Of a stretch of DNA of 64,000 nt, positions 1-64,000 are shown in pieces (within the stretch, counting starts at the first letter, position 1; each line of letters begins with the position of its first letter). The notes under the pieces were generated by a model that saw nothing but the letters and a program-made list of their open reading frames with translations, was not told where the DNA came from and made no database searches. The DNA comes from Streptomyces sp. Edi2 (GTDB lineage Bacteria > Actinomycetota > Actinomycetes > Streptomycetales > Streptomycetaceae): positions 8,519,501 through 8,583,500 of the forward strand of contig NZ_JBEJGX010000003.1 of assembly GCF_040253635.1 (NCBI RefSeq). The letters are read 5' to 3'. A program made the translations under genes and the position numbers.

Positions 1-800
1 ACCGGCTGGCCGTAGAGCGCGGTCGGGATGCGGTTTCCGCTGAGCCGGTTGTCCTCGTCGAAGGTGAGCAGCAGCAGGCTGTTGTGGGTCTTGGCCCAGT
101 CCGCATAGCTCTTGAGGTGGTCCTTCAGCCAGGTGTCACCGCTGGCGACCGAGCAGTCGTGCATATCGCTGCACAGATTCGGCACGACGAAGGAGACGGT
201 CGGCAGCGTCGAGAAGTCGGAGGGAAACGCGTCGAAGGTGTGCGCCGAGCCGGTGGAGACATTGCCGAAGCCGAACCACGGGTTGTGCTTCTGCGCGTAC
301 TTGCCGCTCTTGCAGGTGGTGGACCCCTCGGACGGCAGCGACTCGTTGTAGCTCGCCCAGGACTTGCCGGCCGCCGTCAGCTCCGAGGCGAGGTTCGGGG
401 CGTCGCTGAACCCCGGGTCGACGCAGCTGTCGTCGGTGACGCCCTGGGTGTCACCGGAGAAGAGGGCGTAGTAGTTGGGCTGGCTGGGGTGGGTCTCGGC
501 GTAGGACGCAGTGAGACTGGCACCCCCGGAGGCCAGGGAGTTGATGTACGGGGCGCCGGAGCTGCCGATCACCTGGCCGTAGGCGTGGTTCTCGAAGACC
601 ACCACGACCACATGGTCGGGGGTGGGCACGGCGGCCGCGGCCGGCTCGGCGCCGAAGCCGTTGCCCGCCCAGACGCCGAGTCCGGTGGTGGCGAGGGCGA
701 ACGCCCCGGCGAGCGCGGTGACTTTGCGACGGCGGGAGCGTCGGATGCGGTGGGAGGAGGGGGACGCTGCGGCGGAGGGGGACGCGGAGGGGGCAGGCAC
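1..800 (-). CDS. secreted phosphoesterase (acid phosphatase-like), C-terminus beyond window edge
   Basis: The frame starts at a GTG (800-798) with GGAG six bases upstream and runs off the window at base 1, so about 266 codons are visible. The first 55 residues hold basic residues (RRSRRRK) followed by a hydrophobic Ala/Leu stretch, which reads as a signal peptide. The mature part opens with DHVVVVVFENHAYG, continues with ETHPSQPNYYALFSGD and reaches a LLTFDED block near the edge. This is the arrangement of the phosphoesterase family of the alkaline-phosphatase-like superfamily (acid phosphatase/phospholipase C type), where such Asp/Asn residues bind metal. It probably releases phosphate outside the cell; the substrate cannot be read. 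It points away from purB/mug on the same strand, about 110 bases past mug, and may have its own promoter. Confidence 0.8.
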   Translation of the reverse strand, partial: MPAPSASPSAAASPSSHRIRRSRRRKVTALAGAFALATTGLGVWAGNGFGAEPAAAAVPTPDHVVVVVFENHAYGQVIGSSGAPYINSLASGGASLTASYAETHPSQPNYYALFSGDTQGVTDDSCVDPGFSDAPNLASELTAAGKSWASYNESLPSEGSTTCKSGKYAQKHNPWFGFGNVSTGSAHTFDAFPSDFSTLPTVSFVVPNLCSDMHDCSVASGDTWLKDHLKSYADWAKTHNSLLLLTFDEDNRLSGNRIPTALYGQP

Positions 801-908
801 AGGAGTCTCCGTAGGGGAGTGGGGGCTGCGCGGGCGGCGTCAGAGTAGAGCCGTCAGATAGGCATGTACATGCCTTCAAGGTGACGGCCGGCCGAACGGC
901 GGACGACC

Positions 909-1466
909 TTATGCGCCCTCGCCCTCCGCGAACGCCGCCGCGCGCAGCCGCCCGTACTCCTCCGCCAGGGTCGCCGGCGTCCAGTGGGCGTTGAGCCCGC
1001 TCGGGTTGGGCAGTGCCCAGATGCGGGTGGCGCCCAGGGTGCGTTCCTGGGGGCCGATCTTGGCGTGTTTGTCGTCGAAGGCGACGCGATAGGCCGTGAC
1101 GCCCGCGACGGCGAGCCAGCGCGGGCGTAGCCGGGCCACCTTCTCGGCCAGCAGCCGGCCGCCCTCGCGGTACTCGTCCGCGGTCAGCTCGTCGGCCCTG
1201 GCGGTCGCCCGGGCCACGACGTTGGTGATGCCGAGGCCGTGGGTGAGGAGTTCTTCCTGCTCGGCGGGCCGGAACTGGCGCGGGGTGAACCCGGCGGCGT
1301 GCAGGGCCGGCCAGAAGCGGTTGCCGGGGCGGGCGAAGTGGTGGCCGGTGGCCGCCGTCATCAGCCCGGGGTTGATACCGCAGAAGAGCACGCGAAGGCC
1401 GCTCGCGGCCACGTCGGGGACGAGGCGGTCGCGAGCGGCTTCCAGCTCTTCGGGGGTGAAACGCAC
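909..1466 (-). CDS. mug: G/U mismatch-specific uracil/thymine DNA glycosylase
   Basis: 185 residues. GINPG at 30-34 and NPSGLN at 154-159 are the two active-site blocks of the MUG/TDG branch of the uracil-DNA glycosylase superfamily. The Asn in the first block positions the catalytic water and the second block contacts the opposing strand. The enzyme removes uracil, thymine or etheno-cytosine mispaired with guanine at the start of base excision repair. Length fits the family. It begins 11 bases after the purB stop on the same strand, so it is probably the second gene of a purB-mug operon. The ATG at 1466 is the only sensible start. Confidence 0.9.
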   Translation of the reverse strand: MRFTPEELEAARDRLVPDVAASGLRVLFCGINPGLMTAATGHHFARPGNRFWPALHAAGFTPRQFRPAEQEELLTHGLGITNVVARATARADELTADEYREGGRLLAEKVARLRPRWLAVAGVTAYRVAFDDKHAKIGPQERTLGATRIWALPNPSGLNAHWTPATLAEEYGRLRAAAFAEGEGA

Positions 1467-1477
1467 GGTGCCTCGGG

Positions 1478-2920
1478 TCAGAGGATCGAGCCGGGGGTGT
1501 ACGCCGCGGCCTCCGGGTGCTGCTTGGCGATCTCCTCGATCCGGGCGACGACGGACGCCACCTGGTCTGCCGCCGCGCCGGTGAAGGAGAGCTTGTCCGC
1601 CATCAGGGCGTCCAACTGTGCCTTGTCCAGCGGGATCCGCGCATCCGCGGCCAGCTTGTCCAGCAGCTCGTTGCGCTCCGCGCCCTGCTCACGCATGGCC
1701 AGCGCCGACGCGACCGCGTTCTCCTTGATCGCCTCGTGCGCCTCCTCACGGCCCACACCGGCGCGTACGGCGCCCATCAGCACCTTCGTGGTGGCGAGGA
1801 AGGGCAGGTAGCGGTCCAGCTCGCGGGCGATGACGGCGGGGAAGGCGCCGAACTCGTCGAGCACGGTCAGGAACGTCTCCAGCAGGCCGTCCAGCGCGAA
1901 GAACGAGTCCGGCAGCGCGACCCGGCGCACCACCGAGCAGGACACATCGCCCTCGTTCCACTGGTCACCGGAGAGCTCACCGGCCATCGAGGCGTAGCCG
2001 CGCAGGATCACCATCAGGCCGTTGACGCGCTCGCAGGAGCGGGTGTTCATCTTGTGCGGCATCGCCGAGGAGCCGACCTGGCCGGGCTTGAAGCCCTCGG
2101 TGACCAGCTCGTGCCCGGCCATCAGCCGGATGGTCTTGGCCAGCGAGGACGGGGCGGCGGCCAGCTGCACCAGCGAGGTCACCACGTCGTAGTCGAGCGA
2201 GCGCGGGTAGACCTGGCCGACGGAGGTGAAGGCCTGGCCGAAGCCGAGGTGCCCGGCGATCCGCTGCTCCAGGTCGGCGAGCTTGGCGGTGTCACCGCCG
2301 AGCAGGTCGAGCATGTCCTGGGCGGTGCCGACCGGGCCCTTGATGCCGCGCAGCGGGTAGCGGGAGAGCAGGTCTTCCAGCCGCGCGTACGCCACCAGCA
2401 GCTCGTCCGCGGCGGTCGCGAAGCGCTTGCCGAGCGTGGTGGCCTGCGCTGCGACGTTGTGCGAGCGGCCCGCCATCACCAGCTCGGCGTGCTGGCCGGC
2501 CAGCGAGCCCAGGCGCGCGAGCACGGCGACCGTACGGTCGCGCATCAGTTCCAGGGACAGCCGCACCTGCAGCTGCTCGACGTTCTCCGTCAGGTCGCGG
2601 GAGGTCATGCCCTTGTGGACCTGCTCATGGCCGGCGAGGGCGTTGAACTCCTCGATGCGGGCCTTGACGTCGTGCCGGGTGACCTTCTCACGCTCGGCGA
2701 TGGAGGCCAGGTCGACGGTCTCCAGGACGCGCTCGTAGTCGGCGAGCGCCTGCTCGGGGACCTCCACCCCCAGGTCCTTCTGCGCGCGCAGCACGGCGAG
2801 CCACAGCTTCCGCTCCAGCTTGACCTTGTACTCGGGGGACCACAGCACGGCCAGCTCCGCGGAGGCGTAGCGGCCGGCCAGGACATTGGGGATGCGAGGC
2901 TTCGCAGACACAGCAGTCAC
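1478..2920 (-). CDS. purB: adenylosuccinate lyase
   Basis: 480 residues from a GTG at 2920-2918. The open frame extends further upstream, but that part has no family similarity. The protein is a fumarase/aspartase superfamily enzyme. The signature GSSAMPHKMN lies near residue 283 in the mobile catalytic loop, HDVKA and TSRDLTENV blocks are in the N-terminal third, and AGRSHNVAAQ carries the general acid/base His. It converts SAICAR to AICAR and adenylosuccinate to AMP in purine synthesis. The region upstream (2921-3117) holds a possible promoter, and the integrase remnant ends there. Codon use is typical of the housekeeping genes here. Confidence 0.96.
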   Translation of the reverse strand: MTAVSAKPRIPNVLAGRYASAELAVLWSPEYKVKLERKLWLAVLRAQKDLGVEVPEQALADYERVLETVDLASIAEREKVTRHDVKARIEEFNALAGHEQVHKGMTSRDLTENVEQLQVRLSLELMRDRTVAVLARLGSLAGQHAELVMAGRSHNVAAQATTLGKRFATAADELLVAYARLEDLLSRYPLRGIKGPVGTAQDMLDLLGGDTAKLADLEQRIAGHLGFGQAFTSVGQVYPRSLDYDVVTSLVQLAAAPSSLAKTIRLMAGHELVTEGFKPGQVGSSAMPHKMNTRSCERVNGLMVILRGYASMAGELSGDQWNEGDVSCSVVRRVALPDSFFALDGLLETFLTVLDEFGAFPAVIARELDRYLPFLATTKVLMGAVRAGVGREEAHEAIKENAVASALAMREQGAERNELLDKLAADARIPLDKAQLDALMADKLSFTGAAADQVASVVARIEEIAKQHPEAAAYTPGSIL

Positions 2921-3117
2921 GTGGTGAGAGTCTACTGGCGCTGGAGCATGCACCGGACATTGGGAGTGCCCCCGGCGAGCGAAGCTACTGGTCAGAGCCG
3001 ATTCCGGGTATCGGAGGACCCTTCGCCAGCCCCCGTTCCGCCCGGGTTGAAACCGGATCTTGCCGGACCGTAGGGAGGGGGTAGGGATGGTGCTGAAGCA
3101 GAGCAGGGGAGCTTGAG

Positions 3118-3810
3118 CTAAGCAGCCGCTTGGACCCGAAGGGGCCGGGCAGTCAGACGGTTGACCTGACCCCTGTGGTCCGCCACCTGCTCGTCGAGAA
3201 GGTGGTTGTACGTGCGTCGGATCTCCTTGACGCTGTCGCGGCCCCACAGGGCCACAGTCTCGGGTGGCAGGCCGTTCTGGAGCATCTTCGAGATGTACGT
3301 GTGCCTCGTGTCGTGGAAGGTCGGCAGGGTTCCGCCATTGTGCTTGATCCCGAACTTTCGCAGCGTCGGTTTCCGTGCCCTCTCGTTGAACGTGTCGTTG
3401 CTCAGGAGGTTGCCTTGAGGGTTCCAGAAGAGCGCCTTCGCAGGGCCTCGCCGGCAGGTCTCGATCGTCCGCCCATGGGTCCATAGGGCGGTCTCAGCAG
3501 GAAGCGGCCGGTACCTGGCCTCGTGATGGTTGATGGCTTCCAGCGGGTGATCGGGCATGGGTACGGTTTTCGTGTGGATGCCGCTCTTGCGGCGGTTTGT
3601 CTTCAGCCGGTTGACAAGCATCGGCTTGTACTCGTCTCCTTGGTGCGAAGGGCCTGACGGTGCACCGTCAGTACCCCCTTCTTCCGGCCGATGGCGTCCG
3701 TACACGTGCCGAACGCCTCACCTTGCCTGACGCCGCACCCGAAGCCGAGAAGCGGTATGACCACGTACCTTTCAGGAAAGGCGTCACAGAGGGCCCACGC
3801 CTCGTCATCG
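3118..3810 (-). pseudogene. tyrosine integrase, catalytic-domain remnant with frameshift
   Basis: Two leftward frames together make the C-terminal half of a phage/ICE-type tyrosine recombinase. The upstream frame (about 3810-3640) has a PERY...LLGFGCGVRQGEAFG block carrying the first catalytic Arg. The downstream frame (about 3660-3118) has HDTRHTYISKMLQNG with the H-x-x-R motif and ends RRTYNHLLDEQ with a Tyr in the nucleophile position. The frame changes near 3640-3660, and the N-terminal SAM-like DNA-binding domain is missing. It looks like the end of a lost integrative element beside purB. No tRNA attachment site is visible. Confidence 0.7.
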
Positions 3811-4274
3811 GTAGTCGCGCACCAGGGCCTCGCCGAGGCCGCCCATGACACCGCTGAGGACGATCGCGGCCATGACCGGGGAGACGACGTCGGCGGCCTG
3901 CTGGAAGGCCTGGAGCGGCTTCCTTGCCACGGGTAGGACAGGCGGAAGCCGACGAGCAGCCCTGCCTCCGCCTCGGTGAGCCGGTAGCCGTCGTCGGCGC
4001 CTACGGCCCGGACTGGTGCACCACCATGCGCGAGGTCCGTCACCGGCTGGAGCAGCCGTACGTGAAGTGCACCGTCGACGGCGATGCTTCGGGCCTCGGA
4101 GACCATGAGGTTCTGGTCCGGTGGGCGACGCCGGAGGAAGCGCAGGCTCGTAAGCGTGCTCAGGCCCAGCGGCAGGTCCCGCTCGTTGCCCTGCTGCGCA
4201 AGCAGGATGCCGCTGCCAAAGCAGCAGCGGAGCGGCAGACCCTGGAGGACGCGGGCCAAGCCGGTCTGTGGTGA
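3805..4274. other. decayed sequence with coding-like fragments on both strands
   Basis: On the minus strand about 45 codons ending at 3805 (VMAAIVLSGVMGGLGEAL region) show strong GC3 bias. On the plus strand a frame ending in TGA at 4272-4274 (with TPEEAQARKRAQAQR) also looks coding in its first half. Neither has a credible start or a family I recognise. They are probably further scraps of the integrated element whose integrase remnant lies next door. Confidence 0.35.
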
Positions 4275-4366
4275 CCGTACGCCTGGCCTGCCCCGATACC
4301 CGGTGATGCCCCCGCCGGAGAGAGGCGTGCACCATGCGCTGGAGGATGCACGGTACGACTGCGTGA

Positions 4367-5083
4367 TGCATCGGACTCGACTCCGAGGGGCTGGCCATCC
4401 AGCACGACGGCACCCGCTTGGTGACGTCCGAATTCGAGCCGTCCGTCCGGCGATACGACCGCCGCGGCAAGCTCCTGGGCCAACTCCCCGTGCCCGAGAA
4501 CCTGACCACGCACCGGATCACCAACCGGACCTTCGAGGGCCTGACGTTGGCCGGCCGAACCCTCACCGCGAGCATGGAAGGGTGGTTGACGACGGACGGC
4601 ACCGACACCCGACGCTTCCAGACTTGGCGGCGCGGGCACCAGGGAGAATTCCGCGTCGACCGCCAGTTTGCGTACATGGGCGACATCGGTTATGGCATCT
4701 CGGAGATCGCGGCAATCGGCGACGGTCGCCTTCTGGTCCTGGAACGGTCATTCAACGACACCGTCGGCTGGACTGCGCACCTCTACGTCGCCGACCCGCG
4801 GCGGGCCACAGACGTCAGCAAGGTGACGGACCTAGCTGACCGGGACCCGCGGGTGCGCATCGCGTCGAAGACGCTGGTCGCCAAGCTGGAGGAGTGCCCC
4901 TCTCTCGACGCGCCAACGAGGTTCCCTGTCCAGGCCGCCCCGCTCGTCGGCAACGTCGAGGGGATGGCGATCACTGGCCGGCGCCATGGAGTTCTGCGTC
5001 TGACGCTTGTTGCTGACGACGACCAGAGCCCGGCCGCGATCACGCGCCTGTACAGGTTGGACGTCCGGTTGCCGCGCCGCTGA
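4367..5083 (+). pseudogene. phytase-like esterase (PF13449 type), 5' end deleted
   Basis: About 238 codons open immediately after an in-frame TGA. The text begins DSEGLAIQHDGTRLVTSE, the middle of an esterase-like-activity-of-phytase domain, followed by FEGLTL, ASMEG, LLVLERSF and a final NVEGMAITG...LVADDDQS...RLYRLDV block. These are successive blades of the family's beta-propeller. The signal peptide and first blades expected in the secreted enzyme are missing, so the gene was probably cut when the neighbouring integrase remnant arrived. A TTG at 4418 could still start a shorter product but has no good ribosome binding site. The C-terminus is intact and followed by a strong hairpin. Confidence 0.65.
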
Positions 5084-5092
5084 CGCCCGTGA

Positions 5093-5141
5093 ACATGGAG
5101 GTGGGCCCGGACCGTTCGTCGGTCCGGGCCCACCTCCATGT
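5093..5141. terminator. bidirectional hairpin terminator
   Basis: A perfect 22-bp stem (5093-5114 with 5120-5141; core GGTGGGCCCGGACCG) with a TTCGT loop lies between two convergent genes ending at 5083 and 5156. No U-tract follows, as is usual for Streptomyces terminators. Confidence 0.85.
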
Positions 5142-5155
5142 CGGGGGAGGCCGGT

Positions 5156-5728
5156 TCATGTCACCAGGAAGGCCGCCGCGGTCGTCGCGCCCAGCGAGGC
5201 GCCTGCCACGGTCTGAGCGACGGTGTGGTACGTCAGCGCCACCCGGGACCAGCACACGGCCGCCGTCAGCAGATAGGCGAGCAGCCACCACGGGGAGTGG
5301 ACGACGGCGAGCAGCGCGGGTACCGCGGACGCCACCGCCGAGTCGACGCTTATCTTCCAGACCGTGTTCACCGTGAGGAGGACGACAGTCATCGCCCACA
5401 GGGCGAGCATGGCGACGAGGATGCCGGCCGGTGCGCGGCCGAGGACCATGACGAGGGAGCCGCAGCCGATCGACGCCAGGATGACGAAGAAGATCGGAGC
5501 CCGCTTCGCGCGGTCCACCACGTGCCGGTCGCCCCAAGTGCCGCGCGTCCGTTCCCACTCGATGTACCCCGCGGGGATGAGCCCGGCGCAGAGCGCGCCG
5601 AGCAGACCCCAGGGGATGCCGGTCCAGTCGCCTGCAGCGGCCAGGCCGATGCCGACCATGCCGGCCACGAGGACGTTGCGGGGCTGGAGAATGTCGGTGA
5701 CGGTCCGGGCCGTTGTGGTTTCGCTCAT
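5156..5728 (-). CDS. PAP2-like integral membrane protein with degenerate motif
   Basis: 190 residues with about five or six hydrophobic segments. Near the C-terminus is SRVALTYHTVAQTVAG, which follows the third PAP2 phosphatase motif (SR-x5-H-x3-D) except that the final Asp is Gln. The first two PAP2 motifs are not seen. It may therefore be a fold relative without phosphatase activity. Its start overlaps the stop of the upstream gene by four bases (ATGA, 5725-5728), so translation is probably coupled. It is the last gene of the XRE/ImmA/MAB_1171c cassette, and the hairpin at 5093 terminates the transcript. Confidence 0.7.
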   Translation of the reverse strand: MSETTTARTVTDILQPRNVLVAGMVGIGLAAAGDWTGIPWGLLGALCAGLIPAGYIEWERTRGTWGDRHVVDRAKRAPIFFVILASIGCGSLVMVLGRAPAGILVAMLALWAMTVVLLTVNTVWKISVDSAVASAVPALLAVVHSPWWLLAYLLTAAVCWSRVALTYHTVAQTVAGASLGATTAAAFLVT

Positions 5729-6927
5729 GCGGCTGCCTCCGTGGTCGTGAGTAGGGTCTGCACCTGGGCCGTGCTGCTCTTCCCGTATGCCTTGGCCACT
5801 TGGCGCAGCCAGGCGACCTCTCCGTCCTGGTCGACGGCCGCGGGCTGTTCGAACGCCGCGACCGGGCCCGGGGGCGCTCCTCCCGCCTTGGCCGCGAGCG
5901 CGGCCTTGATCCAGTACGCCTGGGCGGCAGCACCGTGGGCGGCCCTCTCCTTGGCGGCAGCCATCAGGTCGTCGGGGACGTGATGGCGCAGTTTCTCGAT
6001 CGCGTCGGCGACATCATGGACCCCCCGGTCGAGCTGGAGCACGGCGTCCATGTCGCGGCGTGTCAGCTCCCGGTACCGGGAGCGCGGCGGCTCCATCGGG
6101 ATGCTGGGGAAGGCTGCCATCAGCTCCCGCCACATCGGGTACAGGCGCGCGAGGGCCCACCAGGCGCGGGCACGGCGGAGGCCCGCCTCCGAGGCGGGGA
6201 TCGACACGCCGAGCGCGAACAGCACAAAGAGGAGGAGCTGCATCGCCTCGGTGGAGGACTCGATTTGGTGGGCGACGGCGTAGCTGGGCTGGTTGGCGAG
6301 CCAGACCCACATGGCCAGCATGCGGCCGAAGGCGTACAGGACGCCGAGCACCATGGCGAGGGCCATCATGCCCAGGCCGACGCGCAGCAGCCCGCGCCTC
6401 TCGCGGCGGAACGCCCCGGCCCACTGGTAAAGGCAGAGGGCGGACGCAGAGCCCAGGTAAATGTAGAAGACGCTCATATAGGCGGTGGCGCCCCACTGCC
6501 CGGCGTGATCGCTGACGAAGTGGTCGCTCGGTACCGACCGGTCGACGACCGTGAAGAACATGACGGTCATCAGGGCGAAGGAGGCGAGAGCCGTCTTGGT
6601 CGCCACGCGCTGCATGACGCGGGCCACGCGCACGGCACGGGCCATCTCGCCGTCGGCGGGGTACTTCCCGTAGACCGCGACGATGTAGTACATGATCGCC
6701 AAGATCGCCGCGCCGGCCGAGTAGTGCTTGAGCAGAGTCGAGGCGTCCGTGATCGAGCTGTTGTTGAGCCCGATGCGGACGATCTCCGTCTTGGCCCACA
6801 GGGCGATGGAAAAGCCCACGAAGCAGCCCCAGAGGCTTCTTCGGCGGGCGTCGGAACCGCCAAGCGCACGCCAGACGGCGACGGCGGTCATCAGAGCGGC
6901 TACGAGGTAGCCGGCAATGTCGAGCAC
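5725..6927 (-). CDS. MAB_1171c-type (DUF6545) multi-pass membrane protein
   Basis: 400 residues. The first 240 hold about seven hydrophobic helices. The last 160 are soluble and basic, including RYRELTRRDMDAV and a helical HDVADAIEKLRHHVP region. The layout matches the actinobacterial MAB_1171c family called a putative transporter, whose role is unknown. It starts 16 bases after the stop of the ImmA-like gene and overlaps the PAP2-like gene by ATGA, so the set is one transcription unit. Family assignment rests on overall layout and gene company rather than a catalytic motif. Confidence 0.75.
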   Translation of the reverse strand: MLDIAGYLVAALMTAVAVWRALGGSDARRRSLWGCFVGFSIALWAKTEIVRIGLNNSSITDASTLLKHYSAGAAILAIMYYIVAVYGKYPADGEMARAVRVARVMQRVATKTALASFALMTVMFFTVVDRSVPSDHFVSDHAGQWGATAYMSVFYIYLGSASALCLYQWAGAFRRERRGLLRVGLGMMALAMVLGVLYAFGRMLAMWVWLANQPSYAVAHQIESSTEAMQLLLFVLFALGVSIPASEAGLRRARAWWALARLYPMWRELMAAFPSIPMEPPRSRYRELTRRDMDAVLQLDRGVHDVADAIEKLRHHVPDDLMAAAKERAAHGAAAQAYWIKAALAAKAGGAPPGPVAAFEQPAAVDQDGEVAWLRQVAKAYGKSSTAQVQTLLTTTEAAA

Positions 6928-6943
6928 GAGGGTGGTCCTTCAG

Positions 6944-7531
6944 TTACGAGCGGCGGAAGAGGCTGCGAAGACGGCGCCCTGTGCGGTATCCGCCGCCGGC
7001 GGGCCGGGACAGGGTGTCGCCCAGGCGGCCAAGCACGTCGTCGCTCGGAAGTTCGCGGGCCATGCGGGGAATGAGGGAAGCGCCCACTTCGGCGATCCGC
7101 TCCTCCAAGGTGCGGTAGTTGGAGCGTGCCTGCACGGTGACCTTGCCCGCCATGACGCGCTTGACCAGGTCCGGACCGAAGACAGGCAGCAGCGCCCTGA
7201 GTTCGTCGGGGCTGAGCTGCGTGCCGTGGTCGAGCCACTCGTGGACCAGCTCATGCAGCTTCACGTGCTCGGTCAAGTAGGCCGACGGTCGCTGGCGGTG
7301 GAGAATCACGCTGAAGCCCGTGTCTTTGATCCTCAGCCCGCACGCCGTGCTCGCGGTGATCAACGAGTCAGGGATGGGCTGCATGATGATCCGACGGCCG
7401 CGGGCCCGCTCCATGTTGATCCGCAGTTGCTCCACCGAGAAGGGGCTGGGGATCGGAAGGTCCGCCAACCCGACCTCACACAGCTCCCGTACCTCGCTCA
7501 AAGACGGCTCGGATGAGGGTATGTCCGTCAT
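6944..7531 (-). CDS. ImmA/IrrE-like zinc metalloprotease-type protein
   Basis: 195 residues. KLHELVHEWLDH at 91-102 contains the H-E-x-x-H metal site (H93, E94, H97) of ImmA/IrrE peptidases. The N-terminal part (PIPSPFSVEQLRINMERARG) matches the usual lead-in of actinobacterial members paired with XRE proteins. Known family members cleave or relieve a partner repressor after a signal. Here the partner is probably the XRE protein encoded just upstream, whose stop codon overlaps this start by ATGA (7528-7531). The basic tail (RTGRRLRSLFRRS) could bind nucleic acid or membrane. Confidence 0.75.
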   Translation of the reverse strand: MTDIPSSEPSLSEVRELCEVGLADLPIPSPFSVEQLRINMERARGRRIIMQPIPDSLITASTACGLRIKDTGFSVILHRQRPSAYLTEHVKLHELVHEWLDHGTQLSPDELRALLPVFGPDLVKRVMAGKVTVQARSNYRTLEERIAEVGASLIPRMARELPSDDVLGRLGDTLSRPAGGGYRTGRRLRSLFRRS

Positions 7532-7998
7532 GCCTGCGGTTCCGTCGGATGCTCCTGCGCCTCCTGGCGCGCCTTTTCCACCAGGTCCAGCGCGAAGTTG
7601 AGCAAGTCGGGTGAGAGCCCCCCCTCGGCGATCCCTCGCCCGGCGATCCCGCTGATGCCGCCCGAGCGCTTGTCGACCAGGAAACGGAGCCCGGCGAACA
7701 CTTCTGCCTCAAGCTCCGATTCCGGCTTGAAGAAGCGCCAGTCGCAGTCGAAGCCCAAACCCAGGGCTTGCAGCGTCTCGTCCCGAACCTCGGTGAGTTC
7801 TCCCTTGCGGAGCTTGCCGAAGTAGCTGTGCGACAGGGCGCCCCCGCGGCGCGCCACGGTTCGGCAGAACTCCCGATCGCTCGGGGCTCCGCCGTCGGGG
7901 AACGACTCCTTCAGCAGGTAGGCGATCTTCTCCTGCAAGGTGCGTGGCTCGTCTCTCTCGCCAGCACTCATCTCCGCCCCCAGGCTACTCATGTCCAC
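7528..7998 (-). CDS. XRE-family HTH regulator, first gene of the four-gene cassette
   Basis: 156 residues. After TLQEKIAYLLKESFPDG come a helix-turn-helix (about 35-65, including SDREFCRTVARRGGALSHSYFGKLRKGE) and an acidic helical tail. ATGs exist at 7998, 7992 and 7971; the last (MSAGERDEPRTLQEK) fits the usual length of such proteins, so the true N-terminus may be nine residues shorter. It overlaps the ImmA-like gene by ATGA, a standard pairing in which the protease acts on the XRE repressor. The upstream A/T-rich stretch (about 8095-8145) is a likely promoter/operator. Confidence 0.75.
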   Translation of the reverse strand: MDMSSLGAEMSAGERDEPRTLQEKIAYLLKESFPDGGAPSDREFCRTVARRGGALSHSYFGKLRKGELTEVRDETLQALGLGFDCDWRFFKPESELEAEVFAGLRFLVDKRSGGISGIAGRGIAEGGLSPDLLNFALDLVEKARQEAQEHPTEPQA

Positions 7999-8094
7999 TT
8001 TTGCGTTGTTTGCTTCAATAGCTTCGTCACTCTAGACCACGCCTCCGTGCAGGAGTTCGCCCCCTGTCTATGCTCCGCCCTCGTGATCCGCACG

Positions 8095-8145
8095 ACACTC
8101 ATCCAGCCTGCGTAAACACTGTACGTCACTGTTAACTCAATGACA
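8095..8145 (-). promoter_or_regulatory. candidate promoter/operator of the XRE cassette
   Basis: This is an A/T-rich island in GC-rich sequence, upstream of the leftward cassette. GTAAACA (8113-8119) and TGTTAAC (8131-8137) form an imperfect inverted pair around TGTACGTCAC. No consensus -35/-10 pair could be fixed. Confidence 0.3.
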
Positions 8146-8271
8146 CACAGGGCCGCCTGGAGAGGCAGTGCGCCGGATTTCGCCGCGCCCTGAAGTCGCG
8201 CACGGGTCTGCCCGGCTCGGGGGAGCGGGCAGCCTCGTGCGTCCATTTCGATGCGGTGGAGTGATGGAGGA

Positions 8272-8754
8272 GTGACCATCTCCGACGCAGAGCCTCTGCT
8301 CTGGGCCTCCAGCCTGCGGAACTCCGCGACCAGGCGGAACGCCGACGTGCCACAGGTTCTCCTGCCGAACTCCCTTGAGTTTCGACTCGGCCCCGAAGAT
8401 GCGCCCGCCGAAGCCCTGCGCCGCTCACGCCGGTTCGCCGCAATGGCACTGCCGGCGCTGCTCGGCCCGGTGCTGGACGCGGGAGCTGTCGTCGAGTGGG
8501 TGCTGGGGGTCCTCACGGAGCTGGTCGACGTCACCGCGCGGCATCGCGCAAGCGCGGACCTGGCAGGCCGGATCTCGTGCGACGGAATCCATGCCCTGGT
8601 CGCCGTCGGAGAGATGGATCGGCCCCTGCCGGACCGGAGGCTGAGCCGGCCTGTTCATCGTGCATCGCACGGTCGATGACATCGGCCAGTGCCGTGGCGA
8701 CGAGGCTGGGTACGTGACCTGGGCGGCTGTGTCGGTCCGATCGGGTGCCCAATA
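8272..8754 (+). pseudogene. small unknown protein gene with a frameshift near its 3' end
   Basis: From a GTG at 8272 a frame with good codon bias gives about 120 residues of helical protein (DAEPLLWASSLRN at the start). It then loses coding character near 8635 and stops at 8679. In another frame, about 8646-8754, GLFIVHRTVDDIG and YVTWAAVSV followed by TAG read as the natural C-terminus. A one-base change near 8640 therefore seems to have split the gene. I do not recognise the family. GGAGG lies very close to the GTG, so the start is uncertain. Confidence 0.4.
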
Positions 8755-9561
8755 GCTTTATGTGGCCAGGCACATATGGCCAATTGCCGTTTCGGGAAAC
8801 GGTGCCCCCTAATCGCCGAAGCCGGTCACGCCGTCAAGTGTGGGCACAGCGCCCGCGATCGAGCGGGCTCCGGAGTGGAGTCGCCGGCATTCGTCAGGGC
8901 CCGGGCTGGGATTATTCCGACGGGGCTCGACGGGTGTGTTCCAGGATCGAGCGGCAGTTCACGCGAGGAAGAATTCGTGGGCAGTGCAGTCTGGGGTCTG
9001 TATGCGTAAATACCCCTCCAGGAACTCCCTTTCCACGACGACCAGGCGCATTACTAACCCCACTCCGCTCGGCTCTGAACGGACGAGGGGCCGGCCGCCC
9101 GTGTACTGCCTCAACGGCCCTCATGGTGGCCGGAAATGACAGACGAAGGTGTATAGGCCTGCGGCAGTATCACCCATCATGGACTCTGCCGTCGTCGCCG
9201 CCCTCATCGCCACCCAGGACGGCGAAGCCCTTATCTTCGCTGCCGCAGCCTCAACGACACCACCGGTCGTCAATAGGCAACCCGGTCGCCGTGCAGGGTG
9301 CGCCCGCCGACCAAGGGGGGGACGCCAGGGCTATGGCTGGCAGGGACGGTGTGGTGATTCTCCCCGCCATAGTCTCGTCCGTCCCGAGGAGCCCCGTTTC
9401 GCCCTGCATCAAACCTCGGCACCCGGGCTGGTCAGTGGGGCTCGGCCTGTCATAGGCCGGGCGGCGGCCAATCTGGCGTCCAGTCCCAGCCCGCGTGCGG
9501 CATGATCGCGGTAGGCGATGGGTTACGGCTGGCCGCGGCATTCGTGGCGTGGGTGGCAGGT
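8755..9561. other. gene-poor stretch
   Basis: About 800 bases without a convincing gene. The first 300 are less GC-rich than their surroundings. At 9179 an ATG opens MDSAVVAALIAT, which resembles the start of a common Streptomyces membrane-associated hypothetical family, but the reading soon becomes Arg/Pro-rich noise. It is probably a remnant. Confidence 0.4.
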
Positions 9562-9603
9562 GAAGCCCCGCCGGTGGCCCTGTCGGGGCGTCGGCGGGGC
9601 TTC
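9562..9603. terminator. hairpin, probable terminator
   Basis: GAAGCCCCGCC (9562-9572) pairs with GGCGGGGCTTC (9593-9603), an 11-bp perfect stem around a 20-base loop. It lies in the gene-poor zone downstream of the leftward GDSL gene. Confidence 0.55.
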
Positions 9604-9758
9604 TGGGCATGGGGAGGGGCTCAGGGAGGGGCAAACCCTCCCGCTGGGTGTGTTCCTGCAGGTGACAGCATTGCCTTGGTGCACCTGGCGCTTTGCGAAG
9701 GTCGGCGGCCCGGTCCCGGCTGTACGTTCCTCCAAGCATTCTTCGGGGCCTTTCGCCG

Positions 9759-9795
9759 GGCCGGGACGCCGGATGCGGCACCCGGCGTCCCGGCC
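9759..9795. terminator. hairpin terminator of the GDSL hydrolase gene
   Basis: GGCCGGGACGCCGG (9759-9772) pairs perfectly over 14 bp with 9782-9795 around a 9-base loop. It starts 13 bases beyond the stop of the leftward gene at 9808. Confidence 0.75.
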
Positions 9796-9807
9796 GGGAG
9801 CGGGCGG

Positions 9808-10578
9808 TCAGCCCTCGTACGGCAGCAGCTCGGGGCGCTTCGCGGGGCGGCCGTCGCCCGAGGAGCGGCCGGTGAGCCGCCGTCCTATCCACGGCACCAG
9901 ATGCTCGCGCGCGAAGCGCAGATCCCCGGCGCGCCGCGCACCCCAGCCAGGCGGCGGGGCGGCCGGCAGCGGTGCGTCCCAGTCGGAGTCGGCGGGCAGC
10001 CCGAGCGTCTGCCAGACGGCCTCCGCCACCCGGCGGTGCCCCTCGGCGTTCAGGTGCAGCCGGTCATCGGCCCACATCCGCGGGTCGGACAGCGCCCGCG
10101 ACGCGTACAGGTCCACGACCACCGCACCGTGCCGCGCGGCCACCTCGTCGATCCGTGCGAACAGCTGCTCCATCCGCGACCGGAAGCGCTCCAGCACCGG
10201 CCCCTGCCGCCCCGGACTGCGCATCAGCACCAGCTGCCCGCCGCCCCGCGCCAGCAGCGCCGCGGACTCCTCGAACCGCGCGCACACCTGGTCCACCTCA
10301 CACCTGGGCCGCAGGACGTCATTGAGCCCGCCGACCAGCGTGACCAGGTCGGCGCCCATCGAGGCGGCCGGCCCGCACTGCTCGTCGGCGATCTGCCCGA
10401 TGAGCTTGCCGCGCACCGCGAGATTGGCGTACCGAAAACCGGGCGAGGCGGCCGCCAGCCGGGCGGCGAGCAGATCGGCCCAGCCGCGGTACGAGCCATC
10501 CGCCAGCCCGTCCGACATCCCCTCGGTGAAGCTGTCGCCGACCGCGACGAAACTGGTGTAGTGAGCATTCATCTCCAT
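9808..10578 (-). CDS. SGNH/GDSL-family hydrolase
   Basis: 256 residues with the SGNH blocks: VGDSFTEG (catalytic Ser16), a conserved Gly in AVRGKLIGQ, GGLND (Asn87) and DDRLHLNAEGH (Asp172 and His175). No signal peptide is visible, so it is a cytoplasmic esterase/lipase-type enzyme of unknown substrate. The 80 C-terminal residues (WGARRAGDLRFAREHLVPW) are typical of actinobacterial members. It is divergent from a TetR gene, with a perfect 22-bp palindrome between them, so it is a likely target of that regulator. ATGs at 10578 and 10572 are both possible starts. Confidence 0.85.
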   Translation of the reverse strand: MEMNAHYTSFVAVGDSFTEGMSDGLADGSYRGWADLLAARLAAASPGFRYANLAVRGKLIGQIADEQCGPAASMGADLVTLVGGLNDVLRPRCEVDQVCARFEESAALLARGGGQLVLMRSPGRQGPVLERFRSRMEQLFARIDEVAARHGAVVVDLYASRALSDPRMWADDRLHLNAEGHRRVAEAVWQTLGLPADSDWDAPLPAAPPPGWGARRAGDLRFAREHLVPWIGRRLTGRSSGDGRPAKRPELLPYEG

Positions 10579-10598
10579 GGCGCGGTGATCCTACCGCT

Positions 10599-10620
10599 CG
10601 CCATACCGCGCGGTATGGCG
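10599..10620. promoter_or_regulatory. 22-bp perfect palindrome, TetR operator candidate
   Basis: CGCCATACCGC is followed directly by its reverse complement. It lies 21 bases upstream of the GDSL start and 84 upstream of the TetR start, where one dimer or dimer pair could block both promoters. Confidence 0.75.
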
Positions 10621-10703
10621 AGGCCCACGGCGGTGCGCCCGGCACCTGCGGTGTACGGTCTGAAGTCGTCGTCAGGGCGAGGAAAGGTACAGGTGGAAGC
10701 GCG

Positions 10704-11327
10704 ATGACTCCTCGCCGGGAGGCCGGACCCGACGCGCTGACCTTCACCGAACGGGGCCGCCGCCGGCAGCTCATCGAGGCCACCATCGACCTGATCTCCA
10801 CCCGCGGTTACCCCGCCACCTCGCTGTCGGCGATCGCCGAGCGCGCCGGGCTGTCCAAGGCCGCGGTGCTCTACCACTTCTCCTCCAAGGACAACCTGAC
10901 CCGGGCGGCGCTGGAGCAGGTGATGGAGCAGTTCCGCGGGCATGTCGGCGAGCGGGTGGCGCGGGCGGCGAGTCCGCGGGACGCGATCATCGCCTACGTA
11001 CGGGCGATGATCGGCTACCAACAGGCCCACCGCCGCCAGGTGCGCGTGATCACCGAGATGCTGCTCGACGACGAGGGCGGCACCCGGCTCAAGACGCCCG
11101 GATCGCACGACACCCACGGCCGCTGGCAGGCCCTCGCCGCATTGCTGACGGAGGGTCAGGAAGCCGGTGTATTCCGGGAGTTCGACGTCCAGACCATCGC
11201 CCTGGCGATCGGCGGGGCGATCGACGGGGTGATCGCGCACTGGCTGGTCCACCCGGAGCTCGACCTGGACGCCGCGGCCGCGGAACTGGAGGAGTTCACC
11301 CTCAACGCGATCGAGCCCCGGGCCTGA
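10704..11327 (+). CDS. TetR/AcrR-family transcriptional regulator
   Basis: 207 residues. The N-terminal helix-turn-helix covers about 15-62 (RRRQLIEATIDLI ... LSAIAERAGLSKAAVLYHFSSKDNL), a textbook TetR DNA-binding domain. The all-helical remainder would form the ligand pocket and dimer interface. The divergent GDSL hydrolase and the palindrome at 10599-10620 suggest it represses both genes. Its 3' end overlaps the convergent FAD monooxygenase gene by 26 bases. The inducer is unknown. Confidence 0.88.
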   Translation: MTPRREAGPDALTFTERGRRRQLIEATIDLISTRGYPATSLSAIAERAGLSKAAVLYHFSSKDNLTRAALEQVMEQFRGHVGERVARAASPRDAIIAYVRAMIGYQQAHRRQVRVITEMLLDDEGGTRLKTPGSHDTHGRWQALAALLTEGQEAGVFREFDVQTIALAIGGAIDGVIAHWLVHPELDLDAAAAELEEFTLNAIEPRA

Positions 11328-12582
11328 CCCGGGCAAAGGCGGGAGCCCGCTCGGGACGGACCCCGATCCCGCCCAGATAGCCGGCCACCGTCCGCAGCGG
11401 CGGCACCCGCCGCAGCAGCCGCATCGGCACCGGCAGCCGGTCCGCGTCGAGCGTGCCGTCCAGCGCGGACCGGATCATCGTGTGCTCGGCCTGCTGGGAC
11501 TTCTGCACCACGGCCATCGGCAGGTGCCGCCGCTTCTGGACCCGCGCCAGATCGGCCACGCCGACGGTGCCGCGGCGCAACGGTGCCGCCAGGATCCGGG
11601 CCGCCGCGACCGCGTCCTGCAGCGCCAGATTGACCCCTACGCCGCCGACGGGCGACATGGTGTGCGCCGCGTCCCCGATGCACAGCAGACCGTCCCGGTA
11701 CCAGCGCCGCAGCCGCCCGAAGGTCACCTCCAGCAGCTTGACGTCGTCCCATGAACCGATGGCGCCGGTCACCTCGTCGTCCCAGTCGAACAGCGCCCCG
11801 AGCCGGTCGCGCAGCCACTGGATGCCGTGGGCGCGCAGCTCCGCGTCCCGGCCCTTCTTGATCAGATAGGACGTCTGGTAGTACGTGCCGCGGTCCATGG
11901 TGACCGCTGCCTGGCCGCCGCCGAAGCGCGCGAAGACCCGGCCGTCCTTGCGGGCGTCAGCATGGGGGTCCCCCCTGCTCGAACGTAGTTGAGAGCTTGG
12001 GGGAGCTTCCACCCGCACCTGCCAGACGTCCATCGGCACCTCGAACAGCCGCTGCCGGAGCCCGGCCGCCTGCCCCACCCGCGAGTCCCGGCCGTCGCAC
12101 GCGACGGTCAGATCCGCGGCCAGCTCGCCGGGGTTGCCGTGCTCGTCGAGGAACCGCACCCCCGTGACGCGGCCGCCCTCGGTCAGCAGCCCCGTCACCT
12201 CGGTGCGCATCCGCAGCGTGAAGCACGGCTCCTGGGCGGCCGCGCTCGCGAGCAGATCGAGGAAGTCCCACTGCGGAACCATGGCGACATACTTGTGCCG
12301 GCCGGGGATGCGCCGCATATCGCCCAGTACCACGGTGGTGGTGCCCACCTGGGCCCGCATCTCCTCCAGTTTGGCGAACGGCAGCCGGGCGAACGCCTCG
12401 CCGAGGCCCAGTTCGTCCAGCAGCCGCAGGGTCGACGGATGGACGGTGTCCCCGCGGAAGTCCCGGAGGAAGTCGCCGTGCTTCTCCAGGACGGTCACCT
12501 CGATGCCGGCCCTGGCCAGCAGCAGTCCGAGCATCATTCCGGCGGGTCCCCCGCCCGCTATGCAGCACCTGGTGCGCTCCAT
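11302..12582 (-). CDS. FAD-dependent monooxygenase (PHBH type) with an internal 16-residue insertion
   Basis: 426 residues from the ATG at 12582; longer starts add unrelated sequence. CIAGGGPAGMMLG near residue 8 is the FAD Rossmann loop, ACDGRDS is the DG motif, and CIGDAAHTMSPVGGVGVNLA is the flavin ribityl-binding GD block. This is the class A aromatic/quinone hydroxylase family. Around residues 193-208 the text PPSSQLRSSRGDPHAD comes from a 48-bp palindromic repeat (11960-12007) that keeps the frame open. Homologues as I know them lack it, so activity may be altered. The gene converges with the TetR gene, and its upstream region carries a paired operator at 12686-12729. Confidence 0.85.
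   Translation of the reverse strand: MERTRCCIAGGGPAGMMLGLLLARAGIEVTVLEKHGDFLRDFRGDTVHPSTLRLLDELGLGEAFARLPFAKLEEMRAQVGTTTVVLGDMRRIPGRHKYVAMVPQWDFLDLLASAAAQEPCFTLRMRTEVTGLLTEGGRVTGVRFLDEHGNPGELAADLTVACDGRDSRVGQAAGLRQRLFEVPMDVWQVRVEAPPSSQLRSSRGDPHADARKDGRVFARFGGGQAAVTMDRGTYYQTSYLIKKGRDAELRAHGIQWLRDRLGALFDWDDEVTGAIGSWDDVKLLEVTFGRLRRWYRDGLLCIGDAAHTMSPVGGVGVNLALQDAVAAARILAAPLRRGTVGVADLARVQKRRHLPMAVVQKSQQAEHTMIRSALDGTLDADRLPVPMRLLRRVPPLRTVAGYLGGIGVRPERAPAFARVRPGARSR
11960..12007. repeat. Streptomyces dispersed palindromic repeat inside a gene
   Basis: This imperfect palindrome has the form CATGGGGGTCCCCCC-TGCTCGAAC-GTA-GTTGAGAGC-TTGGGGGA. The same unit is familiar as a dispersed intergenic repeat in Streptomyces chromosomes. 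Here it lies in frame inside the FAD monooxygenase gene. Confidence 0.65.
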
Positions 12583-12685
12583 GCCCCTGCCCCCTCGTCG
12601 CGTCGGATGCGATGGCGACCGGTGAGGGCACGCACGCATCCGAGCGCGCACGTGTCTGAGCACGCACACGTCCGCGCGCGACAAC

Positions 12686-12729
12686 GCGCCTGACCGATCG
12701 GTCAATAATCTAACCGATCGGTCAGGCGC
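12686..12729. promoter_or_regulatory. double palindrome, operator candidate
   Basis: Arms GCGCCTGACCGATCGGT (12686-12702) and its exact reverse complement (12713-12729) flank CAATAATCTA. Each arm also contains the palindrome ACCGATCGGT. The site lies 104 bases upstream of the FAD monooxygenase start and in an A/T-rich pocket suited to a promoter. Confidence 0.65.
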
Positions 12730-12747
12730 TCGGACTGCCGCCCCTCG

Positions 12748-13767
12748 TCAGGCCGCGGGCCGCTGCAGCACCAGCTCCCGGAGCACGTCCTCCATCGTCA
12801 CCAGCCCGGCCAGCCGCCCGTCCTCGCCGATCACCGCGGCCAGATGCGTACGGGACGCGCGCATCGCCGTCAGCACGTCGTCCAGCAGCGTCGAGGCCTT
12901 GACCCGGGCGATCGGGCGCAGCGCGGAGACCGGGAAGGGCACATCGCGCGGGGTGGCGTCCAGCGCGTCCTTGACGTGCAGATAGCCGAGGATGCGGCTG
13001 GTGTCGTCGACGACGGGGAAGCGGGAGAAGCCCGACTCCGCGGCCAGCTGCTCCAGCTCCTCGGGCGTGGCCCCCATCCGCGCGGAGACGACCTTCTCTG
13101 CCGGCAGCACCACATCCCTGACCGGGCGGCGGCCCAGCTCCAGGGCGTCCCGCAGCCGCTCCTGCGCCCGTTCGTCGAGCAGTCCGGCCGCCCGCGAATC
13201 CTCGACCATCTTCGCCAGCTGGTCGTCCGAGAAGGTCGCGGCGACCTCGTCCCTGGTCTCCACCCGCAGCAGCTTGAGCAGTGCATTGGCGAGTGCATTG
13301 ATCGCGAAGATCACCGGACGCAGCGCCCGGGTCAGCGCGACCAGCGGCGGCCCGAGCATCAGGGCGCTGCGGACCGGCTCGGCCAGTGCGACGTTCTTCG
13401 GCACCATCTCGCCGAAGAGCATGTGCAGATAGGTGGCCAGCGACAGCGCGATCACGAACGAGATCGGATGGATCAGCGTGTCCGAGATCCCCACCGCGTG
13501 GAACACCGGCTCCAGGAGATGCGCGATGGCCGGCTCGGCGACCGCGCCCAGCACCAGGGTGCACAGGGTGATGCCCAGCTGGGCGGCCGCCAGCAGGGCC
13601 GAGACATGCTGCAGACCCCACAGCACGCTGGTCGCCCGGCGGTCACCGCGCTCGGCGTACGGCTCGATCTGGCTGCGGCGCACCGAGATCACGGCGAATT
13701 CCGCGCCCACGAAGAAGGCGTTGACGACCAGCGTCAGCAGGCCCACGAAAAGCTGCAACCCGATCAT
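12748..13767 (-). CDS. CNNM/TlyC-type transmembrane protein with CBS pair
   Basis: 339 residues from the ATG at 13767; upstream in-frame sequence overlaps the preceding gene and is noise. The N-terminal half is a DUF21 domain with three or four helices, including VNAFFVGAEFAVISVRR and LHMLFGEMVPKN. It is followed by two CBS domains (about 195-320). The C-terminal CorC/HlyC domain of longer members is absent. The family is linked to magnesium or other divalent cation export. It overlaps its upstream neighbour by ATGA (13764-13767), and the two probably form a membrane heteromer. Confidence 0.88.
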   Translation of the reverse strand: MIGLQLFVGLLTLVVNAFFVGAEFAVISVRRSQIEPYAERGDRRATSVLWGLQHVSALLAAAQLGITLCTLVLGAVAEPAIAHLLEPVFHAVGISDTLIHPISFVIALSLATYLHMLFGEMVPKNVALAEPVRSALMLGPPLVALTRALRPVIFAINALANALLKLLRVETRDEVAATFSDDQLAKMVEDSRAAGLLDERAQERLRDALELGRRPVRDVVLPAEKVVSARMGATPEELEQLAAESGFSRFPVVDDTSRILGYLHVKDALDATPRDVPFPVSALRPIARVKASTLLDDVLTAMRASRTHLAAVIGEDGRLAGLVTMEDVLRELVLQRPAA

Positions 13768-15107
13768 CGGCGGGCCTCCGCGTCCTGCTCGTCGTGGCTG
13801 CCCGGGATCGGCGCGTGCAGCAGCACCCGCGCGGCACGGTGACCGGCGGCGTCCAGTACATCCATCCGCCAGCCGGCCACCTCCAGGGTGTCGCCGGCGA
13901 CCGGTATCCGGCCGAGTTCGGTGGCGACCAGCCCGGCAAGGGTCTCGTACGGGCCCTCGGGCAACCACAGGCCGATCCGCTGCAGGTGGTCGGTGCGAGC
14001 GGAGCCGTCGGCCTGGTAGACCCGGCGGCCCTCGGCGTCGGTCCCGGCCGGCGCCAGGTCGGGGGTCTCCATCGGATCGTGCTCGTCGCGGACCTCGCCG
14101 ACCACCTCCTCGACGATGTCCTCCAGCGTGACCACGCCGGCCGTGCCGCCGTATTCGTCGATGACCACGGCCATGGTGCGCCTGCCGGAGAGCCGGTCCA
14201 GCAGCCGGTCCACGGTCAGCGTCGTGGGCACCAGCAGCGGCTCGCGCACCAGCTCGGACACCGGGTGCCGGGGCCGGCGTTCGGCGGGGACGGTGAGGAC
14301 GTCCTTGATGTGCGCCACCCCGACGACGCTGTCCAGGCTGCCGCGGTAGACGGGGAAGCGGGACAGCCCGGTCGCCCGGGTCGCATTGGCCACGTCCTCC
14401 GCGGTGGACTGCACCTCCAGCGCGATCACCTGCACCCGCGGGGTCATGACGTTCTCCGCGGTCAGATTGGCGAGGTTGAGGGTGCGGACGAACAGCTCGG
14501 CGGTGTCGGGCTCCAGCGCGCCTTCCTTGGCGGAGTGCCGCGCCAGCGCCACCAGCTCCTGCGGACCGCGCGCCGAGGCCAGCTCCTCCGCGGGCTCCAG
14601 ACCCATCCGGCGGACCATGTGGTTCGCGGCGTTGTTGAGATGCCGGATCAGCGGCTTGAAGGCGGCGCTGAAGCCGCGCTGGGCGGTGGCCACCCGCTTC
14701 GCGATGGCCAGCGGGTCGGAGATGGCCCAGTTCTTCGGCACCAGCTCGCCGACGACCATCAGGACGACCGTCGAGATCGCCGTTCCGAGTACCAGGGCGG
14801 CCGAATCCGCCACCGAATGCGGCAGGCCCATGGCGTCCAGCGGCCCCGCCAGCAGGGTGGCGATCGCCGGCTTGGACAGCATGCCGATGACCAGGCCGGT
14901 GACGGTGATGCCGAGCTGGGCGCCGGAGAGCTGGAAGGTGAGGCTGCGGACCGCCTTCAGCCCGCTGTCCGCGCCCCGGTCGCCGCGCTCGGCGGCGCGT
15001 TCGAGGTCGCTGCGCTCGACGGTCGTCAGGGAGAACTCGGCGGCGACGAAGACCCCGCAGGCCAGGGTCAGAAGGAGCGCTACGCCCAGAAAGAGCAGGT
15101 CGGTCAT
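13764..15107 (-). CDS. CNNM/CorC-type hemolysin-family protein (DUF21-CBS-CorC)
   Basis: 447 residues from the ATG at 15107, which has GGAGGTG six bases upstream. Layout: DUF21 membrane domain (about 1-190, with GVFVAAEFSLTTVERSDLERA and VVGELVPKNWA), two CBS domains (about 210-335, with FPVYRGSLDSVVGVAHIKD and DEYGGTAGVVTLEDIVEEVVGE) and a C-terminal CorC/HlyC domain. This is the full-length relative of the next gene, with which it overlaps by four bases. Function is probably divalent cation efflux or sensing at the cytoplasmic membrane. Confidence 0.9.
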   Translation of the reverse strand: MTDLLFLGVALLLTLACGVFVAAEFSLTTVERSDLERAAERGDRGADSGLKAVRSLTFQLSGAQLGITVTGLVIGMLSKPAIATLLAGPLDAMGLPHSVADSAALVLGTAISTVVLMVVGELVPKNWAISDPLAIAKRVATAQRGFSAAFKPLIRHLNNAANHMVRRMGLEPAEELASARGPQELVALARHSAKEGALEPDTAELFVRTLNLANLTAENVMTPRVQVIALEVQSTAEDVANATRATGLSRFPVYRGSLDSVVGVAHIKDVLTVPAERRPRHPVSELVREPLLVPTTLTVDRLLDRLSGRRTMAVVIDEYGGTAGVVTLEDIVEEVVGEVRDEHDPMETPDLAPAGTDAEGRRVYQADGSARTDHLQRIGLWLPEGPYETLAGLVATELGRIPVAGDTLEVAGWRMDVLDAAGHRAARVLLHAPIPGSHDEQDAEARR

Positions 15108-15273
15108 CGAGTCACCTCCGTCCCATGATCGAACAGGATCGGGAGGTTCGCGCTCTGTCGAATGGATGATCGACAACTAGGAGGCTCGCCCATGGCTGGA
15201 CGCTCACACACCTTTCACTCGGGGGAGGGGGAGACTCCATGGTAAAGGGTCAGCAAAGTTGCCGGTCGGGGGC

Positions 15274-15307
15274 GAGCCCGCCCCGTGCCGGGGGCCGGGG
15301 CGGGCTC
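15274..15307. terminator. hairpin terminator of the GNAT gene
   Basis: GAGCCCGCCCCG (15274-15285) pairs perfectly over 12 bp with 15296-15307 around a 10-base loop. It lies about 80 bases beyond the leftward gene that stops at 15385. Confidence 0.7.
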
Positions 15308-15384
15308 TTGGGGCGTCGGGGCGTCGGGCGCCCGTGCGACGACGTATTCGTGTGTCGATGTCTCGGTGCGTCGAGGTGCTGCCG

Positions 15385-15810
15385 TCAGCCGTCGAGATGC
15401 TTGACCCAGCGGCTCCACTGTGGCTCGGGCGCGTAATCCGCCGCGCGCCACGCATGCTGCGCCGTTTCATTGCGGTCCAGCACCATCGCATCGCCGCGCC
15501 GCCCGCCCAGCGCACGGAACCGCTCCTCGGCGGCCGCCAGCAGCGCACCGCCGATGCCCTGCCTGCGGTGCCCGGGGTGCACGGCCAGCCGGTAGAGGTG
15601 GCAGCGCCATCCGTCGAAACCGGCTATCACGGTCCCCGCGAGAATGCCGTCGCGCTCTGCCAGGAGCAGCGCTTCGGGGTCCCGGGTAACCAGCCGGGCC
15701 ACGCCGTCGTGGTCGTCGCTGATGCTCGTTCCTTCCGCGGCTTCGCGCCAGAACTGCAAGACGGTGTCGAGGTCCGAGAGGGTGGCGGAGCGGATCTGCA
15801 GATCATTCAT
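15385..15810 (-). CDS. GNAT-family N-acetyltransferase
   Basis: 141 residues from ATG 15810 (MNDLQIRSATLSDLD); an ATG four codons earlier is also possible. The acetyl-CoA loop is clear at RLAVHPGHRRQGIGGALLAAA (motif A, Q/RxxGxG/A), preceded by the AGTVIAGFDGWRCHLYRLAV strand pair. The substrate cannot be read. It stands alone between a hairpin terminator and a 160-base empty gap. Confidence 0.85.
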   Translation of the reverse strand: MNDLQIRSATLSDLDTVLQFWREAAEGTSISDDHDGVARLVTRDPEALLLAERDGILAGTVIAGFDGWRCHLYRLAVHPGHRRQGIGGALLAAAEERFRALGGRRGDAMVLDRNETAQHAWRAADYAPEPQWSRWVKHLDG

Positions 15811-15970
15811 GGGGTGAGCCAAGCAGAGCGTCGGCCTGTCCGGCGATCGGTTTCACTGCCGGTGAATCGACGGAGACGGAGGGGGAGGGCTCGGTCCCGT
15901 ATCAGCTCGGCCCCGTATTTCCGTACGCCGCGAGCCCATCGGCCGAGCCGAAGCGTCCGGCTTCCCGGGT

Positions 15971-16666
15971 TTACGAGTGCCCGTGGGACGGCCCTTGACT
16001 CCCAGAACCGGCGTGCAAGCTGGCGAACAGTCCCACGGCACGGCTGCCGTCCGGCAGGTGCCAGGAGCCGGCGACATGACCGGTCGTTCCCCGCAGGGGG
16101 AGGGAGGAGGCGTCCGGGGCGGGCCGAAGTACCCGGTGCAGCCGGAGGACCACGCCGTTCAGCGTGGGAAGTTCCGTGCTCTCCCGGGTGTCGGTGGCAG
16201 CCGTGGTGAGGTCCATGGGGATGGCGCCTTCGCCGGCGTAGGCGCAGATGACGTCCCGGGCCGGGACGCCAGTGGTGTTCTGGTCCTGGGCCTGGGCCCG
16301 CCCTTCGAGCAGAGCCGGCAGTTGGTCGATCAATACCGGGTCGTGGCAGCCGTCGTAGACCCAGCGCCGCCCCAGCACTCCGTGCTCCATGGTCCCGACG
16401 AGCGCGTGCTCGGCCCCGTCGAGCGCGGCACCGCGATAGGTGAGCGGAACGAGGTAGGCGGTCGGGAGCGCGTCAGGGCCAGAGGCGTCGGTGACCACGA
16501 TGAACTCGATCCCGACCGCACCGTGCGGGTCGTCCAGCCGGAAGCCACCCGCATTGGCCAACTCCGGCCCTCCCGTGCTGTTGCCGTACCACGGACGGGA
16601 GGGGAGCCAGGAGGCGAGGAGTTCCAGTTTGGTCGGTTCGAGGCGGGTGTGATGGATGACAGCCAT
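15971..16666 (-). CDS. maltokinase N-terminal cap-like domain protein
   Basis: 231 residues. The opening HHTRLEPTKLELLASWLP, followed by AGGFRLDDPHGAVGIEF and YLVPLTYRGAAL, matches the stand-alone actinobacterial cap-like domain related to the N-terminus of maltokinase (often annotated as an alpha-glucan-related protein). The kinase domain is absent, so no enzymatic role can be claimed. It might bind carbohydrate or nucleotide. The ATG at 16666 is well placed. Confidence 0.75.
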   Translation of the reverse strand: MAVIHHTRLEPTKLELLASWLPSRPWYGNSTGGPELANAGGFRLDDPHGAVGIEFIVVTDASGPDALPTAYLVPLTYRGAALDGAEHALVGTMEHGVLGRRWVYDGCHDPVLIDQLPALLEGRAQAQDQNTTGVPARDVICAYAGEGAIPMDLTTAATDTRESTELPTLNGVVLRLHRVLRPAPDASSLPLRGTTGHVAGSWHLPDGSRAVGLFASLHAGSGSQGPSHGHS

Positions 16667-16884
16667 GCCGGACCTTCTCCCGTGACGCGGATGCGGGCCT
16701 GTCCCATCCTTCCACTCCTTCCACCTGCACCGCGCCGCCGGAGCGGCCGTCCCGGCGCGAAGGGGACAACGGCTCCAGACGGGCCCACTGGCAGTGCGTC
16801 AGATCACCGCCCCCCGCCCGCAAGACATGACCGAACTTGACCAAGATCCACTCTCGCTGACAGGCCAGACCCTAGGCTCGCTCC

Positions 16885-17256
16885 ATGAATGACGACGAGG
16901 ACCAGTCCCTGCGAGCCGCTGTCGAAGGTGAACTGCGGCTCCTCGACCCGGCCATTCGCGCGTCGCCGGCCCTCGCAGCCGAACTCCTGGACCCGGAGTT
17001 CGTCGAGTTCGGGGCGTCCGGGCGCCGCTGGGACCGGGTGTCGATCCTGACCGCCATCGCTCCTGGCCCGGACACCCCACCGGATCGCATCGCCACGAGC
17101 GACATGACAGCGACGCTGATGGCCCCGGGCATCGTGCACGTGACGTACACCTCTGACCACAACGGTCGCAGAGCTCGACGCAGTTCACTGTGGCGCAGGA
17201 GTGCGGCAGGGTGGCGTCTGTATTTCCATCAAGGCACGCTGACCGACAACACATAG
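16885..17256 (+). CDS. SnoaL/DUF4440-like small protein (NTF2 fold)
   Basis: 123 residues. ELLDPEFVEFGASGRRWDR, followed by VHVTYTSDHNGR, SSLWRRSAAGWRLYFHQGT and a short tail, is the strand order of DUF4440/NTF2-like proteins, where a pocket binds a small molecule. These are often isomerase- or hydrolase-like or structural. Which of these applies cannot be told. The ATG at 16885 is the only reasonable start. It lies about 80 bases upstream of the EF-G domain-like gene on the same strand. Confidence 0.7.
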   Translation: MNDDEDQSLRAAVEGELRLLDPAIRASPALAAELLDPEFVEFGASGRRWDRVSILTAIAPGPDTPPDRIATSDMTATLMAPGIVHVTYTSDHNGRRARRSSLWRRSAAGWRLYFHQGTLTDNT

Positions 17257-17333
17257 CCATCAGCTGGCCATCCGCCGGGGCCAAGAGGCCAGAGAACGGG
17301 GCCAAGAGGTACCTCGCGGGCTACCGTGGCCGC

Positions 17334-17756
17334 GTGGACTCCGAGGCCAGAACGTTCCCTCCCCGCCCCATCCTGGGTGTCCAGGCTGTGTACGCGCGTC
17401 AGAGCAGCTGTCCCGCCGATTTCGCGATGGTCACCGTGGACTTCGAGCCCCGGGAGGGCGGCATCGCCTTCCAGGTGGCCGCCGATCTCGACATAGGTGG
17501 GTGGGACCATCGGTCCGGCATCAGCCGGTCAGACATAGCCACCTTCCACACTGCGCTCGACAGCGGAGTCCGCGAAGCGCTGGCAGAGCTGGGCGTCGGA
17601 ACCACTGCGGCGGTATCGGTTGTACTGCGCAGCATGCGTGTCCACGAACTGGATTCCCACGCCAAGGCCTTCCGGGCGGCCGGACACGTCGCAGTGCGCA
17701 ATGCCCTCGCCTTGGCCTACGAACCGTCCCCGGGGCCCCGGCGTCGCCGCACATGA
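17334..17756 (+). CDS. stand-alone elongation factor G domain IV-like protein
   Basis: 140 residues from GTG 17334; the open frame continues upstream but without coding bias. The segment SGISRSDIATFHTALDSG, then VVLRSMRVHELDSHAKAFRA and AGHVAVRNAL, aligns by eye with domain IV of EF-G (the part that enters the ribosomal A site), including the V-D-S-x-x-x-A-F and G-x-x-A-x-x-x-A spacing. No GTPase domain is present. Function is unknown. It could mimic tRNA or bind ribosomes, or simply reuse the fold. Confidence 0.55.
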   Translation: MDSEARTFPPRPILGVQAVYARQSSCPADFAMVTVDFEPREGGIAFQVAADLDIGGWDHRSGISRSDIATFHTALDSGVREALAELGVGTTAAVSVVLRSMRVHELDSHAKAFRAAGHVAVRNALALAYEPSPGPRRRRT

Positions 17757-17903
17757 CCACCCGCTGCAGTGCCGCCGACGGGCCCCCACCTGGCGAGGCG
17801 CCACTATGGCGCCCCGGCACATCGGGCTTGTTGACGTTGCCCGTCCACCGGCAAGTACCTCTCTCCGCGAGCCCGGAACGTCGTGGGTCAACCGCTCAGC
17901 CCA

Positions 17904-18137
17904 GAACGCCCACCGCGTATGACTGAACACCCCGTTGGCCCGACCGAAGCCGTACGCCGTGGCCGGGGCGACCGCGAAGACCACCGCGTCCCCCCTCCGG
18001 AATGCCTCCCCGATCCCATGGAAGATGCCTTCGGGCGAGGTGATGTGCGGCCCGTACTTCGCCTCGTACGCTGCGATCACCTCGTCCAGAAGCGCAGCAT
18101 CGGCAACCGGCTCCGCCCGGCCCTCGACGAAGGTAGG
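17904..18137 (-). pseudogene. pyridoxamine 5'-phosphate oxidase family, C-terminal fragment
   Basis: About 78 codons read VEGRAEPVADAALLDEV, then YGPHITSPEGIF, DAVVFAVAPATAYGFG and a final FSHTRWAF. This is the end of the PPOX (FMN-binding split-barrel) family, whose proteins normally stop at such a TRWxF. Here the stop is lost and the frame runs on, and the N-terminal FMN-binding half is absent. It lies antisense between two rightward genes. Confidence 0.6.
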
Positions 18138-18178
18138 TGGAAATACGGCTGGCTGAAGGGCGCGGGGAGGAGCTTGCC

Positions 18179-18715
18179 GTGACGGATATCGAGGTGCCGG
18201 GGCCCGGCCCCGACTGGCAGCAAGCCGCCATCCCGCCCTACTACACGGGCAACAACCCTGCCCATCAGTGGAGTGTGTGGGAGCGCTGTTCGTCGCTCTT
18301 CCAGATGATCGGAGGGCTGGCGCTGCCGGTGCAGCCCGTGGCCGGGCGACTGCGACTGCACGTGGAACGGTCGTGGGACGGGCTGGGCGAACTCGATGTC
18401 GTCCTGTTCGGGCTGCGGGGCTTCAGCTTCGCCATCAGCGAGCACGATGGCAATCCGGCCGGAATTTCCTTGGTCTGGCTCACCCAGCGGCACGAGGACG
18501 CCGACAAGGCCCTGGACGTCCTCCTGGAGGTGGTCGGGATCGGAGAGGAGGCCGTTGCCTTCCGCGGGGATCCGCATGAAGATCCGACTGCGCGGCGCTC
18601 CGCGGGCCGCGAAGATGCCCGGCGTCCCCAGGGCCCGGGCCCTGGGGACGTGCCGGGGACCTCTCGCTGGGCACGCCTTCGCCGCCTCTTCGGTGCGGCA
18701 CCGTCCTCTTCATGA
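18179..18715 (+). CDS. hypothetical protein
   Basis: 178 residues from GTG 18179, which has GGAGGAG seven bases upstream. The N-terminal 115 residues look like a compact mixed domain (PPYYTGNNPAHQWSVWERCS, then SWDGLGELDVVLFGLRGFSF). The rest is polar and Arg/Pro-rich. I do not recognise the family. It lies just upstream of and convergent with the decarboxylase gene. Confidence 0.6.
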   Translation: MTDIEVPGPGPDWQQAAIPPYYTGNNPAHQWSVWERCSSLFQMIGGLALPVQPVAGRLRLHVERSWDGLGELDVVLFGLRGFSFAISEHDGNPAGISLVWLTQRHEDADKALDVLLEVVGIGEEAVAFRGDPHEDPTARRSAGREDARRPQGPGPGDVPGTSRWARLRRLFGAAPSSS

Positions 18716-18751
18716 GGTCGGCGAGGGCCGTGTCATGCCGCAAGCCCCTGG

Positions 18752-19225
18752 TTATGCGAACTGGCCGGGCCGGTAGTCGCCGGCGGGCTGTTGGATGAGG
18801 ACGTTCGCCCGGTTGAAGGCGTTGATGAGGGCGATGGCGCACACCAGGGCGGCCAGTTGCTCCTCGTCGTAGTGCTTGGCGGCGTTCGCCCAGGCCTCGT
18901 CGGTGACCCCACCGGCCGCATCCGCGATGCGGGTGCCCTGTTCCGTCAGCTCCAGCGCGGCCCGTTCGGCCTCGGTGAAGACCGTGGCCTCCCGCCACGC
19001 CGCGACCAGGTTGAGACGTACCGAGGTCTCACCGGCCGCGGCGGCGTCTTTGCTGTGCATGTCGGTGCAGAAGCCGCACCCGTTGATCTGACTGGCGCGG
19101 AGCTTCACCAGCTCTTGCGTCGTGGCCGGCAGTGTCGAGTCCTCCAGCACCTTGCCTGCCGCAATGATGTGCTTGAAGACCTTGCCCATGGTCGGGCTGC
19201 CGAAGGCGTTCAGTCGGGCACTCAT
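18752..19225 (-). CDS. carboxymuconolactone decarboxylase/AhpD-like protein, ECF41 target candidate
   Basis: 157 residues from ATG 19225, with GAGGAG upstream. The CMD core is clear: QELVKLRASQINGCGFC, with the redox pair Cys50 and Cys53 and His57 (C-x-x-C-x-x-x-H), then RLNLVAAWREATVF. AhpD-like members give peroxidase-type activity. CMD proteins are one of the three classes (carboxymuconolactone decarboxylase, oxidoreductase, epimerase) genetically linked to ECF41 sigma factors. The promoter at 19291-19317 matches the ECF41 consensus exactly, and an ECF41 gene lies 6.5 kb away. Confidence 0.9.
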   Translation of the reverse strand: MSARLNAFGSPTMGKVFKHIIAAGKVLEDSTLPATTQELVKLRASQINGCGFCTDMHSKDAAAAGETSVRLNLVAAWREATVFTEAERAALELTEQGTRIADAAGGVTDEAWANAAKHYDEEQLAALVCAIALINAFNRANVLIQQPAGDYRPGQFA

Positions 19226-19290
19226 GGTGCGCTCCTCTGTCGTGGTGGGGCTTACGTTCGTTCGTTGCTTATCGGTGCTTGCACACTGAT

Positions 19291-19317
19291 GACGGAACAG
19301 CCCGGCAGAATGTGACA
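19291..19317 (-). promoter_or_regulatory. ECF41-type promoter of the decarboxylase gene
   Basis: On the minus strand TGTCACA (19317-19311) is followed after exactly 16 bases by CGTC (19294-19291). This is the known ECF41 consensus, and it leaves a 5' leader of about 60 bases before the ATG at 19225. Confidence 0.8.
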
Positions 19318-19539
19318 TGAACGCCTGACCTGCGGTTTCCTTCCTGCGCCGTAGCGGGGCCACTGAGGCGACGCACAGGTCCACTGCGAGAGGCCGCCCC
19401 CGGTGGTCAGTCCCACGAGCGTCACGGAGACCCGTTGCACGGCGGAACGTCCGTGGCTCGTGGCCCGTGGGGTTGAGGCCGGGGGGAGTCCACGCCGTGG
19501 CGGGAGGTTCGGGTCAGGCCGGGTCTTGTGTGGTGGCCG

Positions 19540-19695
19540 GGGCGGGGTGCCGTGGTGGAGGCGCCAGTTGGGGTCGATGCGCATGGTGGCCTGCCCGTCC
19601 GTGTCGTAGGGCTGCCAGCCGGGGTCACCGTGGGTGGCGAAGGCGACCCAGGCGGCGTGGGTGCGGGCCGCGAGGTCCGCGACGTCCCGGTCTGG
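19540..19695 (-). pseudogene. type-B carboxylesterase, C-terminal fragment
   Basis: About 50 codons read RDVADLAARTHAAWVAFATH, then GDPGWQPYDT and TMRIDPNWRLHHG. This matches the last helix and strand of para-nitrobenzyl-type carboxylesterases (HAAWVxFA...GDPGWPxYD...TMxFD). No upstream part in the same frame is recognisable, so it is a scrap. Confidence 0.55.
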
Positions 19696-19699
19696 CCGG

Positions 19700-20087
19700 T
19701 CGGGGCCGAGAAGGCCTCGCCCTCAGGGCGGCCGCTTCGGTCTTCACCTACGTAGGCGTCTTCCGCGACGAGGAGCACCTTGCCGACTTCCTCACCGGCG
19801 GGTTCGAGGGCAGCGAGGGAGTCACCTCCCAGGGGTGCTCCCTGCAACTGGAGGTGTTCAAGCGGTACTGGACGGCCCGGCCTTGAACTCCGCCGAACCG
19901 GTGCCGATGACCGTGTCGGCGCGCAAAGTGGGCCGGTGCCCTGCAGAATCCAGTACCGAGAACCCAGTACCGGCAGAGGAATTGGCGATGTCGGGGTGGG
20001 GCGGGATGGGGCGGGGCGGTCCGGCTCGGGCGGTCGTGTTGGGTGAATGGTCCGTGCGCGGTGTGCGCGGGCGGGGAGGGAGTCACA
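19700..20087. other. decayed intergenic stretch
   Basis: No intact gene. A plus-strand fragment of about 50 codons ending at 19886 (YVGVFRDEEHLADFLTGG ... FKRYWTARP) has coding character but no start. CCAGTACCG occurs twice near 19950-19970. The segment just before 20088 contains the GGGAGGGAG ribosome binding site of the next gene. Confidence 0.4.
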
Positions 20088-21632
20088 GTGGGGGCGGTCG
20101 AGGGAACAGCCGGGGTCGCGGAGCTGCTCAAGGAGTTGAAGGACCGCTCCGGGAGCAGCTACGGGGCGCTCGCCAAGCGGCTGCACATGAGCACGTCGAC
20201 GCTGCACCGCTACTGCAACGGTGATGCGGTGCCGACGGAGTACGCACCGCTGGAGCGGCTGGCACGGCTGTGCCGGGCAACGCCGGAGGAACTGGTGGAG
20301 CTGCATCGGCGGTGGATCCTGGCGGACGAGGCACGACGCCGGGAGCGGGACCGTAAGCAAGCGGGCAGGGCCAGGGCGGTTGTTGAGGCGGGGGGCGAGA
20401 CGGGGGATGAGACGGTTGCCGGGCCATGGACCGCGGCCGCGTCCGAGCGAAGTGCCGGGGCCGAGCGAAGTGCCGGGTCCGGGTCCGGCTCCCGGCGTAC
20501 GTCCGGCACGCGGTCCGGGCCCGACTCCGGCGTGCAGTCCGCGTCCACATCCGAGGCCACATCCGAGGCCACATCCGAATCCGGCTCCGGGGCCGACTCC
20601 GGCGCCGCGCCCGTGCCGCCACCCGCTCACCTTGAGACCGTGGCCGCGTCCGCCCCGGGTCGCCGGGTCGCCGAGATCAGCCCCGAGGGGCGGCCCGTCG
20701 GCCAGGTAACGCCCGGGGGCCGCCGGCGGCGCATCGCACTGGCGGCCGGCATTGCCGTGGCCGCCGTGGCCGTCTCCGCCGCGCTGACCGCCGGCCTGGT
20801 CGCCGGTGGGGACGGGTACGACCGCGACGCGGCAGCCGGGCGGACCGCAAGTGCGGAGAGCGGCGACGGGGCGGCGCGGGCCGAGGACGGCCGGTTGCCC
20901 TCGGCGTCCGCGAAGCCGCCCGTGACGGGGAGCACGGGCCCGACGCCGTCTCCGTCCGCCTCCCCCTCCCCGTCCCGTCCGGCCGGCGGCGGGCAGGCGA
21001 ACCCGCCGGGCACGGACGACCGGGCCGGGCTCCCGGTGAGTGTGGATGTCCGCCCGTACCGCTGGGAGAGCCCGTGCAGCCAGCGCTACTTGGTCGACCG
21101 GCCCCCGGGCAAGATGCCTACGCCACCGCCCGAACAGGACGCCCGGGGCTGGATTTCGTCGCTGGGCGCGGTCTCGGCGGACAGCCAGCTGGTGCAGGTG
21201 TCGGTGCAGGGCACGGGGGACGAGACCGTGGTGTTGCACGGGCTGCGGGTGCGGGTGGTGAGTAGTACCGCGCCGCCCGCCTGGAACGCCTACAGCATGG
21301 GCGTGGGCTGCGGCGGCGGCATCACGCCCAAGACGTTCGGGGTCTCCCTGGACGCGGCGCAGCCCAGCATCGTGCCGCAGGGCGGACAGCGGGACTTCCC
21401 CTACAAGGTGAGCGAGCGGGACCCCGAGGTCTTCAAGATCACCGCGCGCGCCGGGGCCCGCGCGGTGCGCTGGTACCTGGAACTGGAGTGGTCCAGCGGG
21501 AACCGGCACGGCACGCTCCGCATCGACGACAACGGGGAGCCGTTCCACACCAGCGGGATGGAGGGCCGGCCGCAGTACGACTACCCGCTGGGCGGGCACG
21601 AATGGATTCCCGCCCCGAAGGAGAACGGCTGA
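20088..21632 (+). CDS. membrane-anchored XRE-type HTH protein with extracytoplasmic C-terminal domain
   Basis: 514 residues from GTG 20088, preceded by GGGAGGGAG. Residues about 8-70 form an HTH (ELLKELKDRSGSSYGALAKR, then STSTLHRYCNG) and are followed by a basic helix. Residues 85-205 are a disordered Ser/Ala/Gly linker with direct repeats (near 20550-20600). A single transmembrane helix lies at about 214-236, and a Pro/Ser-rich spacer leads to a folded domain (about 320-510, with YRWESPCSQRYLVD and LELEWSSGNRHGTL). The topology is of a one-component sensor that could bind DNA inside and read the cell surface outside. The ligand is unknown. Confidence 0.8.
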   Translation: MGAVEGTAGVAELLKELKDRSGSSYGALAKRLHMSTSTLHRYCNGDAVPTEYAPLERLARLCRATPEELVELHRRWILADEARRRERDRKQAGRARAVVEAGGETGDETVAGPWTAAASERSAGAERSAGSGSGSRRTSGTRSGPDSGVQSASTSEATSEATSESGSGADSGAAPVPPPAHLETVAASAPGRRVAEISPEGRPVGQVTPGGRRRRIALAAGIAVAAVAVSAALTAGLVAGGDGYDRDAAAGRTASAESGDGAARAEDGRLPSASAKPPVTGSTGPTPSPSASPSPSRPAGGGQANPPGTDDRAGLPVSVDVRPYRWESPCSQRYLVDRPPGKMPTPPPEQDARGWISSLGAVSADSQLVQVSVQGTGDETVVLHGLRVRVVSSTAPPAWNAYSMGVGCGGGITPKTFGVSLDAAQPSIVPQGGQRDFPYKVSERDPEVFKITARAGARAVRWYLELEWSSGNRHGTLRIDDNGEPFHTSGMEGRPQYDYPLGGHEWIPAPKENG

Positions 21633-21737
21633 GCCCGGCCCGGACCGGCCGCTACCGGGGTCGTGCTCCGGCCTGCTACCGGGACCGTGCTCGCACCAGC
21701 TACCGGGCCGGTCTCTGACCAGATCAGCGGTGCTCGT

Positions 21738-22481
21738 TCACCAGGTCAGCGCGTCCTTGGAACGGGACTGCCAGTAGGTGACCCATGCCGAACTGTCGGT
21801 GTGGACACCTCCGTTGGGCAGCTTGAGCTGCACGGACGGGCCGGTGGATCCGTTGCCCGCCCGGTTGCCGAACAGGACGCCCAGGTTGCGGGCGGTGTTG
21901 CCGCCGCTGCCCGAGCCGTCCGCGGACTGGTACATGATCCCCGCGTACGCCGACTCGCCCGGCGCGAGCGTGACCACAGCCTGCGGCTTGGAGGCGTCGA
22001 GGAACGTGGTGGCGGCCTGGGCGTCGTCCCAGCGGAGGTAGGGCGCGCCGTAGGCGTTGCAGGGCACGGAGCCGGTGTTGGTGGCGGTCAGCAGCATGTG
22101 GTTGACGGGGCGAAGGACCTTGGTCACGGTGACCTTGACGTGCGCGCCGGTGCAGGCGGTGGTCGTCGACCGGCTGCCGGAACCCTGTCCGGCGGCCCGA
22201 CCCGGGCCGTTCTTACCGGCCTTCGCGCCGCCGGAGGCGCCGGACGACATGGTGGTCCCGGACGTGTGATCGCCCTTGGCGGGGCCGTTGCCGTCGCCCT
22301 TGCCGTCGCCGTCCGAAGGGGACTCAGCACCCTGGCCGCCGGTCAACGGCCGGGAGGACGCGGTCGGGGCCTGGCCGCCGGTGTCCTTGGTGGCGTCGTT
22401 CTGGCAGGCGGTCAGCGCCAGGCTTGCCGTCAGGACGGCGGCGGAGGCGACGAGATGGGTGACGCGACGGGTGGTGCGCAT
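21738..22481 (-). CDS. DUF4232-domain lipoprotein
   Basis: 247 residues. The N-terminus RRVTHLVASAAVLTASLALTAC is a lipoprotein signal with the lipobox LTAC, and Cys26 would be lipidated. A Gly/Ser/Lys-rich linker (about 27-108) leads to a DUF4232 domain starting TTTACTGAHVKVTV and ending AWVTYWQSRSKDALTW. It is anchored on the outer face of the membrane and its function is unknown. It follows a 39-codon membrane gene on the same strand and converges with the membrane HTH gene; the two ends are about 100 bases apart, where GCTACCGGG occurs three times. Confidence 0.85.
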   Translation of the reverse strand: MRTTRRVTHLVASAAVLTASLALTACQNDATKDTGGQAPTASSRPLTGGQGAESPSDGDGKGDGNGPAKGDHTSGTTMSSGASGGAKAGKNGPGRAAGQGSGSRSTTTACTGAHVKVTVTKVLRPVNHMLLTATNTGSVPCNAYGAPYLRWDDAQAATTFLDASKPQAVVTLAPGESAYAGIMYQSADGSGSGGNTARNLGVLFGNRAGNGSTGPSVQLKLPNGGVHTDSSAWVTYWQSRSKDALTW

Positions 22482-22530
22482 GGTGAGCGGGTGCCTTCTG
22501 TTCGGTTGCGTGGGGTCGGTATGCGTGCCG

Positions 22531-22650
22531 TCAGAGACGGCCGGCGAGCAGGAGGAAGACGGTGGTGGCCGATGCGACGAGCACGGCCACAGCTACCGCG
22601 TCGGTGATGTCGGCGTCGCGGAACCGGCGGAGCCGGAATCGTGTCCGCAC
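22531..22650 (-). CDS. 39-residue single-pass membrane protein
   Basis: A GTG at 22650 with GGGAGA six bases upstream opens 39 codons ending in TGA at 22531. The product starts with basic residues (RTRFRLRRFRDAD) and ends with one hydrophobic helix (AVAVAVLVASATTVFLLLAG). Its stop is 49 bases before the DUF4232 lipoprotein start, so both may be on one transcript. The size is below usual gene-calling limits. Confidence 0.5.
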   Translation of the reverse strand: MRTRFRLRRFRDADITDAVAVAVLVASATTVFLLLAGRL

Positions 22651-22668
22651 GGGGTCTCCCTTCGGTCG

Positions 22669-22727
22669 GCGGCATACGGCAGCGGCATACGGCCTGCGAG
22701 ACGCGGGCCTGCGGCATACGGCCTGCG
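22669..22727. repeat. GCGGCATACGGC direct repeats upstream of the small membrane gene
   Basis: GCGGCATACGGC occurs at 22669, 22682 and 22711. The last two copies extend to GCGGCATACGGCCTGCG. They sit 20-80 bases upstream of the 39-codon gene, in its promoter region. Confidence 0.55.
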
Positions 22728-22920
22728 GCGTGACGCCGTGGTTGCTTGCCGGCCTCAGCTTGCGGCGCCCTCTGACCCGGTCGCCACGGCCGACGCCGAA
22801 AACGGGACGCGGGAACGCTCGTACCCCGTCTGACCTGCGGGAACGGTCCCTGCCTGGAACGCTGTGATGGGACGGGGAGGCAGTAGGGGGACGCCGCCGG
22901 AGCCAAGGGGGCGTCCCCCT

Positions 22921-23661
22921 TTACCGGCGCCCGGCCGCCTCGACAACGACGGCCAGGTCTGCGCCCGCTCGGAGGAGTGCCACGGTGCGTGTGGCGATCT
23001 GCTCCACACGCTGCCGCAGGATGCGTTGGGCCTCTCCCTGGCCGTCGAGTTGCCGCAGGGAGTCCATGGCCTCGCGCACGGCGGGAATGCTGTAGCCGGC
23101 GCCGCGGAGAGCCGTCACGATGCGCGCTGCCCTGATGGCCGGCAGGCCGTAGCGACGTGCTCGCAGGGACGTCACCCGCTCCGGGGTGACAAGCCCTTCC
23201 TGCTCCCAGAACCGCAGGGTCGAGGGGCGTACGCGGAGCGCTTCGGCGAGCTCCGTGATCGTCATCGCGTCGCTCTCCTGCTCACACCCGGTGGCCTCCG
23301 CTTCGGCCTGGATCGCCCGCAACGCCCGTTGGGCACGCAGCGCCTCCTCACGTTCCCGAGCGAGCCGGACGTGGACCGCATTGATCGCCGAGGCCGCCTC
23401 CGCGGTCGTCTCCGTTCGCAGCCGTGCGAGCATCTGCCGGGCCGCGACCGGCCCCATGGCACCCGCGAGTGCCCGGTAGGCCCGAAGCGCGTGCACATGA
23501 AGCGGTGTGTAGGAGCGGTAGCCGTTGCTCGATCGAGCGGCTGCGGGAATGACCCCCAGCCGTTCCAGGTCGCGCACCTGCTGCACCGAGTACCCCGACT
23601 GCCTGGCCACGTCGACGGTGCGCAGCAGTACCCGTTGCGCACCGCTCGCCGGCTCGCCCAT
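22921..23661 (-). CDS. double MerR-type HTH regulator
   Basis: 246 residues from ATG 23661 (an ATG seven codons earlier is possible). Two MerR-like winged-helix modules are present. One is N-terminal (LRTVDVARQSGYSVQQVRDL, then GVIPAAARSSNGYRSYT). The other is central (MTITELAEALRVRPSTLRFW, then EQEGLVTPERVTSLRARRYG). A long helix follows each. Ordinary MerR proteins carry one such domain per chain. The divergent DUF6194 gene starts 41 bases away, so both probably share a regulated promoter. Confidence 0.85.
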   Translation of the reverse strand: MGEPASGAQRVLLRTVDVARQSGYSVQQVRDLERLGVIPAAARSSNGYRSYTPLHVHALRAYRALAGAMGPVAARQMLARLRTETTAEAASAINAVHVRLAREREEALRAQRALRAIQAEAEATGCEQESDAMTITELAEALRVRPSTLRFWEQEGLVTPERVTSLRARRYGLPAIRAARIVTALRGAGYSIPAVREAMDSLRQLDGQGEAQRILRQRVEQIATRTVALLRAGADLAVVVEAAGRR

Positions 23662-23702
23662 CGCCCAACCCCACATAAGCACTTGAAGGTGATGCTTGAA
23701 CC

Positions 23703-24164
23703 ATGAGTATGGAACAGATCATTGAGGCCGTACGGGGCTTCGACGGCGCGCTCGTGGTCATCCCGGAGCTGGGCGGTGACTTCCCGGAATTCACGTGGGG
23801 GAGCGCATTTTTCTCTTTCGCCCCCGACGGTCAGCTGCCGCAGAACGGCCAGCCCTACGGCACGATCGTCGCCAGGAACTACCCCGACGACACCGCTTCC
23901 GCCCTCGACGCTCCGGGCCGGTGGCGCGTGAACATCCATGTCGACCGAGCGACGTTCCGGGAGCTCACCGGGGAGGAGCCACGCAGCCTCACCCGGCCTC
24001 GCGACCACTCAGCCGCCGATTGCGTGATGCCGCACCCGGTGTACGGGGCGCTCGGCTGGCTCGCTGTCGTCAATCCGGGGGAGAGGACCACGGACACGGT
24101 GGTGCAGCTGCTGCGCGGTGCTCACGACGCGGCTCGTGCGAGGTTCGCGCGGCGCCGGTCGTAG
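23703..24164 (+). CDS. DUF6194-family protein
   Basis: 153 residues. MEQIIEAVRGFDGALVV, then FPEFTWGSAFF, NGQPYGTIVARNYPDDTAS and WRVNIHVDRATFRELTG follow the DUF6194 pattern. It is a small cytoplasmic protein common in Streptomyces, of unknown function. ATG at 23703 or 23709. It is divergent from the double MerR gene, and the gap carries CTTGAA twice. Confidence 0.8.
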   Translation: MSMEQIIEAVRGFDGALVVIPELGGDFPEFTWGSAFFSFAPDGQLPQNGQPYGTIVARNYPDDTASALDAPGRWRVNIHVDRATFRELTGEEPRSLTRPRDHSAADCVMPHPVYGALGWLAVVNPGERTTDTVVQLLRGAHDAARARFARRRS

Positions 24165-24270
24165 CTGGGTGTGCCATACCCAGGAACAACCCGTCCTGGA
24201 TGGTCCTTCCACTGCGGCCCAGACTCCGGAGAGCAGACCCCCGTCACGTTCTCTACGAGGAGGCAACAAC

Positions 24271-25005
24271 ATGCCACCGACCACCAAGGTTGTCGCGATC
24301 ACCGGTGCGAGCAGCGGTATCGGTGAGGCGACCGCACGCCGTCTGGCGGCCGACGAGCACCAGGTCCTTCTCGGTGCGCGCCGCACCGGCCGGCTGGAGC
24401 GACTGGTCGAAGAGATCACGAAGGAGGGCGGTACCGCCGCCTTCGTCAAGCTGGATGTCACCGACGCGGCAGACATGCGGGCGTTCATCGATGCGGCGCT
24501 GGGCCGGTACGGCCGGATCGACGCCCTCGTGAACAACGCGGGTGTGATGCCCCTCTCCCCGCTGGAAGCGCTCAAGACCGATGAGTGGGACCGCATGATC
24601 GACGTGAACGTGCGGGGAGTTCTGCACGGCATCGCCGCCGCCCTGCCCACGATGCGCGCACAGGGCGGCGGGCACTTCGTGACCATCGCCTCCGTCGGCG
24701 CGTACGAGGTGTCGCCCACCGCCGCCGTCTACTGCGCCACCAAATTCGCCGTCCGGGCGATTTCCGAAGGGCTGCGCCAGGAGTCGGCAGGCGACATCCG
24801 GGTCACCCTCGTCTCCCCCGGCGTGACGGAGTCCGAACTCGCGGACAGCATCTCCGACCCCGCGGCCAGGGAGGCGATGAAGACCTACCGCGCCGTGGCA
24901 CTGCCCGCATCGGCCATCGCGGAGGCCATCGCCTACGCCCTCGCGCAGCCGCCGCAGGTCGATGTGAACGAGATCGTCGTCCGCCCCACCGCCAGCGCCC
25001 AGTGA
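24271..25005 (+). CDS. short-chain dehydrogenase/reductase
   Basis: 244 residues from ATG 24271, with GAGGAGG upstream. TGASSGIG near residue 11 is the NAD(P) loop. NNAGVMPLSPLEALK carries the NAG block, and VYCATKFAV supplies the catalytic Tyr-x-x-x-Lys. Arg residues after the second strand (LLGARRTGRLERL) suggest NADPH preference. The substrate is unknown. It is followed after 26 bases by an NTF2-like gene, probably in the same operon. SDRs are often near ECF41 factors, and one lies 0.8 kb downstream. Confidence 0.9.
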   Translation: MPPTTKVVAITGASSGIGEATARRLAADEHQVLLGARRTGRLERLVEEITKEGGTAAFVKLDVTDAADMRAFIDAALGRYGRIDALVNNAGVMPLSPLEALKTDEWDRMIDVNVRGVLHGIAAALPTMRAQGGGHFVTIASVGAYEVSPTAAVYCATKFAVRAISEGLRQESAGDIRVTLVSPGVTESELADSISDPAAREAMKTYRAVALPASAIAEAIAYALAQPPQVDVNEIVVRPTASAQ

Positions 25006-25031
25006 CCCACCCCGAAAGGAAAGGAGCAGGC

Positions 25032-25505
25032 ATGCCACCCACTGCCGCCGACTACGACAGCCTGGTACGAAGACTGCGGGTCCTGGAGGACCAAGAAGCC
25101 CTGCGCGCCCTCATGATCCGGGGATGGCGGGCACTCGACCGCAAGGACTGGCAGACCTGGATCGCAGGCTGGGCCGACGACGCGGTGCTGGAGTTCGGGC
25201 CGTGGGAGCAGATCCACGGGAAGGACGCGGTCCGGGCGACGGTGGAAGCAGCGGAAGCGCCGTACCCGAGCATGCAGCATCACCTCCTCAACATGCACTT
25301 CGACGTAGACGGTGACCGGGCGACCGGCATCGGCTACATGTGGTTCGTCGCCGTCACCGAAGCCGGGAAGACCTCCTCCCCGTATGCGATGGGCGGCCCG
25401 TACGACTGGGAATTCAGCCGTGGCCCGAACGGCTGGCTCCTGACGCGTCAGAGGCTCGGTGTCTGGTGGACCCAGGGTGAGGACGCGGTGAAGGCCTTCG
25501 AGTAG
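25032..25505 (+). CDS. SnoaL-like NTF2-fold protein
   Basis: 157 residues from ATG 25032, with AAGGAG upstream. LRVLEDQEALRALMIRGWRA, then DWQTWIAGWADDAVLEFG and MQHHLLNMHFDVDGDRATG, match the SnoaL-like/hydroxylating dehydratase group, including the His pair in QHHLLN. It probably acts on, or binds, a small hydrophobic substrate together with the SDR just upstream. The exact reaction cannot be told. Confidence 0.85.
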   Translation: MPPTAADYDSLVRRLRVLEDQEALRALMIRGWRALDRKDWQTWIAGWADDAVLEFGPWEQIHGKDAVRATVEAAEAPYPSMQHHLLNMHFDVDGDRATGIGYMWFVAVTEAGKTSSPYAMGGPYDWEFSRGPNGWLLTRQRLGVWWTQGEDAVKAFE

Positions 25506-25513
25506 CGGGGCCC

Positions 25514-25569
25514 GGGAAGCGGGGAAGCGGGGAAGCGGGGAAGCGGGGAAGCGGGGAAGCGGGGAAGCC
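25514..25569. repeat. 8-bp tandem repeat (GGGAAGCG) x7
   Basis: Six exact copies plus one with a last-base change lie directly after the NTF2-like gene. A degenerate tail follows to about 25600. The unit length is not a multiple of three and the array is outside genes. Confidence 0.9.
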
Positions 25570-25711
25570 GGGGAGCCGGGGAGCAGGGGAAAGCGGGGGA
25601 GGCGCGCCGCCCGGCTCGCGGCAACTGCCGCCCCGCCCACGCGAATTGCCGCCCACCGCGCCGAGAACGCTCCCGCCATCCCTGCCCATGACGCGCATCA
25701 CAGCGGCGGAC

Positions 25712-25738
25712 TGTCACGGTTCGCTGCTGTGAAGTGTC
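25712..25738 (+). promoter_or_regulatory. ECF41-type autoregulatory promoter
   Basis: TGTCACG (25712-25718), 16 bases, then TGTC (25735-25738). It differs by one base in each element from the consensus TGTCACA-N16-CGTC found at 19291-19317. It argues for a start downstream of 25745. Confidence 0.65.
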
Positions 25739-25768
25739 TCGATGGGCAGCCGAAGAGGGGAGCCGCGC

Positions 25769-26707
25769 GTGAAACCCGGGTACCGACGCAGGGGCGTGGT
25801 GGGGGCAGGCCTGGCTGAGGACGCCTTCATCGAGCACCGTCCGCTGCTCTTCACCCTCGCCTACGAGATGCTGGGCAGCGCCACCGACGCCGAGGACGTG
25901 CTGCAGGAGAGCTACCTACGGTGGAGCGCGGTCGATCCGGCCCGGGTCGAGCATCCGCGCGCCTACCTGGTCCGGGTGGTGACCCGGCAGGCCCTCAACC
26001 ACCTGCGCGCGGTCAGGGCGCGGCGTGAGGAGTACATCGGATCGTGGCTGCCCGAGCCGATCCGTACCGCACCTGACGTGAGTGGCGACGCAATCCTGGC
26101 CGAGTCGGTGTCGATGGCCATGCTGCTAGTCCTCGAAACGCTGAACCCGACCGAGCGCGCGGTGTTCGTACTGCACGACGTGTTCGGGTACACCCACGGT
26201 GAGATCGCCGCCGCGATCGACAAGACCGAGGTCACCGTCCGGCAGATCGCCCACCGCGCTCGCCGGCACGTCCATGCGCGGCGGCGCCGCTTCGCGGCCG
26301 ACTCCGACGCCACCCGGAAGATCGTCCAGCGATTCCTGCACGCGGCGACGACCGGCGAAGTCCAGACGCTGATGGACCTGCTGGCGCCCGATGCCGTGCA
26401 GATCTCTGACGGCGGCGGAAAGGCCGTCGCCGCCCGCCGCCCGGTCACCGGTCGCGCCGACGTCGCCCGGCTCGTCCTCGGGGTGCTCCGCACCACCACC
26501 GCGGCGACCCGCATCGAGCACGCCACCTACAACGGCATGCCCGCGGCACGGTTCGTCACCGGCGGTGAACTCGACTGGCTGGTCGCGTTCGAGATCCACG
26601 ACGGCCGGATCACCGGCCTCTACGGCATCCGCAACCCGGACAAGCTGCACCGCGCCGAGACGGTGCTCCCACTCGACAGAGGAGGTCACCAGCCGTGGAA
26701 ACCATGA
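25769..26707 (+). CDS. ECF41-family RNA polymerase sigma factor with SnoaL-like C-terminal domain
   Basis: 312 residues from GTG 25769, chosen because GAGGGGAG lies eight bases upstream and because the promoter at 25712-25738 makes the earlier ATG 25742 unlikely. Sigma region 2 is at HRPLLFTLAYEMLGSATDAEDVLQ and region 4 at LNPTERAVFVLHDVFGYTHGEI. The extra C-terminal domain ends in RNPDKLHR, the NPDKL hallmark of ECF41. In this family that domain, not a separate anti-sigma protein, controls activity. It overlaps the SRPBCC gene, and likely targets are its own promoter and the decarboxylase gene at 18752-19225. Confidence 0.93.
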   Translation: MKPGYRRRGVVGAGLAEDAFIEHRPLLFTLAYEMLGSATDAEDVLQESYLRWSAVDPARVEHPRAYLVRVVTRQALNHLRAVRARREEYIGSWLPEPIRTAPDVSGDAILAESVSMAMLLVLETLNPTERAVFVLHDVFGYTHGEIAAAIDKTEVTVRQIAHRARRHVHARRRRFAADSDATRKIVQRFLHAATTGEVQTLMDLLAPDAVQISDGGGKAVAARRPVTGRADVARLVLGVLRTTTAATRIEHATYNGMPAARFVTGGELDWLVAFEIHDGRITGLYGIRNPDKLHRAETVLPLDRGGHQPWKP

Positions 26708-27273
26708 CGGTGGAACGTGTCATCGACGCCCCGATCGAGGACGTGTTCGCCTGGCTCACCACGACCACCCACTACACGCGCTCCCCCTTGATCCTGCGCT
26801 GCCGCCTGACCCGGCACGGCGAGTCCGCCCCCTACGGAGTCGGCGCAGTGCGCAGTCACCTCTGGCTGATCGGCTGGTTCCGGGAACGCATCACCCGGTA
26901 CGACCCGCCGTACGCCACCGAGTACGTCGTCGAGCGGAGTTGGCCGCCGTCCCGGCATGACCTCGGACGCATGACGTTCACCGAGATCGACAGCGGGACA
27001 CAGGTGTGCTGGACCACCCGCGCCGAGATCCCCCTTCCCTTGCTCGGCACCCTCCTCACCCGGCACCTCGCGAGGCCGGTCATCACCCGGACCTTCCGCA
27101 ACATCCTCGACACCGCCAATGCCGCGTTGACCCCACACCCCCGGGTGCAACCAAGCATGAGGGCCCCGCACGCGCCAACGGATGGGAGCGGGTCAACGGA
27201 TGGGAGCGGGCCAACGGACGGGGACGGGTCAACGGGCAGGAGCGGGCCAACGGGCGGGAACGAGCCCCGCTGA
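26695..27273 (+). CDS. SRPBCC-fold protein with repetitive tail
   Basis: 192 residues from GTG 26695, with GAGGAGGT upstream; ATG 26704 is an alternative. It overlaps the end of the ECF41 gene by 13 bases. VERVIDAPIEDVFAWLTTT is the first strand and helix of the START/SRPBCC (polyketide cyclase-like) fold, and the domain ends near residue 150. The last 30 residues are five copies of a hexapeptide (T-D/G-G-S/D-G-S/P type) encoded by an 18-bp tandem repeat, so the tail is recently expanded and probably disordered. The ligand is unknown. It is probably co-expressed with the sigma factor. Confidence 0.8.
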   Translation: METMTVERVIDAPIEDVFAWLTTTTHYTRSPLILRCRLTRHGESAPYGVGAVRSHLWLIGWFRERITRYDPPYATEYVVERSWPPSRHDLGRMTFTEIDSGTQVCWTTRAEIPLPLLGTLLTRHLARPVITRTFRNILDTANAALTPHPRVQPSMRAPHAPTDGSGSTDGSGPTDGDGSTGRSGPTGGNEPR

Positions 27274-27307
27274 CCGCCTCCGGCGAAACACTGCCCAGGA
27301 ATGCCCG

Positions 27308-27345
27308 CGCGCGAATATCAGAGTGCGAACCCCGATATTCGCGCG
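27308..27345. terminator. 12-bp inverted repeat, terminator or operator
   Basis: CGCGCGAATATC (27308-27319) pairs perfectly with 27334-27345 around 14 bases. It starts 35 bases beyond the SRPBCC stop. The AATATC/GATATT centre is unusually A/T-rich for a terminator. Confidence 0.5.
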
Positions 27346-27852
27346 GGGCCCCTGCTGCCCCCAGGCACACGATTTCTGTGGCTGGGCCGCAATTTCCTTT
27401 CCCTGGCGCGGGGGAGGGGCTTCTCGTGGTGCGGATTTCTCGGACCTGAGGCCAGGCCGCGCCAGATCCTTCACACAAGTGGCGCGGCGGCGGCGGTCTT
27501 TCGACGGTGAAATCAAGGACCTACTCGTGTATATCGGGCAACCAAGGTGTCGTGGTTGATGAACTCGCCTATGTAAAGGCGTAGTTGAAATTCTCCGGGA
27601 GGATGGGGGTCGTGAGGGGGGTAGTGTCAGGCCTTCGAAGTGTGGTGAAAAGCGGGTGTTCCCGCATTCCGGCCGGACCGGGCGGGGCGTCGCACATCAT
27701 TGGCCGGGGGGTCGGGGAGGCAATTGCTTTGTTACGGTAACCCTGCTCTCGGAAAGGCAGTTCGGTTCACCGGGCGAGCCTGTGGGAGAGGGCGGGTGCC
27801 TTTCGGGTGCCCGTTCCCTGCCCTTCCGTATCCCCCCATGGAGAAGATTTAG
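27346..27852 (+). promoter_or_regulatory. long leader of the CAP-domain gene
   Basis: About 500 bases without a gene. The segment 27530-27740 is less GC-rich, and GTTAC-G-GTAAC (27731-27741) is a perfect small palindrome 110 bases upstream of the start. I looked for a c-di-AMP riboswitch here and did not find the conserved blocks. Confidence 0.35.
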
Positions 27853-28494
27853 TTGCACGTGAAATTCTCTTCGTCGAAGCGTGAGTCGCGCGGTTCGCAC
27901 CGGCGCAGGGCCAGGATGATTCCGCTCGGTATCGTGGCCGCGACCGGCGTTCTCGCCGGATCGCTGGCGGTGTTCAACTCCCAGGACGACGCGAAGGCCA
28001 GCGAGGCCTTCCCGCCGGCCTCGCACCCCGGTGCCGCCACGGCGACGCCGGGCGCGCGGCCCTCCGCTCCCGCGGCCACGCCGACCGCCGCCAAGCGGGG
28101 CACCAGCAAGGTCGAACGCTACGAGGCGGAAATCAACCGGCTCGTCAACAACGCCCGGAAGCAGCACGGCTGCAAGCCCCTGCATCGCGACCCGCGTCTG
28201 GACAAGGCGGCCCGGCTGCACAGCCAGGACATGGCCGCCCACGGCTTCTACGGGCACACCGCCCCCAGCGGCAAGGGGCCCAAGGAACGAATGGAGGCAC
28301 AGGGCTACGACGACGCCTCCGGGGAGAACATCGACGCCTGGCCAACGACTCCCCAGGACGCGTTCGACGCCTGGATGCACAGCACCGGCCACCGGAACAT
28401 GCTCCTCGGCTGCAACTCCAAGGCCACCGGCATAGGTGTCGCCCTGGGCGGCAAGCTCCGGGCCTACTGGACCCAGGACTTCGGCTACAAGTAA
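27853..28494 (+). CDS. secreted CAP-domain (SCP/PR1-like) protein
   Basis: 213 residues from a TTG at 27853, selected because GGAGAAG ends six bases before it; GTG 27859 is the alternative. A basic N-terminus and one hydrophobic helix (PLGIVAATGVLAGSLAVF) export or anchor it. A Pro/Ala linker leads to the CAP domain, with INRLVNNARKQHGC, LHSQDMAAHGFYGH, GENIDAW and the HRNMLLGCNSKATGIGVA block carrying the conserved His/Glu cavity. Two Cys may form a disulphide. The extracellular role is unknown. Confidence 0.88.
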   Translation: MHVKFSSSKRESRGSHRRRARMIPLGIVAATGVLAGSLAVFNSQDDAKASEAFPPASHPGAATATPGARPSAPAATPTAAKRGTSKVERYEAEINRLVNNARKQHGCKPLHRDPRLDKAARLHSQDMAAHGFYGHTAPSGKGPKERMEAQGYDDASGENIDAWPTTPQDAFDAWMHSTGHRNMLLGCNSKATGIGVALGGKLRAYWTQDFGYK

Positions 28495-28509
28495 AACGCC
28501 GGCCCGTGG

Positions 28510-28559
28510 GGCGCCGCCCGTCCGATGACCGCACTGAGCGGCATCCGGTGGGCGGCGCC
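28510..28559. terminator. hairpin terminator of the CAP gene
   Basis: GGCGCCGCCC (28510-28519) pairs perfectly with 28550-28559, starting 15 bases beyond the stop. The following 230 bases contain no gene. Confidence 0.6.
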
Positions 28560-28809
28560 TTGAGCGCGCCGGGCGGCCGAGGTGTCGACCGAGATGCCGA
28601 CTGAGGTGCCGGCCCCGGTCCGGGCGTCCCGGCCCCGGTCCGCACGCCCCGAAGTGATCTTCCTGTACGCCGTCCGTCTCCGGCGCGCTCCGTCGGTCTC
28701 CGGCCCAGGGAGTGGGGCTCCGGTAGCTACCTCCCGCTCCCCTTTCCCTCCCCCTCCCCATCTTCCGGACCAACCAGTGTTTGCCCCGGACCGGCCGGTG
28801 CTTGCCGCT

Positions 28810-28829
28810 GCTAGCGGATGCGCGCTAGC
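28810..28829 (+). promoter_or_regulatory. palindromic operator candidate of the toxin-antitoxin pair
   Basis: GCTAGCG (28810-28816) and CGCTAGC (28823-28829) flank six bases, directly before the GGAGG and GTG start of the ribbon-helix-helix antitoxin. This is the expected place for autorepression. Confidence 0.6.
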
Positions 28830-28837
28830 TTGGAGGG

Positions 28838-29110
28838 GTGGCGAAGACACAGCTGAACGTCCGTGTGGATGAGGCCACCGCCGAAGCGGCGCGGGAGCGC
28901 GCCCTGCAGCGGGGAGTGAGCATGAACCGCTATATCGAGGAGCTCGTCCTCAAGGACGCCGGCGAGGTCGGCCAGACCTTCGTCGAGGCCGCCTCCGACT
29001 TCATGAAGCAGTACGAGCGCGTCTTCGCCGAGGAATTCGGCCTGGAACCGGGCGGCGCCGAGGGCGTCGCGACCGCCACCCACCACGAAGGAGTGCCGGG
29101 CACCACGTGA
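28838..29110 (+). CDS. ribbon-helix-helix antitoxin (Arc/HicB-like)
   Basis: 90 residues from GTG 28838, with GGAGG two bases upstream. KTQLNVRVDEATAEAARERA is an RHH strand plus first helix, and GVSMNRYIEELVLKDA is the second helix, so it should bind DNA as a dimer. The remainder (FVEAASDFMKQYERVFAEEF) is the likely toxin-binding tail. It overlaps the Doc-like toxin by ATGA-type coupling (29107-29110), and the palindrome upstream suggests autoregulation. Confidence 0.85.
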   Translation: MAKTQLNVRVDEATAEAARERALQRGVSMNRYIEELVLKDAGEVGQTFVEAASDFMKQYERVFAEEFGLEPGGAEGVATATHHEGVPGTT

Positions 29111-29478
29111 CGCTGCGCATCGACCTCGCCTGGCTTCTTCTCATCGCCGAACAGCACACCCCCGGAGACCCCCAGGTCACCGACTGGGGTGCCCTGGTGG
29201 CCGCCGTCAGCCGCCATGAAGCCGAGATATTCGGTGTGCCCGTCTACACCGAACCCCAGGACCGTGCCGCCTCCCTCCTTCAACTCCTGCTCCAAGTACC
29301 GGCGCTGGAGCGCTCGAATGCCATGTTCGCGACCGCCGTCGCCTATGGGTATCTCGTCGCCAGCGGACTGAAGATCACCATCTCTCCCGAGCAGGTCCGC
29401 GACCTCGCCCGCCTCGTCAAGGAGGGCACGGCCGACGTCCGCACCATCGCAGACGAACTGCGCACCTGGACGGTGTGA
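29107..29478 (+). CDS. Doc/Fic-like toxin component lacking the Fic motif
   Basis: 123 residues from GTG 29107. LAWLLLIAEQHTPGDPQVTD, then WGALVAAVSRHEAEIFGVPV and VPALERSNAMFATAVAYGYL, follow the helical frame of Doc toxins. At the place where Doc has H-x-F-x-D/G-x-N-K-R, this protein has LERSNAMFA, so the ATP-binding and catalytic His, Asn and Arg are absent. It is encoded with an RHH antitoxin, as in many Streptomyces pairs called fic-family toxin component. It probably works by another mechanism or is inactive. Confidence 0.75.
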   Translation: MTLRIDLAWLLLIAEQHTPGDPQVTDWGALVAAVSRHEAEIFGVPVYTEPQDRAASLLQLLLQVPALERSNAMFATAVAYGYLVASGLKITISPEQVRDLARLVKEGTADVRTIADELRTWTV

Positions 29479-29529
29479 GCGACGGATTCCTGCGCCCTGC
29501 CGGCGGGCGGCCGGGGTACCCGCCCAGCC

Positions 29530-29715
29530 GAGCGCGGCCGTGGGGGCCGCTCAGCCGACCGCGGCCATGGGACCCGCTCCGCCAACTGCCCGCAGCGGGA
29601 GCGTCAGCCGGACGTCTGCCGCCGGGCGCGTCAGCCGACCGTCCGACGCCGAGACCGTCAGCCGGCCGCCCGCCTGAGCCAGCCGTCCGCGTAAGCCGCC
29701 GTCCGCGTTAAGCCG
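29530..29715. repeat. degenerate CGTCAGCCG-type repeats
   Basis: The gap between the toxin gene and the methyltransferase gene contains many imperfect copies of CAGCCGACCG/GTCAGCCGG and AAGCCGCCGTCCGCG. The open frames over it are compositional only. Confidence 0.45.
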
Positions 29716-29734
29716 CCGTCCGCCCCGGGGGTCG

Positions 29735-30442
29735 TCAGTCGCCCGGCCGCCGCGCAGTGCCCAGCACCGCCGGCGACGTGGGCAGCGTAGGCCCGCGCTC
29801 CGGCACCTTCAGCCGGCGCACCCGCAGCACCTCGAAACCGGCCTTCCGGATCTCGCCCAGTGGATCCCGGCCGGTGTGACAGCCGCCCATCAGCAGTGGC
29901 CAGACCGTCCGGTCCAGCGACCACTGCACGGCCGCCAGCCCGCGCCCCGCGGCCCGCCCGTGCTCGAAGAACCGCAGCTCACCGCCCGGACGCAGCACCC
30001 GCCGCAGCTCCGCCAAGGCCCGCTGCACCTCGCGGACGGAACACAGCACCAACGAGGCCACCGCCGTATCGAATGCCTCGCTCTTGACCGGCAGCGCCTC
30101 CGCCACTCCGGGCACCAGATCCACCGGCACCTCCGCACGCGCCGCCGCCGACCTGGCCACTTCCCGCAGTGTGGCCTCCGGTTCGATCGCCACCACTTCC
30201 GAGACGGTGCCCGGATAGTGCGCAAAGTTCAGCCCGCTCCCCGCGCCGACCTCGATGACCCGGCCGGTGGCGCCCGTCAGCAACTCCTTCCGGAGCGTGG
30301 CCACCCCCGCCCGCGCGTCCGCGGCAGGACCGCAGCAGCTCGCGTAGAAGCGGGCGAACACCGGGTGATGGACGCTGCCTTGCGGAACCCGGGGAGCCCG
30401 GGAAACTCGTGGAACTTGCGGAATTCTCCTGCGCTGCCCCAT
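29735..30442 (-). CDS. class I SAM-dependent methyltransferase
   Basis: 235 residues. Motif I is VIEVGAGSGLNFAHYP, then VVAIEPEATLREVA (post-I), DTAVASLVLCSV (motif II) and LRRVLRPGGELRFFEHGRA (motif III). The C-terminal GGCHTGRDPLGEIRKAGFEV resembles the METTL7/phospholipid-type branch. It lies 168 bases downstream of bioD on the same strand, so a link to biotin (BioC) was considered, but the C-terminal signature argues otherwise. The N-terminal 25 residues are low-complexity, so the real start may be later. Confidence 0.8.
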   Translation of the reverse strand: MGQRRRIPQVPRVSRAPRVPQGSVHHPVFARFYASCCGPAADARAGVATLRKELLTGATGRVIEVGAGSGLNFAHYPGTVSEVVAIEPEATLREVARSAAARAEVPVDLVPGVAEALPVKSEAFDTAVASLVLCSVREVQRALAELRRVLRPGGELRFFEHGRAAGRGLAAVQWSLDRTVWPLLMGGCHTGRDPLGEIRKAGFEVLRVRRLKVPERGPTLPTSPAVLGTARRPGD

Positions 30443-30610
30443 GACGGACCCTTTCGCCGACGATGCCCGCTCCCGCAGTCAGTCTCCCCACTGCGCGGAT
30501 CGGAAGCCGCAAGGAGCGGCCTCGGTCGGAGTCCGGAAATTTGTACGGGCCGGCCCCGGAGCGGAGGGCGCCCCGGGAGTGACGAATTCCCCTCCGGAGG
30601 CCCGCCGCCC

Positions 30611-31312
30611 TCACGAGGGAATACGGAACGTACCCGATCCGCCGAGCACCGGCGCCAGCCAGTCCGGGGCCGCGGCGCGGAAGTCCCGCGGCGAGAGTCC
30701 GCCGGAGCCCTCCGGGATCAGGCCGAGGAGCGGTGCGCCCGCGGCGTCGGGGAGGTCCGCCAGATTGCAGCGGGATGCCAGGTCGGGCTCGGCCGGCCAG
30801 CTGCCGACGACGACGCCCGGGGAGTCGAGCCCGTACGAGCGGAGCGCCAGCGCGGTCAGCGCGGTGGCATTGAGGGTGCCCAGGCCCGCCTGGGCGACGA
30901 CCAGCACGGGGGCGTCCACCAGCCGCGCGGCGTCGGCGAGCGTATGCCCGTCGGCGTCGAAGCGGACGAGCAGCCCGCCCGCGCCCTCGACCAGGACCAG
31001 GTCGTGCGAGGCGTCCAGTTTGGCGGCGGCCTCGGCGATGTCCTGGGGGAGCACCGGCGGCAGACCGGCCCGCAGCGCGGCCGTCGAGGGCGCCAACGGG
31101 TCGGGGAAGCGGGCGAGTTCGGCGGTGGTGACCGGACCGGCCAGCCGCTCGACCTCCGCCGCATCGCCGCTCTCGTGCGCCGTGACACCGGTCTGGGCCG
31201 GCTTGAGTACGGCCACCGAACGTCCCCGGGCGAGCGCCGCCGCGGCGATCGCGGCCGTGGTCACGGTTTTGCCGATCTCCGTGCCCGTGCCCGTCACGAA
31301 CAGCACCGACAT
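30611..31312 (-). CDS. bioD: ATP-dependent dethiobiotin synthetase
   Basis: 233 residues from ATG 31312, with GGAGG upstream; longer starts add noise. FVTGTGTEIGKT at 6-16 is the family P-loop. LKPAQTG is the diaminopelargonate/CO2 site, and LVLVEGAGGLLVRFD is the Mg2+-binding block. The enzyme closes the ureido ring to make dethiobiotin from DAPA, CO2 and ATP, the third step of the pathway. It is 119 bases downstream of bioA in the bioB-bioA-bioD transcription unit. Confidence 0.95.
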   Translation of the reverse strand: MSVLFVTGTGTEIGKTVTTAAIAAAALARGRSVAVLKPAQTGVTAHESGDAAEVERLAGPVTTAELARFPDPLAPSTAALRAGLPPVLPQDIAEAAAKLDASHDLVLVEGAGGLLVRFDADGHTLADAARLVDAPVLVVAQAGLGTLNATALTALALRSYGLDSPGVVVGSWPAEPDLASRCNLADLPDAAGAPLLGLIPEGSGGLSPRDFRAAAPDWLAPVLGGSGTFRIPS

Positions 31313-31431
31313 GGTCTGCCTCCGACTCTGCGCGGCGACCCCGCGCGGGGATGGTGCGAATGGTTCCTGGTGGCCGGCTGGTGTGTGACCGGCTGACCGC
31401 TCCGGCCGGCCACCGCAGCCGGTGCGTACCG

Positions 31432-32736
31432 TCAGCCCTCGCGAGCCGCCGCGCACACCGCCGCACAGATGCGGGCCACATCCTCGTCACCGGTGATGTA
31501 CGGCGGCATGGTGTAGATCAGATCCCGGAACGGGCGCAGCCATACGCCCTCCCGGACCGCCGCCCGGGTCGTGGCCGCCATGTCCACCTCGTGGTCGAGC
31601 TGGACGACACCGATCGCGCCGAGTACGCGTACCTCGCGCACCCCGGCGATGCCCGCGGCCGGTGCCAGACCGTCCCGCAGCCCGGTCTCGATCCGCTTGA
31701 CCTCCTGCTCCCAGTCCTGGGACAGCAGCAGTCCGATCGAGGCGTCGGCGACGGCGGCGGCGAGCGGATTGCCCATGAAGGTGGGGCCGTGCGCCAGCAC
31801 CGGCAGCGCGCCGCGGGAGATGCCGTCGGCGACGGCCGTGGTGCACAGCGTCGCCGCCAGGGTCAGATAACCGCCGGTCAGCGCCTTGCCGAGACACATC
31901 ACATCGGGTGCGACCCCCGCGTGGTCGGCGGCGAAGAGCGCGCCCGTACGGCCGAAGCCGGTGGCGATCTCGTCGAAGACCAGCAGCACGCCGTGCTCGT
32001 CGCAGGCCTCGCGCAGCACCCGCAGATACCCGGGGGAGTGGAACGACATTCCGCCCGCCCCCTGCACCACGGGCTCCACGATCACCGCCGCCAGCTCCTC
32101 GGCGTGCCGGCCGATCAGCTCCCGCAGATGTGCCGCATACGCCTCGTCGGGCGCGGCATCGAAGCCGGCCGGCGGCGCGTCCGCGAAGATCTGCCGCGGC
32201 AGCACCCCCTGCCACAGCTCATGCATACCGCCGTCCGGATCGCAGACCGACATCGGCTGCCAGGTGTCGCCGTGATAGCCGCCCCGCCAGGTCAGCAGCC
32301 GCTGTTTACGCGGCTTGCCGAGCGAGCGCCAGTACTGCAGGCACATCTTGACGGCGACCTCGACCGACACCGAGCCGGAGTCGGCGAGAAAGACGTGCTG
32401 CAGTGGCTCCGGAGTGATGTCGACCAGCCGCTTCGCCAGCCGCACGGCGGGCTCATGGGTGAGCCCGCCGAACATCACATGGCTCATCCGCTCCAGCTGG
32501 CCCCGCGCGGCGTCGTTGAGCACCGGGTGGTTGTAGCCGTGCACCGCCGACCACCAGGAGGACATCCCGTCCACCAACTCGTCCCGGCCCTCGACCGGTT
32601 CGGCCAGCCGGAGCCGGACGCCGGATGCCGACTCGACCAGCAGCGGTGCGGCCTTGCCGGGCATCGGCCCGTAGGGATGCCACACATGCTGCCGGTCGAG
32701 CGCGAGCAGTGCGCCGGGGGTGAGTGGCTCAGGCAT
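31432..32736 (-). CDS. bioA: adenosylmethionine-8-amino-7-oxononanoate aminotransferase
   Basis: 434 residues from ATG 32736. [12 protein letters not shown], then [16 protein letters not shown] and [20 protein letters not shown], are BioA-specific substrate blocks. [14 protein letters not shown] holds the PLP-binding Asp, and [12 protein letters not shown] holds the Schiff-base Lys. Uses SAM as amino donor to make DAPA from KAPA. The start overlaps the end of bioB by eight bases, so translation is coupled. Confidence 0.96.
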
Positions 32737-33934
32737 TGGGCGGAAGGTCGGTACCGGCGCCGCGGCGGCGCACCGAGACCAGGTCGCGCCGGGCCTCGTC
32801 GGACGGTGCCGGGACGGTGGCGGCCGGGGCTGCGGCGTCCTCGGTGGCCACCGAGGCACCGGTGTCGTCGGCGGTGTCCTCGGCGGTGGCCCCGGCGGTG
32901 GCCCCGGTGGGCGCTGCGCCGCCGCACGGCCTGCGGTGCTCGGGCAGCGTCGTGGTGTCGGAGCCCTCCACCTCGAACCCGGCGTCCTCGATCATCGCGA
33001 GGTCGTCCTTGCCGGCCTGCCCCTCGCTGGTCAGGTAGTCGCCCAGGAAGATGGAGTTGACCAGGTGCAGGGCCAGCGGCTGCATGCTGCGCAGATGCAC
33101 CTCACGGCCGCCGGCCAGCCGTACCTCGATGTCGGGGCAGACGAACCGCACCATCGCCAGGATGCGCAGCGCCCGCTGCGGGGTGAGGTTCCATTCCTTG
33201 GCGAGCGGGGTGCCCTCGAAGGGGATCAGGAAGTTCACCGGGACGGAGTCCGGGTCCAGCTCGCGCAGCGCGAAGACCACATCGACGAGGTCGGCGTCGC
33301 TCTCGCCCATACCGGCGATCAGCCCCGAACAGGCGGACATGCCGGCCGCTTGGGCCTGCTGAACGGTGGACACCCGGTCCGAGAAGTCGTGGGTGGTGCA
33401 GATGTCGCCGTACGTGGCTTCCGAGGTGTTGAGGTTGTGGTTGTACGCATCGGCGCCCGCTTCGCGCAGCCGCCCCGCCTGGCCGTCGGAGAGCAGGCCG
33501 AGGCAGGCGCACACCTCCACGCCCTCGTTCTGCTCCTTGATGGCGGAGATCGTCTCCGAGACGCGGTCCACGTCCTTGTCCGTCGGGCCGCGGCCACTGG
33601 CCACCAGACAGACCCGCTTGGCGCCACCGGCCACCCCGGCCGCTGCCGCCTTGGAGGCGTCGTCCGGCTTGAGCCAGGTGTACTTGAGGATCTCCGCCTT
33701 CGACCCCAGCCGCTGCGAACAGTACGAGCAGTCCTCGGGGCACAGACCCGACTTGAGGTTGACGAGATAGTTGAGTTTGACCCGCCGCCCGAACCACTGG
33801 CGGCGCACCTTTCCGGCCGCGGCCACGACATCGAGCAGTTCGTCATCGGTGGTGGCCAATACGGCCATCGCCTCTTCGCGGGTCGGCAATTCGCGCCGCA
33901 GTCCCTTGTCCACCAGTGTGTTCAGCAGGTCCAT
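32729..33934 (-). CDS. bioB: biotin synthase
   Basis: 401 residues. CPEDCSYC (Cys65, 69, 72) binds the radical-SAM [4Fe-4S] cluster. [14 protein letters not shown] and [12 protein letters not shown] are the BioB blocks that hold SAM and the auxiliary [2Fe-2S] cluster. It inserts sulphur into dethiobiotin. The catalytic domain ends near residue 335. The last 65 residues are an Ala/Thr/Asp-rich tail not needed in the family. It heads the leftward bioBAD unit and is divergent from bioF across 156 bases. Confidence 0.97.
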
Positions 33935-34000
33935 GGGCTTGATCCTGGCCTACGTCACCGCCCCCGGCCAAGGAGGATTCCCACAAGGAGCTGCGATCGA

Positions 34001-34020
34001 GGTGTGTGTATCGCCACACC
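34001..34020. promoter_or_regulatory. palindrome between bioB and bioF
   Basis: GGTGTG (34001-34006), eight bases, CACACC (34015-34020), located between the divergent biotin genes. It is a candidate operator for a biotin regulator. It does not match the BioR sequence I know, and the regulator gene is not in this window. Confidence 0.4.
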
Positions 34021-34090
34021 GTGGGCCTGCGGAACGACCGCTAACGTCTATCGACAGCCCACAATCGAGGCCGAGAGACGAAGGACGCCG

Positions 34091-35317
34091 ATGCCGCAGG
34101 ACTCCGCCCCGCCGCTGCTGTGCGACACCTCCCCGGCGAGGCCCGCCGATCCTGGTGCCGAGCCGGCCCGCCCGGCGTACGACGCGGCCTTCGACTGGCT
34201 GGATGTGGCCAGTGCGGAGCGCCGTCACGCGGGGCTGGTACGCACCTTGCGCCCCCGCCCGGCCGACTCCCCGCTGCTCGATCTGGCCGGCAACGACTAT
34301 CTCGGGCTCGCCCGGCACCCCGAGGTCACCCGCGGCGCTGCCGAGGCCGCGCACCACTGGGGCGCCGGCGCGACCGGCTCCCGGCTGGTCACCGGCAGCA
34401 CCGAGCTGCATGCCCGGCTGGAGACGGAACTCGCGGCGTTCTGCGGCTTCGAGGCCGCTTTGGTGCTGTCCTCCGGTTATGCCGCAAATCTCGCCGCGGT
34501 GACCGCGCTCACCGCTCCCGGCGCGCTGATCGTCTCCGACGCCGGCAACCACGCGTCCCTCATCGACGGCTGCCGGCTCTCCCGGGCCCGTACCCAAGTG
34601 GCCCCGCACGCCGATCCGCAGGCCGTACGCGCCGCGCTGACCGGCCACGACGGCCGGGCGCTCGTCGTGACCGACTCGGTGTTCTCGGTCGACGGGGACG
34701 CCGCGCCGCTCCCCGCGCTGGCCGAGGCCTGCCGGACAGGGGGCGCCGGACTTCTCGTCGACGACGCCCACGGACTGGGGGTGCTGGGCGCAGGGGGCCG
34801 GGGCGCGCCGTGGGCGGCCGGTCTCGCCGGTGACGGGGATGTGGTGACCACCGTGACGCTCTCCAAGTCGCTCGGCTCCCAGGGCGGTGTGGTGCTCGGC
34901 CCGGCCCGCGTCATCGAGCATCTGGTCAACACCGCCCGGTCGTTCATCTTCGACACCGGTCTCGCCCCGGCGGCGGCCGGCGGCGCCCTCGCCGCGCTCC
35001 GGCTGCTGCGCCGCGAACCCCAGCGCGCCACCCGGGCCCTCGCGGTCGCCCAGGGGCTGTACGACCGGCTCACCGCGGCGGGCCTGACGGCGGTGCGCCC
35101 GGACGCGGCAGTGATCTCCGTCCGCGCCCCGTCGCCGGAATCAGCGCTCCGCTGGGCCGCCGACTGCCGCACGGCCGGACTCGCGGTCGGCTGCTTCCGT
35201 CCGCCGTCCGTCCCCGACGGAATCTCCCGGCTCCGGCTCACCGCCCGCGCGGACCTGACGGACGACCAACTCGACACGGCCGTCGACACGATCGTGTCCA
35301 CGGCGCCGACGGCCTGA
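34091..35317 (+). CDS. bioF: 8-amino-7-oxononanoate synthase
   Basis: 408 residues from ATG 34091; the frame is open far upstream but without coding bias. LDLAGNDYLGLARHP, GSRLVTGSTELHARLE, VTDSVFSVDGDAAPL, LLVDDAHGLGVLG and VTLSKSLGSQGG (PLP Lys) are the alpha-oxoamine synthase blocks. It condenses pimeloyl-ACP/CoA with alanine, the first ring-assembly step. It is transcribed away from bioBAD. No bioC or bioH is adjacent, so pimelate supply is encoded elsewhere. Confidence 0.95.
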   Translation: MPQDSAPPLLCDTSPARPADPGAEPARPAYDAAFDWLDVASAERRHAGLVRTLRPRPADSPLLDLAGNDYLGLARHPEVTRGAAEAAHHWGAGATGSRLVTGSTELHARLETELAAFCGFEAALVLSSGYAANLAAVTALTAPGALIVSDAGNHASLIDGCRLSRARTQVAPHADPQAVRAALTGHDGRALVVTDSVFSVDGDAAPLPALAEACRTGGAGLLVDDAHGLGVLGAGGRGAPWAAGLAGDGDVVTTVTLSKSLGSQGGVVLGPARVIEHLVNTARSFIFDTGLAPAAAGGALAALRLLRREPQRATRALAVAQGLYDRLTAAGLTAVRPDAAVISVRAPSPESALRWAADCRTAGLAVGCFRPPSVPDGISRLRLTARADLTDDQLDTAVDTIVSTAPTA

Positions 35318-35348
35318 AGCCGCATCCGACAGCCGCCGCCGACCGGAT

Positions 35349-36101
35349 TCAGCACCAGGCGGTGAGGTCGTATACGGCCCGGCAGCGGCCATCGGAGACC
35401 GGTCGCTGGAAACGTTCGAGGTCGTGGGACGACGCCAGCGCCGGGAAGATCATGTCGGCGGTCCCACCGCGTGCGTCGACCTTCCCCGCCTCGTCACGCA
35501 TGCAGAAGTCGAGCCCCCAGACCTCGCCGGTCCCTGCCCATCTGACGTAGTACCGCGCGTGCCGCTCGTCGACGAGCATGAAGCCGAGGAGGCGCCACTC
35601 CGCCTCACCTGCTTCCTCCGCCTCATCCGCTTCCTCTTCCACGTTCCCGGAAAGGGGCGGCGGGCCGTTCGCCGGACCGAGGGAAAGCAGCGGCAGGTGC
35701 AAAGCATCCGCCAAGGTGAGGGGCGGGGCACCGGCGGCATCGAGGAAGTGACGCCGGGCGTCGATGACAGGCACCGGGAAGACTTCGTCGGGGAAGGACG
35801 GACCGAGAGCGTGGCGCTGGGCAATGCAGGCGCGTAGTGCGGCGATGAAGCGATCGTGGGGGATCTCCTCGCCGTCCTCGTCCAGCAGCGGAATCTCCAG
35901 CGCGTACGTGGAGTCAAGATCGTGGCCGTCCCACAAGACGACTCTCGCACCACGGTCCCCTTCTGCCGGCGGGAGCAGCCCCCGCAGCACATACGAACCC
36001 GGCGTCAAAGGCGAGGCCACGAATTCTCGCAGCCTCCCCAGCAGGCTCTCCAGGAGCACGTCGTGCGGGGTTGGGCCGGCGGTGGGGTCGTCCTCAACCA
36101 C
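35349..36101 (-). CDS. hypothetical protein with acidic insert
   Basis: 250 residues. The N-terminal half (SYVLRGLLPPAEG, then VVLWDGHDLDSTYALEIPLL) and the C-terminal half (FMLVDERHARYYVRWAGTGE, then WGLDFCMRDEAGKVDARGG) look like two mixed alpha/beta domains. They are joined by an acidic loop (VEEEADEAEEAGEAE). I do not recognise the family. It converges with bioF and is divergent from a GNAT gene; tandem TGACGTCA sites lie in that divergent gap. Confidence 0.7.
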   Translation of the reverse strand: MVEDDPTAGPTPHDVLLESLLGRLREFVASPLTPGSYVLRGLLPPAEGDRGARVVLWDGHDLDSTYALEIPLLDEDGEEIPHDRFIAALRACIAQRHALGPSFPDEVFPVPVIDARRHFLDAAGAPPLTLADALHLPLLSLGPANGPPPLSGNVEEEADEAEEAGEAEWRLLGFMLVDERHARYYVRWAGTGEVWGLDFCMRDEAGKVDARGGTADMIFPALASSHDLERFQRPVSDGRCRAVYDLTAWC

Positions 36102-36142
36102 GGCGATCGATCCTCCCAGGGGTGCGAGTCAGGCGGTGTTCC

Positions 36143-36178
36143 TGACGTCAGGGCAACGGTTGACGTCAGGGCAATGGT
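36143..36178. repeat. 18-bp tandem repeat containing TGACGTCA
   Basis: TGACGTCAGGGCAACGGT (36143-36160) is followed directly by a copy with one change (36161-36178). TGACGTCA is itself a perfect palindrome. The pair lies between divergent genes and TTGACA follows at 36178-36183, so it may be an operator with two sites. Confidence 0.6.
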
Positions 36179-36231
36179 TGACACCATGTCAGATGTCGCC
36201 TTGGCGACCGTCTGAGGCCCCTGTCCGGCGG

Positions 36232-36789
36232 ATGGGCGATAGGTTGGACGCCGTGCCTGAGCTTGGACCTGTCGCCTGGCCACCTGCCCCGATCAGGACG
36301 GAGCGGCTGGTGCTCCGTGAGCCCGAGGCCCGCGACCGTGCGGCGGTCATCGAGCTGCTGGCTTCGCCGGAGGTGGGCACCTACCTCGGTGGCCCGCAGC
36401 CGCGTGACGTGCTGGAGCGCACGACGCCCGAAGCACCCGAGCGGCGCCCCGGCCTGTTCGTCGTCGATCTCGACGGAGCGATGATCGGCCTGGTCATGCT
36501 CACCCGTGGAACGGGACACCTTCCTCACGCTGCCGGGAGAGTCGAGCTCGGTTACCTGTTCCTGCCGCAGGCTTGGGGCCACGGGTATGCCGCCGAGGCG
36601 TGCGCAGCGGCACTCGACTGGTTCGCCGGCGCGCTTCCCGGCGGACCGGTGGTGCTCGCCACCCAGACCGCCAACGTCCGCTCGATGCGCCTCGCGGCGA
36701 AGCTGGGGTTCATCGAGGGAGAGCGGTACGAGGCCTACGGCGCCGAGCAGTGGTTCGGCGTGTGGTCCTCGGTCACGCCGTCCGGCTGA
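36232..36789 (+). CDS. GNAT-family N-acetyltransferase (RimJ/RimL-like)
   Basis: 185 residues from ATG 36232 (GTG 36253 is an alternative, giving PELGPVAW as N-terminus). IRTERLVLREPEARDRAAV is the RimJ/RimL-type opening. RVELGYLFLPQAWGHGYAAE is the acetyl-CoA loop, and ATQTANVRSMRLAAKLGFIE is motif B. The substrate is unknown. Upstream are the TGACGTCA repeats. Confidence 0.85.
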   Translation: MGDRLDAVPELGPVAWPPAPIRTERLVLREPEARDRAAVIELLASPEVGTYLGGPQPRDVLERTTPEAPERRPGLFVVDLDGAMIGLVMLTRGTGHLPHAAGRVELGYLFLPQAWGHGYAAEACAAALDWFAGALPGGPVVLATQTANVRSMRLAAKLGFIEGERYEAYGAEQWFGVWSSVTPSG

Positions 36790-36961
36790 ACTCGTGCGGC
36801 GCCGCCCAACGACGGTGGGGTGCGGGTCTCTTCAACGGCCGCCAGGTGCCCTGCCGCTGCACTGGCCGGGCACACCCCAGTGACCGTAAGGCTGCCATGG
36901 CGGCGGTCCCCACCAGGGTGAAGACGGCCGCCACCAGGTACGCCATGTGAGAGCCGGTCAG

Positions 36962-37968
36962 CTAGGAGCTGTCCGGGCGATCACGTTCGCAGCCAGATCA
37001 CCAGGGCTGCTCCTGTGGCGGTGCCGAGGAAGACGTAGTCGCGCTTGTCGTCACGGGTGGCGACTGCCCGGGACTGTTTCAGGCGGTTGATGGCCCGTTC
37101 GACGGTGTTGCGTTTCGTGTAGCGGCCTTCGTCGAAGCCGGGTGGCCGTCCGCCGCGCGATCCCTTTAGCAGGCGGGCGGCCTGGCTGCCGGTCTTCTCG
37201 GGGATCGTGTGGCGGATGCCCCGTCGTCGCAGGTACTCGCGGCAGGGTCCGTTGCTGTAAGCCTTGTCGGCCGCCAGGCTGTCGGGCTTCTTGCGCGGCC
37301 TGCCGGGACCGGTCCGGGGGATCCGGATTTTGTCCAGGACCGGCATGAACTGGGCGCAGTCCGCCCGCTGTCCGCCGGTGACCGCCAGGGACAACGGGCG
37401 GCAGCGGCCGTCCGCGCTCAGGTGGAGCTTGCTGGTGAACCCGCCCCGCGAGCGGCCCAGGCCCTCACCTCCAGCACCACCTCCACCAGGCGGGCGATCA
37501 GGCCCTGCCACGGTGTTTCGCCCCGGTGTTCCACCTCTTCGGCCCCCTTTGAGGCGGGTGCCGGCGGTGGCTCGGTCCGAGCGCCGGCAGCGTGCTGATG
37601 AGCGCGCACGATGGTGGAATCGACCGCGATGTCCCAGTCGACTTCACCGGCCGCGTCGGCCTCGGCCTGGACCTGCTGGAGCAGACGCTCCCATGTTCCG
37701 TCGGCCGACCATAGCCGGTGGCGTTCATAGACGGTCTTCCACGGCCCGAACCGTTCGGGCAGATCACGCCACTGCACCCCGGTCCGCACCCGGTGCAGAA
37801 TCGCGTCGATCACCTGCTGGTGGTCCCGCCACCTGCCACAACGCCTGTTGCTGACCGGCAGGAACGGCCGCAGCCGTTCCCACTCGGCAGCTGTCAGATC
37901 ACCCCGCCCATGCCCACATCAACGACCGGGACGCGGAACAGTCACATGATCGGACGGAAAGGTCCTAG
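36962..37968 (-). mobile_element. IS5-family insertion sequence flanked by CTAG
   Basis: CTAG at 36962-36965 and 37965-37968 bound the element. Immediately inside, the two ends are imperfect inverted repeats (16 of the first 22 bases match, including TCCG and CGATCA). CTAG duplication is usual for IS5-type elements. The single transposase gene is disrupted. Length about 1.0 kb fits an IS5-family element. Confidence 0.75.
36981..37911 (-). pseudogene. IS5-family transposase, frameshifted
   Basis: The natural start is ATG 37911 (MGRGDLTAAEWERLRPFLP), but one base is missing after ATGGGC. The N-terminal half (VIDAILHRVRTGVQWRDLPE, then AVDSTIVRAHQHAAGA) and the C-terminal half (LGRSRGGFTSKLHL, LAADKAYSN, KRNTVERAINRLKQ) lie in different frames that overlap at 37418-37511. 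The DDE residues are present across the pieces (D in AVDST, D in LAADKAY, E in NTVERAI). The junction could be a programmed frameshift, but the start lesion suggests decay. Confidence 0.7.
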
Positions 37969-38089
37969 TTGTACTGCCCTGTGAGGTGGGGGATGCGGCC
38001 GGCGGGCGGCTTCCATGCGGGTTGCCGGGTAGCCGCGGTCCCGGGTAGGTGCACTGCACCCACGCCCTGACCCATGGGGTGGATCTAGC

Positions 38090-38965
38090 GTGGCGGACAT
38101 GGAATGCAACAACGAACTCGGTGAGTACCTGCGTGCTCGCCGCGCGATGATTACGCCGCGGGAGGTCGGGCTGCTCGACGGCGGGGACCGGCGGGTGCCG
38201 GGGCTGCGGCGGGACGAGGTGGCGCTGCTGGCCGGGGTGAGCACGGACTACTACATCCGCCTGGAGCAGGGTCGTGAGCGGAACCCGTCCGAGCAGGTGC
38301 TCCGGGCGATCGCTGCGGCACTGCGACTGGACGGTGCCGCGGCGGGTCACCTGTTCCGGCTCGGCCTGCCCGTCTTCGCCACGGCGGCCGCGGCACCTAC
38401 CGTCGCCCCGGAGCTGGTGCGGCTGATGGACGGCATGCGCGACGTGCCGGCCTTCGTGGTCGGCGCGGCGCAGGACGTGCTGGCCGCCAATGCGATGGCG
38501 GGCGAGCTGTACCGCGGGTTCGCCCGATACGACAACCTGCTGCGAATGATCTTCCTCGACCCGCTGGCGCGGGAGTTCTACGTCGACTGGGACAAGGTGG
38601 CGCACACCGCGGTGGGCAACCTGCGGGCGTCCTCCTCGCAGTTCCCCGAGGACGAGCGGATCGAGCGGATCGTCGGCGAGCTCAGCGTGCGCAGCCCCGC
38701 CTTCACCGGCCTGTGGGCACGCTACGACGTCCGTCCCCGCACGCAGGAGGACAAGCACTTCCGGCACTCCCGCGTGGGTGAGGTGCGGCTGCACTTCGAG
38801 GCGCTGGCCGTCACCAGCGCCCCGGGCCAGCACCTGTCCGTCTACAGCGCGGAACCCGGCAGCGCCAGTGCCGATGCCCTGGTCCTGCTCCGCCGACTGG
38901 CCGAGCAGGGCTCGGCTCCCACCGTTCAGGACACCCCCGCAGAGGAAGAAGCCGCCCGGCCATGA
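38090..38965 (+). CDS. XRE regulator with MmyB-type ligand domain
   Basis: 291 residues from GTG 38090 (ATG 38099 also possible). [20 protein letters not shown], then [20 protein letters not shown] and [17 protein letters not shown], are the typical HTH. Residues 105-270 are the MmyB-like domain ([19 protein letters not shown], then FHSRVGEV-type end here read as [14 protein letters not shown]) thought to bind fatty acyl or other ligands. It overlaps the aldo-keto reductase gene by ATGA (38962-38965), so it is the first gene of an oxidoreductase operon it may control. Confidence 0.88.
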
Positions 38966-39862
38966 CCGCCGCCCTGTCCGACACCGCCGGCACCTTCAAG
39001 ATCGCCGGCAAGGAAGTCACCCGTCTCGGCTTCGGTGCCATGCGCCTGACCGGGCTCGGCGTGTGGGGCGAGCCCGACGACCGCGACGAGTGCGTGCGCG
39101 TGGTGCGCCGGGCCGTCGAACTCGGCGTGCAGCTGACCGACACCGCAGACTCCTACGGCCCCCACGTCAGTGAGGAGATCATCCGGGAAGCGATCCACCC
39201 CTACCCCGACGACGTACTCATCGCGACCAAGGCCGGGCTGACCCGCAACGGCCCGGACACGATCAGGACCCGCGACGGGCTGGTGCGCCTGGGCCCCCAG
39301 GCGTGGCCACCGGTCGGGCGCCCGGAGTACCTGCGCCAGCAGGCCCTGATGAGCCTTCGCCGGCTCGGCCTGGACCACATCGACCTGTTCCAACTGCACC
39401 GCGTCGATCCCGAGGTCCCGCTGGAGGACCAGGTCGGTGAGCTGAAAAGGCTCCAGGACGAGGGAAAGATCGTCGCGATCGGCCTGTCCCAGGTCACCGT
39501 CGACCAGATCGAGCACGCGCGCACGATCGCGGAGATCGCCACCGTCCAGAACCGCTACAACCTGGCCGACCGCAGCTCCGCCGACGTCCTGGACTACTGC
39601 ACCCGCCACGGCATCGGCTTCATCCCCTGGGCGCCGGTGGCCGCTGGCGAGCTCACTCGCCCCGGCGGCTTGGTCGACCGGATCGCGACCGCCCACGGCG
39701 CCCGGTTCGTCCCAGGTGGCGCTGGCCTGGCTGCTCGCCCGCTCCGAGGTCGTGCTGCCCATCCCGGGCACCTCCAAGGTCGCGCACATGGAGGAGAACC
39801 TGGCCGCGGCGACGCTGCGCCTGACCGATGCGGAGCTCGGCGAACTCACCGACGCCGCATGA
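38962..39862 (+). pseudogene. aldo/keto reductase with a frameshift in its C-terminal quarter
   Basis: The intact part (about 245 residues) has [23 protein letters not shown] (catalytic Asp/Tyr), TKAGLTR (Lys) and [11 protein letters not shown] (His). Near 39705 the frame shifts: the expected end [20 protein letters not shown] and [16 protein letters not shown] continues in the +1 frame to TGA 39860-39862. In the unshifted frame translation runs on through junk and then in phase into the downstream hydrolase, giving a 593-codon fused frame. It could be a real lesion or a sequencing slip in a GC-rich run. Confidence 0.8.
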
Positions 39863-39945
39863 CCCGCACCCCCGCGGGACCGGCCGCTGCCCTCCACGCC
39901 GGCCGGCCCTCCCCCACCCATTCACCGAAGAAGGCACCTCAAGCC

Positions 39946-40743
39946 ATGCTGCTTCCCTCCACCGAGGCAGGCCGGGGACGGCCCGTCGTCCTGCTGCACG
40001 CCCGGCCCACCGACCGCACCATGTGGGACGCCCACCTCCCGCTGCTCGCCGAGGCGGGCGTGCGGGCCATCGCCCCGGACCTGCCCGGCCACGGCGACGC
40101 GATCGTTCCCGACCGCCGCGAGGTGGCCCCCTGGTCGGACGTGCTCGACACGCTCGACCACCTGGGGGCCGACCGCTTCGTGCTCGCCGGGAACTCACTG
40201 GGCGCCCTGGTGGCACTCCAGGCCGCCGTCACGGCACCCGAGCGGGTGGAGGGCCTGGTACTGGTGGGGTACCGGCCCCACGACCAGCCCGCCTCCCCAC
40301 GTCTGAACGCCGCCTGGGAGGCCGAACGGACGGCGCTGGCCGCCGGCGACCTGAACGCCGCGGTGAAGGCTGGCGTCGAGGCGTGGACCTCGGCCGGGGC
40401 CACCGAGGAGGTGCGCACCCACGCCGCCCGCATGCTCCACCGCCAGCTGACCGCACAGCTCACCCACGGCGAACCGCCGCAGGCGGCGGATCCCCTCGGC
40501 ACGGGCCCGGCGGCGCTGCGCACGCTCAGGGGCATGCCCGCTCTGGTCGGCGTCGGCGAGCACGACATGCCCGACTTCCACGAGGGCGGCGAGGGCCTGG
40601 TCCGCGACCTCGATGCGGGTCGGACCACCGTCATCCCCGGCGCCGGACATCTCGCGCCGCTGGAACAGCCCGCGGTGTTCTGCACCCTGCTGATGGACTT
40701 CGTCCGCCGCCTCCCGCAGCAGTCGTCGCCCGCGCGCAGGTAG
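39946..40743 (+). CDS. alpha/beta hydrolase
   Basis: 265 residues from ATG 39946, with GAAGAAGG upstream. [17 protein letters not shown] is the oxyanion region. [17 protein letters not shown] is the nucleophile elbow (G-N-S-L-G, Ser). [12 protein letters not shown] supplies the Asp and [11 protein letters not shown] the His. The substrate is unknown. It lies downstream of the aldo/keto reductase in the same operon, and because of the upstream frameshift it is in phase with that gene, so a fusion product is possible. Confidence 0.85.
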
Positions 40744-40831
40744 GACCCGCCGCTGGCGGTCGGCGTCACCTGCCGGCTCCGACCAGATGCCCACACCGGC
40801 GCCGCAACCGCAGCAGCCCCTCGTCGTCTGG

Positions 40832-41740
40832 CTAAGCATGATCGACCGGACATTTCCTAGCCCCGAGCGGATTGCCGGGGGCGGCAGCCGAGGGGGATGA
40901 GGCCCACTCCTCCACCACGTCGCGGAGGGCACGTGGCGGGCGTCCGGTGATGCGTTCCACCGTGTCGGTCACCCGGTCCTCGGCTCCGGCGGCGATCGCC
41001 CGGTCCAGTTCGGTCAGCAGGTCGGCGAACGCCTCGGGCAGCGCGGTGGCCAGCCGGGCGCGCAGTGGTGCGGGGGTGAGGGACAGGTGGCGTACGGGGC
41101 GGCCGGTCGCCTCTGTGAAGAGGGTGGCGACTTCGTCGTGGCTCAGTGCCTGCGGGCCGGTGAGCACCAGGCCGGTGGCAGGCGGTGCTGAAGCATGGGT
41201 GAGGAGGCGCGCCGCGACGGCGGCGATGTCGCCGGCGTCGACGAAGCCGACGCGACCGGTGCCGGTGGCCGTGCGGATCACGCCCTCCGACCGGATGCTC
41301 TTCGCGTGCAGGTGGTCGCCGGTGAAGTTCTGCATGAACCAAGAGGGCTGCAGCACCGCCCACTCGTCGAACAGCCCGGGGAGCGCCGCGTGCACCTGCC
41401 CCACTCCGGGGCCGCCGGCCGGGATGGCCGACGAACCGAGCAGGACCGCCCGGCGCACTCCGGCCGCCCGCGCCTGCCGGAGGAAGGGCAGCATCACTGC
41501 GGCCGGGTCGGGGTCCCCGACGGGCGGCACGAGGTAGGCCCGGTCCAGGCCGTGCAGCGCCGCGCCGTGGCCGGCGGGGTCGTACCAGTCGAAGCGGACG
41601 GCCCGGGCGGCACCAGGCGGCAGGGACGCGTGGCGGCTCGCGGCGACGGCGGTGTGACCGTCGGCGGCCAGGCGGGCCACGATGCGGCTGCCGGTGGTGC
41701 CGGTGGCGCCGGTGACCAGGACGGTGTGGTGACGGGTCAT
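40832..41740 (-). CDS. NmrA-like NAD(P)-binding oxidoreductase/regulator
   Basis: 302 residues. VLVTGATGTTGSRIVARLAA is the NAD(P) loop of atypical SDRs, and FDWYDPAGHGAALHGLDRAY and AVLQPSWFMQNFTGDHL are NmrA/AgnL4-type blocks. The usual catalytic Tyr-x-x-x-Lys is not seen, as in NmrA proteins. It overlaps the SnoaL-like gene by ATGA (41737-41740), and both are divergent from a TetR gene with two operator copies between. Confidence 0.83.
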   Translation of the reverse strand: MTRHHTVLVTGATGTTGSRIVARLAADGHTAVAASRHASLPPGAARAVRFDWYDPAGHGAALHGLDRAYLVPPVGDPDPAAVMLPFLRQARAAGVRRAVLLGSSAIPAGGPGVGQVHAALPGLFDEWAVLQPSWFMQNFTGDHLHAKSIRSEGVIRTATGTGRVGFVDAGDIAAVAARLLTHASAPPATGLVLTGPQALSHDEVATLFTEATGRPVRHLSLTPAPLRARLATALPEAFADLLTELDRAIAAGAEDRVTDTVERITGRPPRALRDVVEEWASSPSAAAPGNPLGARKCPVDHA

Positions 41741-42153
41741 GCGGCCTTCGCCTCACCCATGGAGGCCGGGATCGCCAGCGGGTTCCAGTAGTCGCGGTAG
41801 TGCGTGATGCGCCCGTCAACGACCGTCACCACGGCGACGTAGGCCATCTCGTACGGCTCTCCGGTCGCCACGATCCGGCCGACGGCGCGCATTTCGACGA
41901 CGAGAGTGCCCGGGGCGTCGGTCCGGTGGATCTCCAGGTGGGGGAAGTCCTGGAGGTCGATGTGCTCGGGGTAGTCGTGCAGGTAGGCGGCGATCGCCGC
42001 CTTGCCGTCGAGCCGGGCGGGGTAGCCCGCCGGGGCGAAGGGAAACTCGAAGACCGCCCGGTCGTCGCACAGGTCCACCCAGCCGTCCATGTCCTTGTCC
42101 AGCAACAGCTGCAAGCCGTGGCGGAAGAGCTTCGCGGGGTCGGTGTCGCGCAT
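41737..42153 (-). CDS. SnoaL-like NTF2-fold protein
   Basis: 138 residues. LFRHGLQLLLDKDMDGWVDL and CDDRAVFEFPFAPAGYPARL, then YDRDYWNP-type ending read here as RITHYRDYWNPLAI, match SnoaL-like proteins (a cone-shaped pocket for small ligands). It is the first gene of the NmrA operon and overlaps the next gene by four bases. A promoter TTTACG-N18-TATAGT (42244-42215, minus strand) precedes it and is covered by operator 2. Confidence 0.83.
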   Translation of the reverse strand: MRDTDPAKLFRHGLQLLLDKDMDGWVDLCDDRAVFEFPFAPAGYPARLDGKAAIAAYLHDYPEHIDLQDFPHLEIHRTDAPGTLVVEMRAVGRIVATGEPYEMAYVAVVTVVDGRITHYRDYWNPLAIPASMGEAKAA

Positions 42154-42184
42154 GGGAATGCCTCGCCTCTAGACTGCGGAAGAT

Positions 42185-42201
42185 GCGGACCGGCGGTCCG
42201 C
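42185..42201. promoter_or_regulatory. TetR operator candidate, site 1
   Basis: GCGGACCGGCGGTCCGC: seven-base arms around GGC. It shares the frame RCGGACYGSYGGTCCGY with site 2 and lies between the divergent SnoaL-like and TetR starts. Confidence 0.75.
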
Positions 42202-42219
42202 TTGGCTGTCATGGACTAT

Positions 42220-42236
42220 ACGGACTGCTGGTCCGT
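42220..42236. promoter_or_regulatory. TetR operator candidate, site 2
   Basis: ACGGACTGCTGGTCCGT, 35 bases from site 1 (start to start). It sits in the spacer of the leftward TTTACG-N18-TATAGT promoter and 22 bases before the TetR start codon, ideal for repression of both genes. Confidence 0.75.
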
Positions 42237-42257
42237 TTCGTAAAGAGGAGGCTTCCC

Positions 42258-42845
42258 ATGGCCGAACGCAAGGCCGCCCGCGCTGACGCGCTCCGCAACC
42301 GGGAGGCGGTCCTGGCCGCGGCCGACGCGCTCTTCGCGCGCAGCGAGAGCCCGCGTGGCGTGTCGATGGACGACGTCGCTGCGGCAGCCGGCGTCGGCAA
42401 GGGCACCCTCTTCCGCCGCTTCGGCGACCGCACCGGCCTGATCCAGGCGGTCTTCGCGTCCCGGATCGAGCCGCTGCGGGCAGCCGTGGAGGCCGGCCCC
42501 GCGCCGCTCGGCCCCGCCACCCCGCCGCGCGAGCGGGTGCCGGCCGTGCTCGACGCGCTCCTGCAGTTCAAGCTCGACAACCGTCACCTCTCACTCGCCC
42601 TGGAGGAGGCCGGCAGCGGCAGCCCCTACCAGGCTGCGCACTACGCCTGGTGGCACGGCACCCTCCGGGATGCTCTTGGACAGCTTCCCGGCACGGACGA
42701 CGACGCCGACTTCACCGCCCATGCCCTGCTGGCAGCCACCCGCGCCGACCTGATCGAGCACCTCGCGGGGGCGGAGGACATGAGCCCCCGGAGGATGAGG
42801 AATCGACTGGCGACCTTCGTGGACGCCGTCTTGGGGCGGGCGTAG
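42258..42845 (+). CDS. TetR-family regulator
   Basis: 195 residues from ATG 42258, with AGAGGAG upstream. ADALRNREAVLAAADALFAR, then GVSMDDVAAAAGVGKGTLFR and RFGDRTGLIQAVF, form the HTH. The C-terminal region is a helical ligand-binding domain. Two matching 17-bp palindromes in its upstream region suggest it represses itself and the divergent SnoaL-NmrA operon. Confidence 0.9.
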   Translation: MAERKAARADALRNREAVLAAADALFARSESPRGVSMDDVAAAAGVGKGTLFRRFGDRTGLIQAVFASRIEPLRAAVEAGPAPLGPATPPRERVPAVLDALLQFKLDNRHLSLALEEAGSGSPYQAAHYAWWHGTLRDALGQLPGTDDDADFTAHALLAATRADLIEHLAGAEDMSPRRMRNRLATFVDAVLGRA

Positions 42846-43359
42846 CGGGAGCAGTTCGGCAACAGGCCGTGGGCCGTCTTGTTGTGGCCGACCCGGCCCT
42901 GCGTTTGCCGCGACAGAGAGGGTTCTCTGGGGCATCGACTGTGGCGCGAGGCCAGCTGATGAGGCTATGTGCAGCTCAGCGCCGGTTTCGTTGACGCTAG
43001 CGGGCGCAACAGGTGTGGTGATATTGCCGATTCAGGTGAGTCTCTGCGGCTGGTGGGGCTGAGCATTCCCGTTGTGGTTTCGGCGTCCGTGGTTGCGGGG
43101 TGCGCACATGATGATCGCCTCCCGGCGCGGCAGATGAGGGGACGCCGTCACCAGCCTGCTCGCACCCGTCGACCTTCGGTCGGGGTCGGGCGTGACCCTG
43201 GGTTGATGACCACGCCCAAGGGCATGCCAACAGCGCCTTTCTAGCTCTTTATGCGGCCATTTCGGGAAGTACCGGGCGATGGTGGGGTGGTCGCGCGTAG
43301 CGTCCGGATGGGCGCGGGTCTTCTGCCTGTGGTCTGCGGTTTCCATGGAGGGAGCGATT
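42846..43359. other. gene-free stretch upstream of the propeller protein gene
   Basis: About 510 bases; open frames here lack codon bias. The stretch 43225-43255 (TTTCTAGCTCTTTATG) is relatively A/T-rich and may hold the promoter of the next gene. No clear repeat or hairpin was found. Confidence 0.4.
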
Positions 43360-45366
43360 GTGGTCAGTGGTGGGGATACGACTCCGGAGCAGCGGTTGGA
43401 GAAGTTGCGGGGCCTGTTGATGGGCACGCGCAGTGGTTCGCGGGTGGAGCAGGCGCTGGGGCAGGGCAGCAAGGGCAATGTGCTGTTCGGGGCGGCGTTG
43501 CATGCCGCGGACCGGCTACGGGCGGGGAAGCCGGCGACCGATCTGGAGCAGAAGGTGCTGGGGGTGCTGCGGGCGGCACTGTCGGATGCTGAGATCAAGC
43601 AGTGGGGTGAGGTCTACCGGGAGGCGGTGACCAAGCTCGGCACGCTGGCGGTGGTGCCCGAGGTGATCACCAGCCGTTCGGTGAACACCGGCTACAGCTT
43701 CGCCGATTTGAAGGCGGGGTTCGCTCCGGTGGCGGCCGAGCACATGGCGCGGGCGAACGCGCAGGTCGTCGACCGGGAGGCGCTGGCGGCCGGCGGCGGC
43801 TTCGACAGCCCGGCGTTCCGCGCGGGCACGCGTGCTGCGGGCTTCGGGGTGACGGTCTTCAACTCTCCCGAAGCACCCACCGCCCTGACGGCGGACGGCA
43901 CCGAGGACACGGCCGACACCGAGGCCGCGGCCGGGGAACTTGCGGCGCCGCCGACGTTCAGGGCCAAGCTGGAGCTGGAGAGTTTCTACGTCCATCGGGC
44001 GGTCGGTGACCAGGGGGGCGGGAAGGACGAGATCTACTGGTGTGCCTCCTCCACCAGCGACAAGACGACCGGCCCCGGCTACAAGTCGCAGGAGTTCGGG
44101 GCCGTCAAGAAGGGGCAGACCCGTACCTTCACCGGGAACCGGACCGTCTTCGACGGCCAGGTGAGCAACGGCATGATCCTCAGCATGTACTGCTGGGAGG
44201 CCGACCAGTCCACCAGCGCCTGGTACGACAAACTCCAGACCGCCCTCAACCTCCTGTCCAAGAACCTCTTCGACACCTGGCAATGGAACCTGTACACCGG
44301 GGCCCTCGGTCCCGGTCTCAAGCTCGGCATCGCGATGGATGTCGCCATCTTCTTCATCTCGGTCGTCGAGCACCTGCGCAACGACGACGATCTCTCCTGC
44401 GAGCAGGTGTTCGTCCTCGACCGGTTCGACCTGGCCCTGCTCTCCCACCGCGGCGCCATCGACTGGCACTTCGACGGCGACGGCTACCACATCCTGAAGG
44501 TGAAGTACTCCGGCGACAAGGTGCCCTTCCCCTCCGGGAAGCTGGAGTACGTCGTCTATACCGGCGACACCCCCAGCACGCCCATCACCCTGGACTTCGA
44601 CAGCATGTCCCCGCCGGCCCTGTGCTCGTACAACGGCAAGCTCCACGCCCTGTACGTACGCCCCTCCGACCAGGCGGTCATGTGGACCTTCCAGAGCACC
44701 GGCGGAAACTGGAGCACGCCCCAGCGCATCCACGGCTGGAAGTCCTTCTACGCCCCGGCCCTGGCCGTCTACAGGGGCAAGCTGTACACCACCATCGTCT
44801 CCAGCAACGCGGCCGCCAGCCTAGTCTGGGCCTCCTTCAACGGCACCTCCTGGACCACGACGTCATCGGCCAACGCCGGGGACGGCGCCAAGGCCCCCGC
44901 CCTGGCATCGTGGCGCGACCAGCTGTGGATGTCGCACGTCGGACCGGACGGACGGATGTGGGAAAACTTCTCCGTCGGAGCCGACTGGAACAAATCCGGC
45001 GTTTATCACCCCTGGAGGACTGGCAGTCCCACCACCTTCGCCACACATGGGACCACTCTGTGGCACGCCTGCCGCGGGAGCGGCGACAAACAAGACCGTG
45101 TGGACTTGACCTACTGCGAACACAGCGGAGGCTACAAAGACGCTCCGACCCCCACCGGCTGGCGCGTATCGGCCGGACCGACCCTCGTCGCCCACAACAA
45201 CAGACTGTGGCTCTTCCTCCGCAGCATGAACAAGGTCCTGCTCGCCTCCACCCATACAGGCAACACGTGGAGCAACCCCCAGGCAGTCAATGCCGAGGCC
45301 AAACCGCAGAGTGAGACGGCCGCCGCCGTCCACAACGGCAAGCTCTACGTCATGTACCACCGCTGA
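43360..45366 (+). CDS. large unknown protein with C-terminal propeller/lectin-like repeats
   Basis: 668 residues from GTG 43360, preceded by GGAGGGAGC; ATG 43345 is less well placed. Three parts are visible. Residues 1-165 are helical (PEQRLEKLRGLLMGTRSGSR). Residues about 200-390 are a strand-rich domain (LELESFYVHRAVGDQGGGKD, DEIYWCASS, ending in LSCEQVFVLDRFDLAL) with one hydrophobic segment (LGIAMDVAIFFISVV). Residues about 395-668 are a repeat region whose units read APALAVYRGKLYT, APALASWRDQLWMSHVGPDG, VAHNNRLWLFLR and AAAVHNGKLYVMYHR, like beta-propeller lectins or sialidase blades. There is no signal peptide. The family is not recognised; a binding or toxin-like role is possible. A 107-codon gene follows. 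Confidence 0.7.
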   Translation: MVSGGDTTPEQRLEKLRGLLMGTRSGSRVEQALGQGSKGNVLFGAALHAADRLRAGKPATDLEQKVLGVLRAALSDAEIKQWGEVYREAVTKLGTLAVVPEVITSRSVNTGYSFADLKAGFAPVAAEHMARANAQVVDREALAAGGGFDSPAFRAGTRAAGFGVTVFNSPEAPTALTADGTEDTADTEAAAGELAAPPTFRAKLELESFYVHRAVGDQGGGKDEIYWCASSTSDKTTGPGYKSQEFGAVKKGQTRTFTGNRTVFDGQVSNGMILSMYCWEADQSTSAWYDKLQTALNLLSKNLFDTWQWNLYTGALGPGLKLGIAMDVAIFFISVVEHLRNDDDLSCEQVFVLDRFDLALLSHRGAIDWHFDGDGYHILKVKYSGDKVPFPSGKLEYVVYTGDTPSTPITLDFDSMSPPALCSYNGKLHALYVRPSDQAVMWTFQSTGGNWSTPQRIHGWKSFYAPALAVYRGKLYTTIVSSNAAASLVWASFNGTSWTTTSSANAGDGAKAPALASWRDQLWMSHVGPDGRMWENFSVGADWNKSGVYHPWRTGSPTTFATHGTTLWHACRGSGDKQDRVDLTYCEHSGGYKDAPTPTGWRVSAGPTLVAHNNRLWLFLRSMNKVLLASTHTGNTWSNPQAVNAEAKPQSETAAAVHNGKLYVMYHR

Positions 45367-45480
45367 CCCGCACCCCCACACCCGGCGTCGGGGGACGGAC
45401 AACCGGCCGCACCCCGACGTCGGCCCCAGGCCCAGCCCGCGATCTGCCACCCGCCCCATCACGCCAGGCAGGAGAGCACC

Positions 45481-45804
45481 ATGACCGTCGAGGAAACACC
45501 GCCCGCACAGGCCCCGCCCGACGACGCCGTCACGCAGGCCCCGCCTGTGATCACCGTGCGGGAAGTACCGGCCGCCGCCGACGCACGCGAGGCCCTGCTC
45601 AAGGCCATCGCCGCCGAAGCTCAAGCCGTCACCGACCAGCAAGCAGGGCAGGCCGCCCCGGCCCTGGAGACACTCGCCCGCGCCTACGCCCTGCTGACCG
45701 CCTCCGCCACCGCCGCCGCACCCGTCGGCGAGACCACCACGATCCCCCTGATGAACCGGGCCGGCGGTCACCAGGTCGGGCTCTGCCTCGAACTCGAACC
45801 GTAG
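45481..45804 (+). CDS. small Ala-rich helical protein downstream of the propeller protein
   Basis: 107 residues from ATG 45481, with GGAGAG seven bases upstream. The N-terminal 30 residues are Pro/Ala-rich, residues about 35-85 form one or two amphipathic helices (AREALLKAIAAEAQAVTDQQ and ALETLARAYALLTAS), and the end is IPLMNRAGGHQVGLCLELEP. No known family. Its position 114 bases after the large protein suggests co-transcription and a partner, chaperone or immunity-type role, but nothing in the sequence proves this. Confidence 0.6.
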   Translation: MTVEETPPAQAPPDDAVTQAPPVITVREVPAAADAREALLKAIAAEAQAVTDQQAGQAAPALETLARAYALLTASATAAAPVGETTTIPLMNRAGGHQVGLCLELEP

Positions 45805-45987
45805 GCAGCGAATGGGCAGTCGCGGTGACATCCGCATTGGGGCCAGCTCTCCGTGATCGCCAGCCGCTCACCGCGGTGGCCTTCTGCCGGACCGCCGCGG
45901 CCTTCGCCCACTCGACCCTGGCGATGGCCACAGTGTGGTGCCGTCTCCGATTCAGTGGGCGCGTCGCGCGAGGCATCACGGCGCCCG

Positions 45988-46225
45988 TCACGAACGCGCG
46001 CTTCGAGCGCGGCGCACCGAGGCTTCCAAAGCCGCCATCAGGTCTTCGGGAGGAGCCGGCTCTCGCGGCGGGGCCGTCTGGCCGCCGGCGGCGAGCGTGT
46101 CCACGAGCATGTTGAGGGCGGCGGCATAGTCGTCGTGCAGTTCGGCGACCTCCACCCCGGACATTTCCGAGATCAGCACCTCCGCGAGTTCCACCTCCCG
46201 TCCCGTGGTCGGGACAGAGCTACTG
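45988..46225 (-). pseudogene. Ku-family NHEJ protein, C-terminal fragment
   Basis: About 78 codons read VELAEVLISEMSGVEVAELH, DDYAAALNMLVDTLAAG and PEDLMAALEASVRRARSARS before the stop at 45988. This matches the end of the bacterial Ku bridge region and tail (LHDxYxxAL...DLMAALEASV). The DNA-ring part of Ku is missing; upstream sequence is unrelated. Confidence 0.65.
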
Positions 46226-46390
46226 ATTTGGGGGTATGGCGATGGTTCTTGGGGGGTGTAGCTCTGCGGTGGATCGTGGTGATCATTCCGTCGAGTTGAG
46301 GTACGGCCCGGTGTGCCAGACGCTTGAGGAGAACGCCGAGGCGGAGGTGAAGGCGGCGACCCTCGACTACGAAAACGTCGCTCCGGACGC

Positions 46391-46708
46391 GAGGGGTGCC
46401 AGAAGATCGCGCCGGTAGGGGGCTGGCACACCGTTGTCGCCCTGGGACACACCCTCCTCCGTCAGGACAAGACCGTCCATCTGATGCTCACGATCGAGTC
46501 GGCGGAACTCCGCATCGCGGTAGGGCCGCAGAGCGACGCCCGCCTCGATCAGCTCTTCGACGACACGTGCGCAACGGTGGTCCGTACGGCGCTGGAGCAG
46601 GAGCAGGCCCAGCCGGGAGACCGCCAGGTCGTCTACAACCCCATTGCCCGTCTCTCCCGGACCCGTCCCGCCGTGAACCGCAGGCGTACACGTCAATTCC
46701 TGCCGTAG
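46391..46708 (+). pseudogene. unknown protein fragment
   Basis: A plus-strand frame with coding bias ends at 46708; the clearest part is GGWHTVVALGHTLLRQDKTV and LTIESAELRIAVGPQSDARL. The first start codon in frame is ATG 46484, which would cut into what looks like conserved sequence, so the gene is probably 5'-truncated. No family is recognised. Confidence 0.4.
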
Positions 46709-46749
46709 AGGTCTCCGTTCGCCTGTCGGTAGAAGATCTGACGTCTACC

Positions 46750-47190
46750 GTGGGTGATGTGTCCTCCGCATCTGCGCCCCCGGCTGGTGGGCCCCCGCCA
46801 CCAGGCCGACGGCAGCGGCTGCGAGCACGCTGGGCCGACCGGCACGCTCTGCCTCGGTTCGCCTTCTGGTTGCTCAGCCGGGGCACGGTTGTGCTGGCGG
46901 TGTGCGCGGGGCTGTATGTGCTCAACGGGTTCCTGATCGGCTGGGCGAACGCCTACGACGTGATGACCGGGATCACCTCGCCAGCGGCTGTCCGCTCCCC
47001 GTGGTGCGCTTGGCCGTTGTCCCTCGCGGGCTGGGCCGCGATCCCCGCCGTCATCGGCGCTGCGGCCGGCTACGTCATCACCGAGCAGATCCAGGCCCAC
47101 CACGCGCGCGAGCTGAGCGACGTCCTGGATGAACTGCGCCGCCTAGCCGAACCCCCCGGCCCGCCCCCCTCCTCCGGGAGTGGCTCGTGA
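46750..47190 (+). CDS. DUF6313-like membrane protein
   Basis: 146 residues from GTG 46750 (GTG 46759 is possible). A Pro-rich, Arg-rich start is followed by RWADRHALPRFAFWLLSRGT, then two or three helices including VLAVCAGLYVLNGFLIGWA and WPLSLAGWAAIPAVIGAAAG. The AYDVMTGITSP segment between helices and the TM layout fit the DUF6313 family. It overlaps the next gene by four bases (47187-47190). It lies in a zone of mobile-element debris and may be cargo. Confidence 0.6.
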   Translation: MGDVSSASAPPAGGPPPPGRRQRLRARWADRHALPRFAFWLLSRGTVVLAVCAGLYVLNGFLIGWANAYDVMTGITSPAAVRSPWCAWPLSLAGWAAIPAVIGAAAGYVITEQIQAHHARELSDVLDELRRLAEPPGPPPSSGSGS

Positions 47191-47486
47191 TCACCCTGCA
47201 CGAGGTGCACGAGCAGGGCAGCGAAGCCGTCAGGGCCGCAGTCCTGGCTTTCGGCGCCCGCCACCCCCTTGACGGCCCAGGCGCCGAACCGGACTGGAGT
47301 TGGGCAGAGAAGCACTTCACCTACCTGATCGAGGCCATCATGGGAACGGCAGCACCCCCGCAGAACAGCGCCGCAGCCATCGTGCGCCGGACCAAAAACG
47401 AAGCCATCGGCTTCCTGTTGGCGGTCAACACCCGGCCGAACTACCGCTGCCCCATCTGCGTCAAGCGGCAACGGCACTCGCTGTGA
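47187..47486 (+). CDS. hypothetical small protein with CxxC
   Basis: 99 residues from GTG 47187, translationally coupled to the upstream membrane protein gene. HEVHEQGSEAVRAAVLAFGA and WSWAEKHFTYLIEAIMG are followed by a C-terminal NYRCPICVKRQRHSL in which one CxxC pair may bind metal with a partner. The family is unknown. Confidence 0.6.
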   Translation: MITLHEVHEQGSEAVRAAVLAFGARHPLDGPGAEPDWSWAEKHFTYLIEAIMGTAAPPQNSAAAIVRRTKNEAIGFLLAVNTRPNYRCPICVKRQRHSL

Positions 47487-47508
47487 GCCACCGGCCTACC
47501 CTGGAGAC

Positions 47509-48267
47509 GTGGTGACGGACGCAGAACGCGCCGAGCACGCAGCCCGCCTGCGCGGACTGCTCTCGCTCGCCTGCCCGGACGCCTCCGACACTGCCATCGC
47601 CGCCACCGCAGAAGCCATCACACAGCAGGCCGGGGAAACCCCTCACGAACCAGTCCCTCAAGCCTCTCAACTCAACCAGCCCGAACTTCCATCAGCCTCT
47701 AAGGGACACTCCCGGCGCGCCGGTTCCGAAGCGACTTGGTCTGGCGGCCGGACGGTCCCGACGGATGTGACGCGAGTACGCGACGTGGTCCGTGATGTGG
47801 TGGCCGAGGTGGCCCCAGAGGAACTGCCGCTGGTAGCGGGGTTGGCCGAATTCGACGACGCTACGGCCGTACAGCGGCTGGGCGGTCGGGGCGGGCGGCG
47901 CGAGCTCCTGGGATTCGGTCTCGACGACGCCGCGCTGGTGACTCCCGTCGTGTGGCTGACGGTGCACCAGGCGGTGCAGCGGATCGTGGGTGCTGCGGTG
48001 GGCAGCGCGGCCAGCGCAGCGAGATCCGCGCTGCGCAAGCTCTTCCACAGGCGGACTGAAGCCGTGACAGTTCCGCCGCTGACCCGTGAACAGCTGGCCG
48101 AAGTGCGGGAGTCGGTGCTGGAGATGGCCAGTCAGCAAGGCCTGGGAAAGGAGCGCGCGTCGACGATTGCCGACGCGCTGATGGCCAGGCTGGCGCTGCC
48201 CGGGGCGGAGGATTCCGGTCTGGACAGCACAACCGGTCCGGCCGGACCGGCCGACGGCGAGGCGTAA
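47509..48267 (+). CDS. hypothetical protein
   Basis: 252 residues from GTG 47509 or the following GTG 47512. An N-terminal helical part (EHAARLRGLLSLACPDASDT) is followed by a polar linker, a domain with VTPVVWLTVHQAVQRIVGAA and a C-terminal helical segment (REQLAEVRESVLEMASQQGL). No family is recognised. It continues the operon of the DUF6313-like gene after a 22-base gap. Confidence 0.6.
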   Translation: MVTDAERAEHAARLRGLLSLACPDASDTAIAATAEAITQQAGETPHEPVPQASQLNQPELPSASKGHSRRAGSEATWSGGRTVPTDVTRVRDVVRDVVAEVAPEELPLVAGLAEFDDATAVQRLGGRGGRRELLGFGLDDAALVTPVVWLTVHQAVQRIVGAAVGSAASAARSALRKLFHRRTEAVTVPPLTREQLAEVRESVLEMASQQGLGKERASTIADALMARLALPGAEDSGLDSTTGPAGPADGEA

Positions 48268-48407
48268 TGGTCGGCTTACCCATCGATGCCGCTCCTGAAG
48301 CTGGGGAACGGTCCACCTCGGACCGCTCGACGAACGGGTCCCCGCGGTCAGCATGACGCCCCGTTTCCGGTCTCGGGGCTTAGCCCCAAGGCCGTACATG
48401 TCCGGCC

Positions 48408-49025
48408 TTGCCGGACGCGGGCGCGTTCCTCCGTGCCGCGCCGGGCTGGTTCGCCCTGGACCGGACCGCCGGCCAGGTGGCCGCTCTGTACGCGGCTTGC
48501 GAGAAGGACACTCTGCGGGCCCAGCTGACCGGCTGGCTGGAGCGTACGGGCACCCCGGTCCTCGTCGTCCGTGGCCTCGGCAGCCAGAGCTACGTGCAGG
48601 TCGTACGCGAACGTACGGCCCGCGACCCGCGCCCGGCCGTGCTGCTCTACGTCGGCGACTTCGACGCCTCGGGCGCCGACATCGAGCGGGACTGGTTGGC
48701 CCGTACGTCCTGCTGGAGCCATGTGGAGCGCGTCGTGCTCACGCACGACCAGGTCCGCGAACACGCTCTGCCCGCGGCCGCGGGGAAGGCCGGTGATCCG
48801 CGTTGGGCGGGGTTCGCACGCCGGTACGGGCTCGACCCGAGCCGGCCGGTGCAGTGGGAGGCTGAGGCCCTCGAACCGACCGAGCTGCAGCGCCTGGTCC
48901 TCGCCGCCGTCACCCCATACGTCGACGAGGGTGTGCTCGGCGACCGAATCGCGGAGGAAGAGCGGCAGCGTGAACAGCTCCGGGCCTTCGCCGAGGGGTG
49001 GCCGTCTCCGCCGGGCGCCGGGTGA
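48408..49025 (+). pseudogene. TOPRIM/Spo11-like protein, N-terminally truncated
   Basis: About 205 codons without a good start (a TTG at 48408 only). LVVRGLGSQSYVQVVRERT and LLYVGDFDASGADIERDWLA resemble the Glu and Asp-x-Asp parts of a TOPRIM fold as in topoisomerase VI A/DUF2399 proteins of mobile elements. The C-terminal part is helical and ends EEERQREQLRAFAEGW. The usual N-terminal winged-helix region is absent, so it is probably a remnant of a plasmid- or ICE-borne gene. Confidence 0.45.
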
Positions 49026-49060
49026 CTTCCGAAGGCGTCGACAGGTCTACCGTCTCGGTG

Positions 49061-49585
49061 TCATCCGCGTTGGTTCAGTGCCCGGGTCAGCTCGCGGTTG
49101 GCGGCGCGCGCGGCTTCCAGTTCGGCTTCCCGTTCTTCTAGGCGTGGTGCCAGCTCGACATTGCGCTGTTCCAGCTGGGCGATCCTGCGGCGGTGTTCGT
49201 CGATGTCCGCCGGGGCGCCGAGTCCCGACTCGCGCCACGCCTGTTCTCCAAGGTCCTGGGACAGGCGCTTTTCCAGTTGCTGGACGCGGGCGGCGAGGCG
49301 GGCGGCGCGGGCGCCCGCGTTGGCCAGATCGGCTTGGAGGGACGCCTGGGTAGCAGCCGACCCGCGGGCAGGTGTGGGGCCGGTTGGTTGGCGGGCGGCG
49401 GCGTGCAGTTCTTCCAGGAGGTCGCGGTGGCGGTAGAGGAAGGTGCGGTCGACGCGCGCGGTACGGGCGATGGCTGAGGCGGTCAGTGAGGTGCCGTCGC
49501 GGGTGGCGCTGGCCAGGGCGGTGCGCACGCGCTGGCGGCGCCGTTCGGTGTCCTGGTGGCGGCCGTCGTTCATGGGCGTGGTCAC
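49061..49585 (-). CDS. DUF6262/TnpC-like transposition accessory protein
   Basis: 174 residues from GTG 49585. RRQRVRTALASATRDGTSLT, then ASAIARTARVDRTFLYRHRD and LLEELHAAAR, form an N-terminal HTH, followed by a long coiled coil (about 85-170, with ARVQQLEKRL and RRIAQLEQRNVEL). This is the DUF6262 family encoded third in Tn554-type transposons, where TnpC influences transposition orientation or efficiency. It appears intact although tnpA and tnpB are not. The GTGA at its start suggests it once overlapped the tnpB stop. Confidence 0.8.
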   Translation of the reverse strand: MTTPMNDGRHQDTERRRQRVRTALASATRDGTSLTASAIARTARVDRTFLYRHRDLLEELHAAARQPTGPTPARGSAATQASLQADLANAGARAARLAARVQQLEKRLSQDLGEQAWRESGLGAPADIDEHRRRIAQLEQRNVELAPRLEEREAELEAARAANRELTRALNQRG

Positions 49586-49587
49586 AG

Positions 49588-50177
49588 CGGGTTCCTCGTC
49601 GGTCGGACGTCGGGCGGGGCTGTCCGACGCGGGGCATGCCGAGCGGGACGGTGCGGCTGCGGCGCACGAGGCCGACGGCCTGCTCGATCTGGGCGCGGTC
49701 TTCGGGGGTGAGGTCGTCGAGGTCGGTCTTGACCCGGTCGATGAGGCGGCGGATGCGCTGGATCTCCTCTTCGGCCGGCATGGCCTGGGCTCGCGCCCAG
49801 TCGTCGGCCTCGAACGCGGACATCAGGCGTTCGCGGCTGCGGAGCAGGTCGGCGAGGTGGGCCTGGAGGTCGGGGAGGTAGGAGACGTCGGTGGAGAAGT
49901 GCTCGCAGCCCAGGCAGCGGAACCGCAGGGGGCAGGCGTGGCCACCGGCGGCGACGTTGGAGGGTTCGCGGCAGACGCCGTAGGGCGTGGCGACCTCGCC
50001 GATCGAGCGGCGGACGTGCTCGGAGTCGAGCAGGCTCTTCGCGGCGCGCCAGACCCGGTTGCCGTGGCGGTCGAACTGCAGGGCGGTGACGCGGTCGACG
50101 GCTTCGCGGCGTCGTTCGGTGTTGACTAATGGTGGAGTCGGGTATTGGAACCGTCGGAATGCCTCAGCCACTGCGGC
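49588..50177 (-). pseudogene. tnpB, 3' part beyond the inserted element
   Basis: The frame resumes AVAEAFRRFQYPTPPLVNTE and continues YGVCREPSNVAAGGHACPLR with RCLGCEHFSTDVSYLPDLQ, a Cys cluster (C-x5-C-x2-C) typical of the end of Tn554-type TnpB. Near 49620 the expected stop overlapping tnpC (CTGTGACC) is in another frame, so a one-base lesion lets the reading run on into tnpC. Confidence 0.75.
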
Positions 50178-50210
50178 CCCAATTAGCACCGGCCCGGCCG
50201 TCGAATCGCC

Positions 50211-50435
50211 TCACTTGGTGCCGAACATGAGGACGTCTCCGGGTTGGCAGTGGAGCTCGCGGCAGATCGCGCTGAGGGTGCTGAAACGGATCGCCTTGGC
50301 GCGGTCGTTCTTGAGAATGGATAGGTTCGCAACCGTCACTCCGACACGTTCGGCGAGTTCGGCGAGGGTCATGCCGTGGTCGGCCAGTAGCCGGTCGAGG
50401 TGGCAGTGGATCTCGTGCGGGTCCTCCGGTGGCAT
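50211..50435 (-). CDS. small XRE/YozG-type HTH regulator
   Basis: 74 residues from ATG 50435, which overlaps the DUF2975 stop by one base (TGATG). HLDRLLADHGMTLAELAERV, then GVTVANLSILKNDRAKAIRF and LSAICRELHCQPGDVL, are a full XRE domain and almost the whole protein, as in YozG. Such proteins are always paired with a DUF2975 membrane protein. It probably represses its own operon through the palindrome at 51072-51114. It is the last gene before the left end of the element. Confidence 0.88.
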   Translation of the reverse strand: MPPEDPHEIHCHLDRLLADHGMTLAELAERVGVTVANLSILKNDRAKAIRFSTLSAICRELHCQPGDVLMFGTK

Positions 50436-51049
50436 CAGACCAGGCCCTCCGTGTCCTCTCGCAGTCGAGCACCCCGGCGGAACGCCGCTGCCGCAGCTGC
50501 GGTCAGCAAGGCCCCGAACTCCGCCGCTGTGTTCATGGCGTAGGGAGTGTGGACAGCCTGCTCCACCGGCGTGCCGTCGATCAGGAGGTTCGTCGTCAGG
50601 ATGTCCAGGGCCGGAGGGAGTATGCCGATCAGGAGGAGGGCTCCGGCGATGACGAGCAGGCGGCGGGTGTTCCGCGGGAGGAAGAAGTCCCCCGCGTGGA
50701 ATGTGCGGGCTATGAGGAGGACAACGTAGAAGATCACGATCAGCAGGACCGCGCCGGTCAGGTTGGGCAGGGTCAACAGCAGTCGATCGACGAGCCCCGG
50801 GTCGTGGAAGACCAGGTTGGCCTGGCCGGTCCCGCGCAGCGTCACCGGCCCGGTGGCAGTGGCGCTGGGCACAGACGCGGCAGCGTCGATACTGACCTTG
50901 CGGGTGTCGATCATGGACGGGAAGGGCCCGACCACCCCGAGGATCGGGAACACGACCTTGATCAGGCCCACCAGCAGCAGCCCCAACCCCACGGCCATCT
51001 CCAGCACATGATTGTTGGCCCGCACCCACCAAGGCGACGTTTCAGACAT
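50435..51049 (-). CDS. DUF2975-type membrane protein
   Basis: 204 residues with four hydrophobic helices (VLEMAVGLGLLLVGLIKVVF, LTGAVLLIVIFYVVLLIA, LLVIAGALLLIGILPPAL and FGALLTAAAAAAFRRG). The conserved LLLIGILPPALDI near helix 3 and the coupled XRE gene define the DUF2975/YozG pair. Its role is unknown; here it travels as cargo of the element. An A/T-rich palindrome precedes it. Confidence 0.8.
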   Translation of the reverse strand: MSETSPWWVRANNHVLEMAVGLGLLLVGLIKVVFPILGVVGPFPSMIDTRKVSIDAAASVPSATATGPVTLRGTGQANLVFHDPGLVDRLLLTLPNLTGAVLLIVIFYVVLLIARTFHAGDFFLPRNTRRLLVIAGALLLIGILPPALDILTTNLLIDGTPVEQAVHTPYAMNTAAEFGALLTAAAAAAFRRGARLREDTEGLV

Positions 51050-51071
51050 GAGGATTCCCCTTGCTCGAACG

Positions 51072-51114
51072 GCTCCATATCGTTATTCGATGCTATCGAT
51101 AAACGATATGGAGC
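51072..51114. promoter_or_regulatory. long A/T-rich palindrome, operator of the DUF2975/XRE operon
   Basis: GCTCCATATCGTTATTCGAT (51072-51091) matches the reverse complement of 51095-51114 at 18 of 20 positions, with three bases between. It lies 23 bases upstream of the DUF2975 start. ATATCGTT/AACGATAT and TATCGATA boxes are of the type expected for XRE repressors. Confidence 0.7.
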
Positions 51115-51167
51115 TGTCAAGGTGGGCGCGATATCTCGACGGGGTCCTTGGCGAACGCCCTGGAGAG

Positions 51168-53591
51168 TCATGATCGGACGGGATCCTCGCGCGGGCGTTG
51201 ACTGACGTCGGCTGCGTAGGCGGCCCAGTCGCCTGCTGAGAGACGCTGCCAGGCGACGGCCACTTCGATGTGGAGGCCCAGGGTGCGGGCCAGGAGCGCG
51301 GCCGGGAGCTCGGTGGCGAGTTGGAAGAGTGCGGTGCTGCGGTCCTGGTTGGGGCGGATCCCGAGCTGATTGAGCCGATTCGTCAGTTGGGTGGTGCTGA
51401 TCGGGCGGCCGGGCTGACCACCAGGGAAGAGCCACGGAGACGCGGTCAGGGCTCCGATGGTTGCGTGCCCTTTGCGGTTCGCGGCGACGTGTCGGGCCAG
51501 GGTGGCGACAGGCTCGGGGAGGTGGATGGGGGCCTGGCCGAGGTGAAGACGTACTTCCTGGGCGCCGACTTCGACGTCCTCGGTGGTGAGGCGGCTGATG
51601 GCTGCCGGTCCCTGGGCGTAGAGGAGAAGGAGGAGGCCGGCGAGGCGGTCCTCCGGTTTGAGGGTGTCGTCGTGGAGGAGACGGCGTGCGATATGCCAGC
51701 GATGTTCGTCATCGAGCGGTTGGGTGGGGCCGTTCCAGCGGATGGCGGGGACATGGACTGCGGTGAGCTTGTTGGTGCGGGCCCAGCGGATGAAGTGCCC
51801 CGCGTGGTAGCGGTGGGTTGCCGAGTCGTCGGTGAGCCACCGCTCAAGGTCCACTTGCTGGCAAGTCTCCAATGTGAGCTCGGCAGCCGCCAGCCAGTTG
51901 AGGAAGGCTATGGCTGCTCTGGTCCGCTGACGTGCGGAAATGAACTGCTGCGAAGTGAGGGGCTTGCCAGCGTTCCGTCGTCGGAGTCGCCGGACGAGGT
52001 GCCAGATCGCGTAACGATGCAGGATTTTGCGGTGCTCGGGGTCTTGCGGGGATGTGAGAAGGCTGGTCAGGAGGCGTTCGAGGCGGGCCATGTACTCGTC
52101 CCGTTGAGGCAGGGCGCCGACGCTCACGAGAACTTGCCGGAGGTGGGCGAGGGGCGGGCTGTCGGGTAGCTCGTCGAGGGCCTCGTGTGTCAGTGCCCGG
52201 CGCCCGGCTGCGAGGTCGGCAAGGACCGGAGAGACGGACGGCTTGTTCAGCCAGCGCCTGGCCGTGATGGGATGCTCGGTCGTGGCGATGTTGTTCCGGA
52301 GGGCTTCAAGGCCGGGGTGATGGACCTCGGACGGCGGGCCGAGCAGTTCGTTGAGGCGTCGGTTGATCAGGCAGCGGGCGCACTGGCCGGGGTGCGGGTA
52401 GTCGGGATCAGTGCAGGTGGGGCAGATGTGCCAGATCTCGGAAGGCGTGCAGGCCGCGCAGACGGGCTGGTCGAGGGTGCCGGAAACGATGGGTGCGGCA
52501 TTTCCGCATGCCGAGCACGGCGCTGAACGGCGCTGACAGTTCGGACACCACGGTCGGCCTGTGGCGCGGGAGATGCCGCAGGGCTTCTCCTGACGGCAGA
52601 TGCTGCAGGTCGTGGTGCGGAGGGAGGGGCAGCTCGGGCAGAGCGGTCCGTCCGGCGTGCGGGTGCTCACGACCTTTCGCCTGCCGCAGCTGATGCAAGT
52701 CTCCAGGTTGGCGGGGTCGTTGACCAGGCAGTTCGGACACAGCGGCCGACCGTGGTCGTCGCGGGTGGCCGGTTCGCGTCGGGTGCCGCAGCGTGAACAC
52801 TCTTCGATGCGGGACTTGGCGATGCAGTTGCGGCAGACCCGCTGGCCGTCGAGGGGCTTGCTGATGCGTACGGCTCTGTGACAGCGAGGGCAGGCGGGAC
52901 GGGTGATCCCGGCGACTCCGGCATCGATGAGCCGGTCGATCAGCCGCAGGATTACGGGGAACGGCGCGAGGTGTCCATTGCCGGTCAACAGCGAGGGGTC
53001 GGCTTCCAGAGCCCACGCGATCTTCTGCTGGTTGGCGGGCCGCGGTGCCGAGCGGCGGACCACGTCGGCAATCACATCCAGGTCGGCATGCAGATCCAGT
53101 CCAGCGATCACGGCGTGAATCACCGCCATGGGATCCCGTCCGTCGATGTCGCGACACCTCACACAGCGTGCTCTGCCGGCCCGGTCCCGTGTGGAGACGC
53201 GTCGGGTCTTCCCGCAACCGGCACAGGGTTCGAACGTCGCGGGCCCGCACACTCCGCAGTACCAGTCTTGACCACGGCGTTGGAGCGTGCGCAGGTGTTT
53301 GCCGCACTCGGCGCAGACCGGTGGCGAGGTCGCCTGGGCCCCAGCCTTGCGTAGGGCAATGAGCAGGTCACCGACGGCCCGTGGGGCCGGGGACCGGCCG
53401 TCGTTCAAGACCGCGGGGCGGCGGGCCAGCGCGGCGGCGAGCATGCGGGACTTGGCCCGCCCGCCGCCGACCGTGGTAATTACGGCTCGGATCGTCTCGG
53501 GCCCGAGTCCCTTCTCAACTCGCATGATCAGGTCAGTGGCCAGGCCGATGGGGTCGGTGACAGCACGACCGTCATGATCTGGGGTGGTCAT
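51168..53591 (-). CDS. 807-residue zinc-ribbon protein with degenerate tyrosine-recombinase domain
   Basis: Residues about 95-420 hold roughly eight Cys4 knuckles (for example CAECGKHL, CAGCGKTRR, CSRCGTRR, CISCGRRK, CSICRQEKPC, CSACGN, CPTCTDPDYP). Residues about 530-800 look like a core-binding plus catalytic recombinase domain (ARQRTRAAIAFLNWLAAAEL, then LAGLLLLLYAQGPAAISRL and RPISTTQLTNRLNQLGI). The H-x-x-R box is absent and the first Arg context is altered, so strand cleavage is unlikely. It starts inside the end of the HTH gene (ATGA, 53588-53591). It probably helps the integrase recognise DNA; the function is inferred. Confidence 0.75.
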   Translation of the reverse strand: MTTPDHDGRAVTDPIGLATDLIMRVEKGLGPETIRAVITTVGGGRAKSRMLAAALARRPAVLNDGRSPAPRAVGDLLIALRKAGAQATSPPVCAECGKHLRTLQRRGQDWYCGVCGPATFEPCAGCGKTRRVSTRDRAGRARCVRCRDIDGRDPMAVIHAVIAGLDLHADLDVIADVVRRSAPRPANQQKIAWALEADPSLLTGNGHLAPFPVILRLIDRLIDAGVAGITRPACPRCHRAVRISKPLDGQRVCRNCIAKSRIEECSRCGTRREPATRDDHGRPLCPNCLVNDPANLETCISCGRRKVVSTRTPDGPLCPSCPSLRTTTCSICRQEKPCGISRATGRPWCPNCQRRSAPCSACGNAAPIVSGTLDQPVCAACTPSEIWHICPTCTDPDYPHPGQCARCLINRRLNELLGPPSEVHHPGLEALRNNIATTEHPITARRWLNKPSVSPVLADLAAGRRALTHEALDELPDSPPLAHLRQVLVSVGALPQRDEYMARLERLLTSLLTSPQDPEHRKILHRYAIWHLVRRLRRRNAGKPLTSQQFISARQRTRAAIAFLNWLAAAELTLETCQQVDLERWLTDDSATHRYHAGHFIRWARTNKLTAVHVPAIRWNGPTQPLDDEHRWHIARRLLHDDTLKPEDRLAGLLLLLYAQGPAAISRLTTEDVEVGAQEVRLHLGQAPIHLPEPVATLARHVAANRKGHATIGALTASPWLFPGGQPGRPISTTQLTNRLNQLGIRPNQDRSTALFQLATELPAALLARTLGLHIEVAVAWQRLSAGDWAAYAADVSQRPREDPVRS

Positions 53592-53953
53592 GAAAGGTCA
53601 ACGCCCCTGATCCTGGCTCGCTTTGGGCGCAGGCCGCCGAGCCCCTCCGCGGGTGCCTCGTTGCCGCCCGCGGCGGCCTTCCTCGGCTTCTTCACGGTGC
53701 CGGCCGCGGCGATCGGCTCGATGAGGTCGTCCATCGTGCAGTCCAGGATGTCGAGCAAGGCCATGAGGATCTTCAGGCTCAGCCGTTCGGGTCGCTCCAC
53801 GACGAGCCGGTAGACCTGGCTGGTGGACAGCGTGATGCCGCGGTCAGCCAGCGGCGGGATGAGGTCGGTGGTGGAGAACATCCCGCGGTCCGCCATGACC
53901 TTGCGCAGGTGCCAGCGGTAGTCGAGTTTGCCGTCCATCCCGTTCCTCCTCAT
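53588..53953 (-). CDS. Cro/C1-type HTH protein, middle gene of the integration trio
   Basis: 121 residues. LDYRWHLRKVMADRGMFSTT, then LIPPLADRGITLSTSQVYRL and VERPERLSLKILMALLDILD, form a C1-like HTH. A Lys/Ala/Gly-rich basic tail follows (GTVKKPRKAAAGG and LRPKRARIRG). It overlaps both neighbours by ATGA (53950-53953 and 53588-53591), so integrase, HTH and zinc-ribbon protein are made from one coupled message. It may regulate the trio or act as an excision/directionality factor. Confidence 0.8.
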   Translation of the reverse strand: MRRNGMDGKLDYRWHLRKVMADRGMFSTTDLIPPLADRGITLSTSQVYRLVVERPERLSLKILMALLDILDCTMDDLIEPIAAAGTVKKPRKAAAGGNEAPAEGLGGLRPKRARIRGVDLS

Positions 53954-55056
53954 CCCGCCCCGGCGAACGCCGGGGCCAGTGCCTTGTTCAGGGCAGTGTT
54001 CATGAAGTCGTCGCTGACGTGCGTGTAGATGGCGGTGGAGCTGTCGCAGTCATGGCCGACTTGCTGCTGGATGAACCGACGGTCGACACCGTCCTCCGTG
54101 AGGTGGGTTACGTATGAATGCCTGATCGAGTGCGGAACTAGCTCTTTTGGGAGTTTTAGAGCGTCTCGGTATGTCTCGAAGCGATCGTTGATGGAACCTG
54201 GCTGAAGGCGTCCTCCACGTTCGGTGACCCAAAGCGCCGGATGATCGGGGAACCCGAACCGTGGCCGGACGTTCTCGACATAGTCGGCGACCGCCTCGAC
54301 GGCCCAGTCCATCACCGACAGCACGTTCCGCCGCCGCGGCGGCTGGCCCTTCTTCGCCTTGCCGTAGCGGACGTTGAGCGTGCCGTACCGGCCGAACTGC
54401 GGAGCCTTCGAGTTCCGCCCGAAATCGACCAGATCCAGCTTGGACGTCTCAGTCCGGCGGAGCCCCCAGCTGTAAATGACCTTGAAGAGGGTGGCGTCGC
54501 GGTAGGCGGCAAGGGCGCCCTTGCGCTTGGACTTCACGGCGCGGTCGACCTGGTCGTCGGCGTAGTCGAGGAACCGCTGCAGCTCTTCGCGGGTGAACGG
54601 CCTCGCTTCCGGGTCGCCCTCATAGTCCTGCAGGTGGGGAAGGGTGTTCCACTCGTGGGCGATCGCCACCGGGTGGGTGCCGAAGGTTTCCTCGCAGGCC
54701 AGCCCCCATCCGTAGCGGGCGTCGATGAGGAACTCGGTGAACAGGCGAACATCGCCCTGGTAGCCGCGGATCGTGGACGGTGCCAGATGCTTCTCGCCCG
54801 TCAATGAGGCCGACCACTCGTCCATGTGACCCGGTGCCCACTGCCACGGGTAGTCGTTCGTGAACTCGAAGAACCGGCGGACCAGCCGTTCCCGGTCGTC
54901 GACCGTCTCGTCCTGAAGCCCCCGCGACTTCTGCTGAGCCCGCCAACCCCGCAGCATCGCGTCGAACATCGCGTCCTCGGGACGCAGCTGGACGACCCCG
55001 GAAACGAGCTCCAGATGAGCCGATCCAGCCAGGGCCACCTTGCGCTCATGCACCAC
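53950..55056 (-). CDS. tyrosine recombinase/integrase of the inserted element
   Basis: 368 residues from GTG 55056 (an upstream GTG codon is next to it). The N-terminal core-binding domain lies at about 35-130. Catalytic residues are present: Arg near 200 (YSWGLRRTETSKL), His and Arg near 306-309 (PHSIRHSYVTHL), His near 332 (VGHDCDSS) and Tyr near 343 (AIYTHV). It is therefore likely active. Its start is 71 bases inside the right end of the element, the usual place for an integrase next to its attachment site. CCCTCC-AGAA-GGGAGG just upstream forms a hairpin. Confidence 0.9.
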   Translation of the reverse strand: MVHERKVALAGSAHLELVSGVVQLRPEDAMFDAMLRGWRAQQKSRGLQDETVDDRERLVRRFFEFTNDYPWQWAPGHMDEWSASLTGEKHLAPSTIRGYQGDVRLFTEFLIDARYGWGLACEETFGTHPVAIAHEWNTLPHLQDYEGDPEARPFTREELQRFLDYADDQVDRAVKSKRKGALAAYRDATLFKVIYSWGLRRTETSKLDLVDFGRNSKAPQFGRYGTLNVRYGKAKKGQPPRRRNVLSVMDWAVEAVADYVENVRPRFGFPDHPALWVTERGGRLQPGSINDRFETYRDALKLPKELVPHSIRHSYVTHLTEDGVDRRFIQQQVGHDCDSSTAIYTHVSDDFMNTALNKALAPAFAGAG

Positions 55057-55124
55057 TCCAGACCCTCCCTTCTGGAGGGCAGATCATGCATCAGACGGGA
55101 TGGCGCAGGCAACTTCCCTGTTCA

Positions 55125-57174
55125 GGCGGTTAGTTCGTAGTAGCGTTGGAGTCCCTCAGTCTCTTGCCGTGAACTGGCGACCTGCGGTTTCTCTCCCGTC
55201 AGATGCAATTCCCGAGGGTTGGTGTAGTAGCCCTGGGTGGTGGTGATCAGCCGGTGGTCCATCAGCTCCTTCAGCACGTCGACGCGACGCCCGCGTCGGC
55301 GTGGCGTTGGGCGTAGCAGTGCCGGTAGGCGTAGGGGAAGATCCGCTTCTTGTCGAACGGCTCCAGTTGGGTGACGCGGGTATCTCCTTCGACGGCGATG
55401 ACCGGGACGAGGAAGTCGGGCAGCACGTCCACCCAGGTCCGGTGGGCGGAGGAGATGTCGGTGAGCGGTTTGGTCCCCTCCGGGTTGATCCTTACCCGGG
55501 GCAGGAGCTTGAGCCGGGTGGGGTCGGTGGCGGGGAAGCGTTCACGGATGCGTCGTTGCTGGCGGCGGATGGTCGCCGCGGTCTCGGCTGCGACCGGCAG
55601 GCGACGTCCGAGCCGGTATGCCTTGTGGTTGTCGTAGACAAGGACGGGTGATCCGTCGGGGTCCTGCTCCAGGCAGTTGAGGGGGAGGGTGTTGATCTCG
55701 TCCGGGCGGCGGCCGGTGTCGATCATCAGCTCGGTGGCGACGCGGGTCTCGGTGTTGCTCATCGCCTCCAGCTCATCGAGGTGGGCGCACAGCTGGCGCA
55801 TCACCTCGTCGGGCAGGCCCCGGCTGGCCTCGGTGTCTTCCGGCTCGTCGGGCATGTCTTCGGGCCAGATGGCGAAGTCGACCGGCATCCCTTCCAGGGC
55901 CTGGCCGGGGCCGGTGAGTCCGAGGGTGCGGAAGCGGAGCAGGACCCTGCGGACGAAGCGGGTGAAGGTCAGGCGCCGGACGGCGCTCAGTTCTCCGGTC
56001 GCGGTGAGGTAGCCCATGCGGTTGGAGAACGCCACGATGTCGCCGCGCGCCCACGCTGCGGGCACCGTGCCGCGGTCCTCGCGCTGGGTGCGCAGGCTCT
56101 CGGAGAGCAAGGTCATGGCGGAGATGACGGCGCGGGCGTGGTGCACGGCGTTCTTGTTCCGGCGCCGGGGCAGATCGTCGTAGACCCAGATCTTCATGGC
56201 CTCCCGCAGCGGCTCCTGCGCCAGGCTCGTGAACGGCAGGACGCCGGGGTGCCCGAAGACCGCCATGTCCCACACGTCCTTGACGCGTTCGGTCTCCGGC
56301 GTCGCATTCAGCCGGCGCAGCGCCCTCTGCCAGGCCCGAATCATCATCTCCTGCTCGCGGTTGTGGCCGTGGGCTGCTGGTTCGGTCACCTCGTTCAGCT
56401 CCTGCACCTGGTGGGTGCGCAGCCGGTCGTAGAGGGGGCGCAGGCACTCGGGCCGAGCCTTGATTCCTTCCTCGACGCGGGTCTGCAGTCCGTAGAGGAG
56501 TTAGGCGACCAGGAGGTCGGGGAGCCCGCGTAGGCTGGCCTCGCGGGTGGTGCAGCTCGCTTTGTCCGTGCGGCGCCAGCGCGCCTCGTCGAACCCGGGC
56601 GCTGCGCGGTCCCGGCGCAGGCGCCGGTAGTGGACCTTGCAGTAGGGGCCTGGGCCTGGTGGCCGGCGCGGTCGAGGTAGCACGCAGCGACCTCACACGG
56701 CCCCAGGCTCGCGTATCCGGTCACCCTCGGGTGATTGAGGAACTCCTCCCAGGTCAACGCACTCAGCGCCATGCTCTCGCGCTGGCTGCGGTGGGTGTTG
56801 CAGAGCTGGCAGGCGACGGTGTCCCGGGGCCGTTCGCAGCCCGCGACCGCGCACGGTTCCTGTACGACCCCGCGGCTTGTCAGCTTCGGTACGAGCAGGA
56901 ACTCCTCCGAGGTCAGCTCGGAGCCGCGCCACCGCTCCATGCAACCCCCGCACATCGACCGCGTCAGGACGGTGATCGTCGAAGGGCAGTCCGGCACAGG
57001 GCAGTCCGGTACGCCGATCACCGGATGCTGCCGTGGGAACGTGATCACCCGCCGCTCCCAGTCCCAGCCCAGCAAGGCGAGGAAGTCACCGTCCAGCGCG
57101 GCCAGGATCTCCTCGCGCCGTCCCTCGCTCGCCGGGCCGGCGGGCTGCGGCACCGCCTGCGCCGTCGTGAGCAT
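55125..57174 (-). pseudogene. tnpB, 5' part (Tn554-type recombinase), multiply disrupted
   Basis: It starts at ATG 57174 (one-base overlap with the tnpA stop) with zinc-finger-like CPVPDCPSTITVLTRSMC and CGGC. Lesions in order: a frameshift near 56660 (the text resumes PYCKVHYRRLRRD), a TAA at 56501-56503 between LLVA and LLYGLQTRVEEG, and a one-base loss near 55290 between HADAG and VDVLKELMDHRL. The stretch 56407-55271 is an intact 378-codon recombinase region (GRRPDEINTLPLNCLE with Arg; YAYRHCYAQRHADAG with His-x-x-Arg-like box). The element at 50178-55127 splits it after YYELTA. Confidence 0.8.
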
Positions 57175-58202
57175 CACCGGCCGCCCTCTCCACCGTCGAT
57201 ACCGCGAGGTGAGGGCACCCGCTCGACCGCTGCCCGTACCCGTCCCGGGTCGGGGAACAGGTACGGCCCCTGCGAGACCGGACTCCGGTGGCCCAGTACC
57301 GGCCTGGACTTTATCCGGCGTACCACCGGCGTCGGCGACGTTCGATGCGAACGCACGGCGGGCCATGTGTGCCCCGACCCGGCGGTCCAGTCCCGCCCGC
57401 GTGCCCAGCCGCTCCAGCAGCTCTCCGACCGCTTCCGGTGATACCGGCTCGCCCAGCGGGGCCCGGAACAAGTTCACCAGAAGGAAGTCGCTCCCGCCGC
57501 TCCCGAGCAGGCGGTGGCGCTCCTCGTAGTAGAGGTCGAACGCGCTGACCACGAGGAAGTCCAGCGGCGCCACCCAGGCATGGCGCGACTTCGACCACGC
57601 ACCGTTGGCGTTCTCCCGGCGCCGCACATGCACGTGGGCACCGGGATGGCCGCAGCCCAACCCGCGGGAGTCCGGCAGCAGATGAACGTCGCTGCGCCGC
57701 AGGCCCGCACCGGCCGCGGCCGGTAGAACAGGCCGCCGTCCTCCCCCTGCGCCTCCGCCGGCAGGTCCCGGCTGTCGGCAAGCTCGTAGATCTGCCCCAG
57801 CACCGCCCACGGCGCCTCCCTCACCGACACCGCGTACGACAGCAGGCCCCGGACCGCGACCAGAACCCGGTTGACCCGCCGCTCGCCACGGACCGGCTCG
57901 GCGCCTGGCCCCGGCTGCACCACCGGCGCCACCCCGTCCCGGGGCGCTGGCGTGTACTTCAGCCAGACGATGAACAGACCGAGGTCGCGGCCGGCCGACG
58001 CCCACTGCCGGTTCGTCGACCGGCACCAGCGGAGATACAGCGCGACGCTGCCGGCGTACGACTTCGTCGTCAGCTCCGCCCGGTCCCGTCCGAACCGAAG
58101 ATTTCGAAGCCACCGGTCAACGACCGGGACGACCTCCAGGTCGTCGTCGAGGACCGTCCAGTACCTCTGCCCGGACGGCAACACCACGGGAAATGCCCGC
58201 AT
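57174..58202 (-). pseudogene. tnpA (Tn554-type tyrosine recombinase), frameshifted and internally deleted
   Basis: It starts at ATG 58202 (MRAFPVVLPSGQRYWTVLDD) and is intact to about residue 165 (core-binding domain with LTTKSYAGSVALYLRWCRST). Near 57720 the frame changes and the segment containing the first catalytic Arg is missing. GAGLRRSDVHLLPDSRG to HMARRAFASNVADAGG (H-x-x-R box) follows in a second frame. Near 57290 another shift gives LGHRSPVSQGPYLFPDPGRV and the end. The product cannot be functional. Confidence 0.75.
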
Positions 58203-58599
58203 CCCAAGCCCCTGCCACGAGTTGTGCAACAACCCGCCGCAGAGCCACACCCCCCGAAAACGAGTCCCAGGGCCTCAACGAACCCGCCTCACACCACGTC
58301 ACACCGCGCCCATTCCGCCCCCAGAGAAAGTTGATGGGCATCCCGTGCACCGGCTGCGTGGACGGCGCGAAGACACTCGCGTTGCCGGCCGGGGCGAAGG
58401 GAAGCATCACTCCATAGGCCAGGCACAAGCGCCGCATCTCCCGCTCGACCCGGCTGCCGGCGGGTGCATACCGTACGTCCACTCCGCCCCCGCGAGGGAG
58501 GATGCGCCCCCCCTGCGAGGGCAGTTGAGCCGCCCGAGGGCGCCCGCTGAAGATCACACACGAACCACCCCAGCCGCGCCATGGCTCGGGCAAAACCGA
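58203..58599. other. gene-free stretch beside the transposon
   Basis: Just beyond tnpA, GTTGT-GCA-ACAAC (58221-58233) is a perfect palindrome that could belong to the transposon end or promoter. The rest carries no frame with coding bias that I trust. Confidence 0.35.
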
Positions 58600-58893
58600 T
58601 CGCGGGCGGATGGGGCGCCGACGTCGAGGTCGCCTTGGGCGTCGGTCTGGGCCAGGAGCGCGGTGAAGATCCGGTGCCAGGTCCCGTCGGCCGCCCACTT
58701 CCGTAGCCGGTTGTGGGTGCCATTCCATGACCCGAATTCGGCGGGCAGGTCCATCCACGGGCAGCCGGTCCGGTAGTTGAACGCGATCGTGTTGATCACC
58801 CGCCCGGGATCCTGCCAGCGGCCGCCCATCCGAGGCGTCCGGTTCAGGCAGCAACGGCTCAATCCGCGTCCACTGCACGGCAGTTAACGACAC
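58600..58893 (-). pseudogene. IS5-family transposase, N-terminal fragment
   Basis: The frame starts MSLTAVQWTRIEPLLPEP at 58893, shifts one base near 58835, and continues GRVINTIAFNYRTGCPWMDL with GSWNGTHNRLRKWAADGTWH up to about 58610. This is the N-terminal DUF4096-like half of an IS5-type transposase. The DDE half is absent. Confidence 0.7.
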
Positions 58894-59000
58894 AGCCAGT
58901 CCAGCGAGCAGGGTTCAGATGATCGGCAGCCGTCGTACGCCGTGGACGCCCGTCGTCGTCACGCCGTGGATGCCGTCATCCCCCCCGCAGACGCCCGACG

Positions 59001-59915
59001 TCACGGCCCGGGCGAGTGGCGGAGGAAGGCCCCGCGCAGCAGGGCGCGGAGGGTGTCCGCGGCTGGGGTGGCTCCGGGGCGGTAGGCCACCGAGATGCGG
59101 CGGTGTAGCTCCGGTGGGTCCAGTCGGCGGACCCCCAGCGGTGTCATCGACCCCTCCGCCATCATCTCCGGGACCACCGCCACCCCGAGCCCGGCGCTCA
59201 CCAGCGCGCACACCACCGCGTAGCTCGGCGACTCGCAGCGCACCGCGACACTCGCCCCGGCGGCCGCCAGCGTGGCCTCCACATCGCGCCGGTTGGGGTT
59301 GGCCGGCGCCATGCTGACCAGTGGCTGACCGGCCAGCTCGGCGAGCGGCAGGCGTCCGGAGCCCGCCGACAGGGCGTGACCGGGTGCCGTGACCAGCACC
59401 AGCTCCTCGGTCAGCAGCGGCTCCAGACGCACTCCCTCCGGCGCCGGCATCGCCTCGCCCGGCACATACTCGTGCGTCAGGGCCAGATCGACCTCGCCCA
59501 GTGCCACCGCCCCCGCCGCGTCCGGCGGTACGTACTCCGTGACGCTCAGCTCCACGTCGGGGTGGGCCCGCCGGAACGCGCTGAGCGCGGGCGGCAGCAG
59601 ATGCGTGCCGGCGGTCATGAACGTGCCGACCCGCAGCCGCCCGCCGGACAGCCCCGCCAGCCGGGACAGCTCGTGCCGCGCCTGATCCAGTTCGTCGAGG
59701 ACCCGCCGGGCCCGTACGAGCAGCAGCTCACCGGCCGCCGTCAGACGTGCACCGCGATGGTGGCGTACCAGCAGGGCCGCCCCGGCCTCCCGCTCCAGCT
59801 TGGCGAGCTGCTGGGAGAGCGCCGGAGCGGTGTACCCGAGCCGGGCGGCGGCCCGGGTGATCGAACCGGCCTCCGCCACCGCTACCAGGGCGGCCAGCCG
59901 GGTGGGGTCGTACAT
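59001..59915 (-). CDS. LysR-family transcriptional regulator
   Basis: 304 residues from ATG 59915 (longer starts run into the divergent promoter). LAALVAVAEAGSITRAAARL, then GYTAPALSQQLAKLEREAGA, is the winged HTH. Residues 90-295 are the periplasmic-binding-like effector domain (LRVGTFMTAGTHLLPPAL). It is divergent from a LysE-type exporter gene with only 71 bases between, so that exporter is its probable target. The effector is probably an amino acid or related metabolite. Confidence 0.92.
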   Translation of the reverse strand: MYDPTRLAALVAVAEAGSITRAAARLGYTAPALSQQLAKLEREAGAALLVRHHRGARLTAAGELLLVRARRVLDELDQARHELSRLAGLSGGRLRVGTFMTAGTHLLPPALSAFRRAHPDVELSVTEYVPPDAAGAVALGEVDLALTHEYVPGEAMPAPEGVRLEPLLTEELVLVTAPGHALSAGSGRLPLAELAGQPLVSMAPANPNRRDVEATLAAAGASVAVRCESPSYAVVCALVSAGLGVAVVPEMMAEGSMTPLGVRRLDPPELHRRISVAYRPGATPAADTLRALLRGAFLRHSPGP

Positions 59916-59986
59916 AAGAATCTCTTTAGGCTCACCAAGAACATTGCCAATACCCATTAAAGCCTCTGACCGGCGAAGCTGCTCTT

Positions 59987-60736
59987 ATGGACGGACAGCT
60001 GATCGCCTTCACCGGAGTCGCCGCGGGCATGGTCGCCATGCCGGGCGCGGATTTCGCGGTCGTGGTGCGCAATGCGCTCGACTCGCGCCGGGCGGGGGTG
60101 GCGGCCGCCGTCGGAGTCGCGGGCGGGCTGCTGGTGCACACCGCTCTGGCGGTGGCCGGTCTCGCGGCGGTGCTGGTCGCCGTGCCCGCGCTCTTCGGCG
60201 CGGTCCAACTCCTGGGCGGCTGCTACCTGTTGTACCTCGGTGCCCGCGCCCTGACCACGGCCTTCCGGCGCCCGGCGGCCACCACGGACAGTACGACCCG
60301 CATGGACAGTACAACCCGCATGGACAGCACGACCCGCACGGATGGCTCGACCTGCATGGCCGGTACGGACCGCGCGGACCGCACGGCGGCGGGCATGCGG
60401 CCCGACGGCACCCCGCCCGCCGCCCTCCTGGGCACTGCGCAGAGCCTGCGCCAGGGCTTTCTGACCAATGCCCTCAACCCCAAGGCGCCCGTCCTCTTCC
60501 TCAGTCTGCTGCCGCAGTTCGTTCCGGCGGGGGCGCCCGCGCTGCCCCGTACGCTGCTGCTCGCCACGATGGTCGTCGCCATGGCGCTGGTGTGGTTCCC
60601 CGCCGTCGCCCTGCTGGTCGACCGGCTGGGCGTCTGGTTGCGCCGCCCCTCGGTGGCCCGCGCCCTGGAAGCCACCACCGGAGCGCTGCTCACGGCCCTG
60701 GGAGGCATCCTGCTCGTCGAGCTGGCGCTGTCCTGA
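59987..60736 (+). CDS. LysE-family amino-acid/metabolite exporter
   Basis: 249 residues, about six helices. AGMVAMPGADFAVVVRNALD is the family's first-helix block, and LRQGFLTNALNPKAPVLFLS the conserved N-P-K block after the cytosolic loop. The loop (about 98-140) contains four or five copies of a hexapeptide like DSTTRM encoded by an 18-bp tandem repeat. It exports small solutes across the membrane. Divergent LysR suggests induction by the exported compound. Confidence 0.9.
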   Translation: MDGQLIAFTGVAAGMVAMPGADFAVVVRNALDSRRAGVAAAVGVAGGLLVHTALAVAGLAAVLVAVPALFGAVQLLGGCYLLYLGARALTTAFRRPAATTDSTTRMDSTTRMDSTTRTDGSTCMAGTDRADRTAAGMRPDGTPPAALLGTAQSLRQGFLTNALNPKAPVLFLSLLPQFVPAGAPALPRTLLLATMVVAMALVWFPAVALLVDRLGVWLRRPSVARALEATTGALLTALGGILLVELALS

Positions 60737-60889
60737 GAGCGGCGCGCCCAGGGCTGTTCACGGGGTGCGGTGGACGGGAGGCGGGCAAGGGGGCGGCAAG
60801 GAGGCAGGCAGTGGCAGTCCGCACAGGCGGCGGACTCAGCAGCCCGCTGCGTGGCGTAGCGAACGGGCCGGATCGGCTTGATCGGCAGA

Positions 60890-60950
60890 TCAGCAGATCG
60901 GTCAGATCCGCCTGATCGGCCAGGTCTGCCAGGTCTGCCAGGTCTGTCGG
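60890..60950. repeat. short direct repeats (GATCGGCAG / CCAGGTCTG)
   Basis: Several imperfect copies of GATCGGCAGATC and three successive CCAGGTCTG units lie between the LysE gene and the NlpC gene. The rest of this 295-base gap shows no gene. Confidence 0.55.
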
Positions 60951-61031
60951 CACGGCCGGCTCGCCCCAGCAGCTCGGCGAAATCGGCCCAACACCTTGGT
61001 AATTGGCCGATCGGAAGATGAACGCCCAGGA

Positions 61032-61508
61032 TCACCCCACCCGCCCGTACCAGACCGAACGGCTCCAGATCCGTTCCAGCCGCACCACGCTCCCGGCCTT
61101 GGGGGCATGCCACATCCGGCCCCGGCCCGCGTAGATGCCGACGTGGTAAATGCCGCTGCGCGAATGGAAGAAGACCAGATCGCCGCGGCGGCGCGCGCCG
61201 GCCGGGATGTGCCGGGTGCGGCCGTACTGCGCGGCGGCGGTGCGTGGCAGCAAGCGGCCGGCGCGTTTGAACGAGTACAGCATCAGCCCCGAACAGTCGA
61301 AGGCGTGCGGCCCCTGGGCGCCGTACCGGTAGGGAGCTCCGCTCTTGGAAGCCGCGATCCGCAGCGCATGGGCGGACACGGATGCGGCGGCTTCGGCATT
61401 CCCGGCCGCTCCTGGAGCGACGGTGGTCCCGCCGAGCGTGACCAGCGTCAGAGCGGTGACGGTGCCGGCGCGCGCCAGCAGATTCGGCGTATGCATGCGC
61501 ATGGTCAT
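61032..61508 (-). CDS. secreted NlpC/P60-type peptidoglycan endopeptidase
   Basis: 158 residues from ATG 61508, with GAAGGG upstream (a TTG two codons earlier is less likely). Signal peptide at about 5-45 (NLLARAGTVTALTLVTLGGT). The domain has Cys in HAFDCSGLMLYSFKRAG, His in YHVGIYAGRGRMWHAPK and a second His in that block, the catalytic triad. It cuts peptide stems in the wall. A ydaO-type c-di-AMP riboswitch occupies its leader, a common arrangement for wall hydrolases in Streptomyces. Confidence 0.9.
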   Translation of the reverse strand: MTMRMHTPNLLARAGTVTALTLVTLGGTTVAPGAAGNAEAAASVSAHALRIAASKSGAPYRYGAQGPHAFDCSGLMLYSFKRAGRLLPRTAAAQYGRTRHIPAGARRRGDLVFFHSRSGIYHVGIYAGRGRMWHAPKAGSVVRLERIWSRSVWYGRVG

Positions 61509-61515
61509 GCGCAAA

Positions 61516-61665
61516 CCCTTCGTCAGCCGCCTGCGAAGGAAGACCTGTCGGGTTCGGGCAGGCGAAGATGCCCGGCCGTGCGTACGGCTTCACCCCAAGG
61601 AGCCCTCGGCCGTGTTGGCCGGGACCCCGTCCTGCTCGGGTCCTCCGCTCCCGCCGGTCCACGTC
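61516..61665 (-). ncRNA. ydaO/yuaA-type c-di-AMP riboswitch
   Basis: On the minus strand GGAGGACCC (61646-61638), GGGGTGAAGCC (61596-61586), CCGAACCCGACAGG (61557-61544) and GCAGGCGGCTGACGAAGGG (61534-61516) occur in the order and spacing of the actinobacterial c-di-AMP riboswitch in front of cell-wall hydrolase genes. The NlpC/P60 start follows seven bases later. The 5' boundary is approximate. Confidence 0.75.
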
Positions 61666-61989
61666 GTCGACCGGACGTCCGGCACGGCGGCGGGATTAGG
61701 CGCCCGTCCGGACCGCCCCGTCGCTGTGGCGGGGTCTTGTCGTCGAAGGGATCGTCACGCACCTGGCATCCGAATTCCGAGTTGAAAATGCCGTATGTGA
61801 GATGGGTCACAATTGCCCCGAATGGTTAGTTTTGTTCCCTCAGGTGCCGCGGCGCGGGGTGTGGCACCCCGCGGACCAGGGGCGAAACATCGGGGACGGA
61901 GGAATTGTGCCCGCACTGCGCAATTCGTCGCCTCCTCAGATCGGGTGCGGACGCTACGCCGTATGCGCAGCCACGATGCGTGTGCCGGG
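61666..61989. other. gap upstream of the riboswitch, probable promoter region
   Basis: About 320 bases without a gene. The part 61785-61845 (GTTGAAAATG, TTAGTTTTG) is A/T-rich and is the likely promoter of the riboswitch transcript. Confidence 0.4.
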
Positions 61990-62307
61990 TCAGATCTTCT
62001 CGGGTGGCGGCATCGTCACCAGCCCGGCCCGGCGCTCGCCGTCCAGGACCCGCAGCGCCCGGGTCAGCGTCGCGCAGTGCAGGTCGGTCTCGCCCCGGTG
62101 GTGCATCAGCGTCAGGGCGTCCCGCAGCCGGGTGGCCTTGCCGACCAGCGCCTGGGCGGCGCGCAGGCCGCTGTAGGTGCCGCCGCAGCGGGCCGGGTTG
62201 ATCCGGCCCAGCAGGTCGATCACCTCCAGGTAGCTGTCGATGAGTTCACCCTCCGCGCGGGTCAGTGCGGGCAGCGGCGGCGGTTCGGGCGGCAGCATCG
62301 GGCTCAC
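61990..62307 (-). CDS. small unknown protein coupled to clpP
   Basis: 105 residues from ATG 62307, overlapping the ClpP-family stop by ATGA (62304-62307). A Pro-rich start ([20 protein letters not shown]) is followed by helices with [20 protein letters not shown] and [18 protein letters not shown]. No family is recognised. Coupling suggests a regulator, adaptor or partner of the peptidase. Confidence 0.65.
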
Positions 62308-62939
62308 CGCGCCACGGGCCGGGACGCCGACAGCTTGCGGTTACGGGTGATCTGGTCGATCAGGCCGTACTCCTGGGCGGCGGGGGCATCGAAGATCTTG
62401 TCGCGCTCGATATCGGTGGCGATCCGCTCGCGGGTCTGCCCGGTGTGCTTCGCCAGCATCTCTTCCAGTACGTCGCGGGTGCGCAGCATCTCCAGCGCCT
62501 GGATCTGCAGGTCGCTGGCCTGCCCCTCGACGGGTTCGCTGAACGACGGCTGATGGATCAGGACCCGGGCGCCGGGCAGCGCGAGCCGCTTTCCGGGGGT
62601 GCCGGCGGCCAGCAGCACCGCGGCGGAGGAGGCGGCCTGCCCCAGGCAGACGGTCTCCACGTCGCACGACACGAAGTGCATCGTGTCGTAGATGGCGGTC
62701 ATCGCGGTGAAGGAGCCGCCGGGGGAGTTGATGTAGAGCGAGATGTCCTGGTCGGGCGCGGCGTGTTCGAGGTGGATGAACTGTGCCATCACATCGTTGG
62801 CGGAGGTGTCGTCGATCGGGGTGCCCAGAAAGATGATGCGCTCGCCGAGCAGCTTGGAATACGGGTCCATGGTGCGCGTGCCCTGCGCGGTGCGCTCGGT
62901 GAACTCCGGAAGGACATAGCGGGCCGTCGGTTGCAGCAT
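62304..62939 (-). CDS. clpP: ATP-dependent Clp protease proteolytic subunit (ClpP paralogue)
   Basis: 211 residues. Catalytic triad Ser104 ([15 protein letters not shown]), His129 (VLIHQPSF) and Asp180 (TDIERDKIF) are all present. [12 protein letters not shown] is the oxyanion strand. This resembles the accessory ClpP3-type subunits of Streptomyces rather than ClpP1/P2, which usually occur as a clpP3-clpP4 pair; here only one is present. GAGGAG precedes ATG 62939. A TGTAC palindrome lies 22 bases upstream of the start. Confidence 0.88.
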
Positions 62940-62961
62940 GTCTGCTCCTCTCCTCGTGAAA

Positions 62962-62980
62962 AATGTACAGGATGTACATT
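62962..62980. promoter_or_regulatory. AATGTAC-N5-GTACATT operator candidate
   Basis: A perfect seven-base inverted repeat (62962-62968 and 62974-62980), directly upstream of the ClpP ribosome binding site. A repressor binding here would block transcription. Confidence 0.6.
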
Positions 62981-63154
62981 CAGTTGGAATGAGACTCGAT
63001 TCTAGTGATCAAGTCAACTGTCCAGGTCAGAGGCCGTTTTGACTCCTCGTCGAGGGCGTATGTCTCACAAATCTTTTGCGCAGTCGTAACTGAATAGGCG
63101 CCCCTCGGGGTGGGGTGATTTGATCTTGCTGTCCGTTATGGTGATGCTTGTGGA

Positions 63155-63500
63155 TCATGTCGCCTGCTGGCCCGCTGCCCACGTATGAGGAGCTCGCCGC
63201 ACTGGTGGTCGAGCTGCGGGCCGAGTTGACGGCGACCCGCGCGGAGTTGGTGGTGGCGCGTTCCGAGGTGGCGGCAGCGAAGGCCCGGATCGCGGATCTG
63301 GAAGCCGGCTGGGCGCGAATTCGAAGAATTCCTCGAAGCCGCCGTCGTCGGACGGGTTGGCCAAGCGGGCGGCTGCGCGTCCACCTGGCTATGACGGTGC
63401 GCGAGCTCTTGGTCCGTGCCAACGCGACCGCTACGCACGACCGCACCGAGGCAGTGGCAGACCTGCGGGTGGCCGCCGGCGCATTGGGCTGAAGCAGTCC
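63155..63500 (+). pseudogene. IS66-family transposase, N-terminal fragment with frameshift
   Basis: PTYEELAALVVELRAELTAT and KARIADLEAG open the coiled-coil start of an IS66 TnpC transposase. The frame changes near 63315 and GANSKNSSKPPSSDGLAKRA, the conserved IS66 N-S-S-x-P-P-S-S-D block, follows in the next frame to about 63380. The catalytic part is missing. The segment GTAACTGAATAGGCGCCCC upstream (63086-63104) could be the IS end. Confidence 0.7.
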
Positions 63501-63534
63501 GCACGAAATGACGCAGAGGGAGACGTTTCGTCGC

Positions 63535-63756
63535 ATGCTGCTGGGCATCTCACTGCCGAAGTGGTCGGCTGTGCAGTGGGACTCCATGGCCGCAGCGCCC
63601 TCGGGCGAGGTCAGGCCTCACTCGATCGGGACAGGATACGAGTCCTCGGGAGCCGCGTGGCACAAGGCGTGGGGCGAGGCCCATCGGGTTGCCCGGCGCA
63701 TCGAGAAGCAGCAATGTGCCCGAGTTCAAAACGGTGAAGCTGACGCGTCGGAGTAG
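63535..63756 (+). CDS. hypothetical small protein
   Basis: 73 residues from ATG 63535 (ATG 63508 also possible). LLGISLPKWSAVQWDSMAAA and WHKAWGEAHRVARRIEKQQC read as a small helical protein. Codon bias is moderate. The family is unknown. Confidence 0.4.
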   Translation: MLLGISLPKWSAVQWDSMAAAPSGEVRPHSIGTGYESSGAAWHKAWGEAHRVARRIEKQQCARVQNGEADASE

Positions 63757-63833
63757 GTCGCAGACGGCCGATTGCGCCTGCTTTCGATGGGCACTCGCCA
63801 AGAAAGCTCGGCACGATCGGTGGGGGCGACCTT

Positions 63834-64000
63834 GTGGTGGCCCCGGGCGACCTGCCCAAGCCGGACCAGGACGCGCCGGAGACCGTGAGCCCCACCGGCC
63901 AGGCCACTGGTGCGGACCGAGCCGCGATGGCCTAGGCCGGCCCGTTCCTGACCACCGCCCAGGGCAACCGGCTCCACGACACGAACCACTCCCTCAAGGC
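63834..64000 (+). pseudogene. catalase (large-subunit type) N-terminus with in-frame TAG, runs off the window
   Basis: From GTG 63834 the frame reads LPKPDQDAPETVSPTGQATG then ADRAAMA, then TAG at 63933-63935, then AGPFLTTAQGNRLHDTNHSL. This is the start of a clade 2 (KatE-type) catalase, in which the position of TAG is normally Gln (A-M-A-Q-A-G-P). A CAG to TAG change is the simplest explanation. The haem domain would lie beyond the window. Confidence 0.7.

Follow-up and report, generated by a model that had tools for sequence, protein, structure and literature searches.

The window (the whole 64-kb stretch of DNA analysed) contains a Tn554-like tnpABC set whose minus-strand tnpB is interrupted by a block with five same-strand open reading frames (ORFs). 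Comparison with uninterrupted tnpB genes and with other copies of the block places the true element edges at 50127 and 55220, a span of 5,094 bp on the minus strand. In tblastn with the intact TnpB of S. longwoodensis, the match stops at 55224 and resumes at 50126; in blastn with an uninterrupted tnpB, it stops at 55224 and resumes at 50117. At the junctions, host TAC-TAC-ACC adjoins AACCCTCGGG, and CCATTA adjoins host GTC.

Host transposon (position, strand, feature):
57183..58202, minus: tnpA, frameshifted pieces (tblastn with TnpA)
55224..57162, minus: tnpB, N-terminal part, frameshifted (tblastn pieces with S. longwoodensis TnpB)
55227..55229, minus: TAC, predicted catalytic-tyrosine codon of TnpB (TTQGY motif; alignment to intact TnpB)
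55221..55226, minus: TAC-ACC, second Tyr codon and next codon; insertion directly past ACC, following the rule TAC-NNN/R (slash, insertion point)
49587..50126, minus: tnpB, C-terminal part past the insertion (88% identity to TnpB residues 652-829; also residues 652-711)
49061..49585, minus: tnpC (DUF6262; PF19776, tblastn to TnpC)

Element:
50127..55220, minus: whole element, right end 55220, left end 50127 (ends common to other copies; tnpB match ends just outside)
55206..55220, minus: right end AACCC-TCGGGAATTG (start common to aligned copies; genome pattern searches)
55122..55220, minus: 32-codon tail NPRELHLTGEKPQVASSRQETEGLQRYYELTA plus TGA, continuing the host reading frame across the junction
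53950..55056, minus: tyrosine integrase, 368 aa (PF00589, E=4.7e-20)
53588..53953, minus: small HTH protein, HTH_26, Cro/C1 type, 121 aa (PF13443, E=2.6e-15)
51168..53591, minus: 807-aa protein, 16 CxxC motifs followed by a predicted tyrosine-recombinase fold (AlphaFold model, PDB comparison)
51069..51117, no strand: 23-bp inverted repeat I3 between trio and passenger pair (87% complementary, 3 nt between arms), a putative operator or terminator
50435..51049, minus: passenger 1, DUF2975-like membrane protein, 204 aa (PF11188, E=1.6e-4, below the curated cut-off)
50211..50435, minus: passenger 2, HTH_26 regulator, 74 aa (PF13443, E=5.6e-21)
50138..50147, minus: left inverted-repeat arm CAATACCCGA (9/10 complementary to the right arm; conserved in left ends)
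50127..50132, minus: CCATTA, left terminal hexamer, the proposed 6-bp spacer retained by the element

The integrase retains its catalytic residues (R200, H309, R312, H335, and Y344), which form the tyrosine-recombinase signature R...HxxR...H/W...Y; across an alignment that includes some duplicate rows, R, H, R, and H are present in 64/64 rows and Y344 in 63/64. Its PDB relatives are XerA/XerD. The 807-aa protein matched no Pfam, NCBIfam, or PADLOC family at E<=0.01, and 1,447 relatives were found among 8,000 candidates scored. By its model and a residue census of 39 rows, it is a zinc-ribbon protein ending in a probably dead recombinase fold, in which Trp781 occupies the expected position of the catalytic Tyr and the box-I Arg is absent; the AlphaFold model is weakest (pLDDT about 53-66) exactly where the catalytic positions would fall.

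The first-pass annotation had recognized a mobile-element-like insert with an intact integrase, nested in an older Tn554-like transposon, and a gene set without a known family; these points stand, the set being unnamed in the family libraries and literature searched. Its edges, 50178 and 55127, do not: the true ends lie 51 bp and 93 bp further out, so that deleting 50178-55127 leaves 51 + 93 = 144 bp of element sequence in tnpB. The reading frame that this deletion restores is a coincidence, because GAA-CTA-ACC-GCC-TGA is the end of the 32-codon stretch encoded by the element. The proposed shared core of about 3 bp is absent at the true edges, and the integrase, placed 71 bases from the end, has its start codon 164 bp from the true right end. 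Nor is host tnpB otherwise uninterrupted, because older frameshifts are present in tnpA and tnpB. Other copies do have consistent boundaries, but these match 50127/55220; related tnpB genes without the insert exist, contrary to vertical inheritance of the 5 kb; and the five-gene block, although it does hold five ORFs, is in fact made up of a conserved three-gene module and a passenger pair. Insertion at the catalytic-tyrosine codons of many recombinases, the main feature of the family, had escaped that annotation.

Element ends and target codons across the family

The window block is a member of a large and apparently undescribed actinobacterial element family. Twenty delimited copies measure 4.05-6.3 kb. 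The conserved trio comprises the integrase, the small HTH protein, and the zinc-ribbon protein of about 800 aa, and the passenger is variable, with GNAT, SDR, DUF3626, carbon-nitrogen hydrolase, HAD, and MFS proteins in other copies.

The right-end start is common to 22/23 aligned copies, some with one or two substitutions (L017 lacks it), and TCGGGAATTG forms the right inverted-repeat arm. Left ends were counted with a search pattern that omitted the hexamer (n=49): CCATTA occurs in 37, ten have one or two changes, and two (L009 and L043) have three or four; none of the 49 has a target-like TACNNN. The left end thus keeps its own hexamer and never the target's TACNNN, which implies one-sided recombination.

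The set of 74 right ends left out nine duplicates, own-genome repeats (L085, L119, and L126), two spurious 7-mismatch matches (L051 and one in the window), three matches without a locus, L057 (right end not recognizable), and L124, L125, and L127-L135 from a phylum-wide search. That pattern search matched 12/396 genomes, all at one mismatch except the window's own match, and its backwards control gave matches in a few genomes as well. Flanks were readable for 72/74 right ends (excluded: L018, masked; L092, contig edge).

Exactly 3 nt past a TAC or TAT codon lie 65/72 of these ends, and the rule also holds in 8/9 further plasmid copies (exception, L140). The seven rule-breakers are L067, L094, L097, L102, L122, L083 (TAG), and L089 (adjoining a left end). 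In 55/72, the motif marks the codon as a recombinase's catalytic tyrosine or, in some TnpBs, its neighbor; in the window, XerC/D-type TTxxY spacing suggests that the first of the two adjacent TnpB Tyr codons is the catalytic one. The targeted tyrosine recombinases span a wide diversity, the family's own integrase among them, and the idea that insertion is peculiar to Tn554 tnpB was rejected. In an alignment of 59 host ORFs, each 90 codons or longer, the targeted Tyr is the sole invariant column, and 41/59 match PF00589 at E<=0.001. Compared with intact homologues, insertion is residue-perfect, with no residue gained or lost between 668 and 669, 534 and 535, or 651 and 652, and there is no target duplication.

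The recombinase catalytic motif is matched by 45/56 distinct TA-type targets; L010, with a short flank, was scored recombinase-like by eye. The background is 3.6% (324/8,941) of TAYNNNR sites in 1.12 Mb of DNA, or 5.8% (28/480) with ACN added. The remaining 11/56 are non-recombinase-like by regular expression (2'-5' RNA-ligase genes, ISL3 transposases, and unclear ones), and the plasmid copies include one in an IS3-like transposase (L137). Given such targets, what the rule reads is DNA rather than recombinases as such.

After insertion, the host frame stays open through the tyrosine, often with a 32-residue element-encoded tail added; 55/74 right ends have a tail of exactly 32 codons. Median dN/dS in these 55 is 0.65 in frame vs 1.04 and 1.26 in the other frames, a modest coding signal measured solely in ends preselected for having that 32-codon frame open. 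Third-position variation is lowest in the first ten codons, as would suit a DNA site rather than a protein; any role of the tail is conjectural. For annotation, some "complete" actinobacterial recombinase genes end in the element's tail and are actually interrupted (e.g., in L060, L139, and L142).

Mobility and rival explanations

From sequence comparison, we infer that the family is mobile. Among 47 copies, 110/138 integrase pairs at least 93% identical occupy targets <35% identical, and on the tree TnpB targets and own-family targets each require four label changes. The integrases of L136 and L137 are nearly without divergence, yet L136 lies in a phage-type integrase of a viral contig and L137 in the IS3-like transposase on a Rhodococcus plasmid. 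It is extremely improbable that the trio is instead a non-mobile, old, built-in part of split recombinase loci. Some relatives, L098 and L115 for example, do have both the host gene and the element in common, but near-identical integrases lie in unrelated genes of different genomes, and uninterrupted homologues exist. The copies compared refute an element of 4,950 bp spanning 50178-55127 with a core of about 3 bp: its removal leaves a locally open frame, but the shared ends and the breaks in tnpB homology both lie further out.

Near-random insertion with a weak TAC preference, in which recombinase hits survive simply because plasmids and transposons can dispense with their recombinases, is the least implausible alternative, though improbable. 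Many copies are on plasmids and most targets are mobile-element genes, as it would predict, but dispensability leaves the recurrence of the same codon unexplained. TAYNNNR sites abound (470 across the 64-kb window; scaled to 9.1 Mb, about 67,000), and the 45/56 motif-matching targets compare with an expected 4-6%. One sub-clade targets 2'-5' RNA-ligase (2H) genes in four of five cases (support 100/97); such a switch to another target points to specificity in read-out and against near-random insertion. In a further alternative, no DNA-binding protein selects the site, and resemblance of the target to the integrase gene of the element guides insertion. This would account for insertions in the family's own or cousin integrases; we give it little credence, since the RNA-ligase and ISL3 targets share merely ACN/TAC-type bases with that gene.

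Proposed mechanism and significance

Very probably, then, the block belongs to an actinobacterial tyrosine-recombinase element family with a three-gene engine and a swappable passenger, inserting at TAC-NNN/R, mostly at the catalytic-Tyr codon of other recombinases or the next codon. The engine (integrase, HTH protein, and zinc-ribbon/dead-recombinase protein) would move the passenger. The integrase would excise a circle retaining the element's own CCATTA, the junction of which is expected to link CTCCACCATTA to RACCCTCGGG instead of carrying TACNNN. Target DNA may be read by the zinc-ribbon/dead-recombinase protein, possibly together with the HTH protein; the segment read would be roughly 30 bp encoding LGH-x-x-x-x-TT-x-x-Y in high-GC codons, and a single-point exchange of one strand would follow just 3' of TACNNN. 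The host recombinase would retain its tyrosine and lose its C-terminus, often gaining the 32-residue tail instead; it is likely disabled or altered, and the element likely spreads by riding on plasmids and transposons. In the window, any effect on the host transposon is putative, because that transposon was already decaying.

A more specific reading is tentative, and we hold it to be rather unlikely: the element would be a specialized recombinase parasite reading catalytic-Tyr DNA, and swapping the C-terminal regulatory helix for the tail would yield a cleavage-competent, recombination-defective (or element-controlled) host enzyme, immobilizing the vehicle.

Integrating elements are known above all for inserting at the ends of tRNA or housekeeping genes. 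A whole family aimed at the active-site codon of competitors' and its own relatives' recombinases would be a compact case of mobile-element conflict; by entering the recombinase genes of other mobile elements, one parasite repeatedly invades the engine of others. The family poses a recognition problem, namely how a protein set finds the DNA for LGH...TT..Y in unrelated genes. It may also represent a natural means by which transposons and prophages are silenced or trapped, and it offers a system for studying one-strand recombination outside Gammaproteobacteria.

Comparison with known systems

The open-access literature, searched for elements within integrase genes, for this gene set, and for a tyrosine-codon target, yielded no description of the family. 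Homing introns and inteins settle in DNA encoding conserved active-site residues and splice out; here, by contrast, insertion truncates the host coding sequence past the Tyr codon, in many cases supplying a new tail. PMC8138268 contributed classification only. Archaeal integrases split at their own attachment site were set aside as a parallel, since the integrase cut in that case belongs to the element itself rather than to a third party (PMC5495485). The element does not belong to the Gamma-mobile-trio (GMT), NCBIfam recomb_GmtY scoring 26 bits vs a cut-off of 340. No relaxase family was found among the five ORFs, which separates the element from IMEs and ICEs; an unrecognized Xis is possible.

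Tn554-like transposons resemble the element as tyrosine-recombinase transposons (PMC3414803) and in that they reportedly make no target duplication (Murphy and Lofdahl 1984). Of the known actinobacterial Tn554-like elements (PMC3414803) one is host to the window copy. Unlike Tn554 (TnpA, long TnpB, and TnpC), the element has neither a long TnpB-like recombinase with catalytic residues nor TnpC/DUF6262, the DUF6262 match lying solely in host tnpC. GInts carry a ginABCD four-gene set, 10-11 nt imperfect direct repeats, and variable cargo (PMC5385486), with one recombinase-like protein lacking the catalytic motif (PMC10214605). Shared with them, as far as these sources describe, are a multi-gene recombinase operon at one end, a motif-less recombinase-like protein, variable cargo, and insertion that can alter the C-terminus of the target product (PMC5385486); the targets differ, and by gene content the element lacks ginABCD with its three recombinase-type proteins. 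RITs carry three catalytic-motif recombinases and inverted repeats of about 28-34 bp, and they have been reported within a transposase gene and within a radC gene (PMC3414803). The three adjacent overlapping genes are similar, whereas the element has a 10-bp inverted repeat and one catalytic-motif recombinase (one Phage_integrase protein; the 807-aa partner has Trp for the expected Tyr).

Strand-biased circularizing elements (SEs) are described in PMC10214605 as Gammaproteobacteria-only elements with two active recombinases, Tfp, Srap, and a 6-bp footprint brought along from the previous host. The intA-tfp-intB-srap set is absent by gene content, with one Phage_integrase protein among the five ORFs. 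Unlike SEs as so described, the element occurs in actinobacterial hosts, combines a single recombinase that has catalytic residues with an HTH protein and a zinc-ribbon dead recombinase, and bears a nearly constant CCATTA rather than a donor-derived footprint. The two are nevertheless alike in tyrosine-recombinase transposition with a dead recombinase-fold partner (Tfp in SEs) and imperfect terminal inverted repeats. A 6-bp spacer and strand bias may be a further likeness; the element's geometry and left hexamer fit a one-strand, 6-bp model.

Element boundaries and the host transposon

The 9.8-Mb genome (G000) carries, on the minus strand of the window, the genes of a Tn554-like tnpA-tnpB-tnpC set, with tnpB interrupted. 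The query for a tblastn search of the window was TnpB from S. longwoodensis plasmid NZ_CP107736, where the gene is intact (L061; L numbers designate compared loci). It gave two separate matches, bearing out the split gene described in the first-pass annotation: Residues up to 650 align and stop at 55224, and residues 652–829 align from 50126. Two-flank blastn matched these break points to within a few bases. Because tnpB homology breaks there, the edges initially proposed, 50178 and 55127, both fall inside the insert. Alignment upstream of the integrase revealed a common right-end (integrase-side) start, R-ACCCTCGGGAATTGCATC, in 22 of 23 copies, all but L017; in some of the 22, one or two bases are substituted. 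The left ends have ...TTCCAATACCCGACTCCACCATTA in common. Placed by these ends, the window element spans 50127–55220 (5,094 bp), with host bases TAC-TAC-ACC before it and GTC after. Twenty copies bounded by both end patterns measured 4,048–6,326 bp, at least one of them (L011) with an extra insertion within its integrase.

Insertion was residue-perfect in several other hosts, with pieces meeting at 668|669 of L147 and 596|597 of L146 for L029, at 534|535 of L148 for L012 (all three intact homologues), and at 651|652 of TnpB for L058; for L008 and L062, the TnpB match of the upstream piece is one residue shorter. The window's host genes, by tblastn, are as follows.

55224–57162, minus strand: host tnpB, with several older frameshifts besides the insertion
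57183–58202, minus strand: host tnpA, with several older frameshifts

Given these older frameshifts, the window copy probably arrived in, or persisted in, a dying host transposon. A second, decayed copy (L002, G000:C3 ~445–448 kb) consists of a left end and, after it, sequence similar to the C-terminus of another long tyrosine recombinase, with its 807-aa gene reduced to a fragment. L003 (G000:C3 ~1.018–1.021 Mb) retains pieces of a more distant relative (integrase, 57%; 807-aa protein, 32–36%) of the element's trio, comprising the integrase, a small HTH protein, and an 807-aa zinc-ribbon protein with a probably dead recombinase fold. In the window copy, a near-perfect 23-bp inverted repeat at 51069–51117, upstream of the DUF2975/HTH passenger pair, is likely the operator of that pair or the terminator of the trio.

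Target rule and range of targets

Right ends were gathered from 50 genome loci, genome sets of 394 and 392 (end-pattern matches in 23 and 28 genomes, respectively, some common to both sets), plasmids, and one viral contig, yielding 74 distinct ends, 72 with readable flanks. TAC or TAT lay exactly 3 nt before the junction in 65 of these 72, the rule-breakers being L083 (TAG), L067, L094, L097, L102, L122, and L089, which adjoins another left end. The rule also held in 8 of 9 additional plasmid copies (exception, L140). Full flanks were available for 65 TA-type ends (L083 counted among them), of which 54 matched the recombinase-site pattern [GDKE]H-x(6-10)-Y-x; with L010, assigned by eye, 55/72 targets were recombinase catalytic-like (45/56 after merging targets >80% identical). 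By comparison, 324 of 8,941 TAYNNNR sites (3.6%) in 1.12 Mb of collected loci passed this test when an open frame was demanded as well, and 28/480 (5.8%) when ACN at −15 was added; this control should be conservative because the collected DNA is rich in mobile genes. Across 59 aligned host ORFs the tyrosine was the single invariant column, and 41 matched PF00589 at E ≤ 0.001. ACN occurred at −18 or −15 in 47/57 targets. Comparison of 47 copies gave 138 pairs whose integrases are ≥93% identical; in 110 of these pairs the targets are <35% identical.

Recombinase hosts include Tn554-type TnpB, XerC/D-like enzymes, and, on a viral contig from IMG/VR, an integrase of phage type (L136:6453–7567). 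The inserted L136 copy and the L137 copy, which lies on a Rhodococcus plasmid, encode nearly identical element integrases of their own. Own or cousin integrases also serve as hosts, by measured identity (L023, 81%; L082, 90%; L142, 53%; L145, 38%) or by motif alone (L010, L069, L087, L100). The TnpB-type motif TTxxYY supplies two consecutive TAC codons, and the junction follows either the first (TAC-TAC|; L008, L062, L090) or the second (TAC-TAC-NNN|; window, L058, L088, L108, L112), both positions satisfying TAC-NNN|R. Non-recombinase targets have the same base pattern, and the rule reads DNA. They include 2'-5' RNA ligases hit at HxTLxY-like segments (L051, L071, L106; L099 at E 0.0016, Pfam) and an ISL3 transposase (L072, Pfam). 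Motifs alone lead us to presume an ISL3 transposase in L065 and an IS3-like transposase in L137. The clade of L051, L071, L099, L106, and L113 has 2H phosphoesterase (2'-5' RNA-ligase) targets in 4/5 members by Pfam, with the L113 target unclear, and a branch with support 100/97 separates the RNA-ligase group plus L113 from the remaining copies. On the tree, four label changes were needed for TnpB targets and four for own-family targets (six rows in each case), a value also reached in 73/500 and 89/500 shuffles, respectively.

Some copies are nested. L142:1985–10101 lies within the integrase of a cousin trio; since a cousin HTH gene and a 28%-identical 800-aa relative follow beyond the insert, it appears that one trio has invaded another, and the left end of the inserted copy was not located. 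L082:1500–2700 holds a second right end within the first copy's integrase, at its catalytic tyrosine. In L089/L150:8095–8097, a complete copy has a left end abutting its right end directly (CCATTA|AACCC), the junction expected of a circular or tandem form; a second trio was absent upstream within the 8 kb examined.

Element-encoded tail and proposed strand exchange

The host reading frame remains open through the tyrosine and continues into the element, with exactly 32 extra residues encoded by 55/74 right ends; four intact homologues (L146, L147, L148, and TnpB of L061) have 73 to 189 native residues past the junction. Median dN/dS over codons 9–32 was 0.65 in frame, compared with 1.04 and 1.26 for the two alternative frames (47 nonredundant 32-codon ends). 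Because these ends were preselected for an open frame, pairs are not independent, and codons 1–10 vary least at third positions, this constitutes modest evidence that the tail is translated. XerA lacking the helix after the tyrosine still cleaves but cannot recombine (PMC3646895); by this analogy, we hypothesize that exchanging the C-terminal tail could inactivate the host enzyme or alter its activity.

A 10-bp inverted repeat (CAATACCCGA / TCGGGAATTG, 9/10 complementary) is present at the element ends, 11 bp from the left edge vs. 5 bp from the right, the 6-bp excess being CCATTA. Among 49 left ends found without using this hexamer as a search pattern, 37 have CCATTA and 10 are within two changes, with L009 and L043 farther off. 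Two-strand exchange at a 6-bp spacer with random resolution would place host TACNNN on the left in about half of copies; TACNNN was the left hexamer in 0/49. A one-strand, one-point exchange, in which the retained spacer would be the element's own, fits the insertion products.

Comparison with known elements

Tyrosine-recombinase transposons are already known, among them strand-biased circularizing elements (SEs), GInt, RIT, and Tn554; none matches this family by gene content, and we found no description of it in open-access papers. What is new is the gene set, the hosts, the retained spacer, and, above all, the target. The mode of action would resemble that of an SE or a Tn554-like element. 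SEs use one-strand, one-point exchange (PMC10214605), the likeness proposed here; the actinobacterial element differs in keeping its own spacer.
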